NCBI GenBank assembly: GCA_903928075.1 | Contig: CAIYPD010000107.1 | Location: forward strand, 1 to 46,228 | Origin: Candidatus Firestoneibacteriota bacterium | GTDB taxonomy: Bacteria; Oederibacteriota; D2-FULL-39-29 | Reading direction: 5' to 3' | DNA: 46,228 nt | Shown: in pieces, positions 1-46,228 of the stretch | Numbering within the stretch: position 1 is the stretch's first letter | Layout: every line of letters starts with the position of its first letter | Notes under the pieces: model-generated | What the model saw: only the letters and a program-made list of their open reading frames with translations | What the model was told of the DNA's origin: nothing | Databases searched by the model: none | Position numbers and translations under genes: made by a program

Positions 1-196
1 ATGCTCTTAAAGAGCCCCGATAGATGACTGAAGACCAAGTGAAATTAATGTAAATAAAAGCATGAAAGGCAAAACAAAAAGTGAAACTTGCTAATTGGCT
101 ATGGAAGGAGTTTTGGCAAACGCATTTATTTTTGCCCTGGGAGGATTGTTGCGTCTTGACAAACTTTTACATAGATGACAGAATAGGAGGAAATAA

Positions 197-724
197 TTGA
201 TTGAAATAAAAGAATTAGACAGGAAGAATGCGCAGCACCTCAATAAATGTGATGAAGAATTTACTATTTCATCCGTTTATGAGATTTCTTTCATTGCCGG
301 GCGGTTTGAATTAAAAGAAAAAGCGGTAAAACTGTATAAAAAGAAATATGAAAGCACAAAAGTAAATATTGAAGAGTTTATAAAGAATCCGAAGAAAACT
401 GTCATATTTGCTTTTTTTGATGGGAAATTAGCGGGAGAAGTTATTCTTGAGAAACACTGGAATAATTATGTGCGGCTGGAGATAGCCATTAAAGCGGCTT
501 ATCGCAGGAGGGGGGCCGGAAGAATGCTTATGGACTGCTCAAAGAAGTGGAGCAGAGCGAACGGTTTTCCGGGAATAATGGCAGAAACGCAAAACACTAA
601 TGTAGCCGCTTGTAAATTTTACAAAACTAACGGTTTTAAAATAGGCGGTATTGATACCGAACTATACAAAGGTATAAATAAGGACAGCGTAGAAACGGCA
701 ATCTTCTGGTATTATAAGTTTTAA
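197..724 (+). CDS. GNAT N-acetyltransferase, streptothricin-acetyltransferase-like
   Basis: This 175-residue protein has the GNAT fold, which transfers acetyl from acetyl-CoA to an amine. The CoA-binding motif A is visible as the run RRRGAGRMLM near residues 100-110. It is followed by an ETQNTN segment and a CKFYKTNGF segment, and the protein ends in an FWYYKF tail. From memory, that order and the C-terminal tail resemble Sat-type streptothricin acetyltransferases. The N-terminus (ELDRKN, then a CDEEF segment) also fits that subfamily. The start is TTG at 197, with AGGAGG six bases upstream. The next gene follows after 40 bases. The substrate cannot be read from sequence. Sat-like GNATs are often annotated as resistance genes without evidence, so drug resistance should not be assumed. 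Confidence 0.8.
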   Translation: MIEIKELDRKNAQHLNKCDEEFTISSVYEISFIAGRFELKEKAVKLYKKKYESTKVNIEEFIKNPKKTVIFAFFDGKLAGEVILEKHWNNYVRLEIAIKAAYRRRGAGRMLMDCSKKWSRANGFPGIMAETQNTNVAACKFYKTNGFKIGGIDTELYKGINKDSVETAIFWYYKF

Positions 725-764
725 GAAAGCTGAAAAATTCTTGATTTACAAAAAGGAGCGGCAA

Positions 765-1037
765 ATGAAAGACCTAAAGATCTCGCTTAATAAACATTGT
801 ACATGTACGCAACCTCAATGTCCCATCTGGGGCAATTGTGTTCTGTGCGTTCAGAACCACCTTGAGCATAAAAGGCATATTCCTGAATGTATCCAGGATA
901 TTCTTCGGCCGGCAGTTTTTGATCTTTGTCAGCAAATGGAGCTGAACGCTACGGAAGCAAGGCCAAAACCTCCCTCCTGGAAAAAATTTGATCGGAAAGG
1001 TCATGTAAAGAAATCAAAGGAAAGACACAGTAAGTAG
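765..1037 (+). CDS. small Cys-rich protein, DUF6485-like
   Basis: A 90-residue protein with a cysteine cluster in its first half (C-x-C-x4-C, a CVLC pair, then a further Cys and a PEC). This looks like a zinc- or iron-sulfur-binding knuckle. The second half is basic and rich in Lys, Arg and Pro. The layout resembles the small cytosolic family annotated DUF6485, but I recall that only by pattern. An in-frame TTG exists at 741, but the ATG at 765 has AAGGAG in the right place and is preferred. It may be co-transcribed with the upstream acetyltransferase and it converges on the gcvT-glyA gene. No function can be assigned. Confidence 0.65.
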   Translation: MKDLKISLNKHCTCTQPQCPIWGNCVLCVQNHLEHKRHIPECIQDILRPAVFDLCQQMELNATEARPKPPSWKKFDRKGHVKKSKERHSK

Positions 1038-1087
1038 AAAATTACAATTGACTGGTTTTTCATGCATGGCTTGACAAAATAATGAAA

Positions 1088-3736
1088 CTATAATAAGCCG
1101 TGGAGTTTTTGAATCTTCTCGGCGATTTCGGGTTCTTTGAAGCAGAATTGTAGTTCCAGGAATTTTGAACGCAGGAGTTTTACTTCTTCTTTAACCGGTT
1201 TTCCGTCTATACAATCCTTTATCAATTGCGCAAGCTCTTTAAAATCATTTTCTTTCATGCCGAATCTGGTCATTTCGGAAGAGCCCAGACGGATAGCGCC
1301 TGAAGCCGTAAAACCTTCTTCTTCCGGCGTGGCCTGGTAGTTAACAATTATATTATTTTCTTCCAGGCGTTTTGCGGTCTCCGGGCCTTTAGCGTAACCC
1401 ACATTGACTATCACCTGATGGGTTTCGGTAAAGGAAACTTTGGAGTCCCCTGCTACATCCAGCCCCAGGTCTTTTAAGGCTTTTGCCAGAACTTTTGCGT
1501 TGGTAATAACTTTTTCCTGATACTCGTCTTTAAACTCATTCATTTCGTATGCTGACATTAAAAGACCCAGGAGAGTTCCCAGATGGTGATTGGAGACGGA
1601 ACCCGGGAAGATGCGGTTTTCAATTGCTTCCCATAATTTGAAGTTGTCTTCTTTTGGGGTAAAGCCGGAAGCAATAATCCCTCTTTGCGGGCCGAAGAAA
1701 GTTTTATGAGTGGAGCCCGTGACGATATCAGCTCCGTCTTTAAACGGCTCCTGGAAGTACGGGCCGATCAGGCCGAGTACATGAGCCATATCGTACATAA
1801 CAATAGAGGTTATTCCCTGCGCCCGGATAAAGTCTTTTATTTCTCCCACCGGTTCCGGATGAAGTACCATGGATTTTCCAAAGATTATAAGTTCAGGCTT
1901 AAAATCCGCCACCAGTTTTTTTGCCGCATTTACATCTATTTTGTAAGGGTTTTCCGCAAGTGTAGGAAAATTAATTATAGAAGGCTTTTCTGTTTTTGGG
2001 TCAATACGGATAAAATTATTCAACGCACCCATCGGCTGGGCTGAAAGATGCCCTCCCCGGATTATATGGTTATTCATAACATATTCCAGGCGCCGGGTTT
2101 CAGCTTTTCTGTTATCCCGGTTTATGTAATCGAGCATTGCCGCGAAAACCGCCATGTTCGCCATCTGCCCGGAAATGGCCCGGGCTTCGACATTTTCACA
2201 GCCCAGATATTTTTTGAATTCAAGGCCGATGAGATTTTCAGTTTCTTGAATAAAATCTGTACCCTGATAATAAAAAACCTCAGCATCATAGAAAGATTTT
2301 ACCTTTTTGTGCTCGCCGTACCGGAAAGCCGGATCCATTACCGTAAGCAGCCTGGTTGCCGGCGACTGGGTCTGTTCCGAAGGGATGAGATTTATACATT
2401 CCTTCTGGCGCCAGATTGTGTTTTGAAAAGCTTTTTCTAAAAGTTCCCCGGCTTTTTGCTGAGAGGAGGCAGGCGGTCTATTTATTTCTGGAGCCGGAGC
2501 GTGTTCCGCCAGAATAGGCCGGGCGTAAGGAGGAGCGTCGCTTCTTAGATGCCATTTTACTATAACCGCGTCGGCTTTTACTCCCCGGATATCAATTTGT
2601 ATCATGTCCCCTTCAGTGACCGTGGAATCAAGGAGGGCAAGGCCTATGGCACGCATTGAATGTTCTTCCGAGGGCTTTGAAAAAACCCCTGTACCGTGAG
2701 TTTTAAAATAGGGTATCATCGTGCCGCTGGTTACATAGCCGGCCTGGTTTCCGTCTTTTAGAACCATAAAGCCCTGGCGCGCAATACCTCTTCCTATAAC
2801 TGCAAAGGGCAGCACTCTTTTTGGTAAAGTTTTTATATCTGAATAATCCTGTTTGATAAATTTTTTAAGCGCCTCAAACTGTTTTACCAGCGCGTCTTTC
2901 CCGATAAAATTTTCTTTCGAAGGGGAAAAACTCACCGCAAATTTAGCCAAAGGCACGGAAAAAATAGGAATTTCTTTCCCTTCTTTATCGACACCCAACT
3001 CGTGGCCGTAAAGAGGAAGTCCGCTTTCCAGGCGCAGAGTATCCCGGGCGCCAAGGCCAATAGGAGAAGCGCCTTTTTCAATCAGGGTATCCCAGAGTTT
3101 AAGCGCATTTTCCCGGGCAACAAAAATCTCAAAACCCAAAGGCTCGCCGGTGTACCCGGTTCTGGCTACAAGCACTTTATTGTTGTTTATTTTTACGGAA
3201 CTTATGGAGTTTTTAACCGGCTCCGGTATTTTTCCTTCTTCCAAAAGAGAGTTAAGGATCTCTTTTGACTTGGGGCCCTGAAGGGAAAGCATGGCGATCT
3301 CTATAGATTTATCTTCTACTTCCACGCCACCAGTGTATCTTTTTGCAATATGGGAAAGGTGTTCCCAGTCCCGGAGTTGATTCCCGGCGTTGGCCACAAG
3401 AATGTATTCATTCGGAGAAAATTTATAGAGATAAGCGTCGTCAAGAGCTCCGCCGTTTGCATTTTGGATAAATGTGTATTGAGCCTGATTTACCTCAAGA
3501 GCTGCGGCATTGTTGGTAAGAATATGCTGTAAAAAAAGAAGGGAATTTTTACCGCGGACTATAAAACGGCCCATGTGGGAAACATCGAAAAGGCCGGCGG
3601 ATTTTCTGGTTTGTAGATGTTCTTCTATGATTCCGCGCGGGTAGTTAAGCGGCATATTCCAGCCGCCAAAATCGGTCATGGTGGCTGAAAGTGCGACATG
3701 CCTGTCGTAAAAAATAGTTTTTAAAAGCTCAACCAT
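1088..3736 (-). CDS. gcvT-glyA: GcvT-SHMT fusion: aminomethyltransferase joined to serine hydroxymethyltransferase
   Basis: An 882-residue two-domain enzyme. Residues 1 to about 400 are a glycine cleavage T-protein: FGGWNMPLNYP at the N-terminus, DVSHMGRF, an ARTGYTGE segment, then the GcvT C-terminal barrel. A Pro/Ala-rich linker of about 30 residues follows. Residues from about 430 to the end form a PLP enzyme of the serine hydroxymethyltransferase type. It keeps the PSE segment near the start, GGHL, the PLP-ring D-x-AH pair (YDMAH) and the Schiff-base lysine K678 in STHKT. The SHMT half is divergent from textbook GlyA. Both activities exchange one-carbon units between glycine, serine and tetrahydrofolate, so the fusion couples related folate chemistry. 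The ATG has GGAG seven bases upstream. The gene is alone on the minus strand, and no GcvH or GcvP is nearby. Confidence 0.9.
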   Translation of the reverse strand: MVELLKTIFYDRHVALSATMTDFGGWNMPLNYPRGIIEEHLQTRKSAGLFDVSHMGRFIVRGKNSLLFLQHILTNNAAALEVNQAQYTFIQNANGGALDDAYLYKFSPNEYILVANAGNQLRDWEHLSHIAKRYTGGVEVEDKSIEIAMLSLQGPKSKEILNSLLEEGKIPEPVKNSISSVKINNNKVLVARTGYTGEPLGFEIFVARENALKLWDTLIEKGASPIGLGARDTLRLESGLPLYGHELGVDKEGKEIPIFSVPLAKFAVSFSPSKENFIGKDALVKQFEALKKFIKQDYSDIKTLPKRVLPFAVIGRGIARQGFMVLKDGNQAGYVTSGTMIPYFKTHGTGVFSKPSEEHSMRAIGLALLDSTVTEGDMIQIDIRGVKADAVIVKWHLRSDAPPYARPILAEHAPAPEINRPPASSQQKAGELLEKAFQNTIWRQKECINLIPSEQTQSPATRLLTVMDPAFRYGEHKKVKSFYDAEVFYYQGTDFIQETENLIGLEFKKYLGCENVEARAISGQMANMAVFAAMLDYINRDNRKAETRRLEYVMNNHIIRGGHLSAQPMGALNNFIRIDPKTEKPSIINFPTLAENPYKIDVNAAKKLVADFKPELIIFGKSMVLHPEPVGEIKDFIRAQGITSIVMYDMAHVLGLIGPYFQEPFKDGADIVTGSTHKTFFGPQRGIIASGFTPKEDNFKLWEAIENRIFPGSVSNHHLGTLLGLLMSAYEMNEFKDEYQEKVITNAKVLAKALKDLGLDVAGDSKVSFTETHQVIVNVGYAKGPETAKRLEENNIIVNYQATPEEEGFTASGAIRLGSSEMTRFGMKENDFKELAQLIKDCIDGKPVKEEVKLLRSKFLELQFCFKEPEIAEKIQKLHGLL

Positions 3737-4112
3737 GATTTTCTCCGGAAAATATATTTTTTGCCTGACTTTTTATAAAAGAAAACCATATTTCAGGCAG
3801 AAAAATTATGTGAAAACCGGCTTTGATGCAAGTGCTTTCTATATATTAACTAAAAAGGCAGTGAAAAGCAATATAATAGATAATTGTGCTTATTGGTATT
3901 TTCTTCTGCCGGGGAAATTCTTGAAAATGTTTTTAAGAACGCTGACTAATAGAGTGAAAAACATTTCCCGCCAGAGTGAAGAACTCAATAACTTTTCCTT
4001 AACTCAGGCGCTGTAATCTTAAAATTTTAAACTGTAAAAGTGTTGTTTTATAGGTCATTTTAAGGTAAAATATTATCAATGTCTGAAGCGAGAAATAAAT
4101 GGAGGTAAATTT
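3737..4112. other. 376-bp divergent intergenic region without a convincing gene
   Basis: This gap separates the start of the minus-strand gcvT-glyA gene from the plus-strand aminotransferase. A 93-codon open frame crosses it, but its product is a Phe/Tyr/Lys-rich string typical of AT-rich noncoding DNA and its ATG has no ribosome-binding site. The right edge holds the aminotransferase promoter. I see no RNA gene or strong hairpin here. Confidence 0.6.
4042..4071 (+). promoter_or_regulatory. sigma-70-type promoter for the aminotransferase
   Basis: TTGTTT at 4042-4047 and TAAAAT at 4066-4071 are separated by 18 bp, about 40 bp before the ATG. The gene has its own GGAGG ribosome-binding site, so transcription starting near 4078 is plausible. 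Confidence 0.45.
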
Positions 4113-5303
4113 ATGCAATTGGCAAACAGAATGAGCAGACTTGGTACCGAAACGGCATTCGAAATGAGTGCTTTAGTCGGAAAACTACGGCGTGAAGGCA
4201 AGGATATAATTACTTTTGGAATAGGCGAGCCTGATTTTGACACCCCAAAAAATATTAAAGATGCCTGTATAAAGGCGCTAAATGAAAATCAAACTCATTA
4301 TACTACCAGCAACGGTATTTTACCCTTAAGGCAGGCTATTGCTAAAGCCGCCGGAGAGTTCCGTAAAATGGAATTCGACCCCGAAGAAGTAATAGTTTCC
4401 TCTGGCGCAAAGCATATACTTTATGATGTGGTGACCGTACTGGTAAATGAGGGCGACGAGGTAATTTATCCCAATCCCGGCTATCCTATTTATGAATCTG
4501 TGGCTAATTTCGTCGGTGCTAAGTCCGTGGCCCTGCCGCTCTGGGAGAACAAAGATTTCTCTTTTGATGTGAATGACCTGAGAAAAATTGTAAATAAAAA
4601 AACAAAGATGATAATTCTTAATTCTCCGCAAAATCCTACCGGCAGCGTGCTTTCGCTCAAGGATCTTGAGGATATTGCCGAACTTGCCAGAAAATATAAC
4701 TGCTGGATAATGACGGACGAAATTTACAGCAGGATACTATATGACGGTAAATTTATTTCAATTGCTTCTTTGCCCGGCATGAAAGAAAGAACTATCATTG
4801 TGGACGGATTTTCTAAGACATTCGCTATGACCGGCTGGCGTCTTGGCTACGGTATTATGCCTAAAGAGCTTGCGGTTTATATTTCCAAACTGGAGAATAA
4901 CACAAACTCCTGTGTTAATACCTTCGCGCAGTACGGGGCAATTGAAGCCATTTCCGGAGATCAAACAGCTATGGATAAAATGCAGGTCGAGTACAGGAAG
5001 AGACGCGACCTTATAGTAAAGCTTTTAAATGATATTAAGGGTTTTTCCTGTAAAAGCCCAAAAGGCGCTTTCTATGCGTTTCCGAATGTAACCGGGGCCT
5101 GTAAAAACCTGGGTTTTAAGGATGCTAAAGAACTGCAGGGCTATATTCTTGATAAGGCGGGTGTTGCGGTCCTTGCACGCACCTATTTTGGACCTAAAAA
5201 TGAAGGTGAGACCGAGGAGTATGTGCGACTCTCTTATGTGACCTCAACTGATACCATTGAAAAAGGTTTGGCAAGAATTAAAAAAGTTATCGAAAACAGG
5301 TAG
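4113..5303 (+). CDS. class I PLP-dependent aminotransferase (aspartate aminotransferase-like)
   Basis: A 396-residue fold-type I aminotransferase that moves an amino group between an amino acid and a 2-oxoacid. Visible signatures are the N-terminal GIGEPDFDTP, the NSPQNPTG block, DEIYS, and the PLP lysine K235 in the SKTFAMTGWRLGY segment; the C-terminal substrate arginine lies in EEYVRLSY. These fit the class I subgroup (AspC/AspB-like) of about 390 residues. GGAGG sits just before the ATG. Aspartate, aromatic amino acids and branched-chain amino acids are all used within this family, so the substrate is open. The neighbouring CBS-GGDEF gene begins 49 bases later and may share the transcript. 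Confidence 0.88.
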   Translation: MQLANRMSRLGTETAFEMSALVGKLRREGKDIITFGIGEPDFDTPKNIKDACIKALNENQTHYTTSNGILPLRQAIAKAAGEFRKMEFDPEEVIVSSGAKHILYDVVTVLVNEGDEVIYPNPGYPIYESVANFVGAKSVALPLWENKDFSFDVNDLRKIVNKKTKMIILNSPQNPTGSVLSLKDLEDIAELARKYNCWIMTDEIYSRILYDGKFISIASLPGMKERTIIVDGFSKTFAMTGWRLGYGIMPKELAVYISKLENNTNSCVNTFAQYGAIEAISGDQTAMDKMQVEYRKRRDLIVKLLNDIKGFSCKSPKGAFYAFPNVTGACKNLGFKDAKELQGYILDKAGVAVLARTYFGPKNEGETEEYVRLSYVTSTDTIEKGLARIKKVIENR

Positions 5304-5352
5304 ATGTAGATTTCTGTTTAATGTGATGTAAGAATAAGGTGAGGAGAAATAT

Positions 5353-6300
5353 TTGAAGATACAAAATTTAATGTCCAGGTCGGTTATTACGGCAAATGCA
5401 AATACACCTATCAGTGAAATCTGTGCCTTGATGGAAAAGCACAGGATAGGGTCTATAGTTATTCTAAAAGATAAGTTCCCGCAAGGCATTATTACCGAAA
5501 GAGATATTGTAAGTTTCATAGGCCAAAACGGGAGCAATCCGTTGTCCTTTAAAAGGGCCGGCGACCTTATGCATTCACCGGTATTTACAATGTCACCAAA
5601 GCATGAGACCAGGGCTGCCCTGCAATTTATGGCCTCAAAGCGGATAAGAAGACTCCCCATCACCGATAACAAGCGTCTTGTGGGTATTATTACCTACGGA
5701 GATATTATCCGGGAAATACAGAAGGACCTGGCGGAAGCCCAGATTAAAACTCAGCAGCTAAAAACAGAAGTTGTAGAAGCGCAAAAGAAAACCCAGCAAC
5801 TAAAAACGGAAGTGGCCAGAGACGGGCTCACGCATGTTTTTACCCAGAAACATTTTAAGACGCTCCTGGAGCGCGAAGTGGAAAGGGTTAAGCGTTATGG
5901 CGGCCTGCTTTGCCTGCTGATGATAGATGTGGATCATTTTAAAAAAATCAACGATACTTACGGCCATGACGCGGGCGACTATATTCTCATCAAGGTAACG
6001 GAGCTTATCAGAAAAAACACCAGAAAGATTAACACTATAGGACGCTATGGCGGCGACGAGTTTTCAATTATTGCTCCTATTTCGGATGTGGAAAGTGCCC
6101 GGCGTCTCGGGGAACGGTTGAGACAGTTTGTGAGCCAGACAAAATTTAATTACCACGGGAAAATAATAAGGGTTACCCTGAGTGTCGGCGTCGGATCCTG
6201 GGACAAATCTATTATTGACGGTAGAGGGATGATTGTGAAAGCCGATAAAGCGCTTTACAAATCAAAACACGCCGGTAGAAACGCAGTAAGTGTGGAATGA
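5353..6300 (+). CDS. CBS-pair diguanylate cyclase (CBS-CBS-coiled coil-GGDEF)
   Basis: A 315-residue soluble signalling protein. Residues 1-125 are two CBS motifs (ITANANTPISEICALM; then HSPVFTMSPKHE and RRLPITDNKRLVGIITYGD), a Bateman module that usually binds adenine nucleotides. Residues ~129-156 form a coiled-coil linker made of a 14-residue unit repeated twice. Residues ~160-315 are a GGDEF domain with an intact active site at 233-237, so it should make cyclic di-GMP from two GTP. The usual product-inhibition RxxD five residues before GGDEF reads RKIN, so that site looks broken. The start is TTG at 5353 with GAGGAG upstream. The stop overlaps the next gene in ATGA, indicating translational coupling. 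Confidence 0.92.
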   Translation: MKIQNLMSRSVITANANTPISEICALMEKHRIGSIVILKDKFPQGIITERDIVSFIGQNGSNPLSFKRAGDLMHSPVFTMSPKHETRAALQFMASKRIRRLPITDNKRLVGIITYGDIIREIQKDLAEAQIKTQQLKTEVVEAQKKTQQLKTEVARDGLTHVFTQKHFKTLLEREVERVKRYGGLLCLLMIDVDHFKKINDTYGHDAGDYILIKVTELIRKNTRKINTIGRYGGDEFSIIAPISDVESARRLGERLRQFVSQTKFNYHGKIIRVTLSVGVGSWDKSIIDGRGMIVKADKALYKSKHAGRNAVSVE

Positions 6301-6989
6301 GAAGAAAAACCCCGGAGAAACAAGAGCTCTGGAGTTTTAAAAAGGAATTGATCAGAAAGTCCATACATCTTTTTTCGGTAGTTTTTCTTGTTTCTTATGT
6401 GCTGGTTTCAAATTCGGTCAATCATAAAGTCGCGCTTCTTTTCCTCTCTTTTATGCTCATAATACTTTTTGAGCTTGAGTATGTGCGGCTGGAACTAGGG
6501 GAAAAAATTCCGTTCGTTAGAAAACTATGGGAATTCAGGCGCGACAAAGAAAAAAACCATATGGGCGGGGAGATTTATTTTCTTCTGGGTTCGATTATAT
6601 CTCTTGCCATCTTTGATTTGCGAATAGCGGCCACGGGTATTTTAATGGTTACTTTCGGGGATATGGCCGCGGCCGTGGTAGGGAGCAAATATGGCAGGCA
6701 TCCCTTACCTTTTTTAAAAGAAAAGGCCTGGGAAGGTTTTCTGGCGGAACTAGTTGTTAATATTTTTATAGGGTTTCTCTTGCTGCGTATTCCTGCCGGT
6801 GGAAGAATGTGGTGGGAGTATTCCTATGTGCCTGCGGGTGAACCCATGTGGCTTGTTATTATAGTAATGGCGGTTACCGCAACGGTAGTTGAAACCGCCG
6901 TGACAAAACTGGACGACAATCTTTTGGTTCCGGTAATTGCAGGCTTTAACGGAGAGATTGTATATTTACTGATTAGAGGCTCCTTTTAA
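6297..6989 (+). CDS. dolichol/phytol kinase-like integral membrane protein
   Basis: A 230-residue polytopic membrane protein with about six hydrophobic segments. The KELIRKSIHLFSVVF opening, the acidic/basic stretch FRRDKEKNHMGGEIYF and the motif TFGDMAAAVVGSKYGRHPLP match the SEC59/DGK1/VTE5 family of CTP-dependent lipid kinases and the related cytidylyltransferases. Members phosphorylate a long-chain alcohol or diacylglycerol at the cytoplasmic membrane. The start overlaps the previous stop as ATGA, so it is coupled to the diguanylate cyclase. The substrate here is unknown. Neighbouring isoprenoid genes (ispF, uppP) make a polyprenol plausible, but that is inference. Confidence 0.72.
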   Translation: MRRKTPEKQELWSFKKELIRKSIHLFSVVFLVSYVLVSNSVNHKVALLFLSFMLIILFELEYVRLELGEKIPFVRKLWEFRRDKEKNHMGGEIYFLLGSIISLAIFDLRIAATGILMVTFGDMAAAVVGSKYGRHPLPFLKEKAWEGFLAELVVNIFIGFLLLRIPAGGRMWWEYSYVPAGEPMWLVIIVMAVTATVVETAVTKLDDNLLVPVIAGFNGEIVYLLIRGSF

Positions 6990-7040
6990 GGGGCAATAAC
7001 TGCCTGCTAAAGCTTGGTTATAATTTTATGGGAGCGGGAT

Positions 7041-7529
7041 ATGTCTAAAAATCTTGTAGGACTTGGCATAGATATTCACAGGCTAAAGCGCGGGCGAAAT
7101 CTGATTTTGGGCGGAGTGCATATCCCCTTTTATCTTGGATTAGATGGGCACTCGGATGCCGATATTTTATGTCATTCAATCATTGATGCCCTGCTGGGCG
7201 CTTCCAATGAAGGAGATATCGGTGTTATTTTTGGCGTGGACCACCCGGAGTACAAAGATGCCTCCAGTCTTACTCTCCTTGAGCTTGTTTGGAAAAAACT
7301 AAAAAAAGAATACACCCTTGTAAATATTGATTCTGTAATAATGGCGGAAAAGCCGCATCTTTCACAGTATATTTCTGATATGAAATACAATATAGCAACG
7401 GTGCTTAAAATAAAAGCGGAGCAGGTAAGTGTCAAAGCGACAACGGCCAAGGCCCTGGGTGAAATCGGGCACCTGAAAGCGATGCAGGCGCAGGCAGTAG
7501 TCAGTTTAGAACGAAAGAGAAAGCACTAA
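7041..7529 (+). CDS. ispF: 2-C-methyl-D-erythritol 2,4-cyclodiphosphate synthase
   Basis: IspF cyclises CDP-methylerythritol 2-phosphate in the non-mevalonate isoprenoid pathway. The 162-residue length is normal. The metal ligands D11 and H13 (GIDIHRL), the HSDADILCHSIIDALLGA block and the KATTAKALG segment are all present. An in-frame ATG exists at 7014, but the ATG at 7041 has GGAG six bases upstream and gives the standard N-terminus. The last codons lie inside a dispersed repeat arm that also contains the stop codon. The rest of the pathway is not in the window. Confidence 0.93.
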   Translation: MSKNLVGLGIDIHRLKRGRNLILGGVHIPFYLGLDGHSDADILCHSIIDALLGASNEGDIGVIFGVDHPEYKDASSLTLLELVWKKLKKEYTLVNIDSVIMAEKPHLSQYISDMKYNIATVLKIKAEQVSVKATTAKALGEIGHLKAMQAQAVVSLERKRKH

Positions 7530-7666
7530 GGTCAAAATTCTAAGCACTAAACAGAAGCTTTGTAAGATATAAATAAGTAATAAAATATTATCAAAGTCTG
7601 TTCCTTTGTTCATAAATATACTGCAACGATTTTGTTTAGAATTTGGTGCTTTGATCTTAGTGCTTG
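7522..7666. repeat. inverted-repeat element, AT-rich arm family (copy A)
   Basis: The left arm (7522-7560) and right arm (7621-7666) are imperfect inverse copies. AAGCACTAAGGTCAAA on the left pairs with the complement of TTTGATCTTAGTGCTT on the right with one mismatch. The right arm contains GCAACGATTTTGTTTAG, which recurs near 29746 and (partly) 30738. The left arm covers the ispF stop codon and the right arm ends just before the ribosome-binding site of the HIT gene. Confidence 0.7.
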
Positions 7667-7674
7667 GAGTTAAC

Positions 7675-8121
7675 ATGTCCTGCTATTTTTGTGAACAAAT
7701 AAAGTCAATCAGGAAGACGGGTTCTTGCGATGGTTTTATTGCGGAGTTTAAAAGTTCTTATGTTATTCTCGGGCACGGACAGTACTTTAAAGGCTATTGC
7801 ATTCTTTTTACGAAAGACCACAAAGAACAGCTCGGAAAACTTTCGGAAAAAAACCAAAAAGTTTTATATGCGGATGTAATAACAGTCGCGGGCGCAATCG
7901 ACAGGGCCTTTAAGCCGGCTCGCATTAACTACGAAAATCTGGGAAACATTACGCACCATATTCACTGGCATATAATTCCGAGATACAAAAACGATCCTTA
8001 TAAAAAACTTCCTATCTGGCAGATTCCGGAAGGGAAGAGGAAAGGAAAGCTTACAAAGTTCCAACTGGAAGAGGTAAAGAAAAAATTGAAAAGATTTATG
8101 CAGCATTGTACTTTAGTTTGA
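7675..8121 (+). CDS. HIT-family nucleotide hydrolase/transferase
   Basis: A 148-residue histidine-triad protein. The triad H95-x-H97-x-H99 lies in the segment THHIHWHIIPRY, and the N-terminal CYFC pair could bind zinc as in some Hint/Fhit relatives. HIT proteins hydrolyse nucleoside phosphoramidates or dinucleoside polyphosphates through the middle histidine. A longer in-frame start exists at 7606, but the ATG at 7675 has GGAG five bases upstream and begins right at the conserved Cys pair. The upstream codons lie inside the dispersed repeat. The exact substrate is not readable. Confidence 0.88.
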   Translation: MSCYFCEQIKSIRKTGSCDGFIAEFKSSYVILGHGQYFKGYCILFTKDHKEQLGKLSEKNQKVLYADVITVAGAIDRAFKPARINYENLGNITHHIHWHIIPRYKNDPYKKLPIWQIPEGKRKGKLTKFQLEEVKKKLKRFMQHCTLV

Positions 8122-8175
8122 CGCGCGCCGGATAAAACAAAGCGCTGCGAAAGAAAAGTAAAAAAGGAAACCAAT

Positions 8176-9621
8176 ATGACTGATGCAAAAAGAGTAAGGT
8201 TTGCGCCTTCGCCTACGGGGTATATGCACATAGGCAATGCCCGGACCGCGCTATTTAATTATCTCTTTGTTAAAAAGGTGGGCGGGCAATTTATTTTAAG
8301 AATTGAGGACACCGACCAGGAAAGATCTACACCGGAGGCGGTCAAGGTTATTGTGGATTCACTAAAATGGCTCGGGCTTGATTGGAACGAGGGTTATTTT
8401 GGTTTAAACGAAGAAAAGGGGGACTTTGGTCCTTATTCTCAGATGAAGCGGCTTTCTATGTATAATGAATACTTAGACAAACTCCTTTCTTTGAAAAAGG
8501 CTTATTATTGCTTCTGTACCGAGGAAGAGATTGAAATAGAGAGGCAACAGGCGGTAAAAGCCGGAACCCCGTATAAGTACGGAGGAAAGTGCAAAAAACT
8601 TTCAGAAACAGAGATAAAAGAGAAACTGGCCAAGAAGGAAAGATTCGTTGTCAGGTTTACCGTTACCGAAAATACCCTTGTTAAATTTAACGATATGGTA
8701 AGAGGCGCTGTTGAGTTCAACACCAAGGAGATTGGAGATTTTGTTATCGCCCGCTCTGACGGGGTTCCCATCTATAACTTTGCCGTAGTTATCGACGATC
8801 ATCTTATGGAAATTACACATGTAATAAGAGGGGAGGATCATCTTTCAAATACGCCCAGGCAGGTACTGCTCTATGAGGCCTTCGGTTTTGAAATGCCTGA
8901 ATTTGCGCATCTTTCAATGATTCTTGGTGCGGACAGAAGCAAACTTTCAAAAAGACACGGGGAAACCTCACTGCTTGCGTATCGCGCCAAGGGTTATTTA
9001 CCCGAAGCGATGTTTAATTACATGTCTCTTCTCGGCTGGTACCCGAAGGACGGAGTCGAGATAAAATCAAAAGAAGAAATTTTCACAAACTTTGATATAA
9101 AAGATGTAGGGCATAGCGGCTCCATCTTTGATGAAAAAAAACTCACCTGGATGAACCACGAATATATCCAGAAATTACCGGAAGAAGTCTATTTAAAATA
9201 TGCTCTGCCCTATCTTAACAATATTTCAAAACCTGATAACTGGAAAAAAGATGTTCTCCTCAAAATAAAGACCGGGGTAAAACATTTTGACCAAATATCG
9301 GAACTTGCTTCCATATATACCGAGGTAAAAGCGGTTGATGAGAAAGCGGCAAATGTCTGGAGCGGGATAAATAACGCAGCGGCAACGATAAATGCTTTCA
9401 TAGAGGTTTTAAAAGCCAATGAGATAACAAAAGAAAATTGCAAGGTGCTGATTGCTGAAGCCGGAAAAAAGGCAAATGTTAAAGGCAAAGACCTGTTTAT
9501 GCCCATTCGCATAGCTATTACGGGTGCGGAACACGGCGACGAACTGGCGAATGTCCTCCCGGCTCTTGGTTCCGCAGAATGCATTCGCAGGATGGAAACG
9601 AATTTAAAAAACATTAAATAA
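8176..9621 (+). CDS. gltX: glutamyl-tRNA synthetase
   Basis: A class I aminoacyl-tRNA synthetase of 481 residues that charges tRNA with glutamate. The HIGH-type signature is H18-I-G-N21 inside RFAPSPTGYMHIGNARTA, and the KMSKS-type loop is KLSKR at residues 256-260. The length and the C-terminal anticodon-binding helices fit bacterial GltX. The start has an AAGGAAA ribosome-binding site. Whether this enzyme is discriminating or also charges tRNA-Gln cannot be told, since no gatCAB or glnS is in the window. Confidence 0.96.
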   Translation: MTDAKRVRFAPSPTGYMHIGNARTALFNYLFVKKVGGQFILRIEDTDQERSTPEAVKVIVDSLKWLGLDWNEGYFGLNEEKGDFGPYSQMKRLSMYNEYLDKLLSLKKAYYCFCTEEEIEIERQQAVKAGTPYKYGGKCKKLSETEIKEKLAKKERFVVRFTVTENTLVKFNDMVRGAVEFNTKEIGDFVIARSDGVPIYNFAVVIDDHLMEITHVIRGEDHLSNTPRQVLLYEAFGFEMPEFAHLSMILGADRSKLSKRHGETSLLAYRAKGYLPEAMFNYMSLLGWYPKDGVEIKSKEEIFTNFDIKDVGHSGSIFDEKKLTWMNHEYIQKLPEEVYLKYALPYLNNISKPDNWKKDVLLKIKTGVKHFDQISELASIYTEVKAVDEKAANVWSGINNAAATINAFIEVLKANEITKENCKVLIAEAGKKANVKGKDLFMPIRIAITGAEHGDELANVLPALGSAECIRRMETNLKNIK

Positions 9622-9631
9622 TTTTAATAAG

Positions 9632-9682
9632 GCAGCCGCAGGCTTTAGCCTGCGAGGCGCACCCTGAAGGGATGCGGCTACC
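9632..9682. repeat. REP-like palindromic element between gltX and uppP
   Basis: The outer arms GCAGCCGCA and TGCGGCTAC are complementary apart from one G-T pair, and they enclose two small hairpins: GGCTTTAGCC, and a CCCT/AGGG stem. This would fold as a three-way junction. It lies entirely in the 79-bp gap after gltX and has no T-tract, so it is more like a REP element than a terminator. Confidence 0.65.
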
Positions 9683-9700
9683 AGAGAAAACAGGAGAAAT

Positions 9701-10462
9701 ATGACTCTATTCCAATCCATACTCCTTGGCGTCATCCAGGGTCTTACCGAGTTCCTGCCGGTAAGTTCCTCCGGGCATTTGGCGCTGGTACAGAGTTTTA
9801 TAAAGGATTTTAAACAACCCGGTCTGCTTTTTGATGTTTCCCTCCATGTCGGTACCATATTTGCCGTGGTTATATATTTCCGGAAAAGGATAATAGAGAT
9901 TTTCAAGAATTTAAAACTACTCGGACTGGTACTTGCTTCGACAGCTGTTACAGGCGTTATCGGTGTTGCTTTTAAAGAAACCTTTGAAAATATGTTCTCA
10001 GATATCCGGCTTATCGGTGCAGCTTTTGTTGTTACGGGAATAATACTTCTATTAGCCGAAAGAGTAAAAGAAGGGAGTAAAACAGAAAAAGAAATGTCAC
10101 TGCCAAACGCCCTTTTTGTAGGCCTGATACAGGGCGTTGCAATAATTCCGGGTATCTCCCGCTCCGGCTCCACCATTGCCGGCGGGCTTTTTGCTAAACT
10201 GGACAGAAAGTTTGCAACGGAGTTTTCATTTTTGCTTTCTGTTCCCGCAGTTCTCGGCGCCGCAGTACTTGAATCCAGGCATCTTACAAAAAGTGATATG
10301 ATCGGGGTAAATCCGGTAGTTTATCTGGCCGGAATAATAGCCGCCGCGATAGTAGGTTTTCTGTGTATCAAACTTCTGGTTAACCTAATACAAAAAAAGA
10401 AACTATATTATTTTTCTATATATTTATTTTTACTGGGGACCACAGTCCTAATATTTCTATAG
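9701..10462 (+). CDS. uppP: undecaprenyl-diphosphatase (UppP/BacA)
   Basis: A 253-residue integral membrane enzyme that dephosphorylates undecaprenyl diphosphate to recycle the lipid carrier for peptidoglycan and other envelope polymers. The two diagnostic loops are present: QGLTEFLPVSSSGH near the N-terminus and PGISRSGST in the middle, with hydrophobic helices between and after. AGGAG precedes the ATG at a good distance. It follows gltX after the REP-like element and probably has no functional link to it. Confidence 0.95.
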   Translation: MTLFQSILLGVIQGLTEFLPVSSSGHLALVQSFIKDFKQPGLLFDVSLHVGTIFAVVIYFRKRIIEIFKNLKLLGLVLASTAVTGVIGVAFKETFENMFSDIRLIGAAFVVTGIILLLAERVKEGSKTEKEMSLPNALFVGLIQGVAIIPGISRSGSTIAGGLFAKLDRKFATEFSFLLSVPAVLGAAVLESRHLTKSDMIGVNPVVYLAGIIAAAIVGFLCIKLLVNLIQKKKLYYFSIYLFLLGTTVLIFL

Positions 10463-10586
10463 AAGCTCTTACATTTATAGACTTTTAGGAACTTTTATAG
10501 ACATTTACAGACATTAGACACTTATTAAATCAGTGGAATCCAGTAGCTTTGTAATCAGTGAAATCGTTCTCAAAAAGGAGGAATTT
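10463..10586. repeat. AT-rich spacer with degenerate short direct repeats
   Basis: After uppP the sequence repeats a theme of TTTATAGAC/TTTACAGAC several times (10470-10520). It then has AATCAGTGGAATC echoed by AATCAGTGAAATC (10527-10566). The same TATAGACCTT/ACAGACCTTT vocabulary recurs at 19917-19953. No gene is seen. Confidence 0.4.
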
Positions 10587-11528
10587 ATGGCTTTAGTAGA
10601 TATGCCGATAGAGAAACTAAGAAGCTACAAACCAAAACTTACCAAGGAAAAGGATTTTGATAAATTCTGGAAAGACACACTTGCGGAATCAAAAAGACAA
10701 CCGCTAAATGTTAAAATAGAAAAGATAGACTATCCTGTAGAAAAGCTTGAAGCATACAAGGTGTTTTACGACGGTTTCAACGGCGGCAGAATGTGCGGGT
10801 TTTTACTTAAAGAAAAAGGCGCGAAGAATACTCCCGGACTTTTAAGCATACACGGTTATAGCGGGCACAAAGGTGTTGTAGCCGATTACCTTTCCTGGGT
10901 TTTTCAGGGGTACACGGTTTTTACAATTGATGTAAGGGGGCAGTCCGGAGAAAGCGGCGATGGGGCAAAATACGAAGGCGGGCATGTCTGGGGTTGGATG
11001 ACACAGGGTATTCTTAACCCGAAAGAGTATTATTACAGACTGGTTTATATGGACTGCGTGCGCGCACTCGATATTCTTTGTGCGCAAAAAGAGATTGACC
11101 TGAAGAGGATAGCTGTTACCGGAGGAAGCCAGGGCGGCGGGCTTACTCTTGCGGTATGCGCACTGGACCCAAGACCAAAGATAGGCGCTGCCTGGATGCC
11201 GTTTTTATGCCATTTCAGGCGCGGTGTTGATATTGCAGAAAATCCATATAAAGAAATATTAATGTTCATGAAACAGCATCCCTCAACGGAAACACAGGTA
11301 TTTAAAACCTTGAGTTATGTCGATAATATGAATCTGGCGGACAGGATAAAAGCCAAAATGCATGTGAGTGTCGGCATGCAGGATATTATTTGCCCGCCTT
11401 CTACGATATTTGCGGCCTTCAATCATTTGAAATGCAAGAAAGACCTTGTTGTATATACATACGCCGGGCATGAAGGCGTAGGCGTTCACGGGGAAGACAA
11501 ATTAAAGTGGATGGCAAAAAACATTTAG
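10587..11528 (+). CDS. axe: acetyl xylan esterase / cephalosporin-C deacetylase family
   Basis: A 313-residue alpha/beta hydrolase of the AXE1 type (carbohydrate esterase family 7 pattern). The start MALVDMPIEKLRSYKP and the FDKFWKDTLAE segment are typical. The catalytic triad is readable: nucleophile S181 in GGSQGGG, D266 in GMQDIICPP and H295 in AGHEG. Family members remove acetyl groups from xylo-oligosaccharides and from cephalosporin C. There is no signal peptide, so it is cytosolic, acting on imported sugars. An upstream in-frame ATG at 10533 is rejected because AAGGAGG lies just before 10587. No xylanase or xylose gene is nearby. Confidence 0.9.
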   Translation: MALVDMPIEKLRSYKPKLTKEKDFDKFWKDTLAESKRQPLNVKIEKIDYPVEKLEAYKVFYDGFNGGRMCGFLLKEKGAKNTPGLLSIHGYSGHKGVVADYLSWVFQGYTVFTIDVRGQSGESGDGAKYEGGHVWGWMTQGILNPKEYYYRLVYMDCVRALDILCAQKEIDLKRIAVTGGSQGGGLTLAVCALDPRPKIGAAWMPFLCHFRRGVDIAENPYKEILMFMKQHPSTETQVFKTLSYVDNMNLADRIKAKMHVSVGMQDIICPPSTIFAAFNHLKCKKDLVVYTYAGHEGVGVHGEDKLKWMAKNI

Positions 11529-11612
11529 CCGCTCCTTGCGGGCCCCTTGGGAGTAATTTTAAGGACATAGCGCAGGAATAAGAAAAGATAAAGAATAGCG
11601 TTGGAGCCTTAG

Positions 11613-12497
11613 ATGCAGATTCGGCCTCTTGAAAAAAAGGATTATAAAAGCCTGGCGGAATTATTAAACGGAAAACTTAAGACCGTTTACCCGTTTAAGG
11701 AAGCTGACAAAGCAGCAATAGAATTATTTTTGCAGGATAATAAAACTATCGAAAATGCGGAAATCGCCGGTCTCTTTGAAAAGGAAACCTTGAAAGGCGC
11801 GGCTTGCTTCGGGATTTTACCCAAAACCGGCAAGAGAGCTGATTTTAACCTGATAGAGCCGGGGGACGGAGTTATTCTCTGGCTGGTTTGTTCGAAGACA
11901 GAAGCCGGTTATGAAATACTTTCCTATGCTCTTTCGAAACTACCTGAAAAAGTATTTGCTTACCCTGAATTTGGAAGTCTAAGAGTTTTAACGCTTTTTA
12001 ATACAGGGATGCTCCCTTCAACTTTTATCAAAGAAGAAATTGTTTTTAGAACGAGTGCTTTTTGCATTCCTGCCACAGAAGAATGGGGCCCGCAAGAACG
12101 CTGCTGGTTTAAAAAAGAAATTCCGGCTAATCTTGAGCCTTTCTCTGCTCCCGGCGGCTTTGAAATTAAACGGGAGATTATGGAAGGATATAAGTCGCGG
12201 CTTAAATTATTTGATAAAGACATTCTTATCGGAGAGTGCAACACTTCAAATTTAAAATTATACGGTAAACCTTATCCAAAGCATTTTTATATCGACTGGT
12301 TGAGTGTTAACAATGAGCACAGAAACCATTCTCTCGGAAGTAAACTTCTGCTGGAACAATGCCTTTTTGCCCGCAAAAAGGGAGCCACAACTAACCTTCT
12401 AACCACCCACACCGGCCGGCCCGCTTACAAGCTCTATCGAAAATTAGGATATATCGGCATGGGTTTATCAAGAACATTTTATATCAAACAAAGATAG
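11613..12497 (+). CDS. GNAT-family acetyltransferase with extra N-terminal domain
   Basis: A 294-residue protein whose C-terminal third is a GNAT domain: YIDWLSVNNEHRNHSLGSKLL forms the acetyl-CoA loop and PAYKLYRKLGYIGMG is the last strand and helix. The first ~180 residues look like a second, degenerate GNAT-like half (an MQIRPLEKKDYKSLAELL start), as in tandem GNAT proteins. GGAG precedes the ATG by six bases. It stands alone between the esterase and the HTH-GspE gene. Substrate unknown. Confidence 0.75.
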   Translation: MQIRPLEKKDYKSLAELLNGKLKTVYPFKEADKAAIELFLQDNKTIENAEIAGLFEKETLKGAACFGILPKTGKRADFNLIEPGDGVILWLVCSKTEAGYEILSYALSKLPEKVFAYPEFGSLRVLTLFNTGMLPSTFIKEEIVFRTSAFCIPATEEWGPQERCWFKKEIPANLEPFSAPGGFEIKREIMEGYKSRLKLFDKDILIGECNTSNLKLYGKPYPKHFYIDWLSVNNEHRNHSLGSKLLLEQCLFARKKGATTNLLTTHTGRPAYKLYRKLGYIGMGLSRTFYIKQR

Positions 12498-12603
12498 CAG
12501 CATTATCTTATGTCAATACCTTATGCGGGCATTCTCTTCCCTCTATACTAATAATGTTGCGCTGATGCATTATAATACAGCGGTTTAGACACAATATTTT
12601 TAC

Positions 12604-12632
12604 TTGACAATATATGATTTATATTATATGCT
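12604..12632 (+). promoter_or_regulatory. promoter with adjacent direct repeat, upstream of HTH-GspE gene
   Basis: A consensus TTGACA at 12604-12609 and TATGCT at 12627-12632 are 17 bp apart. Just downstream, GATAGCAG occurs twice (12636-12643 and 12646-12653), which could be an operator for a dimeric regulator. The gene begins at 12673 behind TGGAGG. Confidence 0.6.
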
Positions 12633-12672
12633 ATTGATAGCAGATGATAGCAGTTACTAGTTTGGAGGTAAA

Positions 12673-14190
12673 ATGGAGAAAAATGATAAAGAAATACTTA
12701 ATTTAGTGCAGGCTCTAAAGTTTCTTGGCACAACCAAACCGACGCTGTATAGATGGCTAAAGAGCGGAAAACTTAAGGGTGTAAAAGCCGGGCAGCAGTG
12801 GCGCTTTTATAAAGAAGGTTTGATGGAATTTTTACACTCTAAAGAAAAAGAAAAAACAAAATTTGAAGTTCAACTTGAATCCCTTGTGGATAAATTTACC
12901 AGCAGGCTTAAAGAACAGGGTTTTTCCAAAGAGGAGACAACGGAGATTATTAACAAGGCTGTTGTTGTAAGGCCGGGTAATAAAAATACTAAGAAAATAA
13001 AAAATAATACTAAAAGTGAGCCGGGTAAGCCGGATGCGGCGCGAATTTTGAACTATATTGTTATGGAAGGTTTAAGTTCCAGAGCGAGCGATATTCATAT
13101 GGAAATTTTTGAAAATAAAACGAGGCTCCGTTACAGAATTGACGGGGTGTTAAAAGAAGTGGAGCCGCCTTCAAAAGAACTTTATCAGTTGATTATAGGA
13201 AAATTTAAAGAACTCGCCGGGCTGGACTTGTTGAATAAAACAGCACCTCAAAGCGGCAGATTTGAAATGAATTTTGGCGGCCGGCGGTTTGTTGTAAAAG
13301 TAAATATTTTACCGACCTTTTACGGCGAAGCAGCCACTCTGATTCCTATAAACGCCGATGCGGTGCTTTTAAAACTTGATCAAATTGATTTTTCTCCGGA
13401 AAATTATAATATTGTCAGAGAACTGTTAAATAGTCCCAACGGTTTGATTGTCTTTGCCGGCCCGGCCGGTTCCGGTAAAACTACGACTATGTATGCCGCG
13501 ATAAATAGTTTTGACTCAGCAAAAAATAAAATATTTACTATAGAAAATCCGGTGGAATACGCTTTTTACGGGCTTAGCCAGATACAGGTTGACCAGTCTA
13601 AAGGATTTACTTATTCAAAAGCTCTCAAAGCCGTAATGAAAAACGATCCGGATGTTGTGATGTTGAATGAAATAACCGATAAAGAAACAGCCGGTGAGAT
13701 AATGGAGACAGTGCTAACCGGACATCTGGTCTTGACGCAATTAAGCGAAGGTGATGCCTCTGCGGCGCTTGTACGGTTAGCAAAAAGCTTTGGTTTAGAA
13801 GCTAATCAAATCTCTTCAGGTTTGGCAGGTATAATCGGTCAAAGACTTGTGAGGAAGGTGTGTCAAAAATGCAAAGAGAAATATACTCCCGAAGACCGGG
13901 TGTTTAAGTATTTCGGGAAAGAACCCGGTAATAGCAGAGAGGAATTTTTTAAAGGCAAAGGCTGTGAAGAATGCGGTGGTACGGGTTTTAGAGGAAGGAC
14001 TACTGTACATGATATTATTTTAATGAATGCAAAATTAAAAGAAGCAGTCGAAAGCAATATCCCTGCGAAAGACTTAAGACGCATCGCTATGCAGGAAAGT
14101 CACTGTCTTATGAAAGAAGATGGCTGGCAAAAAGCCCTTCTGGGTAAAACTACGCTTGAAGAAGTCATGAAAATGACCAAAGATATATAA
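12673..14190 (+). CDS. excisionase-type HTH fused to a GspE/PilB-type ATPase
   Basis: A 505-residue protein. Residues ~8-55 are a MerR/excisionase helix-turn-helix (KPTLYRWLKSGKLKG, then AGQQWRFYKEGLMEFL). After a Lys-rich linker comes a type II secretion/type IV pilus ATPase: the SDIHME box, Walker A with K269 in GPAGSGKTT, and a C4 zinc motif (CQKC and CEEC). Two key motifs are altered. The Walker B region reads MLNEITD with E333, instead of the usual GEIRD. The His box normally written STLHTND reads TQLSEGD, so its histidine is gone. ATP binding may remain while motor activity is doubtful. No pilin, platform or secretin gene is adjacent, so a regulatory role is possible. Own promoter and ribosome-binding site. 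Confidence 0.88.
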   Translation: MEKNDKEILNLVQALKFLGTTKPTLYRWLKSGKLKGVKAGQQWRFYKEGLMEFLHSKEKEKTKFEVQLESLVDKFTSRLKEQGFSKEETTEIINKAVVVRPGNKNTKKIKNNTKSEPGKPDAARILNYIVMEGLSSRASDIHMEIFENKTRLRYRIDGVLKEVEPPSKELYQLIIGKFKELAGLDLLNKTAPQSGRFEMNFGGRRFVVKVNILPTFYGEAATLIPINADAVLLKLDQIDFSPENYNIVRELLNSPNGLIVFAGPAGSGKTTTMYAAINSFDSAKNKIFTIENPVEYAFYGLSQIQVDQSKGFTYSKALKAVMKNDPDVVMLNEITDKETAGEIMETVLTGHLVLTQLSEGDASAALVRLAKSFGLEANQISSGLAGIIGQRLVRKVCQKCKEKYTPEDRVFKYFGKEPGNSREEFFKGKGCEECGGTGFRGRTTVHDIILMNAKLKEAVESNIPAKDLRRIAMQESHCLMKEDGWQKALLGKTTLEEVMKMTKDI

Positions 14191-14219
14191 GAAGAGTTTA
14201 CAGTCCGGCGTCTTTTATG

Positions 14220-14248
14220 TTGACAAAAGGAAAGAGCTTCGTTAAAAT
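14220..14248 (+). promoter_or_regulatory. promoter of the cobalamin riboswitch transcript
   Basis: A perfect TTGACA at 14220-14225 and TAAAAT at 14243-14248, with a 17-bp spacer. The expected start near 14255 is about ten bases before the riboswitch P1 stem. Confidence 0.8.
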
Positions 14249-14264
14249 ATAAGTGTAGTTGTTT

Positions 14265-14407
14265 TACGGTGTAGGGAAGCCGGTGTGAATCCGGCGCACT
14301 CCCGGTGCTGTGAAAGGGTACGAAATCCTAAGGCCACTGCTCAAAGAAAAGCGGGCGGGAAGGCGGGAGAGTAGGTTATAACCCTTGAGTCAGAAAACCT
14401 TACCGTA
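14265..14407 (+). ncRNA. adenosylcobalamin riboswitch (B12 element)
   Basis: The P1 stem pairs TACGGT (14265-14270) with ACCGTA (14402-14407). Inside are the family landmarks: GGGAAGCCGGTGTGAATCC, the CGGTGCTGTGAAAGGG segment, the GCCACTGC junction (14333-14340), and the B12 box GAGTCAG followed by AAAACCT (14388-14400). It sits between a strong promoter and two terminator-like hairpins, so it should turn the downstream cobamide genes off when AdoCbl is plentiful. Confidence 0.95.
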
Positions 14408-14419
14408 TAACGAAAATAC

Positions 14420-14457
14420 CGCTTCCTTCGCGGAACAAGGAATAAAGCGGATTTTTT
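14420..14457 (+). terminator. hairpin with T-tract just after the riboswitch
   Basis: CCGCTT (14420-14425) pairs with AAGCGG (14445-14450), with an inner CCTT/AAGG pairing, followed by ATTTTTT. It begins about 12 bases after the riboswitch P1 strand, the usual place for an expression-platform terminator. Confidence 0.7.
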
Positions 14458-14484
14458 ATTGGACGGGATAAGTAAATCAGGGTG

Positions 14485-14528
14485 CACCCCGTTCGCCAAA
14501 GCAAAGAACTTGGCGGACGGGGTGTTTT
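14485..14528 (+). terminator. second, stronger intrinsic terminator
   Basis: A 16-bp stem joins 14485-14500 (CACCCCGTTCGCCAAA) and 14509-14524, with one G-T pair and one end mismatch, followed by TTTTATTTT. It also contains the CGCCAA...TTGGCGGA palindrome seen again near 37113. It lies about 100 bp before the first gene, so transcription must pass two terminators. Confidence 0.75.
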
Positions 14529-14623
14529 ATTTTGTGGATCATAAAATAAGACAATAGATGAAGAATAATAAAATCTTTTACCTTACAAACTTTAAAACTT
14601 TATAAAATCGAAGCAGGAGACAG

Positions 14624-15448
14624 ATGAAGATCGGTATTGCGCTGTGGAATATTAGAAAGAAATCTATAGTGGAGTCAATTGGAAATGTAGCTTCGCTGGG
14701 ATTTACCGCGGTAAGTTTTCTCGGGAGTTCATTCGAAGAGGAGAGCGAAAAAGAAGTTGTTGCTGCTATTAAAAAGCATAAGTTGGCGGTAACTTTTCAT
14801 CTCGCTTTTTTTTCTATGAGAAAAAAGAGATTTTTGAAGGACCTAGAGACCAGGCTGGATAATATCAAAGCTTTGATAAAGAAAAATAAACTTGAAAAGA
14901 CCGTACTTAATATTTGTTTTGACCCGGCTTTTGATGAGATCGGCAAAAGGCACGAGGTGGTTTATAATTCTACAAACACAATCAAGGCTTTAAAATTCAC
15001 GCTAAAGCATATTAAGGATGTAAAAGTCGGGATAGAAAACTGGACGGTTAACTCGAAAATAGAGGATTTTGAAATCATCGCTAAAAAAATAAAATCAAAA
15101 CGCCTGGGTCTTCTTTTAGATATCGGACATATGCATATTGCGGTTAACAAAGGAATAATAGACCGCGAAAATCTTTCCCAATATGTAAGGGCGCTGCCCC
15201 TGCCGGTTTTTGAATTACATATACATGATAACAACGGCGAGGAGGATTCTCATTTGCCGCTTGGCCGGGGAACAATGGATTATGCGGCCGTTTTCAAAGA
15301 ACTAAAAAAATCAGGGAAAGTTGATAAAAATTGCGTGGCAACGCTTGAAATCAAACCGCATATGAAAAATATAAGACTTACGGATGCGCAGAGGCGCAGA
15401 GAAGTGGTGCGCACAAGAAAAATTGTAGACGGGGCATTCAATAAATGA
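14624..15448 (+). CDS. cbiR: xylose-isomerase-like TIM barrel, probable cobamide-remodelling phosphodiesterase CbiR
   Basis: A 274-residue AP-endonuclease-2/xylose-isomerase-like TIM barrel. Metal-site residues typical of the fold are visible: the GIENW strand, LLDIGHMHI, ELHIHDNNGEEDSHLPLG and LEIKPH. Alone this would be a generic sugar isomerase/epimerase. Its position as first gene behind an AdoCbl riboswitch, with its stop overlapping btuC in ATGA, points to CbiR. That TIM-barrel family cleaves the nucleotide loop of cobamides to release a cobinamide-level product for rebuilding with another lower ligand. CobU, CobT and CobS for that rebuilding lie downstream. The assignment to CbiR rests on fold plus context, not on a unique motif. 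AGGAG precedes the ATG. Confidence 0.72.
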   Translation: MKIGIALWNIRKKSIVESIGNVASLGFTAVSFLGSSFEEESEKEVVAAIKKHKLAVTFHLAFFSMRKKRFLKDLETRLDNIKALIKKNKLEKTVLNICFDPAFDEIGKRHEVVYNSTNTIKALKFTLKHIKDVKVGIENWTVNSKIEDFEIIAKKIKSKRLGLLLDIGHMHIAVNKGIIDRENLSQYVRALPLPVFELHIHDNNGEEDSHLPLGRGTMDYAAVFKELKKSGKVDKNCVATLEIKPHMKNIRLTDAQRRREVVRTRKIVDGAFNK

Positions 15449-16467
15449 GCAATAAGTTTAGAATATACATTCTCCTGGGCCTGGGCCTCCTACTTCTGAG
15501 TCTTGTGGCGGGTATTTTTATAGGAAGCGTTTACATAGAACCTTTATCCGCCGTTAAAATGCTGCTCTCTAAAATTCCCTATTTGAAAGAAAGTATTTCT
15601 GTTACCTGGGAAGGAAATATAGAAGATATTCTTATGAAAGTTAGAATACCCCGGGTCCTGCTTGCGCTTATAGTAGGAGCCTCGCTTTCGGTCTCCGGCG
15701 CGGTCTTTCAGAGCTTACTTAGAAATCCTCTGGCTGACCCGTATCTTCTCGGCGTTTCCAGCGGCGCGGCTCTCGGCGCGGCAATAGTTATATTAACGAG
15801 CCTGCCATTTTTCTTTTTTGGCGTTCCCATCGTTCCTCTTTCGGCGTTTGCGGGAGCACTGCTTTCTATGTTCTTAGTTTACGGCCTTGCAAAAACAAAA
15901 GGCAAACTGCCTATGCACACGCTTCTACTTTCAGGAGTAATAATTAACTTTTCTTTTTCTGCAGTAATCATGCTCCTGATTACGCTGTCAAACAAGGGAC
16001 TTTCAGAGGTGATTGTCTGGATGATGGGTACTTTGAACAATACCAACTATGAACTTCTTCCCTATGTTGCGCCGGTTGCGCTTGTCCTTATGGCGGTAAT
16101 ATATATGTTTTCAAATGATTTAAATGTTATAGCCGTAGGTGAGGAAAGCGCTGTTTATCTCGGGGTCAAAACCGAAAATGTTAAGAAGTGGCTCTTTATA
16201 CTTAATTCCTTACTGACAGCCCTGGCTGTCTCGGTAAGCGGACTTATCGGCTTTGTCGGGCTTATTATCCCGCATATTGCCAGGATGATAGTCGGACCTG
16301 ATCACAGAATATTAATCCCTTTCTCGGCTATTTGCGGTGGAATATTTCTGGTGCTTTCTGACACTTTATGCCGGTCGATTATTTCTCCGGCTGAGATACC
16401 CACCGGGGTGGTTACCGCTATACTCGGCGGGCCGTTCTTTTTGTATTTATTAAAGAGGAAAAAATGA
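15445..16467 (+). CDS. btuC: vitamin B12 ABC transporter permease BtuC
   Basis: A 340-residue FecCD-type permease with about ten transmembrane helices. SVSGAVFQSLLRNPLADPY, GVSSGAALGA and the GLIGFVGLIIPHIAR coupling segment are the family hallmarks. It forms the membrane channel of a metal-chelate/cobamide importer. FecCD permeases for iron siderophores look alike; the B12 assignment comes from the riboswitch and the surrounding cob genes. The start overlaps the upstream stop (ATGA) and the stop overlaps btuD (ATGA). A periplasmic binding protein (BtuF) is not present in the window. Confidence 0.9.
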   Translation: MSNKFRIYILLGLGLLLLSLVAGIFIGSVYIEPLSAVKMLLSKIPYLKESISVTWEGNIEDILMKVRIPRVLLALIVGASLSVSGAVFQSLLRNPLADPYLLGVSSGAALGAAIVILTSLPFFFFGVPIVPLSAFAGALLSMFLVYGLAKTKGKLPMHTLLLSGVIINFSFSAVIMLLITLSNKGLSEVIVWMMGTLNNTNYELLPYVAPVALVLMAVIYMFSNDLNVIAVGEESAVYLGVKTENVKKWLFILNSLLTALAVSVSGLIGFVGLIIPHIARMIVGPDHRILIPFSAICGGIFLVLSDTLCRSIISPAEIPTGVVTAILGGPFFLYLLKRKK

Positions 16468-17216
16468 AAATACTCGAAGCGAAAGACATATCATTCGGGT
16501 ATGATAAAAAAGAAGTTCTAAAAAATATAAATCTTAGTGTGGAAGAAGCCGATTTTCTGGGTATTATCGGCCCCAACGGCTCGGGTAAGACGACGCTGCT
16601 AAAGATGCTTTGCCGGGGTCTGAAACCCGGGCAGGGAAAAGTACTTTTTAAAGGCGAGGATATTTTCCGTCTGGATACCAGATTCGTCGCAAAAAATATT
16701 GCGATGGTTCCGCAGGACGAAAATATTATTTTCCCGTTCACTGTTTTTGAAATCGTTATGATGGGGCGCTCTCCCTACATCAACCGGTTTTCCTGGGAAA
16801 AGAAAGAGGATGTTAACATAGTCCACTCGGCCATGAAACTGGCGGATGTTTTACGGCTCAGGGACAGAAATATAGATGAATTATCCAGCGGGGAGAGGCA
16901 GCGGGTCTTTATAGCCAGGGCTCTGGCGCAGATGCCAAAGGTGCTTTTACTGGACGAACCGACCAGCCATCTTGACATTAATCATCAAAGAGATGTACTG
17001 GAACTAATAAAAAAACTCAATGAGAATGTCAAAATTACCGTAATAATGATTTCGCATGATATTAACCTGGCGTCAAAGTACTGTAAACGGCTGGTTCTTT
17101 TAAAAACCGGAAAAATATTTACAGAAGGCAGCCCGAAGAAAGTAATCACCAAAAAGGTTATCAAGGATGTTTACGGGGTGAAGGTAGAGCTCGTAAAGGG
17201 GAATGTTCTCTTATGA
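16464..17216 (+). CDS. btuD: vitamin B12 ABC transporter ATPase BtuD
   Basis: A 250-residue ABC ATPase. It has Walker A GPNGSGKTT, a Q-loop in the MVPQDENIIFPF region, the signature SSGERQR, Walker B LLLDEPTSHLD and the switch histidine in ISHD. It powers the BtuC channel. It is coupled to both neighbours by four-base overlaps, which supports one polycistronic mRNA for cbiR-btuC-btuD-cobO. The same family serves siderophore uptake, so specificity is by context. Confidence 0.92.
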   Translation: MKILEAKDISFGYDKKEVLKNINLSVEEADFLGIIGPNGSGKTTLLKMLCRGLKPGQGKVLFKGEDIFRLDTRFVAKNIAMVPQDENIIFPFTVFEIVMMGRSPYINRFSWEKKEDVNIVHSAMKLADVLRLRDRNIDELSSGERQRVFIARALAQMPKVLLLDEPTSHLDINHQRDVLELIKKLNENVKITVIMISHDINLASKYCKRLVLLKTGKIFTEGSPKKVITKKVIKDVYGVKVELVKGNVLL

Positions 17217-17746
17217 TGCTAAAGAAAGGACTGGTCCAAATATACTCAGGCGAGGGGAAGGGAAAGACTACTGCGGCCTTTGGTTTGGCTCTTCGTGCGG
17301 CTGGAAACGGTTTTAAGGTGGCGATTTTTCAGTTTTTAAAGGCAAAAGGTAATAAGACCGGTGAACTTGCGCTGGCAAAAAAATTTAAAAATGTAATAAT
17401 ATTCAGGAACGACCAGACGCATCCTATCTTCAAAAAGAGTATCAAAATGGATGATTTACGGCATAACGCGGAAATGCTATGCGCAGAAGCGAAAACAGCG
17501 GTATTGTCGGGAAAATACGACATGGTCGTAATGGATGAGATAAATAACTGTATGTGCGGCAGGCTTATAGAGGTAGAGGAAGTACTTTCAATTATAAAGC
17601 AAAAACCAATGCATGTAGAGTTAGTTTTGACCGGCAGGAGCGTTCCCGAGGAAATAGTCAAGGCGGCAGACCTGGTGACCGAAATGAAGATGGTTAAACA
17701 TCCGTACGAAAAGGGCATAAGCGCGAGGAAGGGAATAGAGTACTAA
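17213..17746 (+). CDS. cobO: cob(I)alamin/corrinoid adenosyltransferase, CobO/BtuR type
   Basis: A 177-residue P-loop enzyme that transfers adenosyl from ATP to the Co(I) corrinoid. The modified Walker A GEGKGKTTAAFG, the MDEINNC segment and the LTGRSVP motif identify the CobA/CobO/BtuR family rather than the unrelated PduO or EutT families. It overlaps btuD by four bases. Adenosylation directly after import fits the locus, since CobU and riboswitch feedback act on adenosylated forms. Last gene of the tightly overlapping first block. Confidence 0.93.
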   Translation: MMLKKGLVQIYSGEGKGKTTAAFGLALRAAGNGFKVAIFQFLKAKGNKTGELALAKKFKNVIIFRNDQTHPIFKKSIKMDDLRHNAEMLCAEAKTAVLSGKYDMVVMDEINNCMCGRLIEVEEVLSIIKQKPMHVELVLTGRSVPEEIVKAADLVTEMKMVKHPYEKGISARKGIEY

Positions 17747-17750
17747 CAAG

Positions 17751-17870
17751 TACAAGGCACAAAGTACGAAGTAGATTATGCGGAAAGCGGACAAGAGTGT
17801 CCGTGAAAAATAATTAGATATTGGCGGAGTTTTTTAGCCGCCTATAATAGTTTGTACTTTGTACCTTGTA
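17751..17870. repeat. 120-bp element with 17-bp terminal inverted repeats
   Basis: TACAAGGCACAAAGTAC at 17751-17767 is the inverse of GTACTTTGTACCTTGTA at 17854-17870 with one mismatch. Inside are the perfect hairpin CGGACA-AGAG-TGTCCG (17788-17803) and a GGCGG/CCGCC pairing (17823-17842). The layout is MITE-like, but it could also be a structured RNA or a terminator between cobO and the next gene. Confidence 0.6.
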
Positions 17871-17920
17871 TTTAATACTTTTCGTGTGGTGTAGCAAAAT
17901 ATTGCAAAAAGGAAGTTTTA

Positions 17921-18601
17921 GTGATCAAACAAAATTTTGGAAGAACATCGGTGGCTTCTTGGTCGGGGGGGAAGGACAGTTGCCTGGCGCTTTACAAGGC
18001 GCTTAAGGACGGGTATGAAGTAAAAAAGCTTATAAATTTTATTTCACGGGACTTGAATCGCTGCTGCTTTCATGGAGTTACTCCTGATATCATAAAACTT
18101 CAGGGGGAGTTGATAGGTATCCCGGTTCTGCAGCCTAAGGTCACCGACGATATGGAAAATTATGAAAGAGAGTTCAAAGAAGGTGTAAAAGCGGTAAAAG
18201 GAATTGGCAGCATGATCTTTGGAGATATCTACCTGCAGGAACATCTGGATTGGATAATTCGGGTTTGCAAAGATATGAATATCTCCCCGGTGGAGCCTCT
18301 TTGGGGTTTGGAAGCAGAAACTATTGCCAAAGAATTTGTTGAGCTTGGTTTTAAAACAATTATTATTTCTGCGCAGGCCGGAAAAATAGGAAAGGAATTT
18401 GTCGGCAGAGAATTTGACAAAAAGATGATAGAGGAATTTAAAAAATTGGGCGTTTGTCCCTGCGGGGAGAACGGCGAGTTCCATACTCTTGTAATCGACG
18501 GTCCGCTCTTTAAACGGCCTATAATAATTAAAAAAGCCGAGACGCTGTTTAAAAAGGGCTTCTGGGAGCACTACTGTTATGAAATAAAAGAATTCGAGTG
18601 A
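17921..18601 (+). CDS. Dph6-like PP-loop ATP pyrophosphatase (diphthine-ammonia-ligase family)
   Basis: A 226-residue N-type ATP pyrophosphatase. The PP-loop SGGKDS is near residue 14. The later segments HGVTPD, EPLWGL and GENGEFHTLVIDGP match the Dph6/MJ0570 family, which in archaea and eukaryotes activates a carboxylate with ATP and amidates it to finish diphthamide. Bacteria do not make diphthamide, so the substrate must differ. The gene lies between cobO and cobT and reads in the same direction. An amide-forming step on a corrinoid or its precursor is one possibility (inference only). The start is GTG at 17921 with AAGGAAG upstream. Confidence 0.83.
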   Translation: MIKQNFGRTSVASWSGGKDSCLALYKALKDGYEVKKLINFISRDLNRCCFHGVTPDIIKLQGELIGIPVLQPKVTDDMENYEREFKEGVKAVKGIGSMIFGDIYLQEHLDWIIRVCKDMNISPVEPLWGLEAETIAKEFVELGFKTIIISAQAGKIGKEFVGREFDKKMIEEFKKLGVCPCGENGEFHTLVIDGPLFKRPIIIKKAETLFKKGFWEHYCYEIKEFE

Positions 18602-18624
18602 AAAAGATGTTTATAAGGTTTGTA

Positions 18625-18716
18625 ATATTTGTAAGCAAAGCTTTTCTCGAGAGGAAGGATATATAGATGTCAACTATCGTTGACATAGCGAGATAAAGTT
18701 TGTAAGGTCTAAAATC
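18625..18716. repeat. inverted element pair, left copy (with GTCAAC...GTTGAC palindrome)
   Basis: About 90 bp matching, in reverse orientation, the segment at 23899-23990. Shared blocks include CAAAGCTTTTCTCGA, GGATATAT, the GTCAAC-4-GTTGAC hairpin (18669-18684) and GAGATAA. The hairpin stem is conserved while its four-base loop differs between copies (TATC here, TTTC in the other copy read in the same orientation). Confidence 0.75.
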
Positions 18717-18765
18717 GTTGAAGGATACTAATAAAATCCTGCGAGCCGTTTTTAGGCGAGACAGT

Positions 18766-18784
18766 CCGCCAAGCTTAAGGGCGG
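18766..18784 (+). promoter_or_regulatory. hairpin before the cobT ribosome-binding site
   Basis: CCGCC and GGCGG pair across a 9-base loop, about 20 bases before the AAGGAG of cobT. It resembles the TCCGCCAAG palindromes at 14494 and 37113. A role in cobT expression is only a possibility. Confidence 0.35.
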
Positions 18785-18813
18785 AAGTGGAATCTATTTC
18801 GAAAGGAGAATTT

Positions 18814-19857
18814 ATGCAAATAGGCAGGTACGATATAAAAATATCGGGAATTGATAAGACGCTTCTTGACGCTACGCAAAAAAGATTGGATATGCTTACA
18901 AAGCCTCTGGGAAGTTTGGGGCGGCTGGAAGAACTTGCAAAGACCGTAGTGGCGATAACGGAAAAGAAAAACCCTGTGTTTAAAAATAAGGTTATAGTTA
19001 CGATGGCGGGAGATCACGGTATTTCCCGCGAAGGCGTATCTGCCTATCCCATGGAAGTAACGCCGCAGATGGTCCTGAATTTTCTAAACGGCGGCGCAGG
19101 AATTAATGTACTGGCCCGGCATATCGGAGCGAAAGTAATTGTAGTGGATATGGGGGTTAACTATGATTTTAAGGGAGCCCCCGGTCTTGTGGATAAAAAA
19201 ATAGGCCCGGGTACAAAGAGTTTTACGAAAGGCCCGGCAATGAGCAGAACTGAGGCTGTCAAAAGCATTGAAGCAGGAATAGATATAGTGCTATCAGAAA
19301 AAGATATTGATATCGTTGGAACGGGGGACATGGGCATCGGAAATACCAGCCCAAGCGCAGCTATTACTTCTATATATACAGGTCGACCTGTAGCCGAGGT
19401 TACCGGCCGGGGAACGGGAATCGACGATAAAGGGCTGAAAAACAAGATAGAACTCATAGAAAAGGGCCTTGCCTTTAATAAACCTGACCCCAAGGATGCT
19501 CTGGATGTGCTTTCCCGGGTGGGCGGGTTTGAGATAGGCGGGCTTGCCGGAGTCATTCTTGGCGGGGCCATGAAAAAAATACCGGTGGTTATTGACGGAT
19601 TTATTTCAACGGCGGCTGCGCTGATTGCGGTAAATATAGAGCCAAAAGCAGGAGAGTACCTGATTTCCTCGCATAACTCGGTTGAAAACGGGCATAAATA
19701 CGCGCTTGAATATTTAAAATTAAGACCCATACTCAATCTTGAGCTCCGTCTCGGTGAAGGCACGGGTGCGGCGCTTTCTATGAGTATCGTGGAAGCAGCG
19801 GTTAAGATCCTTAATGAAATGGCAACTTTCGAATCGGCAGGAGTAACAAGCAAATAA
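18814..19857 (+). CDS. cobT: nicotinate-nucleotide:dimethylbenzimidazole phosphoribosyltransferase
   Basis: CobT activates the lower-ligand base to its alpha-ribotide, used to close the cobamide nucleotide loop. The 347-residue length from the ATG at 18814 is normal. Motifs in order: TKPLGSLGRLE, AGDHGISREGVSAYP, GTGDMGIGNTSPSAAI, GRGTGIDDKGL and the catalytic glutamate E315 in the GEGTGAA segment. The open frame extends upstream to 18718, but AAGGAG directly before 18814 and the family N-terminus support the shorter form. No second riboswitch precedes it, so it either depends on read-through from the first block or is regulated differently. Confidence 0.95.
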   Translation: MQIGRYDIKISGIDKTLLDATQKRLDMLTKPLGSLGRLEELAKTVVAITEKKNPVFKNKVIVTMAGDHGISREGVSAYPMEVTPQMVLNFLNGGAGINVLARHIGAKVIVVDMGVNYDFKGAPGLVDKKIGPGTKSFTKGPAMSRTEAVKSIEAGIDIVLSEKDIDIVGTGDMGIGNTSPSAAITSIYTGRPVAEVTGRGTGIDDKGLKNKIELIEKGLAFNKPDPKDALDVLSRVGGFEIGGLAGVILGGAMKKIPVVIDGFISTAAALIAVNIEPKAGEYLISSHNSVENGHKYALEYLKLRPILNLELRLGEGTGAALSMSIVEAAVKILNEMATFESAGVTSK

Positions 19858-19865
19858 GAAATAGT

Positions 19866-19954
19866 CCAAAGGTCCATAATTGTTCATAAAAGTCCTTAAA
19901 GGAAAGAACTAAAAACATTTATAGACCTTATGGACTTTTACAGACCTTTATGGA
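19866..19954. repeat. degenerate inverted repeat in the cobT-cobU gap
   Basis: The left side (GTCCATA...AAAAGTCC from 19873) and the right side (GGACTTTTACAGACCTTTATGGAC, 19931-19954) are imperfect inverse copies. The right side itself repeats TAGACCTTATGGAC/CAGACCTTTATGGAC. The same vocabulary occurs after uppP. It holds no gene. Confidence 0.5.
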
Positions 19955-19995
19955 CGAGAGAAATTTATAATCCGGGCAGTGGAGGAGTTTTAGTT

Positions 19996-20535
19996 ATGAC
20001 TATAATGAAAAATAGCGGAATGATTTTTATTACCGGAGGGGCTAGGAGCGGTAAATCTTTCTTTGCTGAAAAACTTGCGTTTAAAGCGGGGGCGGACCGG
20101 GTTTATTTGGCAACTATGCAGGCTTTGGACGAGGAGATGAAAGAAAGAATTGCCCGCCACAGAGCCGTCAGGAAAGAAAAGAAGTGGCGCACGGTGGAAG
20201 AGCCGCTTGATCTTTTGAATGTACTTAAAAGGGAAAATAAAAAAAAGAGAGTTATTTTGATAGATTGTCTTACTCTTTGGATTACCAATATGATGTTGAA
20301 AGCTTATTCTGAAAAAGAGATTCTTTCGGCTGCAGAAGCTCTGGCCGGTTTTGCCGGACGCGCCGAGGCACAGGTTATCGTCGTTTCAAACGAAGTCGGG
20401 ATGGGCATTGTGCCGGACAATGTACTTGGAAGAAATTTCCGGGATACACAGGGTCGGGTCAACCAGATTTTCGCTGCGCAAGCAAAAAAAGTATATTTTA
20501 TGGTTGCCGGACTGCCACTGAAGGTGAAAAAATGA
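19996..20535 (+). CDS. cobU: adenosylcobinamide kinase / adenosylcobinamide-phosphate guanylyltransferase
   Basis: CobU phosphorylates adenosylcobinamide and then transfers GMP to make AdoCbi-GDP. The 179-residue protein has Walker A GGARSGKS, the histidine of the GMP-accepting segment RIARHRAVR, TVEEP, the DCLTLWITNM Walker-B-like block and VSNEVGMGIVP. The frame is open from 19930, but those codons lie in repeat sequence. ATG 19996 with GGAGGAG upstream is the better start. The stop overlaps cobS (ATGA). Confidence 0.94.
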   Translation: MTIMKNSGMIFITGGARSGKSFFAEKLAFKAGADRVYLATMQALDEEMKERIARHRAVRKEKKWRTVEEPLDLLNVLKRENKKKRVILIDCLTLWITNMMLKAYSEKEILSAAEALAGFAGRAEAQVIVVSNEVGMGIVPDNVLGRNFRDTQGRVNQIFAAQAKKVYFMVAGLPLKVKK

Positions 20536-21260
20536 AAAAATTCCTTATTGCGCTCCAGTTTCTGACAATTATCCCGGTCCGTTTAAAAAATGTTGAAGAA
20601 AAAGAGTTGTCCGGTTCGGTAAACTACTACCCGGTAGTCGGCCTGCTTATAGGTTTCCTTCTTGCCGGCTCGTGGCTGCTTCTTTCTATTGTTTTTCCTG
20701 TGACGGTTTCAGCACTAGTTGTGACCGGCATTTATCTTCTTCTTACGGGAGCTTTGCATCTTGACGGTTTTGCCGATACGGTAGACGGACTGTACGGGGG
20801 TAGAACCAAAGAAGACATATTCCGTATTATGGAAAGCAGCACAATAGGAGCCAAGGGAGCTGCTTTTACCTTTTTACTTCTTGGCTTGAAGATTATTTTA
20901 ATTTCTTCCCTTTCGACAAAAGCCGTTTATCCTGCTTTAATTCTATTTCCGGTCCTTAGCCGGTATTCTATAACCATACTTATGAAATACTCTGATTATG
21001 CCAAGGAAAACGGACTCGGGAAAGCCTATTGCGGGAAAATATCTAATATTAGTTTCCTTATAATAAACCTTGCTTCTGCCGGAGCAGCGCTGATTTTTGG
21101 CGTAAAAGGCTTGGTTGCTTTTTTGACCGTTGCCCTTATGGCAATAATTATTAAAAACTATTTTAATAAGAAAATAGGCGGTGTGACCGGCGATATTTTT
21201 GGTTTCACAATAGAAACAGCGGAAACGGTTGTTTTATTAATCTTTGTGGCCGGATTTTAA
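20532..21260 (+). CDS. cobS: adenosylcobinamide-GDP ribazoletransferase (cobalamin synthase)
   Basis: A 242-residue integral membrane enzyme that joins AdoCbi-GDP to the alpha-ribazole (phosphate) made by CobT, completing the cobamide. The metal-binding signature HLDGFADTVDGL, then GGRTKEDIFRIMESSTIGAKG, are both clear. About six hydrophobic helices follow. It is coupled to cobU by a four-base overlap. With CobU and CobT it gives the full lower-ligand assembly branch. Confidence 0.94.
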   Translation: MKKFLIALQFLTIIPVRLKNVEEKELSGSVNYYPVVGLLIGFLLAGSWLLLSIVFPVTVSALVVTGIYLLLTGALHLDGFADTVDGLYGGRTKEDIFRIMESSTIGAKGAAFTFLLLGLKIILISSLSTKAVYPALILFPVLSRYSITILMKYSDYAKENGLGKAYCGKISNISFLIINLASAGAALIFGVKGLVAFLTVALMAIIIKNYFNKKIGGVTGDIFGFTIETAETVVLLIFVAGF

Positions 21261-21295
21261 TAGACGGTTTACGAAAAAAACTTTTGGAGGTAAAC

Positions 21296-23152
21296 ATGTT
21301 AAAGAAATTTGTATGGCTCTTGCTCCTTCCGGTCTTGTTTTTTTCTGAGGAGGCAGCTCCGGAAAAAGATTTTTTCCAGCTCGACGAAGTCGTAGTAACC
21401 GGCTCAAGAGTGGAAAAGATGCTCCGGGAATCCCCCGGCTCACTTGCCATAATCAGCGATGACAAAGTAAAAAACGGCGGTGATAAAAATGTTGGGGTTG
21501 CTATATCGGATATAGCAGGAGTCGACTCAAGTAAAATAGGTTTTACCGGACAGACTCAAAATGTAATGATTCGAGGTGTCTCTTCGGAAGGAACCCTTAT
21601 TCTTATTAATGGTGTCCCTTTGAAATCCAGCTATCAGGGCAATGTAGATCTTTCTTCCATTAACCTTGACAATGTAGAGAGAGTTGAAGTTCTTAAAGGT
21701 CCGGCCTCGTCTCTTTATGGGGCAGGTGCCGTCGGCGGGGTCGTTAACATTATTACCAAAGACAAAGTTACGGTTCCATCACTTGATCTAATGGCTCTCT
21801 ATGGTACTTTTCAGACAAAAGACCTCCGGCTTGCATATTCAGGTAATATTTCCGGAATTTCTCTGAACCTGTCGGGTTCCCTCTTTCAGACCGATGGTGC
21901 AAGAGTGAACAGCGATGCTGTTTCAAAAGACTTGAATGGATCAATTGATTATTCGTTTCAAAAAAATAACAATATTCGGATAACATTCGGCGCTTACAAA
22001 TGTGACAGCGGCGCGCCCGGATCAGCCATTGTGTCGAATCCTTTTAACAGACAGCAATTGGAAAAGTCCAATGTGGGTATTGACTACAACTTGCCGTTGG
22101 GAGATGACTCTGGTTTAAAATTTAAAATATATGGAAACAAGAACATTTTGAATTTTCACGCTTCCACTTATGAGACCCTCAGCGAAGAAAGGGACTTTTA
22201 TACTGAAGCCACCTATACTTATGACTTTGGCGGTATTAATGTCATAACTCTAGGGATAAGCGGGGATTATGGAGTGTTGGAGCAGAGCTCGATAGGCTCA
22301 CACAATGCCGCTACTAGATCATTTTTTGCCCAGGACATATTCGATTTGTTGGGTTTCTGGATATTTACAGCATCGGCGCGTTATGACTCTCATACTTTGT
22401 ATGGGGATAGTTTTAATCCCATGTTCTCTCTAGTATATAATATAGATGATGGAGTACAGATTAAGGGGTCTTTTGGAACAGCTTTCAGGGCTCCGACTTT
22501 TTCTGATATATACTGGCCCTACATGAGCGATGTTGATTGGTTGGATCCTACCAAAACAGTAATTACTAAGGGAAATGCTTCTATTGTTCCGGAAAAATCC
22601 ACCTCCTGGGAAGCAGGGCTAAATCTGGAATTTGGCAAAAATGCTACGCTTCGTACTACATATTTTAACAACAGGATAAAAGACCTGATTCAATGGTCTT
22701 CAACGGTTAATACCACCGGTCTTATTACTACCTGGATGCCTTCAAATGTCGGGGAAGCTGAAATATACGGGGTTGAATCCGAATTGAAGGTGATCCCGGT
22801 TCAAAATCTTGATATGCTCGTTTCATATACCTGGCTTAGGGCGATGGATTTGATCGCAAACCTGCCTCTTATTTACAGGGCAAATAATAAGGCAAATGCC
22901 GGAGTATCTTATGGTTTTTGCTGCTGTAAGCTTTCCTTGAATGCGGAATATTATGATATCCGTCCAAACGAATTTGGAACCGCAATGCTCCCCAGCTTTG
23001 TTGTCATGAATGCCAGGTTGGATATAAAAGCTACAAAAGAAATTGCCTTCATTTTCTCGGTGAATAATATAATCGATACTTCTTATCAGCTCAGAGAAAA
23101 TTTTCCTATGCCGGGGAGAAATATAAGCGGAGGAGCAAAATTTAGTTTCTGA
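21296..23152 (+). CDS. btuB: TonB-dependent outer-membrane receptor, BtuB-like
   Basis: A 618-residue outer-membrane receptor. A signal peptide of about 20 residues (MLKKFVWLLLLPVLFF) is followed by a TonB-box-like DEVVVTGSR. The plug domain carries IRGVSSEGTLILINGVP, RVEVLKGPASSLYGAGAVGGVVNIITK, and the beta-barrel ends with a terminal Phe (AKFSF). It should import cobamides, judging by position directly after cobS and before tonB; the sequence alone would not exclude an iron chelate. The TTG at 21284 is part of the ribosome-binding site (TTGGAGG), so the ATG at 21296 is the start. Confidence 0.88.
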   Translation: MLKKFVWLLLLPVLFFSEEAAPEKDFFQLDEVVVTGSRVEKMLRESPGSLAIISDDKVKNGGDKNVGVAISDIAGVDSSKIGFTGQTQNVMIRGVSSEGTLILINGVPLKSSYQGNVDLSSINLDNVERVEVLKGPASSLYGAGAVGGVVNIITKDKVTVPSLDLMALYGTFQTKDLRLAYSGNISGISLNLSGSLFQTDGARVNSDAVSKDLNGSIDYSFQKNNNIRITFGAYKCDSGAPGSAIVSNPFNRQQLEKSNVGIDYNLPLGDDSGLKFKIYGNKNILNFHASTYETLSEERDFYTEATYTYDFGGINVITLGISGDYGVLEQSSIGSHNAATRSFFAQDIFDLLGFWIFTASARYDSHTLYGDSFNPMFSLVYNIDDGVQIKGSFGTAFRAPTFSDIYWPYMSDVDWLDPTKTVITKGNASIVPEKSTSWEAGLNLEFGKNATLRTTYFNNRIKDLIQWSSTVNTTGLITTWMPSNVGEAEIYGVESELKVIPVQNLDMLVSYTWLRAMDLIANLPLIYRANNKANAGVSYGFCCCKLSLNAEYYDIRPNEFGTAMLPSFVVMNARLDIKATKEIAFIFSVNNIIDTSYQLRENFPMPGRNISGGAKFSF

Positions 23153-23216
23153 TAACATTTTGCAGGCCGGGAAGACTTTTTCCCCCGGCTTGCCCGATAT
23201 TATAGAATGATGACAT

Positions 23217-23864
23217 ATGAAGACATTTCTAAGTATATCCATAATAATTCATACTGTTTTTTTTGCGGGGATCTCGCTATTTTCTTCTCATGCCTGGATA
23301 AAAGAGCGGACGCAACCCATTGAAATTTCTTTTTACGAAGGAAAAGGACACCGGCCTGAAAAAACACAAAAAAAAATTGTAAAGATTGTAAAACCGGCAG
23401 AAATATTTCCCATAATAAAACAGGAGATATTTGAAAAAAAGACAGAAGAAAAACTCAGGGAACCTGAAACTTTTTCCGAAGCGCCCTCCATGTTTAAAAA
23501 TGAGACCATAGGCCCGGCGGCCGGACCTGTCGTCCCGGAAGCCGGCTATGGCAGCGGGACTACTGCTGTTGACCCGGAAGTAGCGGCCTGGTTTTCTTCC
23601 GTTAAAGAAAGGGTTGAAAGGTATAAAAAATATCCCAAAAAGGCGCTGGAGGAAAGCATAGAAGGTAAGGTTATCCTTGAAATTACTGTAGAAAGCAGTG
23701 GAATATTAAACAAGGTAAATGTGTATTTTTCTTCGGGAAGCCTGCTTCTGGACGGCGAAGCGGTTCGAACCGTAAAAGTAGCCTCTCCATTCAAGCCCTG
23801 TCCGCTTAAATTAGGCAAATCTGTAACTTTCCGCCTGCCGCTTAAATTTGAAGTTATGAAATAG
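23217..23864 (+). CDS. tonB: TonB energy-transducing protein
   Basis: A 215-residue protein with an N-terminal membrane anchor (residues ~5-25), a Lys/Pro/Glu-rich periplasmic span and a C-terminal TonB domain. The domain shows YPKKALEESIEGKVILEITV, then SSGSLLLDGEAVRTV and a Pro-rich end. It links the inner-membrane proton-motive force to BtuB. ExbB is not in the window; an ExbD-like candidate lies at 30243. There is no clear ribosome-binding site before the ATG. A GC-rich hairpin (GCCGGG...CCCGGC, about 23166-23189) separates it from btuB. Confidence 0.87.
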   Translation: MKTFLSISIIIHTVFFAGISLFSSHAWIKERTQPIEISFYEGKGHRPEKTQKKIVKIVKPAEIFPIIKQEIFEKKTEEKLREPETFSEAPSMFKNETIGPAAGPVVPEAGYGSGTTAVDPEVAAWFSSVKERVERYKKYPKKALEESIEGKVILEITVESSGILNKVNVYFSSGSLLLDGEAVRTVKVASPFKPCPLKLGKSVTFRLPLKFEVMK

Positions 23865-23898
23865 CAGAAAAAGAAAAAATTAGATACTACCTGAATGT

Positions 23899-23990
23899 AA
23901 GATTTTGGACATTATTGAACTTATCTCGTTTTGTCAACGAAAGTTGACAATGATATATCCTGCTTATCGAGAAAAGCTTTGTTTATAGAC
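23899..23990. repeat. inverted element pair, right copy
   Basis: Reverse-complement counterpart of the element at 18625-18716. It includes GTCAAC-GAAA-GTTGAC at 23933-23948 and GAGAAAAGCTTTG at 23970-23982. Together the two copies bracket cobT, cobU, cobS, btuB and tonB. Confidence 0.75.
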
Positions 23991-24019
23991 CTTTAGACGC
24001 TTTAATCTTGTTATTATTG

Positions 24020-24047
24020 TTGACTATTATTCAAAAAATGATATACT
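24020..24047 (+). promoter_or_regulatory. promoter of the decarboxylase gene
   Basis: TTGACT at 24020-24025 and TATACT at 24042-24047, with a 16-bp spacer, 62 bp before the ATG. Confidence 0.6.
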
Positions 24048-24109
24048 TGCTCAAAAGTAATCATATTATTTGAAGCAAAACAGTCAGGGAAACAGGGAGA
24101 AAAACAGAA

Positions 24110-25660
24110 ATGGATTTTTATGAAAGGCAGCTAAAAACCCCATTATTTGATGCGGTTGTAAATTATGCCAAAAAGAAAAAAATTTCTTTCCATACTCCCG
24201 GGCATAAGCATGGTGACGGTATTCCTAAAAAATTCAGGGAATTTGTAGGCGCAAAGATATTTGATATTGATCTTACGCTTCTTGAAGAAGTCGATTCTCT
24301 CCAGGACCCCAAGACGGTTATTAAAGAAGCTCAGAAACTTGCGGCAGAAGCTTACGGCGCTGATTTTGCCTTTTTTCTCGTAAACGGTACCACCATCGGT
24401 AATCAGGCGATGATCCTTTCCGCATGTATGCCGGGCGACAAGATAATAATTCCCAGGAATGCTCACAAATCGGTAATTGCCGGAGTAATTTTAAGCGGAG
24501 CGATACCCGTATATATTTATCCCAGTTTTGACAAAGAACTCGGGATCATAACCAATGTCACCCCGCAGCAGGTTGAGGAGAAACTTAATCAACATCCGGA
24601 TGTCAAAGCCATACTGATTACTAATCCCACCTACAACGGGATAACTACGGATATCAGAGAAATTGTAAGAATCGCGCACAACCATAAAAAAATAATAATG
24701 GTAGATGAAGCGCACGGGCCGCATCTGAAGTTTCATCCGGACTTGCCTACTTCCGCAATGGAAGCCGGGGCAGATGTTTGCGTGCAAAGTACGCACAAGA
24801 TTATATCCGGAATGACTCAGGCCTCAATGCTGTTTGCCAGAAAGAGCGTAGATCTTATGAAGTTAAAGCGTATTTTGCAATTACTGCATACTACTTCTCC
24901 TTCATATATATTGATGGCTTCTTTAGATGTTGCCAGAATGCAGATGGCAACGCAAGGCAGAGAGATTCTTTCCAGAGTAATAAATATGGCAGGAGAAGCA
25001 AGAAAAGGAATTAAAGCCCAGGGCATCGGCTGCTTCGGCCGTGAGGCTATAGGCCGCGAAGGAATTTTTGGGCTGGATGTTACAAAACTTAATATTGACG
25101 CCACGGGAGTGGGAGATACCGGCTATGCCGTTCATAAACTGCTTAATAAAAAATATAATATTCAGGTTGAATTTGCGACTCCGACCAACCTGCTGGCAAT
25201 AATCAGTCTGGGAAACACAAAAAACGATATAGAAAAGCTCATATACGGCCTTAAAAATATAAAAAATAGCTATGTAAAAAACGAACAGGTAGTAAACGCT
25301 ATAAGAAGCGTTGGTTTTCCGAATCTGGTATCAGAGGTAGTTTTAACTCCCAGGGACGCTTCATTTTCTATCACCAAGAAAGTTCATTTCAAGGATGCTA
25401 TTGGCATGATTAGCGCCGAAGTAATCTGTCCGTATCCTCCCGGGATACCTCTTCTTGCTCCGGGAGAAAGAATAACTAAAGAAGTTTATGATTATCTCTT
25501 GTTCCTTAAAGACATGGGAACAATAATTAACGGACAGGATGATAAAAACCTTAATTTTATTAAAGTTGTCCAGGAACCCAAAATAGAAGGCGAAGCATTA
25601 AACAATATACTTGAAGTTAGCAAAATAATCGGCTATTCTGGTATGCCAAAGGGTTCGTAG
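24110..25660 (+). CDS. Orn/Lys/Arg decarboxylase (SpeA/Cad-like, fold type I)
   Basis: A 516-residue PLP decarboxylase of the compact Gram-positive SpeA type, which lacks the response-regulator wing domain of the E. coli inducible enzymes. Landmarks: FHTPGHKHG near the N-terminus, LVNGTTIGNQAMI, DEAHGPH, and the PLP lysine K230 in STHKIISGMTQ. It would make agmatine, cadaverine or putrescine; arginine is the commonest substrate for this subgroup. It has its own promoter. The final eight codons fall in the first copy of a 51-bp palindromic repeat, so the C-terminus may have been altered by repeat insertion. Confidence 0.88.
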   Translation: MDFYERQLKTPLFDAVVNYAKKKKISFHTPGHKHGDGIPKKFREFVGAKIFDIDLTLLEEVDSLQDPKTVIKEAQKLAAEAYGADFAFFLVNGTTIGNQAMILSACMPGDKIIIPRNAHKSVIAGVILSGAIPVYIYPSFDKELGIITNVTPQQVEEKLNQHPDVKAILITNPTYNGITTDIREIVRIAHNHKKIIMVDEAHGPHLKFHPDLPTSAMEAGADVCVQSTHKIISGMTQASMLFARKSVDLMKLKRILQLLHTTSPSYILMASLDVARMQMATQGREILSRVINMAGEARKGIKAQGIGCFGREAIGREGIFGLDVTKLNIDATGVGDTGYAVHKLLNKKYNIQVEFATPTNLLAIISLGNTKNDIEKLIYGLKNIKNSYVKNEQVVNAIRSVGFPNLVSEVVLTPRDASFSITKKVHFKDAIGMISAEVICPYPPGIPLLAPGERITKEVYDYLLFLKDMGTIINGQDDKNLNFIKVVQEPKIEGEALNNILEVSKIIGYSGMPKGS

Positions 25661-25829
25661 AACCAGTTTGGCATGATTAAAATATAATTTCCCACCAGAA
25701 CAAGCTTAGCTTATTCTGGTATGCCAAAGGGTTCGTAGAACCAGTTTGGCATGATTAAAATAATAACTTCCTATCAGATCACGGTCCAAAGACCGTATTC
25801 TGGTATGCCAAAGGGTTCTTAGAACCGGT
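25634..25829. repeat. three-copy palindromic repeat at the decarboxylase 3' end
   Basis: A 51-bp unit occurs identically at 25634-25684 and 25712-25762, and as a shortened, diverged copy at 25796-25828. Each unit holds the palindrome ATGCCAAA-GGGTTC-GTA-GAACC-TTTGGCAT (with small bulges). The spacers of 27 and 33 bp differ, and the second contains a GGTC/GACC hairpin. Copy 1 starts inside the decarboxylase coding region and contains its stop codon. It may serve as a stacked transcription stop or mRNA-stabilising structure. Confidence 0.85.
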
Positions 25830-25865
25830 AAATAAAAAAAGCTAAGAAGCAAGGAGAGGAAGAAG

Positions 25866-26006
25866 GTGTTGTATTGTTGCGAAGAATGTCCCTACTATGA
25901 AACCTGCAGCGAATCCGGGACTTTGCTCGAAGGTTGCTGCAAGAAGTGTATTTATTACAAAGATTGCCATGTTGAGGAGACCCATGATGAAGAAGACCAA
26001 GATTAA
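25866..26006 (+). CDS. 46-residue Cys-rich small protein
   Basis: A short open frame from GTG 25866 (or TTG 25869) to TAA 26006. The product has eight cysteines in two similar halves: C-C-x2-C-x5-C (CCEECPYYETC) and C-C-x2-C-x5-C (CCKKCIYYKDC). The end is acidic (EETHDEEDQD). This looks like two metal-binding knuckles. AAGGAGAGG at 25851-25859 gives a proper ribosome-binding site, and the frame overlaps the DksA-like start by 20 bases, implying coupling. The repeated, symmetric Cys spacing is hard to get by chance. Function unknown; metal binding is inference. Confidence 0.7.
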   Translation: MLYCCEECPYYETCSESGTLLEGCCKKCIYYKDCHVEETHDEEDQD

Positions 26007-26436
26007 AGTTAGTAAAAAAGTGAAACCTTTAAAAGCAAAAACAGCTAAAGTGAAGCCGGTCAAGGCCACAAAGCCGGTGAAAATAGAAAGAATGCCGGCG
26101 AAAGAGCTCAAGCAATATAAAGAGCTTTTGGTCTTGCTTAAAAAGAATATCATCGAAGAACTTAATAAAAATCTCGATGACAGTAAAAAAATTGATTTTA
26201 ACGAAGTAAAAGATTCGGTTGATTTGGCAAGTGATACCTATGATACGGAATTTCTTCATAATTTGAGCGATTCGGAAAAGCTCCAGGTGGAAAATATAGA
26301 TTATGCTCTGGAAAAAATAGAAAGCGGCTCCTTTGGGTCCTGTGAACTTTGCAGCAAAAAAATAAACAAAGTACGCCTTGAATCTCTTCCGCATACGAAG
26401 TACTGTATTGCTTGTCAGACAAAAAACGGGGGATGA
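25987..26436 (+). CDS. DksA/TraR-family zinc-finger protein
   Basis: A 149-residue protein with a Lys-rich N-terminal tail, a helical central region and a C-terminal C4 zinc finger (CELC...CIAC), the DksA/TraR/YteA layout. Such proteins bind RNA polymerase near the secondary channel or are uncharacterised general stress factors. The DxxDxA tip motif of true DksA is not clear; DLASDTYD is the nearest segment. The frame extends upstream to 25897, but those codons overlap the Cys-rich gene in another frame. GAGGAG at 25974-25979 favours ATG 25987 (ATG 25984 is the alternative). polA starts 16 bases after it. Confidence 0.82.
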   Translation: MKKTKIKVSKKVKPLKAKTAKVKPVKATKPVKIERMPAKELKQYKELLVLLKKNIIEELNKNLDDSKKIDFNEVKDSVDLASDTYDTEFLHNLSDSEKLQVENIDYALEKIESGSFGSCELCSKKINKVRLESLPHTKYCIACQTKNGG

Positions 26437-26452
26437 TTACCACGGGAAGGAA

Positions 26453-29014
26453 ATGGTAGAGAAAAGGAAAAAACTATTTTTAATTGACGGCAATTCGTAT
26501 CTCTACCGCAGTTACTATGCGATAAAAAATTTAAAGACAAAAAAAGGCGCGCCAACCAATGCAGTCTTCGGGGTGGCGCGCCTTTTATTTAAGATATTAA
26601 AAAATTACAAGCCGGATTACCTTGCATTTACTTTTGATACCAAAGGCCCTACCTCGCGCCATAAGGCTTTTGCTGATTATAAGGTGCACCGTCAACCTAC
26701 TCCCGAGGATTTACTTCTGCAGCTTCCGGTTACAAAAGAACTGATAAAAGCATTTAATATTCCTTCTTTTGAACTTTCGGGTTATGAAGCTGACGATATA
26801 ATCAATTATCTGGCAAAAAAAGGCGAAAACGCAGGCCTGGATGTCGTAATACTTACGGGCGACAAGGATTTGCTGCAACTGGTAAATGAACGGATAACAA
26901 TAATGAGTGTTAATAAAGACGATTATTTTTATGATTCTTTAAAAGTTAAAGAGAAATACGGAATTACCCCCGGCCAAATGATAGATTTTCTTGCTTTGCT
27001 GGGAGACGCAAGCGACAATATACCGGGAGTTGACGGCATAGGGGAAAAAACCGCTTCTGAATTACTTAAGGAATTCAAAGGTCTTGACGAAATTTACACC
27101 AATCTTTCAAAAATAAAGAGCGAAAAGCAGAGAGAAAAACTTGAAAAAGGCAAAGAAATGGCTTATTTAAGCCGGAAGCTTGCAACCCTTATTGAGCCTC
27201 CCTTGAATATTTCCATAGAGGAACTTGTTATAAGGGCTCCGGATTCTAAGGCGGTACTGGAGAGGTTAACAGAACTGGAATTTGTTTCCTTAAAAGAGGA
27301 TTTCAAAAAACTTGGCTTTGCTCCCGCCGCTGTAAGAGAAGATGATCTTTTTACCGAAGAAAATAAAACCGAAAACATTTTTCTGCCGGTTGGCAGCAAA
27401 AAAGAGTTTGAAGAATTGCAGGAAAAACTTAAAGGAAGCAAAGAAGCTGCCCTGGCACTTTTTGACGGAAAGCTGCAGATTAGCCTGAAATCGGGCGAGG
27501 CTTTCAGCCTGGAAACCGCGAAATACGATTTTACCGGGCTTTTTGACGGACCAAAAACGGAGTATATATTCTATGATTATAAAAAATTCTTAAGACAGTA
27601 TGCGGGAGAAGCACAAAAAGTAAAAGTGTTTGACTGCCTGCTGGCGGCTTATGTCTTAAATTCCGAACTGGGCAATTACGCGCCTGCCGGAGTTGTTTTC
27701 AGGTATTTATCAAAGAATCCGGCCGAAGGCCAGGAGGTTTCTTTTCTTATAGATCTGAAGAAGGCGCTTCTGCAGGAACTATCTGAGCAGAAACTGCTCT
27801 CTCTTTTTGAAAATGTCGAAATCCCCTTAATCCCCGTGCTTGCCTCTATGGAAAAGGAAGGTATAAAACTTGATATTCAATATTTAAAAAAGCTTTCCGG
27901 AAATATAGAGAAGACTCTTGAAGAACTTGTCAAAAAAATCTATGTTCTGGCCGGCGAAGAGTTTAATATAAATTCTTCGCAGCAGCTGGGGAAAATACTT
28001 TTTGAAAAATTAAAACTACCTACGGTAAAAAAGACTAAGACCGGGTTCTCCACCGATGTAGAGGTGCTGGAAGTGCTTTCCGCGAAATCCCCGCTTCCTG
28101 CAAATTTATTGGAGTACCGGCAGTTGACCAAGTTAAAAAATACCTATATTGACGCTCTTCCTCTCCTTGCGGATAAAGAGGACAAGATACACACTACCTT
28201 TGACCAGACCGGAACCGCCACAGGAAGGCTTTCCAGTTTGAATCCCAATATTCAAAATATCCCCGTTAGAAAAGAAATAGGAAAAGAGATAAGAAGAGCT
28301 TTTGTAGTTTCAAAAGAAAACTGGAAGATGATTTCGGCGGATTACTCGCAAATTGAACTGAGAATACTTGCTCATTTCTCGGGGGACAGCAATCTTCTGG
28401 ATGCTTTTAAAAAGGACGAAGATGTTCATACCCGCACTGCCGCAGAGATATTTGGCATAGATAAAACTCTGGTTACTTCAGAGGAGCGGAGCGCAGCCAA
28501 GACGGTGAACTTCGGAATAATTTACGGTATTTCGGCTTTTGGCTTGGCCAAGCAGCTGAAGATAGGAAGGACCGAGGCGCAGAAATATATAGACAGTTAT
28601 CTGGCAAAATACCCCGGTGTAGATAAGTTCATGAGAAGCCTTAAGGAAAAAGCGCATAAAGAAGGTTTCGTGGAAACTTTACTCGGTAGAAAAAGATTTA
28701 TACCTGATATTGAAAGCAGTAACAGGAATGTCCGGGAAAATGCCGAGAGAATGGCCATAAATGCGCCGATACAAGGCTCGGCCTCGGATATAATCAAAGT
28801 TGCAATGATAAATCTGCATAGTATAATGAAGAAAGAGGGTTGGAAAGGGAAACTGCTTCTTCAGGTGCATGATGAATTGATCCTGGAATGCCCGGAAAAA
28901 GAGGTTGAAAAGCTTATAAAAACAGTAAAAGCAGCGATGGAAAATGTAGTGGAACTCAAGGTTCCGCTAAAAGTAGATATTAAATCGGGGGATAATTGGT
29001 GTGAATGCAAATAA
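26453..29014 (+). CDS. polA: DNA polymerase I
   Basis: An 853-residue family A polymerase. Residues ~1-290 are the 5'-3' exonuclease (LFLIDGNSYLYRSYYA, GYEADDIINYLA, TGDKDLLQL, LLGDASDNIPGV). The middle part is a 3'-5' exonuclease-like fold that lacks the acidic FDTET-type motif, so proofreading is probably lost. The polymerase motifs are intact: A with D630 (ADYSQIELRILAHFSGD), B (KTVNFGIIYG) and C with D807 (VHDEL). It acts in replication-primer removal and repair. The ATG at 26453 has GGGAAGG upstream; a longer in-frame start at 26378 lies inside the DksA-like gene and is rejected. It overlaps coaE by 14 bases. Confidence 0.95.
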   Translation: MVEKRKKLFLIDGNSYLYRSYYAIKNLKTKKGAPTNAVFGVARLLFKILKNYKPDYLAFTFDTKGPTSRHKAFADYKVHRQPTPEDLLLQLPVTKELIKAFNIPSFELSGYEADDIINYLAKKGENAGLDVVILTGDKDLLQLVNERITIMSVNKDDYFYDSLKVKEKYGITPGQMIDFLALLGDASDNIPGVDGIGEKTASELLKEFKGLDEIYTNLSKIKSEKQREKLEKGKEMAYLSRKLATLIEPPLNISIEELVIRAPDSKAVLERLTELEFVSLKEDFKKLGFAPAAVREDDLFTEENKTENIFLPVGSKKEFEELQEKLKGSKEAALALFDGKLQISLKSGEAFSLETAKYDFTGLFDGPKTEYIFYDYKKFLRQYAGEAQKVKVFDCLLAAYVLNSELGNYAPAGVVFRYLSKNPAEGQEVSFLIDLKKALLQELSEQKLLSLFENVEIPLIPVLASMEKEGIKLDIQYLKKLSGNIEKTLEELVKKIYVLAGEEFNINSSQQLGKILFEKLKLPTVKKTKTGFSTDVEVLEVLSAKSPLPANLLEYRQLTKLKNTYIDALPLLADKEDKIHTTFDQTGTATGRLSSLNPNIQNIPVRKEIGKEIRRAFVVSKENWKMISADYSQIELRILAHFSGDSNLLDAFKKDEDVHTRTAAEIFGIDKTLVTSEERSAAKTVNFGIIYGISAFGLAKQLKIGRTEAQKYIDSYLAKYPGVDKFMRSLKEKAHKEGFVETLLGRKRFIPDIESSNRNVRENAERMAINAPIQGSASDIIKVAMINLHSIMKKEGWKGKLLLQVHDELILECPEKEVEKLIKTVKAAMENVVELKVPLKVDIKSGDNWCECK

Positions 29015-29603
29015 ACCTGTTATAGGTATTACCGGAGGGCTGGCCACGGGAAAAAGTACCGTGGCGGAAATATTGAAAAAGGAATTCAAATATTATATAA
29101 GTGCCGATGAGGTAGCCGGAAATATAGTAAAAAAAGGAAAACCCGCTTTAAAAAAACTTGTTAAAGTCTTTGGCCGGACGGTGCTCGCAAAAGGCGGGTC
29201 GCTTGACAGAAAACAACTCGCCGGAATAATATTCAATAATTATAAGAAAAGAAAACTTCTTGAAAAAATACTTCACCCTTTGGTAATTGCAGAAATAAAA
29301 AGATACATAACGCAATTTAAAATAAAGAACCGGATTATTATTTTTGAAGCGCCTTTACTTTTTGAAGCAAGAATGGAAAAAATGGCCGATATTATTGTGG
29401 TTGTGGCTTCTTCAAAGAAAAAGCAGGTTCAAAGGTTTATAAAAACCGGACACTCCAGAAAAGACAGTCTTTTAAGAATAAAGGCCCAGTTACCGCTCAA
29501 AGAAAAAATTAAAAAAGCCGACATAGTTCTTTATAACAATGGAAGCCTTAAGGAGCTTAAGAAAAATGTTAAGAGTCTTGCCAAAATATTAAAAGAACTG
29601 TGA
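29001..29603 (+). CDS. coaE: dephospho-CoA kinase
   Basis: CoaE phosphorylates dephospho-CoA in the last step of coenzyme A synthesis. The 200-residue protein has the P-loop GITGGLATGKST, the ADEVAGNIV segment, HPLV and EAPLLFEA. The GTG start at 29001 lies inside the end of polA, a common polA-coaE arrangement that suggests coupling. The C-terminus is Lys-rich but of normal length. Confidence 0.94.
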   Translation: MNANKPVIGITGGLATGKSTVAEILKKEFKYYISADEVAGNIVKKGKPALKKLVKVFGRTVLAKGGSLDRKQLAGIIFNNYKKRKLLEKILHPLVIAEIKRYITQFKIKNRIIIFEAPLLFEARMEKMADIIVVVASSKKKQVQRFIKTGHSRKDSLLRIKAQLPLKEKIKKADIVLYNNGSLKELKKNVKSLAKILKEL

Positions 29604-29670
29604 GAGGAAAGCTTAAAAATAAATTCTAAGATCAATCCTCCAAAAAGACTGGCGGACGACAATATCACAC

Positions 29671-29781
29671 GCACTAAGGTAAGTCGAATTCTAAACAGGA
29701 TCGTTGAAGATATTTATTGGTATTAAACAAAAATAGATATAACTGCAACGATTTTGTTTAGTGCTTAGAATTTTAATCTTA
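29671..29781. repeat. inverted-repeat element, AT-rich arm family (copy B)
   Basis: The left arm at 29671-29707 contains GAATTCTAAACAGGATCGTTGA. The right arm at 29743-29781 contains CTGCAACGATTTTGTTTAG followed by TGCTTAGAATTTT, an inverse copy. It matches copies A and C and sits directly before the next small gene. Confidence 0.65.
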
Positions 29782-29803
29782 GTTATTATTTTGAGGAGTT
29801 TTT

Positions 29804-30154
29804 ATGCTTGAATACCCATCGCTTAACCGTACCGCCCTGGTCGTAAATCCCTTAAAGCCCTACTGGGATTGGGCAAATAATATTAAAGACGGCATCCCCA
29901 TCGGGGAAAAGCAGTATACTCCGACAGAAATGGACACTACTGTTTATCTTATTCCTGACCTTGATCCCGCTTTGGTGCAAAAACATATTGAAGAGATATA
30001 TTTGGAAATATTCGAAGACGAACTTAATGCCTGGTGGATCAAAGAAGAAGATTGGCCTAAAGAGCGAACTTATGAGGTATTTAAAAAATGGTTTGAGGTA
30101 AGGATTGCTCCGCTGGTTTATGATACCAGTGACGGCGACCTGACAAAAGAGTGA
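29804..30154 (+). CDS. conserved uncharacterised 116-residue protein
   Basis: A small acidic, Trp-rich protein without a signal peptide or cysteines. Visible features are NPLKPYWDWANN at the N-terminus, TVYLIPDLDP, EIFEDELNAWW, then WFEVRIAPLVYD. I recall similar short proteins in many bacteria with the same order (xxPKQPxxDW, YLxPxxx, FExELxxW), but no function is known to me. GAGGAG precedes the ATG. It lies between two arms of the AT-rich repeat family, with coaE upstream and an anchored small protein downstream. Confidence 0.7.
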   Translation: MLEYPSLNRTALVVNPLKPYWDWANNIKDGIPIGEKQYTPTEMDTTVYLIPDLDPALVQKHIEEIYLEIFEDELNAWWIKEEDWPKERTYEVFKKWFEVRIAPLVYDTSDGDLTKE

Positions 30155-30160
30155 TCGTCG

Positions 30161-30207
30161 CCTAAATTCGAAGCACTAAATTCGAAATTCTAAACAAAAT
30201 CGTAGTA
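30161..30207. repeat. AT-rich arm family, left arm of copy C
   Basis: Contains GAAGCACTAAATTCG and AATTCTAAACAAAATCGTAG. Its inverse partner is 530 bp away at 30736-30780, on the other side of a complete gene. In copies A and B the arms are only tens of bases apart. Confidence 0.65.
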
Positions 30208-30242
30208 GGATATACCTTAAAACATTTCCTATAGAGGACGCG

Positions 30243-30695
30243 ATGCCGGCTAAAAAGCTAATTTTTAAATGGTTAGTTATTGTTGTGGTTATAATATTCG
30301 GGCCGGGTTCTATTATTATCACTTGGTATGCCAAATACATTGTTCCAAATTATTACGAACCTTTGAAGTTAAAGCAGAAAGTGGTTGAAAAGGCAATTAA
30401 TCCTCCACAATCAAAAAATAAAACTGTGACGAAACTAAAGGTCGAAGAACCAAAAATACAAAAAGATCAAATTGCCGTATTTCTATCAGATACTGAAAAG
30501 CATGTTTTAATAGATTACAAAACAGAAAAAGCAATAGTAGACAAACTAGTGAATGAGTTATTGGATAAAGAGAAAAATAAAGGCATTGTTACAATAAAAA
30601 GCGGTGCAGAGGGGAAATGGGAATCAGCAGAACAAATAATGTCTATATGTAAAAAAAGAGGATTTAAATATAATTTAGCAAGCATTAAAGAATAG
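30243..30695 (+). CDS. membrane-anchored small protein, possibly ExbD-like
   Basis: A 150-residue protein with one N-terminal transmembrane helix (residues ~8-30), a Lys-rich stretch, and a C-terminal domain of about 75 residues. The domain (IAVFLSDTEKHVLIDY, then IVDKLVNELLDKEK and VTIKSGAEGKWESAEQIMS) follows the strand-helix-strand order of the ExbD/TolR periplasmic domain. The usual ExbD transmembrane Asp is not apparent. It is flanked by inverse repeat arms. The ribosome-binding site is weak (GAGGACGCG before ATG). ExbD-like is a guess from shape; it may be unrelated. Confidence 0.5.
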   Translation: MPAKKLIFKWLVIVVVIIFGPGSIIITWYAKYIVPNYYEPLKLKQKVVEKAINPPQSKNKTVTKLKVEEPKIQKDQIAVFLSDTEKHVLIDYKTEKAIVDKLVNELLDKEKNKGIVTIKSGAEGKWESAEQIMSICKKRGFKYNLASIKE

Positions 30696-30735
30696 AAAAT
30701 ACTAACCAACTAAAATGAAACAATTTAAATATAGG

Positions 30736-30780
30736 TGCAACGATTTTGTTTCGAATTTCGAGTTTCGGATTTAGAATTTG
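30736..30780. repeat. AT-rich arm family, right arm of copy C
   Basis: GTGCAACGATTTTGTTTCG followed by AATTTCGAG and TTTAGAATTTG; inverse of 30161-30207. It ends a few bases before the HAD gene stop codon. Confidence 0.65.
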
Positions 30781-30782
30781 TT

Positions 30783-31397
30783 TTACTTGACTCCCAGCTT
30801 TTTCAGGTCCCTTTCAAGTTGTTTCGCTGACTTAAACAAGATGGCTTTTAAACCTAAAGCCCTTGCTGCGTCAACAAATTCGGAAATATCGTCAATGTAG
30901 ACGCATTCTTCGGGCTTGCAGCCGGCTAAAGCCACGGCTTTCAAATATATACAGGGATGCGGTTTCATTATGCCCTCTCTGAAGGAAAGGACTCCCTTAT
31001 TAAATACATCCTTAAGAAACATATTCTTAATGCAGTATTCGTAATGAAGGATATTGGTATTTGAGAGGCAAATCAATTTATAGCGCTTTTTGATTCTTAA
31101 GTATAACTCATAGACCGGTGTATTGAGAGTGAATATTCTTGAAAAAATATCTTTGAATTCTTCAAAAGAAATCCTGAGTTTAAACCGGCTTTTAATACCT
31201 TTGAAAATAGCAGGCGGTTTTATTTCTCCGCGGTCGAACTTGATGTCTATCTTATTATGGTAGATATAATCATATACATCTTTCCGTTTACAGCCCGCAA
31301 GTTTTGCGAGCCGGCCGCACGAAATATTATGGTTAAAATGCACAAAAACGCGGCCAAGATCAGAGATAACAGCTTTAATTGCTATGGCTTTTTTCAT
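30783..31397 (-). CDS. HAD-superfamily hydrolase (subfamily IA)
   Basis: A 204-residue HAD phosphatase-like protein. Motif I is ISDLGRV, where the second Asp of DxD is replaced by Gly, as in the YihX-like group with DLGGV/DLGNV. Motif II is LSNTN, motif III is the KPHPCIY lysine and motif IV is YIDD. An alpha-helical cap lies between motifs I and II. The substrate is probably a small phosphorylated metabolite. The frame opens at 31409, but that ATG lies inside a good -10 box (TGC-TATGCT). The ATG at 31397 is seven bases after that box and has no ribosome-binding site, which suggests a leaderless mRNA. Confidence 0.83.
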   Translation of the reverse strand: MKKAIAIKAVISDLGRVFVHFNHNISCGRLAKLAGCKRKDVYDYIYHNKIDIKFDRGEIKPPAIFKGIKSRFKLRISFEEFKDIFSRIFTLNTPVYELYLRIKKRYKLICLSNTNILHYEYCIKNMFLKDVFNKGVLSFREGIMKPHPCIYLKAVALAGCKPEECVYIDDISEFVDAARALGLKAILFKSAKQLERDLKKLGVK

Positions 31398-31404
31398 ACG
31401 GGTT

Positions 31405-31433
31405 AGCATAGCACGAAAATAGTGTATTTTCTA
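31405..31433 (-). promoter_or_regulatory. extended -10 promoter of the HAD gene
   Basis: On the minus strand: TAGAAA (31433-31428), a 17-bp spacer ending in TGC, and TATGCT (31410-31405). The ATG follows after seven bases. Confidence 0.5.
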
Positions 31434-31464
31434 GAATAAATTAAGGCAAAATTAAGGCCTTCTC

Positions 31465-31493
31465 TTGACAGTATTGTGAAAAATAAGTATAAT
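31465..31493 (+). promoter_or_regulatory. consensus promoter of the first PilZ gene
   Basis: Perfect TTGACA (31465-31470) and perfect TATAAT (31488-31493), with a 17-bp spacer. The expected start of transcription, about 31500, coincides with the first ATG of the PilZ gene. Confidence 0.85.
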
Positions 31494-31499
31494 GAACGC

Positions 31500-31862
31500 A
31501 TGACAATGAAAGACAAAAGAAAACAAATGCGCGTGAGAGTTGCGCTCCCGGTGCAAATCTATGATGTGCTTAATAACAAGAGTTTTGTCGGCACCATTAT
31601 TGATATTTCTGTCGGGGGAGTTTCTATGGTAACCAGAGAGGAACTGCCGGTCAATACGCCTATCTCTTTAACTTTCACCTTCGAAGACCTTCTATATAAA
31701 CGGCTTTCGGCTGATGTGGTTCGGGAAACAAAAAAGGATGATGAACAATACATCGGCATTGCCTTTTGTGATTTGAATCCGAGGGATATGAACAAGCTTG
31801 ATAATATGATAAGAATAGTTAATGCAAGAAATAAGAGGGCGCTGCAGAGAGAGCATATATAA
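31500..31862 (+). CDS. single-domain PilZ protein (c-di-GMP receptor type), paralog 1
   Basis: A 120-residue PilZ-only protein. Both ligand motifs are present: RxxxR in KRKQMRVRVALP and the D-x-S-x-x-G motif in IDISVGGVS. It should bind cyclic di-GMP and act on an unknown partner. The frame is open from GTG 31476, but that codon lies between the -35 and -10 boxes. The ATG at 31500 (or 31506) is the only start the transcript can contain, and no ribosome-binding site precedes it. A close paralog lies 1.7 kb downstream past an IS3 element. The only GGDEF protein in the window is at 5353. Confidence 0.87.
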   Translation: MTMKDKRKQMRVRVALPVQIYDVLNNKSFVGTIIDISVGGVSMVTREELPVNTPISLTFTFEDLLYKRLSADVVRETKKDDEQYIGIAFCDLNPRDMNKLDNMIRIVNARNKRALQREHI

Positions 31863-31917
31863 AATAATAACTTTTTGGGTTCAAATTAAACGGGAGTTAT
31901 TCTTTAGAGTAGGCGGG

Positions 31918-31957
31918 TCTATTCTGCCGAAAGCTAACCCCAAGACCTTTTTTGGAT
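31918..31957 (+). terminator. possible terminator after PilZ paralog 1
   Basis: GGTCT and AGACC, separated by about 22 bases, are followed directly by TTTTTT. The stem is short and the loop long, so this is weak. A longer AT hairpin (AATATTTAAT at 32004, ATTAAATATT at 32032) lies farther on. Confidence 0.35.
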
Positions 31958-32065
31958 CCGGCTAACTTAATATAAATTTCTACGAGAAATAACCGATAGG
32001 GGGAATATTTAATTATCATAATTCTGTCGGTATTAAATATTAATCGGAATTATTTTTCGATTTTG

Positions 32066-32998
32066 TCATAAAGCAGCGGAGGAGTTGCATACAAGCTCCG
32101 GCTCTTCTGTCTCAAATTTTACAACTTTTACGGCCAATTTCTGCTCATAATAATACATTAACCTGGCATTCCTTGCAACCTTTAAATTCTCTTTCCGTTG
32201 CTGCCTGATCCCGTTCCCAAGACCAGCGTGTTCATCATTCGGCCGCACATAACTCAGCGCCGAGTGCGGATGGTTATTATGTAGTATCCGGTGCTGCTCA
32301 ACCCAGGCAATGACATCTTCGATAGTCACAAACTCTGCAGGCTTCTCAGGATGCAAGTGCAGGCTTCTGTTGAAACCCTCTATCCAAGGATTATCATTCG
32401 GCGTATGCGGTCTTGCATAAACCAACGTTACCTGCCATTTCCCTGTCAGATGAGCTTTAATCATTTTTCCTTTCATCTGTGAACCATTGTCTTGCAGTAT
32501 TACCAGCCCTTTCGTTTCTACACCCTCTGCAATAAGTGTTTTATCCCACAACTTTTTTACATCTTTTTGATTAAAGCTTCTTGCATAAACCCCGTTCTTT
32601 AAATTCTTTCTCGAACCTATGTCAAGGATCGGTACCGCAATGACTCTCAATCCGCTCGTGAGATAGAACTCTGTGCCGTCGTAGCAATATACTTTATTTG
32701 GGCCTGTTATCAGCTCCCTGATTTCAGGTTTCTTTGATGTTCTTCTCGTAATTTCGTAAGGCACCGATAATTCATATTTCTTCAGCGTTTTCTGCACTGT
32801 GGAAATGCTTACTGTGTACTTCATTGTTTCATGTCCGTGCACCATAAGCCCTGCCGATCTTAGATCGCTAAGTTCTTCGCCTCTTGCTGCTTCAAGTATT
32901 GCCGTTTCTTCTTCGGGCATTATCCTATTCCATGCTACTCTCGGTGCTGGTTCTTCCCAACTTAGCCACCGATAATACCGTCTCTCACTGAGCCGCAA
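32066..32998 (-). CDS. IS3-family transposase OrfB (DDE integrase core)
   Basis: A 310-residue catalytic subunit with an rve-type DDE core: first Asp in YCYDGTEFY, second in ILQDNGSQM, and the Glu in NPWIEGFNRS about 36 residues later. The open frame continues upstream of the TTG at 32998 back to the A-run at 33116-33124. The real product is most likely an OrfAB fusion made by -1 frameshifting, reading KYHKLPKDAQDALVEAIK through the junction. The stop codon lies inside the terminal repeat. All motifs are intact, so the element could be active. Confidence 0.88.
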   Translation of the reverse strand: MRLSERRYYRWLSWEEPAPRVAWNRIMPEEETAILEAARGEELSDLRSAGLMVHGHETMKYTVSISTVQKTLKKYELSVPYEITRRTSKKPEIRELITGPNKVYCYDGTEFYLTSGLRVIAVPILDIGSRKNLKNGVYARSFNQKDVKKLWDKTLIAEGVETKGLVILQDNGSQMKGKMIKAHLTGKWQVTLVYARPHTPNDNPWIEGFNRSLHLHPEKPAEFVTIEDVIAWVEQHRILHNNHPHSALSYVRPNDEHAGLGNGIRQQRKENLKVARNARLMYYYEQKLAVKVVKFETEEPELVCNSSAAL

Positions 32999-33099
32999 TA
33001 TTTCACAACAGCGACTTACACTTGTTTCCGAGTTCTTTATTGCCTCTACAAGAGCGTCTTGCGCATCTTTCGGAAGTTTGTGGTACTTTATTACCCCCG

Positions 33100-33426
33100 T
33101 TATTCCAAGTTCACCTTTTTTTTTATTAGAAGGTACTCCTGTCCCATTTCTGCAAGAGCTTCTTTTGTGGACACAAGTTCTTCCTTTACCTTTTGATGCT
33201 CTTCAAAATCCACATGCAAGGGTTTCTTTCGGTACTTATTCCGGCCAAGCTCTTCCTTTGCGCCTTTTTCTACCTGTTGCCTTATCTTGGTCAAATCCCC
33301 GGGATACAATCCGTATTTCCTTAATATCTCGCCGACCTGCGCTCCGGGTACGGATGTCTCAACAAATATACGCCATCTTTCCTCTGGGCTGTACTTCTTT
33401 CTGCCTTTCTTTACAATTTCTTCCAT
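33100..33426 (-). CDS. IS3-family OrfA (helix-turn-helix protein)
   Basis: A 108-residue DNA-binding partner of the transposase. It has an N-terminal helix-turn-helix (KYSPEERWRIFVETSVPG, then QVGEILRKYGLYPGDL) and a C-terminal helix that looks like a leucine-zipper-type coiled coil (EEHQKVKEELVSTKEALAEM). Its last codons run through nine A residues, then reach a stop. Slipping one base back on A AAA AAA AAG opens directly into the OrfB frame, the standard IS3 control mechanism. AAGGAGG lies upstream on the minus strand. Confidence 0.85.
   Translation of the reverse strand: MEEIVKKGRKKYSPEERWRIFVETSVPGAQVGEILRKYGLYPGDLTKIRQQVEKGAKEELGRNKYRKKPLHVDFEEHQKVKEELVSTKEALAEMGQEYLLIKKKVNLE
33116..33124 (-). 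promoter_or_regulatory. programmed -1 frameshift slippery site of the IS3 element
   Basis: Nine consecutive A residues on the minus strand, followed by GG. The orfA frame stops 16 bases later, and the -1 frame continues without a stop into orfB. Confidence 0.75.
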
Positions 33427-33590
33427 TTTCTTTCCTCCTTTTCTACCATTCTATCAGGAGGCCGTCCTATACACAACTCCTATACCTTCTTTTATGACAC
33501 CATCGCAAAATTTTCCCGTAATGTTTAACCGGAAAAATTCACAAGCCCGGGGATTGCCTCCGGCAGTGCAGAAAAAGGATATTTTAGAAG

Positions 33591-33968
33591 ATGGAAATAA
33601 AAAACAAAAGAACTCAATTGCGCGTTAGGGTGTCTTTACCCGTTGAAATCTACGACATTTTAAATGACAAAAAGTTTTCCGGTACGGTAGTGGATATTTC
33701 TGTAGGAGGGGTTTCCCTGGTCACCAATGAGGAGCTTCCGGTCAATACGCCCGTCTCATTGACTTTCACTTTTGAAGACATAGTTTATAAAAAAATCCCC
33801 GCGGACATTGTCCGGGAAGTAAAAAACAATAAAGAAAAATACCTTGGCAGCGTATTTCTTGATCTGGGTATAAAAGCCAAAGACCGGCTTGAAAACTCTA
33901 TTAGAATAGTCAGGGCAAGAAAGATAAAAGGACTCCAAAAAGAAACACTGTACAACATTTACCGTTAA
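33591..33968 (+). CDS. single-domain PilZ protein, paralog 2
   Basis: A 125-residue PilZ protein closely similar to the one at 31500. The shared stretch GGVS-V-T-EELPVNTP and the LTFTFED segment are almost identical, and RxxxR (RTQLR) and DISVGG are both kept. It should bind cyclic di-GMP. Its C-terminus diverges (KETLYNIYR). The ribosome-binding site is weak (AAGGA eleven bases before the ATG). The likely history is tandem duplication with a later IS3 insertion between the copies, which may have cut paralog 2 off from the upstream promoter. Confidence 0.87.
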   Translation: MEIKNKRTQLRVRVSLPVEIYDILNDKKFSGTVVDISVGGVSLVTNEELPVNTPVSLTFTFEDIVYKKIPADIVREVKNNKEKYLGSVFLDLGIKAKDRLENSIRIVRARKIKGLQKETLYNIYR

Positions 33969-34052
33969 ACCCCGATTAGAGAGTAATCCTGCCTTGCTAA
34001 ACTCGTTAACCCCCCCTCAAAAAAAAAGGTATTTATTATTTTAAATATCTTC

Positions 34053-34081
34053 TTGAGACCCGGCAGCAAGGATGGTATAAT
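34053..34081 (+). promoter_or_regulatory. promoter of the second TonB-dependent receptor
   Basis: TTGAGA (34053-34058) and a perfect TATAAT (34076-34081) with a 17-bp spacer. The transcript would start near 34088. Confidence 0.65.
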
Positions 34082-34110
34082 AAATTAGTAAACCTTTATA
34101 TTGGCATTGG

Positions 34111-35901
34111 TTGACAATTGAAAACAGGGGAAATATTAAAAATATATTTATATTGTCATATATTGTTTTTGCCGTACTTGCGCAAGCCGAAGAAAAAGAG
34201 ATCTATACTCTCCTGCCTGTTATGGTGACAGGCACCAGGACAGGCTATTCTCTGCGTGTCCCGGTTACGGTCTACCCTGAAAACAATATTGCGGTTACGG
34301 AAGCACTTAAAGAATTACCGGGACTGGACCTGCAAACAAGGGGGCTCCTGGGCTCTCAGGCGGATATAAGCATACGGGGTTCGACTTATCAGCAGATATT
34401 GATACTTATTGACGGTATGAGAGTAAATGATCCGCAAACAGCGCATCACAATATGGACCTGCCTGTGCCGCTTTCTGTTATAGAAAAAATTGAAGTGCTG
34501 AAAGGGCAGGCATCTTCTGTTTATGGGGCCGACGCTTTTGGAGGAGTTGTTAATATTATTACAAAAATAGCTGATAAACAAAATATATATTTAGGTCTCG
34601 GTTACGGTACTTATAATACTCAAAATTATGAACTTGGTTATGAAAATGTTTGGGCGGAGGTCAGCGAACAAATACATTTTCAAAGGGTTTTTTCAGAGGG
34701 ATATAGTTATGACACCGATCTTTCGAATTATTCCTTCTTATCCAAGACCGGATATAAATATACAAACGGGGAAGCAGTGCTTAAATTCGGGTATATGGAC
34801 AAGGCCTTTGGAGCCTTTGATTTTTACACGCCCGGAAAAAATCTTCCTTCAAGAGAATGGACCAAAACCTGGCTTGCGGAAGGCGAAATTAATAATAGGC
34901 TGAATTCCGGTATAAATACAACGGTAAAAACATACTTTCGGCAGCATAACGATATTTTTATACTTAATCTTGCTACCCCCGACCTGTTTGTCAACCGTCA
35001 TGTAACCTACAACTATGGACTGGAAATTCAAGGTACGCTGCAGCTTGATGCTGATAATTATTTTGTGGCCGGCGGTATGATGGAACAGGATGAAATATAC
35101 AGTTCTAATCTTGGCGAGCACCTGCAACCGCGTCAGGCAATCTTTACCGGGTGGAACGGACAAATTCTAAAAGAAATAAAGGTGGATGCCGGACTGAGAC
35201 TCGAAAGTTCCATGTGGGGCTCTTTCCTGGCGCCTGCAATCGCTTTGAGTTATAAACCGGCGTCAAATATTAAGCTTACCGCATCGGCGGGTTATTCTTT
35301 CCGGAGTCCTTCATTTACCGAACTCTTCTACGCCGATGGTATCAGTTTTGGTAACAATGAGCTTTCGCCCGAAACAGCGGTAACTTACGATCTGGGAATA
35401 GATTATTCGCCGGGGGATGATTTTTTCGCAGCTGTTTCACTATACGAGAGAGTTGAAGCCAACCTTATTGACTGGGTGGGAGAGACTCCTAAAGGAAAAT
35501 GGTATGCTCAAAATATCGGCCAGGCAAATGTTTATGGTATTGAAGGTAAGGTGAAAACGGAAATATTATTTTTGGAAATAAATGCCGGATTTTCCTTTAT
35601 CTATGCAAAGAAAGATACTGAGTATTACTCTAAATACGGCCTTTTGTATCCGGCCGCCCAGGCTTCGTTTGTTGTTAAGGGTCCTGAAATCCTGCAGGTG
35701 ACGCCGCAATTTTCCATATTGCATAAAAGAAAAAGCGGAGTGAATGATTACACCTTGCTCAATGTAAAGCTTTCACGAACTTTCGAGGGCGTTACCTTAT
35801 ATTTAGAGAGTCAAAATCTTACGAATGTTATGTATGAGGAAATAAAAGGAATTTCTCAACCGGGAATAACATTTTCAACCGGAATAATGCTGAAAATGTA
35901 A
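34111..35901 (+). CDS. TonB-dependent outer-membrane receptor
   Basis: Up to 596 residues. A signal peptide (IKNIFILSYIVFAVLAQA) is followed by a TonB-box-like LLPVMVTGTRT, a plug domain (ADISIRGSTYQQILILIDG, then IEVLKGQASSVYGADAFGGVVN) and a long beta-barrel. The end (FSTGIMLKM) lacks the usual final aromatic residue. The substrate is unknown; cobamide or iron chelates are typical for this size. The start is uncertain: TTG 34111 has no ribosome-binding site, whereas an in-frame ATT at 34135, four bases after AGGGG, would give MKNIFILSY, an ideal signal peptide. No canonical start codon exists between them. Confidence 0.85.
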   Translation: MTIENRGNIKNIFILSYIVFAVLAQAEEKEIYTLLPVMVTGTRTGYSLRVPVTVYPENNIAVTEALKELPGLDLQTRGLLGSQADISIRGSTYQQILILIDGMRVNDPQTAHHNMDLPVPLSVIEKIEVLKGQASSVYGADAFGGVVNIITKIADKQNIYLGLGYGTYNTQNYELGYENVWAEVSEQIHFQRVFSEGYSYDTDLSNYSFLSKTGYKYTNGEAVLKFGYMDKAFGAFDFYTPGKNLPSREWTKTWLAEGEINNRLNSGINTTVKTYFRQHNDIFILNLATPDLFVNRHVTYNYGLEIQGTLQLDADNYFVAGGMMEQDEIYSSNLGEHLQPRQAIFTGWNGQILKEIKVDAGLRLESSMWGSFLAPAIALSYKPASNIKLTASAGYSFRSPSFTELFYADGISFGNNELSPETAVTYDLGIDYSPGDDFFAAVSLYERVEANLIDWVGETPKGKWYAQNIGQANVYGIEGKVKTEILFLEINAGFSFIYAKKDTEYYSKYGLLYPAAQASFVVKGPEILQVTPQFSILHKRKSGVNDYTLLNVKLSRTFEGVTLYLESQNLTNVMYEEIKGISQPGITFSTGIMLKM

Positions 35902-35978
35902 GTTCCCGGCAGCAAGTATATACTCTTATCAATGCGAGAGGCTGTCTAAAAAGCCCTCCTCCTAAAAAGCTTTGCTTA

Positions 35979-36007
35979 TGGACTTTATAAACCTAATTAG
36001 GTATTAT
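35979..36007 (+). promoter_or_regulatory. promoter of the GntR-type regulator
   Basis: TGGACT (35979-35984), a 17-bp spacer and TATTAT (36002-36007). A shifted TATAAT at 36005-36010 also exists. The ATG is six bases after TATTAT. Confidence 0.45.
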
Positions 36008-36013
36008 AATACC

Positions 36014-37063
36014 ATGAAAGATCTTCTATATAAAAAAGTTAAGCAGGACATAGAACAAAAAATAGCCGAAAAACAGTACAAAGAAGGCCGTTTGCCCACC
36101 GAGCGGGAACTTTCCGAACAATATAAGGTTTCCAGAATAACTATCCGTGCGGCTTTAAAAGAACTGGAACAAGAAAATAACCTTTTTCGCATCCGCGGGC
36201 GCGGCATCTTTATCTATGATAGCAGCAATCCATTTTCTCCGGAAAGAAAGATCAAAGAATTTGGGATTATCTACCCCGAAGCAAAAATAGCAGGCAATTA
36301 TTACTACTCAAATGTATTAAATGCCATCAGGAATTCCGCCGAAAAGCTGAAATATTCCGTAAAGTATTACCCGTTTTCTTCCGGTGAGAAATTTAACCCC
36401 GGAGAAGGTTTTCTGGCAAAAATTCAGAAAGAAGATCAGAAGGCAATCATTCTTACCACGCCTATCCCGGTAAATACTTTGATCTGGCTGAAAGATAATA
36501 ATGTGAAAGTTGTGCTGTTAAATTTTCAATACAAACAGCAACTGACAAGCTCAGTCGGTTTTGACTACGAATATGCCGGCGAGATACTAGGGGAACAGCT
36601 GGTCAGGATGGGAAGCAAGACCCCCGGGCTGCTCACCGGCCCGTTACAAAGTGAATACGGAGAAATTCCGCATGCACCGGTATTTATCCAGGGCTTGAAA
36701 AAAATCTACAAGAACTGGGGTTATAAATTTGATGTCTCCCTGATAAAAGACGCCAGCTCCGAGAAAACCGCCATGGTTCATGACATTAAAGACTTACTCA
36801 GCTCAAAGATAGACGGCATTTTCTGCAAAAATGAAGAGGTCTTCAAGCTTTTCCTGTCTTACTATTATGATAACAGGAATAAATTTCCTGAAAATTTTGC
36901 GATCATAGGCAGCAGTCCCCGCGAAGCCTACTACCCTTTCCCCGTACTTATCTATCAACAAACGGAGATGGTGGAAGTCGGCGTCAATTTGCTCCATTCC
37001 CTGATAACCAATAAAAATCTTCCTGACCAGGCGATATTGATAAAGCCGGAGATAAAAGCGTAG
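36014..37063 (+). CDS. GntR-family regulator with LacI-type sugar-binding domain
   Basis: A 349-residue transcription factor. The N-terminal winged helix-turn-helix (LPTERELSEQYKVSRITIRAA, with IRGRGIFI) is GntR-type. It is joined to a periplasmic-binding-protein-like effector domain (IIYPEAKIAGNYYYSNVLNAI onward), the AraR-like arrangement that normally senses a sugar. The frame opens at 35972, but ATG 36014 is six bases after a TATTAT box with TGGACT 17 bp upstream and no ribosome-binding site, so a leaderless mRNA is likely. Neighbours are the TonB receptor upstream and an SRPBCC protein downstream. Targets unknown. Confidence 0.85.
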   Translation: MKDLLYKKVKQDIEQKIAEKQYKEGRLPTERELSEQYKVSRITIRAALKELEQENNLFRIRGRGIFIYDSSNPFSPERKIKEFGIIYPEAKIAGNYYYSNVLNAIRNSAEKLKYSVKYYPFSSGEKFNPGEGFLAKIQKEDQKAIILTTPIPVNTLIWLKDNNVKVVLLNFQYKQQLTSSVGFDYEYAGEILGEQLVRMGSKTPGLLTGPLQSEYGEIPHAPVFIQGLKKIYKNWGYKFDVSLIKDASSEKTAMVHDIKDLLSSKIDGIFCKNEEVFKLFLSYYYDNRNKFPENFAIIGSSPREAYYPFPVLIYQQTEMVEVGVNLLHSLITNKNLPDQAILIKPEIKA

Positions 37064-37110
37064 AAAAGCAGAGGCTTGGACGGTTAGATGGTTGTCCGCC
37101 TACGGCGAGA

Positions 37111-37134
37111 TCTCGCCAAGCAAACTTGGCGGAG
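37111..37134. repeat. CGCCAAG palindrome (REP-like)
   Basis: TCTCGCCAAG and CTTGGCGGAG form a hairpin around a four-base loop. The core matches the stem of the terminator at 14485-14524 and resembles 18766-18784. No T-tract follows. Confidence 0.5.
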
Positions 37135-37195
37135 AGGCTTAGAAAGGAAAGGACGGAAGCCGGGAAAAGCAAGTGGGGCGAGGAGATAAAACAAA

Positions 37196-37588
37196 ATGAA
37201 GACTGAAACTTTAAAACAAAAAGTTCTATTTAAAGCGGCGCCAGAAGAAGTCTATGATATGTTGATGGATGAAAAGAAGCACGCCAAGTTTACCGGCGAT
37301 ACTGCGAAGATAAGCGCCAAAGTCGAGGGAACCTTTAAAGTTTGGGGCGATTATATAACCGGAAAGAATCTGGAGCTTAAACCCGGGAAAAAGATTGTTC
37401 AGGAGTGGCATGCTGCCGACTGGGAAGCGGAACACATTTCAAAAGCAACCTTCATTTTTAAGCGCATTAAAACAGGAACTGAAATGAGTTTTACGCATGA
37501 AGGTATACCTGAAGAACTCTTCGGCGATACAAAGCAGGGGTGGGAAGATTACTACTGGGCGCCGATGAAAGCTATGCTAAAAAAATAA
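37196..37588 (+). CDS. SRPBCC / AHSA1-domain protein
   Basis: A 130-residue single-domain START-like fold. The opening LKQKVLFKAAPEEVYDMLMD, the strand KIVQEWHAADW and the C-terminal helix GWEDYYWAPMKAML are typical of the AHSA1 group. Members bind hydrophobic ligands or, in eukaryotes, activate Hsp90; bacterial ones are mostly uncharacterised. GAGGAG precedes the ATG. There is no signal peptide. No functional link to its neighbours is evident. Confidence 0.85.
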   Translation: MKTETLKQKVLFKAAPEEVYDMLMDEKKHAKFTGDTAKISAKVEGTFKVWGDYITGKNLELKPGKKIVQEWHAADWEAEHISKATFIFKRIKTGTEMSFTHEGIPEELFGDTKQGWEDYYWAPMKAMLKK

Positions 37589-37621
37589 AAGAGCTAATAA
37601 ACCGCATTTTGCTTATGCGCC

Positions 37622-37650
37622 TTGAATATTTCTGCAGTTTTTGATATCAT
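37622..37650 (+). promoter_or_regulatory. promoter of cstA
   Basis: TTGAAT (37622-37627), a 17-bp spacer and TATCAT (37645-37650). The ATG is six bases later. TTGAAT and ATTCAA (37649-37654) are also complementary across the promoter. Confidence 0.55.
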
Positions 37651-37656
37651 TCAAAT

Positions 37657-39417
37657 ATGCATGCCCTTACATTATTAATAACAGCCCTGCTTGTTTTTGC
37701 TCTGGCTTACAGGTTTTATGCGAAATTTATAATGACTAAAGTTCTTGTCTTTAACGAGAAAAACTCTACGCCCGCGCATGATCTGAAAGACGGCAGGGAT
37801 TATCATCCTACAAACAAATGGGTTTTGTTTGGCCATCATTTTGCCGCGATTTCCGGCGCAGGGCCTCTTATCGGGCCTGTTTTAGCCGCCCAGTTCGGTT
37901 ACCTGCCCGGATATCTTTGGATACTTATCGGCGCAGTTTTGGCCGGCGCGGTTCATGATGTTGTGGTACTTTTTGCTTCGGTAAGAAATAACGGTCTTTC
38001 TCTTTCAAATCTTGTTACAAAGTATGTAAGTAAGCCTGCGGGGATTGCTGCGGGTTTTGCCGTGCTTTTCATAATAATAACCGCACTTGCCGGCCTGGCG
38101 CTCGCAGTTGTTAATGCTCTGAATGAGAGTTCCTGGGCCACCTTCACACTTGCAGTCACGATTCCGGCGGCTCTTGTTATGTCTCTTTGGATGTACAGGA
38201 TCAGGCCCGGAAAAATTATTGAAGCGTCAGTTATAGGTTTTGTTATTGTTCTTTTAGGAGTCATCCTGGGGGAACCCGTATCAAAATCAGAATTTGGAAA
38301 ATGGTTTCTTCTCTCCAAGCCGACCCTTTCTTTGATACTGCCTGTCTACGGATTTATAGCGTCTGTTCTTCCGGTTTGGCTGTTGCTCTGCCCGAGAGAT
38401 TACCTCTCCTCCTATATGAAGATAGGAACAATAATTCTTCTGGCTTTCGGTATTTTCTGGGTTAACCCGGTCATTCATATGCCGGCTCTTACAAATTTTG
38501 TAGGCGGTGGAGGCCCGATAATTCCCGGCAAGGTTTGGCCGTTTGTCTGCATTACCATCGCTTGCGGAGCTATCTCGGGTTTTCACAGCCTGGTAGCCTC
38601 AGGAACCACACCCAAAATGATAAGTAATGAAGGTGATATCCGTTTGATAGGCTACGGTTCAATGCTGGTGGAAGGCATAGTTTCAATTCTTGCGCTCATA
38701 GCCGCAACCGTACTTATCCCGGCTGATTATTTTGCCATTAATATTCCGGAAAAAGTTTTTATTACTCTGGGTTACACCCCGCAGTATCTTTCTGAAATAG
38801 AAAAAATGGTGGGGGAAACCCTGGCCGGCCGGACCGGCGGCGCCGTGTCTTTGGCGGCGGGCATGTCCGTAATTCTTTCCTCTATACCCGGCATGAAATC
38901 CATGATGGGATACTGGTATCATTTTGCGATTATGTTTGAAGCCCTCTTTATATTAACCACGGTTGATACAGGCACACGGGTTGCCAGGTATATTTTGCAG
39001 GAGATTATTAAACCCGTTAACAAAAAACTGGGAAGCGGGACCTGGCTTCCTGGTATATTTATAACCGGAGGTATTATAAGTTTTTCCTGGGGTTACCTGG
39101 TCTATATGGGCGATATCAGCACCATTTGGCCGATGTTTGGAGTGGCCAATCAACTCCTGGCAACGGTCGCACTGATTTTTGGCACGGTCTATATCCTGCA
39201 GAATACAGGTAAATGGAAGTACGCCTTAATAACCTTTTTACCGGCACTCTTTATGTTTGTAACCACCATAACCGCTTCGCTGATGAATATTTTGTATAAT
39301 TATCTGCCAAAACAAAATTGGACAAATGCAAGCCTTTCCGTGATTATGCTTGTTTTGGTGCTCATTATATTTATAGAAGCCATGCGCAAGCTGTATAAAA
39401 TAATAATGAATATATAA
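37657..39417 (+). CDS. cstA: CstA-family carbon starvation / peptide-pyruvate transporter
   Basis: A 586-residue membrane protein with many helices. The N-terminal HHFAAISGAGPLIGPVLAAQFGYLPG, then VHDVVVLFASVRNNGLSL, and later VASGTTPKM and DTGTRVARYILQE are hallmarks of the CstA/BtsT family. Members import peptides or pyruvate under carbon limitation. The length is shorter than E. coli CstA (about 700) and like many other bacterial forms. There is no ribosome-binding site, and the ATG falls where transcription should begin, so the mRNA may be leaderless. The Fe-alcohol dehydrogenase follows after 84 bases. Confidence 0.92.
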   Translation: MHALTLLITALLVFALAYRFYAKFIMTKVLVFNEKNSTPAHDLKDGRDYHPTNKWVLFGHHFAAISGAGPLIGPVLAAQFGYLPGYLWILIGAVLAGAVHDVVVLFASVRNNGLSLSNLVTKYVSKPAGIAAGFAVLFIIITALAGLALAVVNALNESSWATFTLAVTIPAALVMSLWMYRIRPGKIIEASVIGFVIVLLGVILGEPVSKSEFGKWFLLSKPTLSLILPVYGFIASVLPVWLLLCPRDYLSSYMKIGTIILLAFGIFWVNPVIHMPALTNFVGGGGPIIPGKVWPFVCITIACGAISGFHSLVASGTTPKMISNEGDIRLIGYGSMLVEGIVSILALIAATVLIPADYFAINIPEKVFITLGYTPQYLSEIEKMVGETLAGRTGGAVSLAAGMSVILSSIPGMKSMMGYWYHFAIMFEALFILTTVDTGTRVARYILQEIIKPVNKKLGSGTWLPGIFITGGIISFSWGYLVYMGDISTIWPMFGVANQLLATVALIFGTVYILQNTGKWKYALITFLPALFMFVTTITASLMNILYNYLPKQNWTNASLSVIMLVLVLIIFIEAMRKLYKIIMNI

Positions 39418-39447
39418 TTCTGGTAATTAGTGCTTTTCTTTTTATCT

Positions 39448-39483
39448 TTTTGTTTAGAATTTCGAATTTAGTGCTTAGAATTT
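39448..39483. repeat. AT-rich arm family, single right arm (copy D)
   Basis: TTTTTGTTTAGAATTTCG and AATTTAGTGCTTAGAATTTG match the right arms of copies A to C. No convincing left arm is seen between cstA and this arm. Confidence 0.6.
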
Positions 39484-39501
39484 GTTCTTTAAGGGGGTTA
39501 T

Positions 39502-40710
39502 ATGTTGAAATTTGAACTGTATTGGCCCGTGAAACTTGTTTTTGGGCCGGGAGAATTTAAAAGAGCGGGTGCTGAAGCGAAACTTTTAGGTAAAAAAGCT
39601 TTTATAGTTACCGGAAAGTCGGCGGTTCAGAAACTGGGCTTTTTAGAAAAACTGCTTGCTCAATTAAAAAAAGAAGGAGTTGAGGCCAAAACTTTTGAAA
39701 AAGTAGAGCCCAACCCCAGGTCAACAACCGTAGACGAAGGCGGCAAACTTGCAAAATCTTTAGGCTGTGATTTTATTATTGCTCTGGGCGGAGGCAGTGC
39801 TATGGACGCCGCCAAAGGTATAGCTCTTGTAGCCGGTGCTCCCAAAAATGCTTCTGTCTGGGACTATGTCTTTAACGCCAGGAACGCGCCCGTTATTGAT
39901 TTTAAACCTTTGCCGATCCTTATGATTCCTACTTTGCCTGCCACCGGTTCGGAAAGCAATGCCATAGGAGTTATTACCAACTGGGAATTAAAACAAAAAA
40001 TACATATAGTGCATCCTTCGCTTTTTCCTGCCACTTCAATAATTGATCCCGAACTAACTTATTCTTTGAGCAAAGAGCAGACGGCTTATGCCGGGGTGGA
40101 TATTGTTTGCCATCTTATTGAGCCGTATCTCACAAATCTGGGAGATGTGCCGGTAAAAGACCGGCTGGCTGAGGATATTATTTTAAAAGCTATAAAAAAT
40201 ACCCTTCCTGCCATGGAAAATCCCGCCAATCCGGAATATAGAAGCCTTATGAGTTTTTCCGGAACCATCGCCTGCTCGCCGATACGCTTCTCGGGCTGGA
40301 ACGGGAAAGGCTATTTACACTGGATAGAACATTGTCTCTCCGCCTGGACCGATATTCAGCATAGCGAAGGTCTGGCTTGTATGCTTGTGGCCTGGTTGAA
40401 GTATATGAAAAAATATGAGTTCTTTGCAAAAAGATGCAGTTTGTTCGGTGAGAAAGTTTTCGGCAGCAAAGAAACAGAATTGCACATTGAAAACTGGTTC
40501 CGGACTCTTGGCGTAAATACCCGTCTAAAAAATATTGAAGGGGCGCTTATCGGGAAAATGGCGGATACGCTGATGCAAATGTATTCCGGCGGCACGGATG
40601 CTATAGATCTTCCAAGCGGAGAAAAGATGTACAGGGAAGATTTTGTGAATATATACGAGATGGCGGCGGGAAAAAGTGATAGAGGACGGAAGACAGATAA
40701 AAATATATAA
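39502..40710 (+). CDS. iron-containing alcohol dehydrogenase (BDH/YqhD-like)
   Basis: A 402-residue group III alcohol dehydrogenase that interconverts aldehydes and alcohols with NAD(P)H. The nucleotide-binding GGGSAMDAAK loop is present. The metal ligands are D200, H204, H273 and H287; their spacing (4, 69 and 14) is that of YqhD/butanol dehydrogenases. The N-terminus (ELYWPVKLVFGPGEF) also fits. A GGGGG ribosome-binding site lies before the ATG. A fermentative or aldehyde-detoxifying role is likely. It may be expressed with cstA but has a repeat arm in between. Confidence 0.9.
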   Translation: MLKFELYWPVKLVFGPGEFKRAGAEAKLLGKKAFIVTGKSAVQKLGFLEKLLAQLKKEGVEAKTFEKVEPNPRSTTVDEGGKLAKSLGCDFIIALGGGSAMDAAKGIALVAGAPKNASVWDYVFNARNAPVIDFKPLPILMIPTLPATGSESNAIGVITNWELKQKIHIVHPSLFPATSIIDPELTYSLSKEQTAYAGVDIVCHLIEPYLTNLGDVPVKDRLAEDIILKAIKNTLPAMENPANPEYRSLMSFSGTIACSPIRFSGWNGKGYLHWIEHCLSAWTDIQHSEGLACMLVAWLKYMKKYEFFAKRCSLFGEKVFGSKETELHIENWFRTLGVNTRLKNIEGALIGKMADTLMQMYSGGTDAIDLPSGEKMYREDFVNIYEMAAGKSDRGRKTDKNI

Positions 40711-40837
40711 TGAATTGTTTTCCTAATATCTGAATATTCATAACTAATAAAGTACAAAACCAAACAGATTGCATCTGTCAGTAATTAGCCTTAAGTCATT
40801 AATGCCTGTGAGACCTCTTCTATAAACTCATATTATT

Positions 40838-40846
40838 TGCTATAAT
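40838..40846 (+). promoter_or_regulatory. extended -10 box of the alr operon
   Basis: TGC directly followed by TATAAT (40841-40846). No good -35 is visible, as expected for an extended -10 promoter. The ATG at 40854 is seven bases later. Confidence 0.6.
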
Positions 40847-40853
40847 GGACTTT

Positions 40854-41948
40854 ATGGATCATACTTGGGTCGAGATCGACATAAAAGCCATTCTTCATAA
40901 TATTGAAGAAGCCCGAAAGAAGCTTGATAAAAGCGTTAAAATTTGCGCTATTATCAAGGCTAACGCTTACGGGCATGGTCTTATCCCCGTTGCTAAAGCG
41001 CTGCAAAAAGCAGGTGTTTATGCTCTCGGGATTGCGGATATCTCCGAAGCGGCTTTGCTAAGAAAAAACGGACTCAAGCTTCCTATAATTAATGTTGTTT
41101 CGGCCGCTCCTTTTCAAATAAAAGACATAGTAAAGTATAAAATAAGCCAGAGTGTTTCCGGAATAAAAACTATTACCGCCCTGGATAAAGAGGCTAAGAA
41201 ACAAAAAACAACGGCAAAGATACACATTGAAATTGATACCGGTATGGGCCGGCTCGGAGTACACCCGGATAATTTTGAGAAAATTCTTCCAAAAATAGCC
41301 GGTTTTAAAAATATAGAAATGGAAGGGGTCTTCTCTCATCTGGCTTCCGCCGATAAAAATATGGAGTACACCTTAAAGCAAATAAGTGATTTTGAATATG
41401 CTTCCTATTCCGTACCGGAAAGGGTGATTAAGCATATCCTAAACAGTGCAGGAACAATAAATTTTTCAGGAGCAGGTTTCGATATGGCGCGGCCGGGTTT
41501 GATGATTTATGGTTTGCATAATAACAATGAGGAAAGAAAAAAGGTGAACCTTAAACCTGCCCTTGCCTGGAAAACAAAAGTTCTTGAAGTTAAGAATTTA
41601 AAAAAAGGGAGCAGTATAAGTTACGGCAACACTTACCGTACTAAGAAAAAAACAAAGATCGCCGTACTGGCAGTCGGATATGCCGACGGTTATAATCGCA
41701 TGCTATCCAACCGGGGCGAAGTGCTTATCAAAGGGAAGAAATACCGTATAGCGGGAACAGTATGCATGAATCTTACCATGGTTAATCTGGGAAATAATTC
41801 AAAAGTAAAAGCCGGCGATACAGCGGTACTTATCGGTCAAAGCGGTAAAAATACTTTGACTGCCGAAAAAATGGCGGATAAATGCGGGACTATACCGTAT
41901 ACCATAGTCTGCGGGATACATAGAGATATTAAAAGGACCTATCTATGA
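40854..41948 (+). CDS. alr: alanine racemase
   Basis: A 364-residue PLP enzyme that makes D-alanine for peptidoglycan. PLP lysine K35 is in IIKANAYGHG, the fold-type III barrel follows (IEIDTGMGRLGV, FSHLASAD), and the catalytic tyrosine is in SISYGNTYR of the C-terminal domain. An ATG at 40845 is in frame, but it overlaps the TATAAT box, so ATG 40854 is preferred. No ribosome-binding site precedes either, suggesting a leaderless mRNA. The stop overlaps lpxA (ATGA); this is the head of an envelope operon. Confidence 0.94.
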   Translation: MDHTWVEIDIKAILHNIEEARKKLDKSVKICAIIKANAYGHGLIPVAKALQKAGVYALGIADISEAALLRKNGLKLPIINVVSAAPFQIKDIVKYKISQSVSGIKTITALDKEAKKQKTTAKIHIEIDTGMGRLGVHPDNFEKILPKIAGFKNIEMEGVFSHLASADKNMEYTLKQISDFEYASYSVPERVIKHILNSAGTINFSGAGFDMARPGLMIYGLHNNNEERKKVNLKPALAWKTKVLEVKNLKKGSSISYGNTYRTKKKTKIAVLAVGYADGYNRMLSNRGEVLIKGKKYRIAGTVCMNLTMVNLGNNSKVKAGDTAVLIGQSGKNTLTAEKMADKCGTIPYTIVCGIHRDIKRTYL

Positions 41949-42718
41949 CAAATATTCACAGCACGGCAATAATCCATAAAAACGCAAAACTTGGAAAAGA
42001 TTTAGAGATCGGCCCTTACTGCATTATCGGGGAGAATGTTACCATCGGAGACGCTACAACGCTTCATCCGCATGTGGTTATTAGCGGTAACACCACGCTG
42101 GGTAAAAATAATCAGATTTATAGTTTTGCTGTTATTGGAAATCCGGGACAGGACAAGCATTATAAAAATGAAAAAAGCTTTGTGGAAATAGGAGACGACA
42201 ATATTATCCGCGAGTCGGTGACAATAAATTTTGCCACAGGGGAAGGCGAGAAAACGATTATCGGTAACGGATGTTTTCTTATGGCAACGGCGCACATCGG
42301 GCATAATTCTAAGGTAGGAAACCGTGTTATCCTGGTAAACGGCGTGGGACTAGGCGGCTATGTCGGAATTGAGGACATGGCGTTCGTTTCCGCGTACTCG
42401 CCGGTACATCAATTCTGTAAAATTGGTTCGCTAGCCATGATTGGCATGAGTTCTCCTATTGAAAAAGATGTGCCACCTTATATTCTTGGCGCAGGCAATC
42501 CTTTTACTATCTTTGGTCTTAATAAAATCGGACTTGAAAGAAACGGTGTTCCGGTTCAATCAAGAGAAGCGCTTAAAAAAATGTTCAAACTGGTTTTTAA
42601 GTCCGGACTTAACACTTCCCAGGCTTTAACGAGAATAAAAGACGATATTGTTCCCGATCCTTACATTATGCATTTTGTTGAATTTGTCCAAAAGTCAAAA
42701 AGAGGGATCTATAAATGA
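41945..42718 (+). CDS. lpxA: UDP-N-acetylglucosamine acyltransferase
   Basis: LpxA adds the 3-O-acyl chain to UDP-GlcNAc, the first step of lipid A synthesis. The 257-residue protein is a left-handed beta-helix of hexapeptide repeats with the catalytic histidine H117 in the MATAHIGHNS segment and the VHQFCKIG loop. The C-terminal helical part is normal. Four-base overlaps with alr and lpxI mark a coupled operon. Together with LpxI it shows that the organism makes lipid A and is a diderm. Confidence 0.95.
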   Translation: MTNIHSTAIIHKNAKLGKDLEIGPYCIIGENVTIGDATTLHPHVVISGNTTLGKNNQIYSFAVIGNPGQDKHYKNEKSFVEIGDDNIIRESVTINFATGEGEKTIIGNGCFLMATAHIGHNSKVGNRVILVNGVGLGGYVGIEDMAFVSAYSPVHQFCKIGSLAMIGMSSPIEKDVPPYILGAGNPFTIFGLNKIGLERNGVPVQSREALKKMFKLVFKSGLNTSQALTRIKDDIVPDPYIMHFVEFVQKSKRGIYK

Positions 42719-43509
42719 TAGGACTTCTTGCCGGGGGTGGAAATCTCCCGCTTATATTCGCTAAGAATGCGAAAAAGTCCGGCGAGCAGGTAATTACGGT
42801 CGCCATAAAAGGCGAGGCAAAAAGCTCGCTAAATAGATGGTCGGATCAAATCTACTGGTATAATATAGGGGATCTGGGAAAAGCTATAAAAGCCTTTAAA
42901 AAACACGGCGTTAGAAGAATAAGTATTGTAGGTAAAGTAAGAAAAATCAGACTTTTTTCGATACTTAAACCGGATGTAAAGCTCTTCAGGATATTTATGC
43001 GCCTGGCAAATAAAAAAGACGCTACGCTTATCGGGGCTGTAATAAAAGAGATAGAAAAAGAAGGCATTAAAGTCCTACCCATGACCATCTACCTGAAAGA
43101 TCTTTTAACCAAAAAGGGCGTGCTTACAAAAAGAAAGCCTACCTCGAAAGAGCGTTCTGATATAAGATTTGGTTTTCCGCTGGCAAAAAAGCTTGCGGAT
43201 GCGGATACCGGGCAGGCTGTAATAATTAAAGACAAAATTCTTATTGCGGCAGAAGGTGCGGAAGGCACGGACGAAATGATAAAACAAAGCGCAAAGACGA
43301 GTGGGAATCGCGCGGTTTGCATAAAGGTCGCGCGCACTAAACAGGATATGAGAATAGATATTCCGGGTATCGGGCCCGGGACAATTTCAAGGTTAAAAAA
43401 AGCAAAAATCTCCTGCCTGGCGCTTGAGGCCGGCAAGATGTTTATTGCAGAAAAAGAGAAAGTAATAAAGGAAGCGGAAAAACACGGCATATGCGTAATT
43501 GTTATCTGA
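42715..43509 (+). CDS. lpxI: UDP-2,3-diacylglucosamine pyrophosphatase LpxI
   Basis: A 264-residue DUF1009 protein that hydrolyses UDP-diacylglucosamine to lipid X, replacing LpxH in many diderms. The N-terminal GLLAGGGNLPL, the central TKRKPTSKERSDIRFG and the C-terminal aspartate segment MRIDIPGIGPGTI match the family. It is coupled to lpxA by ATGA and overlaps the next gene by 19 bases. The lpxA-lpxI order is a common arrangement. Confidence 0.93.
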   Translation: MIGLLAGGGNLPLIFAKNAKKSGEQVITVAIKGEAKSSLNRWSDQIYWYNIGDLGKAIKAFKKHGVRRISIVGKVRKIRLFSILKPDVKLFRIFMRLANKKDATLIGAVIKEIEKEGIKVLPMTIYLKDLLTKKGVLTKRKPTSKERSDIRFGFPLAKKLADADTGQAVIIKDKILIAAEGAEGTDEMIKQSAKTSGNRAVCIKVARTKQDMRIDIPGIGPGTISRLKKAKISCLALEAGKMFIAEKEKVIKEAEKHGICVIVI

Positions 43510-45437
43510 TAATTTGTTTATTTATAGAGTTGCTTCTACCTGTCGCTTGTGAGGAACATGACAGGTCGCTGGTAACCTATCATCTATGGCTTACTTACCG
43601 GGAACTGCCGGGTTCGGCCTCTCCCATAGGTCTTCCCGAATCTAAGTTTTTTCTGAAAGGCTACAGCCCAATTTTTGGTTTTTCCCCGCTTGCGATTTTT
43701 TCAAATGATTTTGAAACTGATCCTTTCTGTTCGATAAGACTGAGAACCGAAGGCTTTGAAGAGGTAAATCCTTTTAAGGAACTTCTCTGGCGGCCCAATG
43801 AGTTGGAGAGCGAATATCAGTACAAGGAAAATAAAAAAATAAAAATGATCGCGGCTTTTGTAAACAATGAATCGGCGGTCGGTAGTTTAGTACTTTCCAA
43901 CTCGGGTCAGAATCCCTGGCAGCAGGATCTTATTTTTTATGTAAAAGGCACAAACATTTTAGCCGAAGAAAAGAGTTTGAAGAAAACCGTCACAGTAACC
44001 TGCCCGCAAAAAGCGGGTTTTTCCGCTATTGACATTGTTTTTGATAAAGTTAGTTTAGAGGAAATAATTATGGTGCAGGAGGGAGAAATTTATAGGATAA
44101 CCGCGCGGCTAAATATTCCCGCAGGCGCGGCGGCGGCCATTCACTTCGGTGTTGCCTCTGCAAGCGAAGCCCTGGCAGCTGGAGCAGCGGCAGGCATTGC
44201 CGGCGGACGGAATGTTTATGAAATAGCCGCGGAAAAAGAAGTATTTTACAACAGACTTCTTTCAAGTATTACGCGAATTTATAATACCGATGTTTCAACC
44301 AGAAAATTTTATCAGACGGTCTACCTGCTTTTAAACGGTTACCGCACCGAAGAGTTTTCTGATTTTGCGTTAAGGTATGTTTTTGAAGAAAAATTAAAAA
44401 AACTTTTAGGGCAAAAAACGGCGCCGTGGCTCTTCTGGAAAGCTTACGAATTTTCCGGGGATATTAAATATCTGGAAAAGGCCATTGCAAACGGTGACGA
44501 TTATCCAAAGATGGAAAATAAGGTTTTAGAGATGTATAACCAGCTTACCCTGGAATGGGCCGGAGCTTTAATAGGTAAGAAGGCGGTCTATTCCCCGGTA
44601 AAACTTTCAGAAGGCTTCGAGCCTAACAATGAGCAAAAGGTGCTTTATATGCTTTTAAACGGTGAGGAGCCAAAAGCAATAGAAGCTGAAGCCAAAAAGC
44701 TTTTAAATTACAGCGATCTTAAGTATCCTGAAATATTCTTTATTATAGAGTTACTTACAAAATTTGATATAAAAGGTTTAATTCCCGCCTTCTTTGAAAA
44801 AGAACTACCCTTTACCCAGTATTACAAAGAAAGATCTGTTTATGAAGTTATGACCTTTGTGGATATGTATTTTAAGAGCAGCGGGGTGGATTTTACCAGA
44901 GGAAATCTTTGTCTTCAACCCTTAGACCTTTACAAATTTAGAAATATCTATAATCTGAGATATAAGGGCAATTATCTGGACATCTTTTATTCGCATGAGG
45001 GCAAATATATAGACAAGATACTTTTAGACGGTCAGCCGGTCAACACCAGGCTTCTATATATACCTGAGGCCGATGTGGTGCCCGTCTCCAAGCCCGGCGC
45101 GCTTGTTGCGGCCATCCCGCAAAACTCAAATTCCACCACGGATGTAACTTTATCCTCAAATACCTTACGGAAGATAGAGATTCAACTTTCTAACTGGCCT
45201 TCAAACCCCATATTAAACTCCATTAAGACTAATTCCTGGTTTAAAGTTTACAGGTGCGTCTACGACGAAAAAACTGCAATCTTAAATATTGATATGGATA
45301 CCCCGCCCCTGGATAAATTTAAAGCGATAATAAGTATTACAAAAAATTCAAAGTGGATCAAAAAGGTAACGATTAACTGGAAAGATATTGCAGCTTATGA
45401 CGGGATTAAAGTGGAATTTAAAGAGAAAGGTTATTAA
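43491..45437 (+). CDS. exported 648-residue protein, possible six-hairpin glycosidase-like fold
   Basis: A large secreted protein: a signal peptide at residues 1-20 (NCYLIICLFIELLLPVAC), possibly a lipoprotein since a Cys follows directly. Residues ~25-260 look like a beta-rich N-terminal domain (IFGFSPLAIFSNDFETDPF, then VNNESAVGSLVLSNSGQNPWQQD). Residues ~260-470 are helical. Residues ~490-648 are beta-rich again (NYLDIFYSHEGKYIDKILLDG). That order recalls clan GH-L (alpha/alpha)6 glycoside hydrolases, but no catalytic acid motif is recognisable and the helical part is short. Overlap with lpxI suggests an envelope function. Treat as unknown. Confidence 0.6.
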   Translation: MRNCYLIICLFIELLLPVACEEHDRSLVTYHLWLTYRELPGSASPIGLPESKFFLKGYSPIFGFSPLAIFSNDFETDPFCSIRLRTEGFEEVNPFKELLWRPNELESEYQYKENKKIKMIAAFVNNESAVGSLVLSNSGQNPWQQDLIFYVKGTNILAEEKSLKKTVTVTCPQKAGFSAIDIVFDKVSLEEIIMVQEGEIYRITARLNIPAGAAAAIHFGVASASEALAAGAAAGIAGGRNVYEIAAEKEVFYNRLLSSITRIYNTDVSTRKFYQTVYLLLNGYRTEEFSDFALRYVFEEKLKKLLGQKTAPWLFWKAYEFSGDIKYLEKAIANGDDYPKMENKVLEMYNQLTLEWAGALIGKKAVYSPVKLSEGFEPNNEQKVLYMLLNGEEPKAIEAEAKKLLNYSDLKYPEIFFIIELLTKFDIKGLIPAFFEKELPFTQYYKERSVYEVMTFVDMYFKSSGVDFTRGNLCLQPLDLYKFRNIYNLRYKGNYLDIFYSHEGKYIDKILLDGQPVNTRLLYIPEADVVPVSKPGALVAAIPQNSNSTTDVTLSSNTLRKIEIQLSNWPSNPILNSIKTNSWFKVYRCVYDEKTAILNIDMDTPPLDKFKAIISITKNSKWIKKVTINWKDIAAYDGIKVEFKEKGY

Positions 45438-45443
45438 TGAAAT

Positions 45444-45856
45444 CTACTTTACGGCAAAAAAAAGATAGTCCAGTCCGAAAGAATAAAGTCCGGGAAGATT
45501 CTTAGAATTATTAATAAAGTGCCGGTAGGAATAATATAAGCCGGAATGTTTCTTTCTTTGGACAGGATTAAATTCCGGCTGCTCTTTGGCCTTTGTAATG
45601 CGGTAAGCTTCTTTCCAGTCTTTATTTAAGTGTAAAATTCCTGAAACTTTGAGCCCCCGGGGAATACTGCAAGTCCTGGCTTGTACCACTTTAAAGCCCG
45701 TCTTTTCAAGCAGCGAAATAAGAGCATCCCCGGGAAAGAAAAAAATATGCCCGTCTTTACTTTTGGGTGCCATCCCTTCCGTTTTATAAAACCGCTGTAA
45801 AAGAGCTGCGTCCAGAGTTCCGTTTGGAAGCGTCAATTGAAAAGTGTAAAATCCGG
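45444..45856 (-). pseudogene. C-terminal remnant of a SAM-dependent methyltransferase, cut by IS21
   Basis: The remaining ~135 codons resemble the end of a class I methyltransferase: GHIFFFPGDALISLLEKTGFKVVQA is the typical penultimate helix and strand, ending in LYSFGLDYLFFAVK. The S-adenosylmethionine-binding half is missing. The open frame runs on to 45941, but its first ~30 codons are translated IS21 end repeats and are not part of the gene. It converges on the exported-protein gene six bases away. Confidence 0.75.
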
Positions 45857-45857
45857 T

Positions 45858-45945
45858 GCATGACGACCACCCATTCCGGTGCAAGGCGACCACTGATTCC
45901 GCTCCATGACGACCACCTATTCCGGTCATGACGACCGGCAAAAAG
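45858..45945. repeat. 23-bp tandem repeats at the IS21 end
   Basis: Units at 45858-45880, 45881-45903 and 45904-45926, plus a partial unit from 45927, share the pattern CATGACGACCACC-ATTCCGGT. Such phased repeats near IS21 ends are known transposase-binding sites. Confidence 0.85.
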
Positions 45946-46060
45946 CAGCCTAAAATCAGTATAATCTTAGGAAACGGTCAATTCAACAGAAAAAGACCGG
46001 CATAATCCTCCCAATCTGCCATAATTGTGTAAAATTCAGCCCAAAAGGATGGAACACAAT

Positions 46061-46228
46061 ATGGCACAACGGAGGATGAACATGAGAATGATCAAAGAAG
46101 TAATGCGGCTTAGGTATGGTCTAAAGAAGTCGCAAAGGGAAATAAAACAGGCCTGCGGAATCGGAAAAACTACGGTGCAGGAGTATCTGCGTAGAGCAAA
46201 GGCCGCCGGACTTAGTTGGCCCCTGCCG
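46061..46228 (+). CDS. istA: IS21-family transposase IstA, N-terminal part (runs off the window)
   Basis: The first 56 codons encode the IstA helix-turn-helix: RMIKEVMRLRYGLKKSQRE is followed by IGKTTVQEYLRRAKAAGLSW, the conserved opening of IS21 transposases. Start candidates in frame are ATG 46061, 46076 and 46082; GGAGG at 46071-46075 would serve the last. The catalytic domain lies beyond the window edge. Divergent from the methyltransferase remnant. Confidence 0.88.
   Translation, partial: MAQRRMNMRMIKEVMRLRYGLKKSQREIKQACGIGKTTVQEYLRRAKAAGLSWPLP

Follow-up and report, generated by a model that had tools for sequence, protein, structure and literature searches.

What does an enzyme whose best database match is a diphthine-ammonia ligase do in the vitamin B12 operon of a bacterium? 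The question is raised by a gene at positions 17921..18601 (+ strand) of the window, the whole stretch of 46,228 nucleotides of a Candidatus Firestoneibacteriota genome (G000) analysed here. The open reading frame is intact and encodes 226 residues; it starts with GTG, closely preceded by the ribosome-binding site AGGAAG. The product scores 186 bits with Pfam Diphthami_syn_2 (PF01902), whose cut-off is 23, and carries the PP-loop ATP-pyrophosphatase motif SWSGGKDS at residues 13-20 (17957..17980, + strand), which bears out the claim of an earlier note on this DNA that it is an intact SGGKDS PP-loop protein. The genome holds a single copy of the gene, and its dN/dS of 0.12 between the two genomes of the genus indicates that it is under purifying selection. 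The AlphaFold2 model of the protein (pLDDT 93, pTM 0.90) retrieved PH1257 (2D13) and ATP-bound PF0828 (3RK1) as top PDB matches in Foldseek, with E values of about 1e-19, and it aligns with 3RK1 over the full length (TM 0.86). As modelled, the DUF71 protein has an intact PP-loop active site on a Dph6 fold.

The DUF71 gene is the fifth of a run of genes on the same strand (+). The run opens with a gene for a TIM-barrel protein (14624..15448, PF01261, 77 bits), followed by btuC, encoding a corrinoid ABC permease (15445..16467, PF01032, 321 bits; best NCBIfam match BtuC, below its cut-off), btuD, encoding the ABC ATPase (16464..17216), and the ATP:corrinoid adenosyltransferase gene cobA/cobO (17213..17746, PF02572, 202 bits; TIGR00708 over cut-off). 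Downstream of DUF71 lie cobT (18814..19857, PF02277, 452 bits; TIGR03160 over cut-off), whose ATG start was placed by alignment with the sister genera since the listed frame opens at 18718, cobU (19930..20535, PF02283, 212 bits; NCBIfam over cut-off), cobS (20532..21260, PF02654, 176 bits; TIGR00317 over cut-off), a gene for a BtuB-like TonB-dependent receptor (21284..23152; best NCBIfam match TIGR01779, TonB-B12, 185 bits, below cut-off) and one for a TonB-like protein (23217..23864, PF03544; TIGR01352 over cut-off). At the head of the operon is a cobalamin (AdoCbl) riboswitch (14250..14421, + strand, Rfam RF00174, 88.2 bits), which the earlier note had not described. Its statements that the gene lies between cobO and cobT on the same strand and belongs to a B12 locus are thus confirmed, by the flanking genes for both and by the btu and cob neighbours and the riboswitch for the latter.

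Regarding the first gene of the operon, its product belongs to the AP_endonuc_2 superfamily, as CbiR does, and orthologues 74%, 75% and 43% identical occupy the same place in the operons of genomes G007, G008 and G002, respectively. It scores 24 bits with the CbiR model NF041277, far below the cut-off of 105, and could represent a diverged phosphodiesterase of cobamide remodelling.

The DUF71-B12 subfamily of COG2102/PF01902 was predicted in 2012 to function in B12 salvage and was defined by the motif ENGE[F/Y]H (de Crecy-Lagard et al., PMC3541065). In the window protein, residues 182-189 (18464..18487, + strand) read GENGEFHT and align with GEGGEFET of PF0828, so that the Dph6 residue Glu188 is replaced by His; Ala181 is replaced by Cys. 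Among 26 aligned sequences of the window type, G16, G17, K18, D19, H51, Y81, G101, P126, W128, G162, C181, G182, E183, G185, E186, H188, V191 and P195 are invariant, the invariance of C181, G182, E183 and G185 being in part a product of selection because relatives were gathered with a pattern holding PCGENG, to which H188 is external. The protein thus combines SGGKDS on a DUF71 fold with ENGE[F/Y]H, a btu/cob neighbourhood and a genome lacking CbiZ, which is likewise absent from every bacterial carrier tested. It differs from the subfamily as described in 2012 in that its gene sits inside a cobA-cobT-cobU-cobS run and that its clade occurs mostly in salvage-only genomes without CbiB, the 2012 argument having centred on CbiB-bearing genomes (PMC3541065). 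The shared features strongly argue that the window protein is a new member of DUF71-B12.

That it could instead be a true Dph6 (EC 6.3.1.14) is suggested by the common Pfam family and by its best NCBIfam match, the archaeal Dph6 model TIGR03679; the full-length fold and the ATP-binding residues are shared with PF0828 and PH1257. However, the NCBIfam match, at 146.6 bits, falls short of the cut-off of 197.3, the catalytic Glu188 is lost, and the residues that PMC3541065 places at the EF-2 interface, S44, E78, Y103 and Q104, correspond to R47, Y81, E107 and H108. Moreover, bacteria lack diphthamide as well as Dph2 and Dph5 (PMC3541065). A Dph6 activity is therefore rejected as virtually untenable. 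The earlier note was right to expect a bacterial function other than diphthamide synthesis, but its label 'Dph6-like' is misleading, given the replaced catalytic and EF-2-contact residues, and its view of the gene as a candidate for an undescribed activity is overstated, the subfamily and its role in B12 salvage having been published in 2012. Neither the family nor its connection with salvage is thus new; the novelty lies in the constraints on the reaction. No later biochemistry of DUF71-B12 was found in the literature searched.

The earlier note had proposed counting how often bacterial homologues neighbour btu or cob genes or lie under AdoCbl riboswitches. In a tree of 91 proteins, built without the sequences of the 2012 tree, the window protein is separated from PF0828/PH1257 by a branch of 2.24 and falls in a clade of eight (support 98/93) with proteins from Omnitrophota, Thermodesulfobacteriota, Atribacterota and Lentisphaerota. 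These members were picked by similarity and not by context, and seven of the eight lie among cob genes in B12 operons, the eighth, L021, being near a contig end. When all 27 window-type loci were considered, cob genes were present within 8 kb in 14. Conserved same-strand neighbours within 6 kb were without exception B12 families: BtuB-like receptors (11 loci), CobS, CobT, BtuC and BtuD (8 each), CobU (7), and CobC-like phosphatases and BtuF (6 each). Cobalamin riboswitches lie upstream in L018, L020, L022, L023, L038, L048, L082 and L092, with no gene between the riboswitch and DUF71 in L038 and in L082 (Prolixibacter bellariivorans, a cultured carrier). Both parts of the proposed association were thus borne out. 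Two kinds of immediate neighbour recur: cobT adjoins DUF71 in the window, L020, L022, L036, L049, L050, L063 and L092, and btuF, btuD or the BtuB-like receptor gene does so in L018, L019, L023, L025, L032, L036, L038 and L082. In L029 (9974-14117, a Marinisporobacter MAG), genes for a NifH-NifD-like fusion and for another nitrogenase-like component come after the window-type gene, possibly a different cofactor setting.

A second bacterial DUF71 group, marked by SMHGVR, forms a large separate sister group in the tree (60 sequences, support 100/100). Both types have Cys181 and His188, and several SMHGVR members lie near cobalamin riboswitches and TonB receptors; a riboswitch was found near all nine members that had been preselected for a nearby BtuB-like receptor or B12 genes. 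By contrast, His108, Trp111 and Cys116 of the window type are replaced in this group, and its loci mostly lack cob genes: 6 of 57 have them at a distance of up to 8 kb, compared with 14 of 27 for the window type. In the phylum of the window, the SMHGVR type occurs in genomes without CobS (G010, G011, G031 and G033), which implies that it need not serve cobamide synthesis. It should be noted that both types are present within one B12 locus in L023, L048, L084 and L092, which suggests that they perform different tasks in one pathway.

Although CobS was found in 17 of the 35 genomes of the phylum, the window-type DUF71 is present in only two, G000 and its congener G006. G007 and G008, from sister genera, and G002, from another family of the order, contain the riboswitch and the series TIM barrel-btuC-btuD-cobA-cobT-cobU-cobS-btuB with nothing in the gap between cobA and cobT. 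Homology with G008 (L139) ends at about 17773 and restarts at about 18784, local alignments holding on both sides, so that the segment missing in the sister genera, approximately 17774..18784 (+ strand), delimits a probable inserted DUF71 cassette. We therefore regard the roughly 1 kb that carries DUF71 as an accessory insertion in this genus, repeated losses being the less likely alternative. Furthermore, the segment btuD-cobA-DUF71 is 94.8% identical between G000 and G006, and identity drops from 95% to 66-82% exactly past the DUF71 stop codon (window 16682-18603 compared with L013), to about 82% in cobT, about 66% from cobU to tonB and about 81% in the following genes. The dS values are 0.18 for DUF71, 0.38 for cobA and 1.07 for cobT. 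From these sequence comparisons, the half of the operon bearing DUF71 (btuD-cobA-DUF71) appears to have been recently exchanged between the two congeners.

The gap between cobA and DUF71 holds a long imperfect hairpin (17744..17920, + strand; MFE -55.4 kcal/mol, z -6.1), also present in G006. Its arms are rich in AGTAC, and similar AGTAC repeats were seen in the cobA-cobT gap of G008 and in the DUF71-cobT gap of G006. An 85-nt intergenic repeat occurs after DUF71 (18632-18716) and, in inverted orientation and 80% complementary, after tonB (23901-23985); part of it recurs at 14573-14594.

The other corrinoid enzymes of the carrier genomes delimit what DUF71 could do. No match to CbiB, CbiZ, CbiC or CbiP was obtained in G000, and the best CobD match reached 215 bits against a cut-off of 290, from which it follows that this bacterium only scavenges corrinoids. 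The genomes of L018, L019, L020, L021 and L023 show the same absences, L022 alone in the clade having CbiB, CbiP and CobD; since metagenome bins are incomplete, each single absence is weak evidence, but the pattern recurs. CbiB is also absent from the congener, from L025 and from the Bacteroidota carriers L048, L049, L050, L084 and L092, and it is present in L032, L038, L082 and several Chloroflexota, Clostridia and archaea. CobD exceeded its cut-off only in CbiB-positive genomes. This occurrence of DUF71 in genomes with and without CbiB makes it a poor substitute for either CbiZ or CbiB. Some of the reactions suggested for DUF71-B12 are thus excluded in a scavenging-only host.

Among these, a CbiZ-like amidohydrolase role was one of the 2012 proposals (PMC3541065): DUF71 would replace bacterial CbiZ on pseudo-B12 or other cobamides, cutting the aminopropanol amide to yield adenosylcobyric acid. 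In line with the anticorrelation of DUF71-B12 and CbiZ across genomes (PMC3541065), no bacterial DUF71 carrier tested had CbiZ, the four CbiZ-positive carriers being archaea; yet CbiZ is rare, with one occurrence in the 35 genomes of the phylum, so that the anticorrelation is weak evidence. The re-use of cobyric acid needs CbiB, which G000 and most of the clade lack, and the product would therefore be a dead end, which speaks against this leading proposal. A PP-loop ATPase would also be an odd hydrolase, as the reviewer Aravind pointed out. CbiZ equivalence is thus disfavoured, and we consider it most unlikely. The lack of CbiB in most of the clade would instead suit an ATP-dependent replacement of CbiB itself, joining aminopropanol (phosphate) to cobyric acid, and amide formation suits PP-loop chemistry. 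Nevertheless, many DUF71-B12 genomes possess CbiB, G000 has no above-cut-off CobD as a source of aminopropanol phosphate, and the operons of the sister genera, which lack both genes, are otherwise complete; this function is disfavoured and judged quite unlikely. Replacement of CbiR was rejected since a true CbiR (256 bits) and DUF71 share one operon in L020. The remodelling enzymes CbiR and CbiZ resemble DUF71 in operon setting and likely purpose, the use of foreign corrinoids, but belong to unrelated families.

Given how frequently cobT lies next to DUF71, the strongest rival is a lower-ligand or nucleotide-loop step on the CobT side, in which DUF71 would activate a carbonyl of the base or nucleotide, for example to aminate an oxo-purine lower ligand. 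PP-loop enzymes of other kinds act on base carbonyls, and in L024 DUF71 lies 14 bp after purQ. In L032, L038 and L082, however, DUF71 adjoins uptake genes instead of cobT, and Dph6, the closest characterised relative, uses a carboxylate. We hold a lower-ligand step, the alternative offered in the earlier note, to be unlikely, even though the frequent neighbour cobT would equally suit it. As for replacement of the alpha-ribazole phosphatase CobC, the window operon lacks cobC and the genome contains elsewhere one distant His-phosphatase with no cob genes beside it. Yet CobC-like His-phosphatases accompany DUF71 in the clusters of L018, L023, L025, L050 and L092, those of L018 and L023 matching alpha-ribazole phosphatase best, just under the cut-off, and in the sister genera neither cobC nor DUF71 is part of the operon. 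PP-loop proteins are not known to act as phosphatases. Replacement of CobC was therefore rejected as highly improbable.

Taken together, these results make a role of the DUF71 protein in B12 scavenging very probable. As to its particular chemistry, we tentatively favour, at somewhat less than even confidence, adenylation of a carboxylate followed by amide formation on a scavenged corrinoid. DUF71 would adenylate a carboxylate of an imported corrinoid with ATP, releasing PPi, and would transfer an amine or ammonia to the activated carboxylate to restore an amide; corrinoids that had been partly hydrolysed could then enter the CobA-CobU-CobS route. Such amide repair, which the earlier note had suggested, is one possible form of the candidate ligase reaction. 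It is supported by the invariant PP-loop and ATP-site residues and by a fold equal to that of ATP-bound PF0828, a Dph6, whose product is an amide made from a carboxylate (PMC3541065), but His in place of the catalytic Glu may mean a different chemistry. Because btuF, btuD or the BtuB-like receptor gene often adjoins it, DUF71 probably acts early, on imported material, and the completeness of the operon without DUF71 in sister genera is as expected of a step that repairs corrinoids or widens their range. No other corrin-amidating enzyme was found in G000, where CbiP, CbiB and CbiC are all absent. Since CbiP is present in 11 of the 27 genomes tested, and cbiP is directly beside DUF71 in L032, missing corrin amidation does not generally account for the presence of DUF71.

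DUF71-B12 proteins are widespread, and databases still match them best to diphthine-ammonia ligase. The operons described here provide a natural comparison, one riboswitch-headed operon with DUF71 (G000 and G006) and without it (G007, G008 and G002), all in genomes lacking CbiB, and in the carriers G000 and G006 neither de novo synthesis nor CbiP nor CbiZ is present as a confounder. The comparison eliminates several candidate reactions and directs attention to substrates at the level of cobinamide or cobamide rather than to cobyric acid. We give an even chance to the view that DUF71-B12 modifies scavenged corrinoids in an undescribed ATP-dependent reaction, be it repair of an amide, ligation of aminopropanol or conversion of the lower ligand, which would widen the range of corrinoids open to a B12 auxotroph, and that the gene spreads from one bacterium to another as a cassette added to B12 uptake operons.
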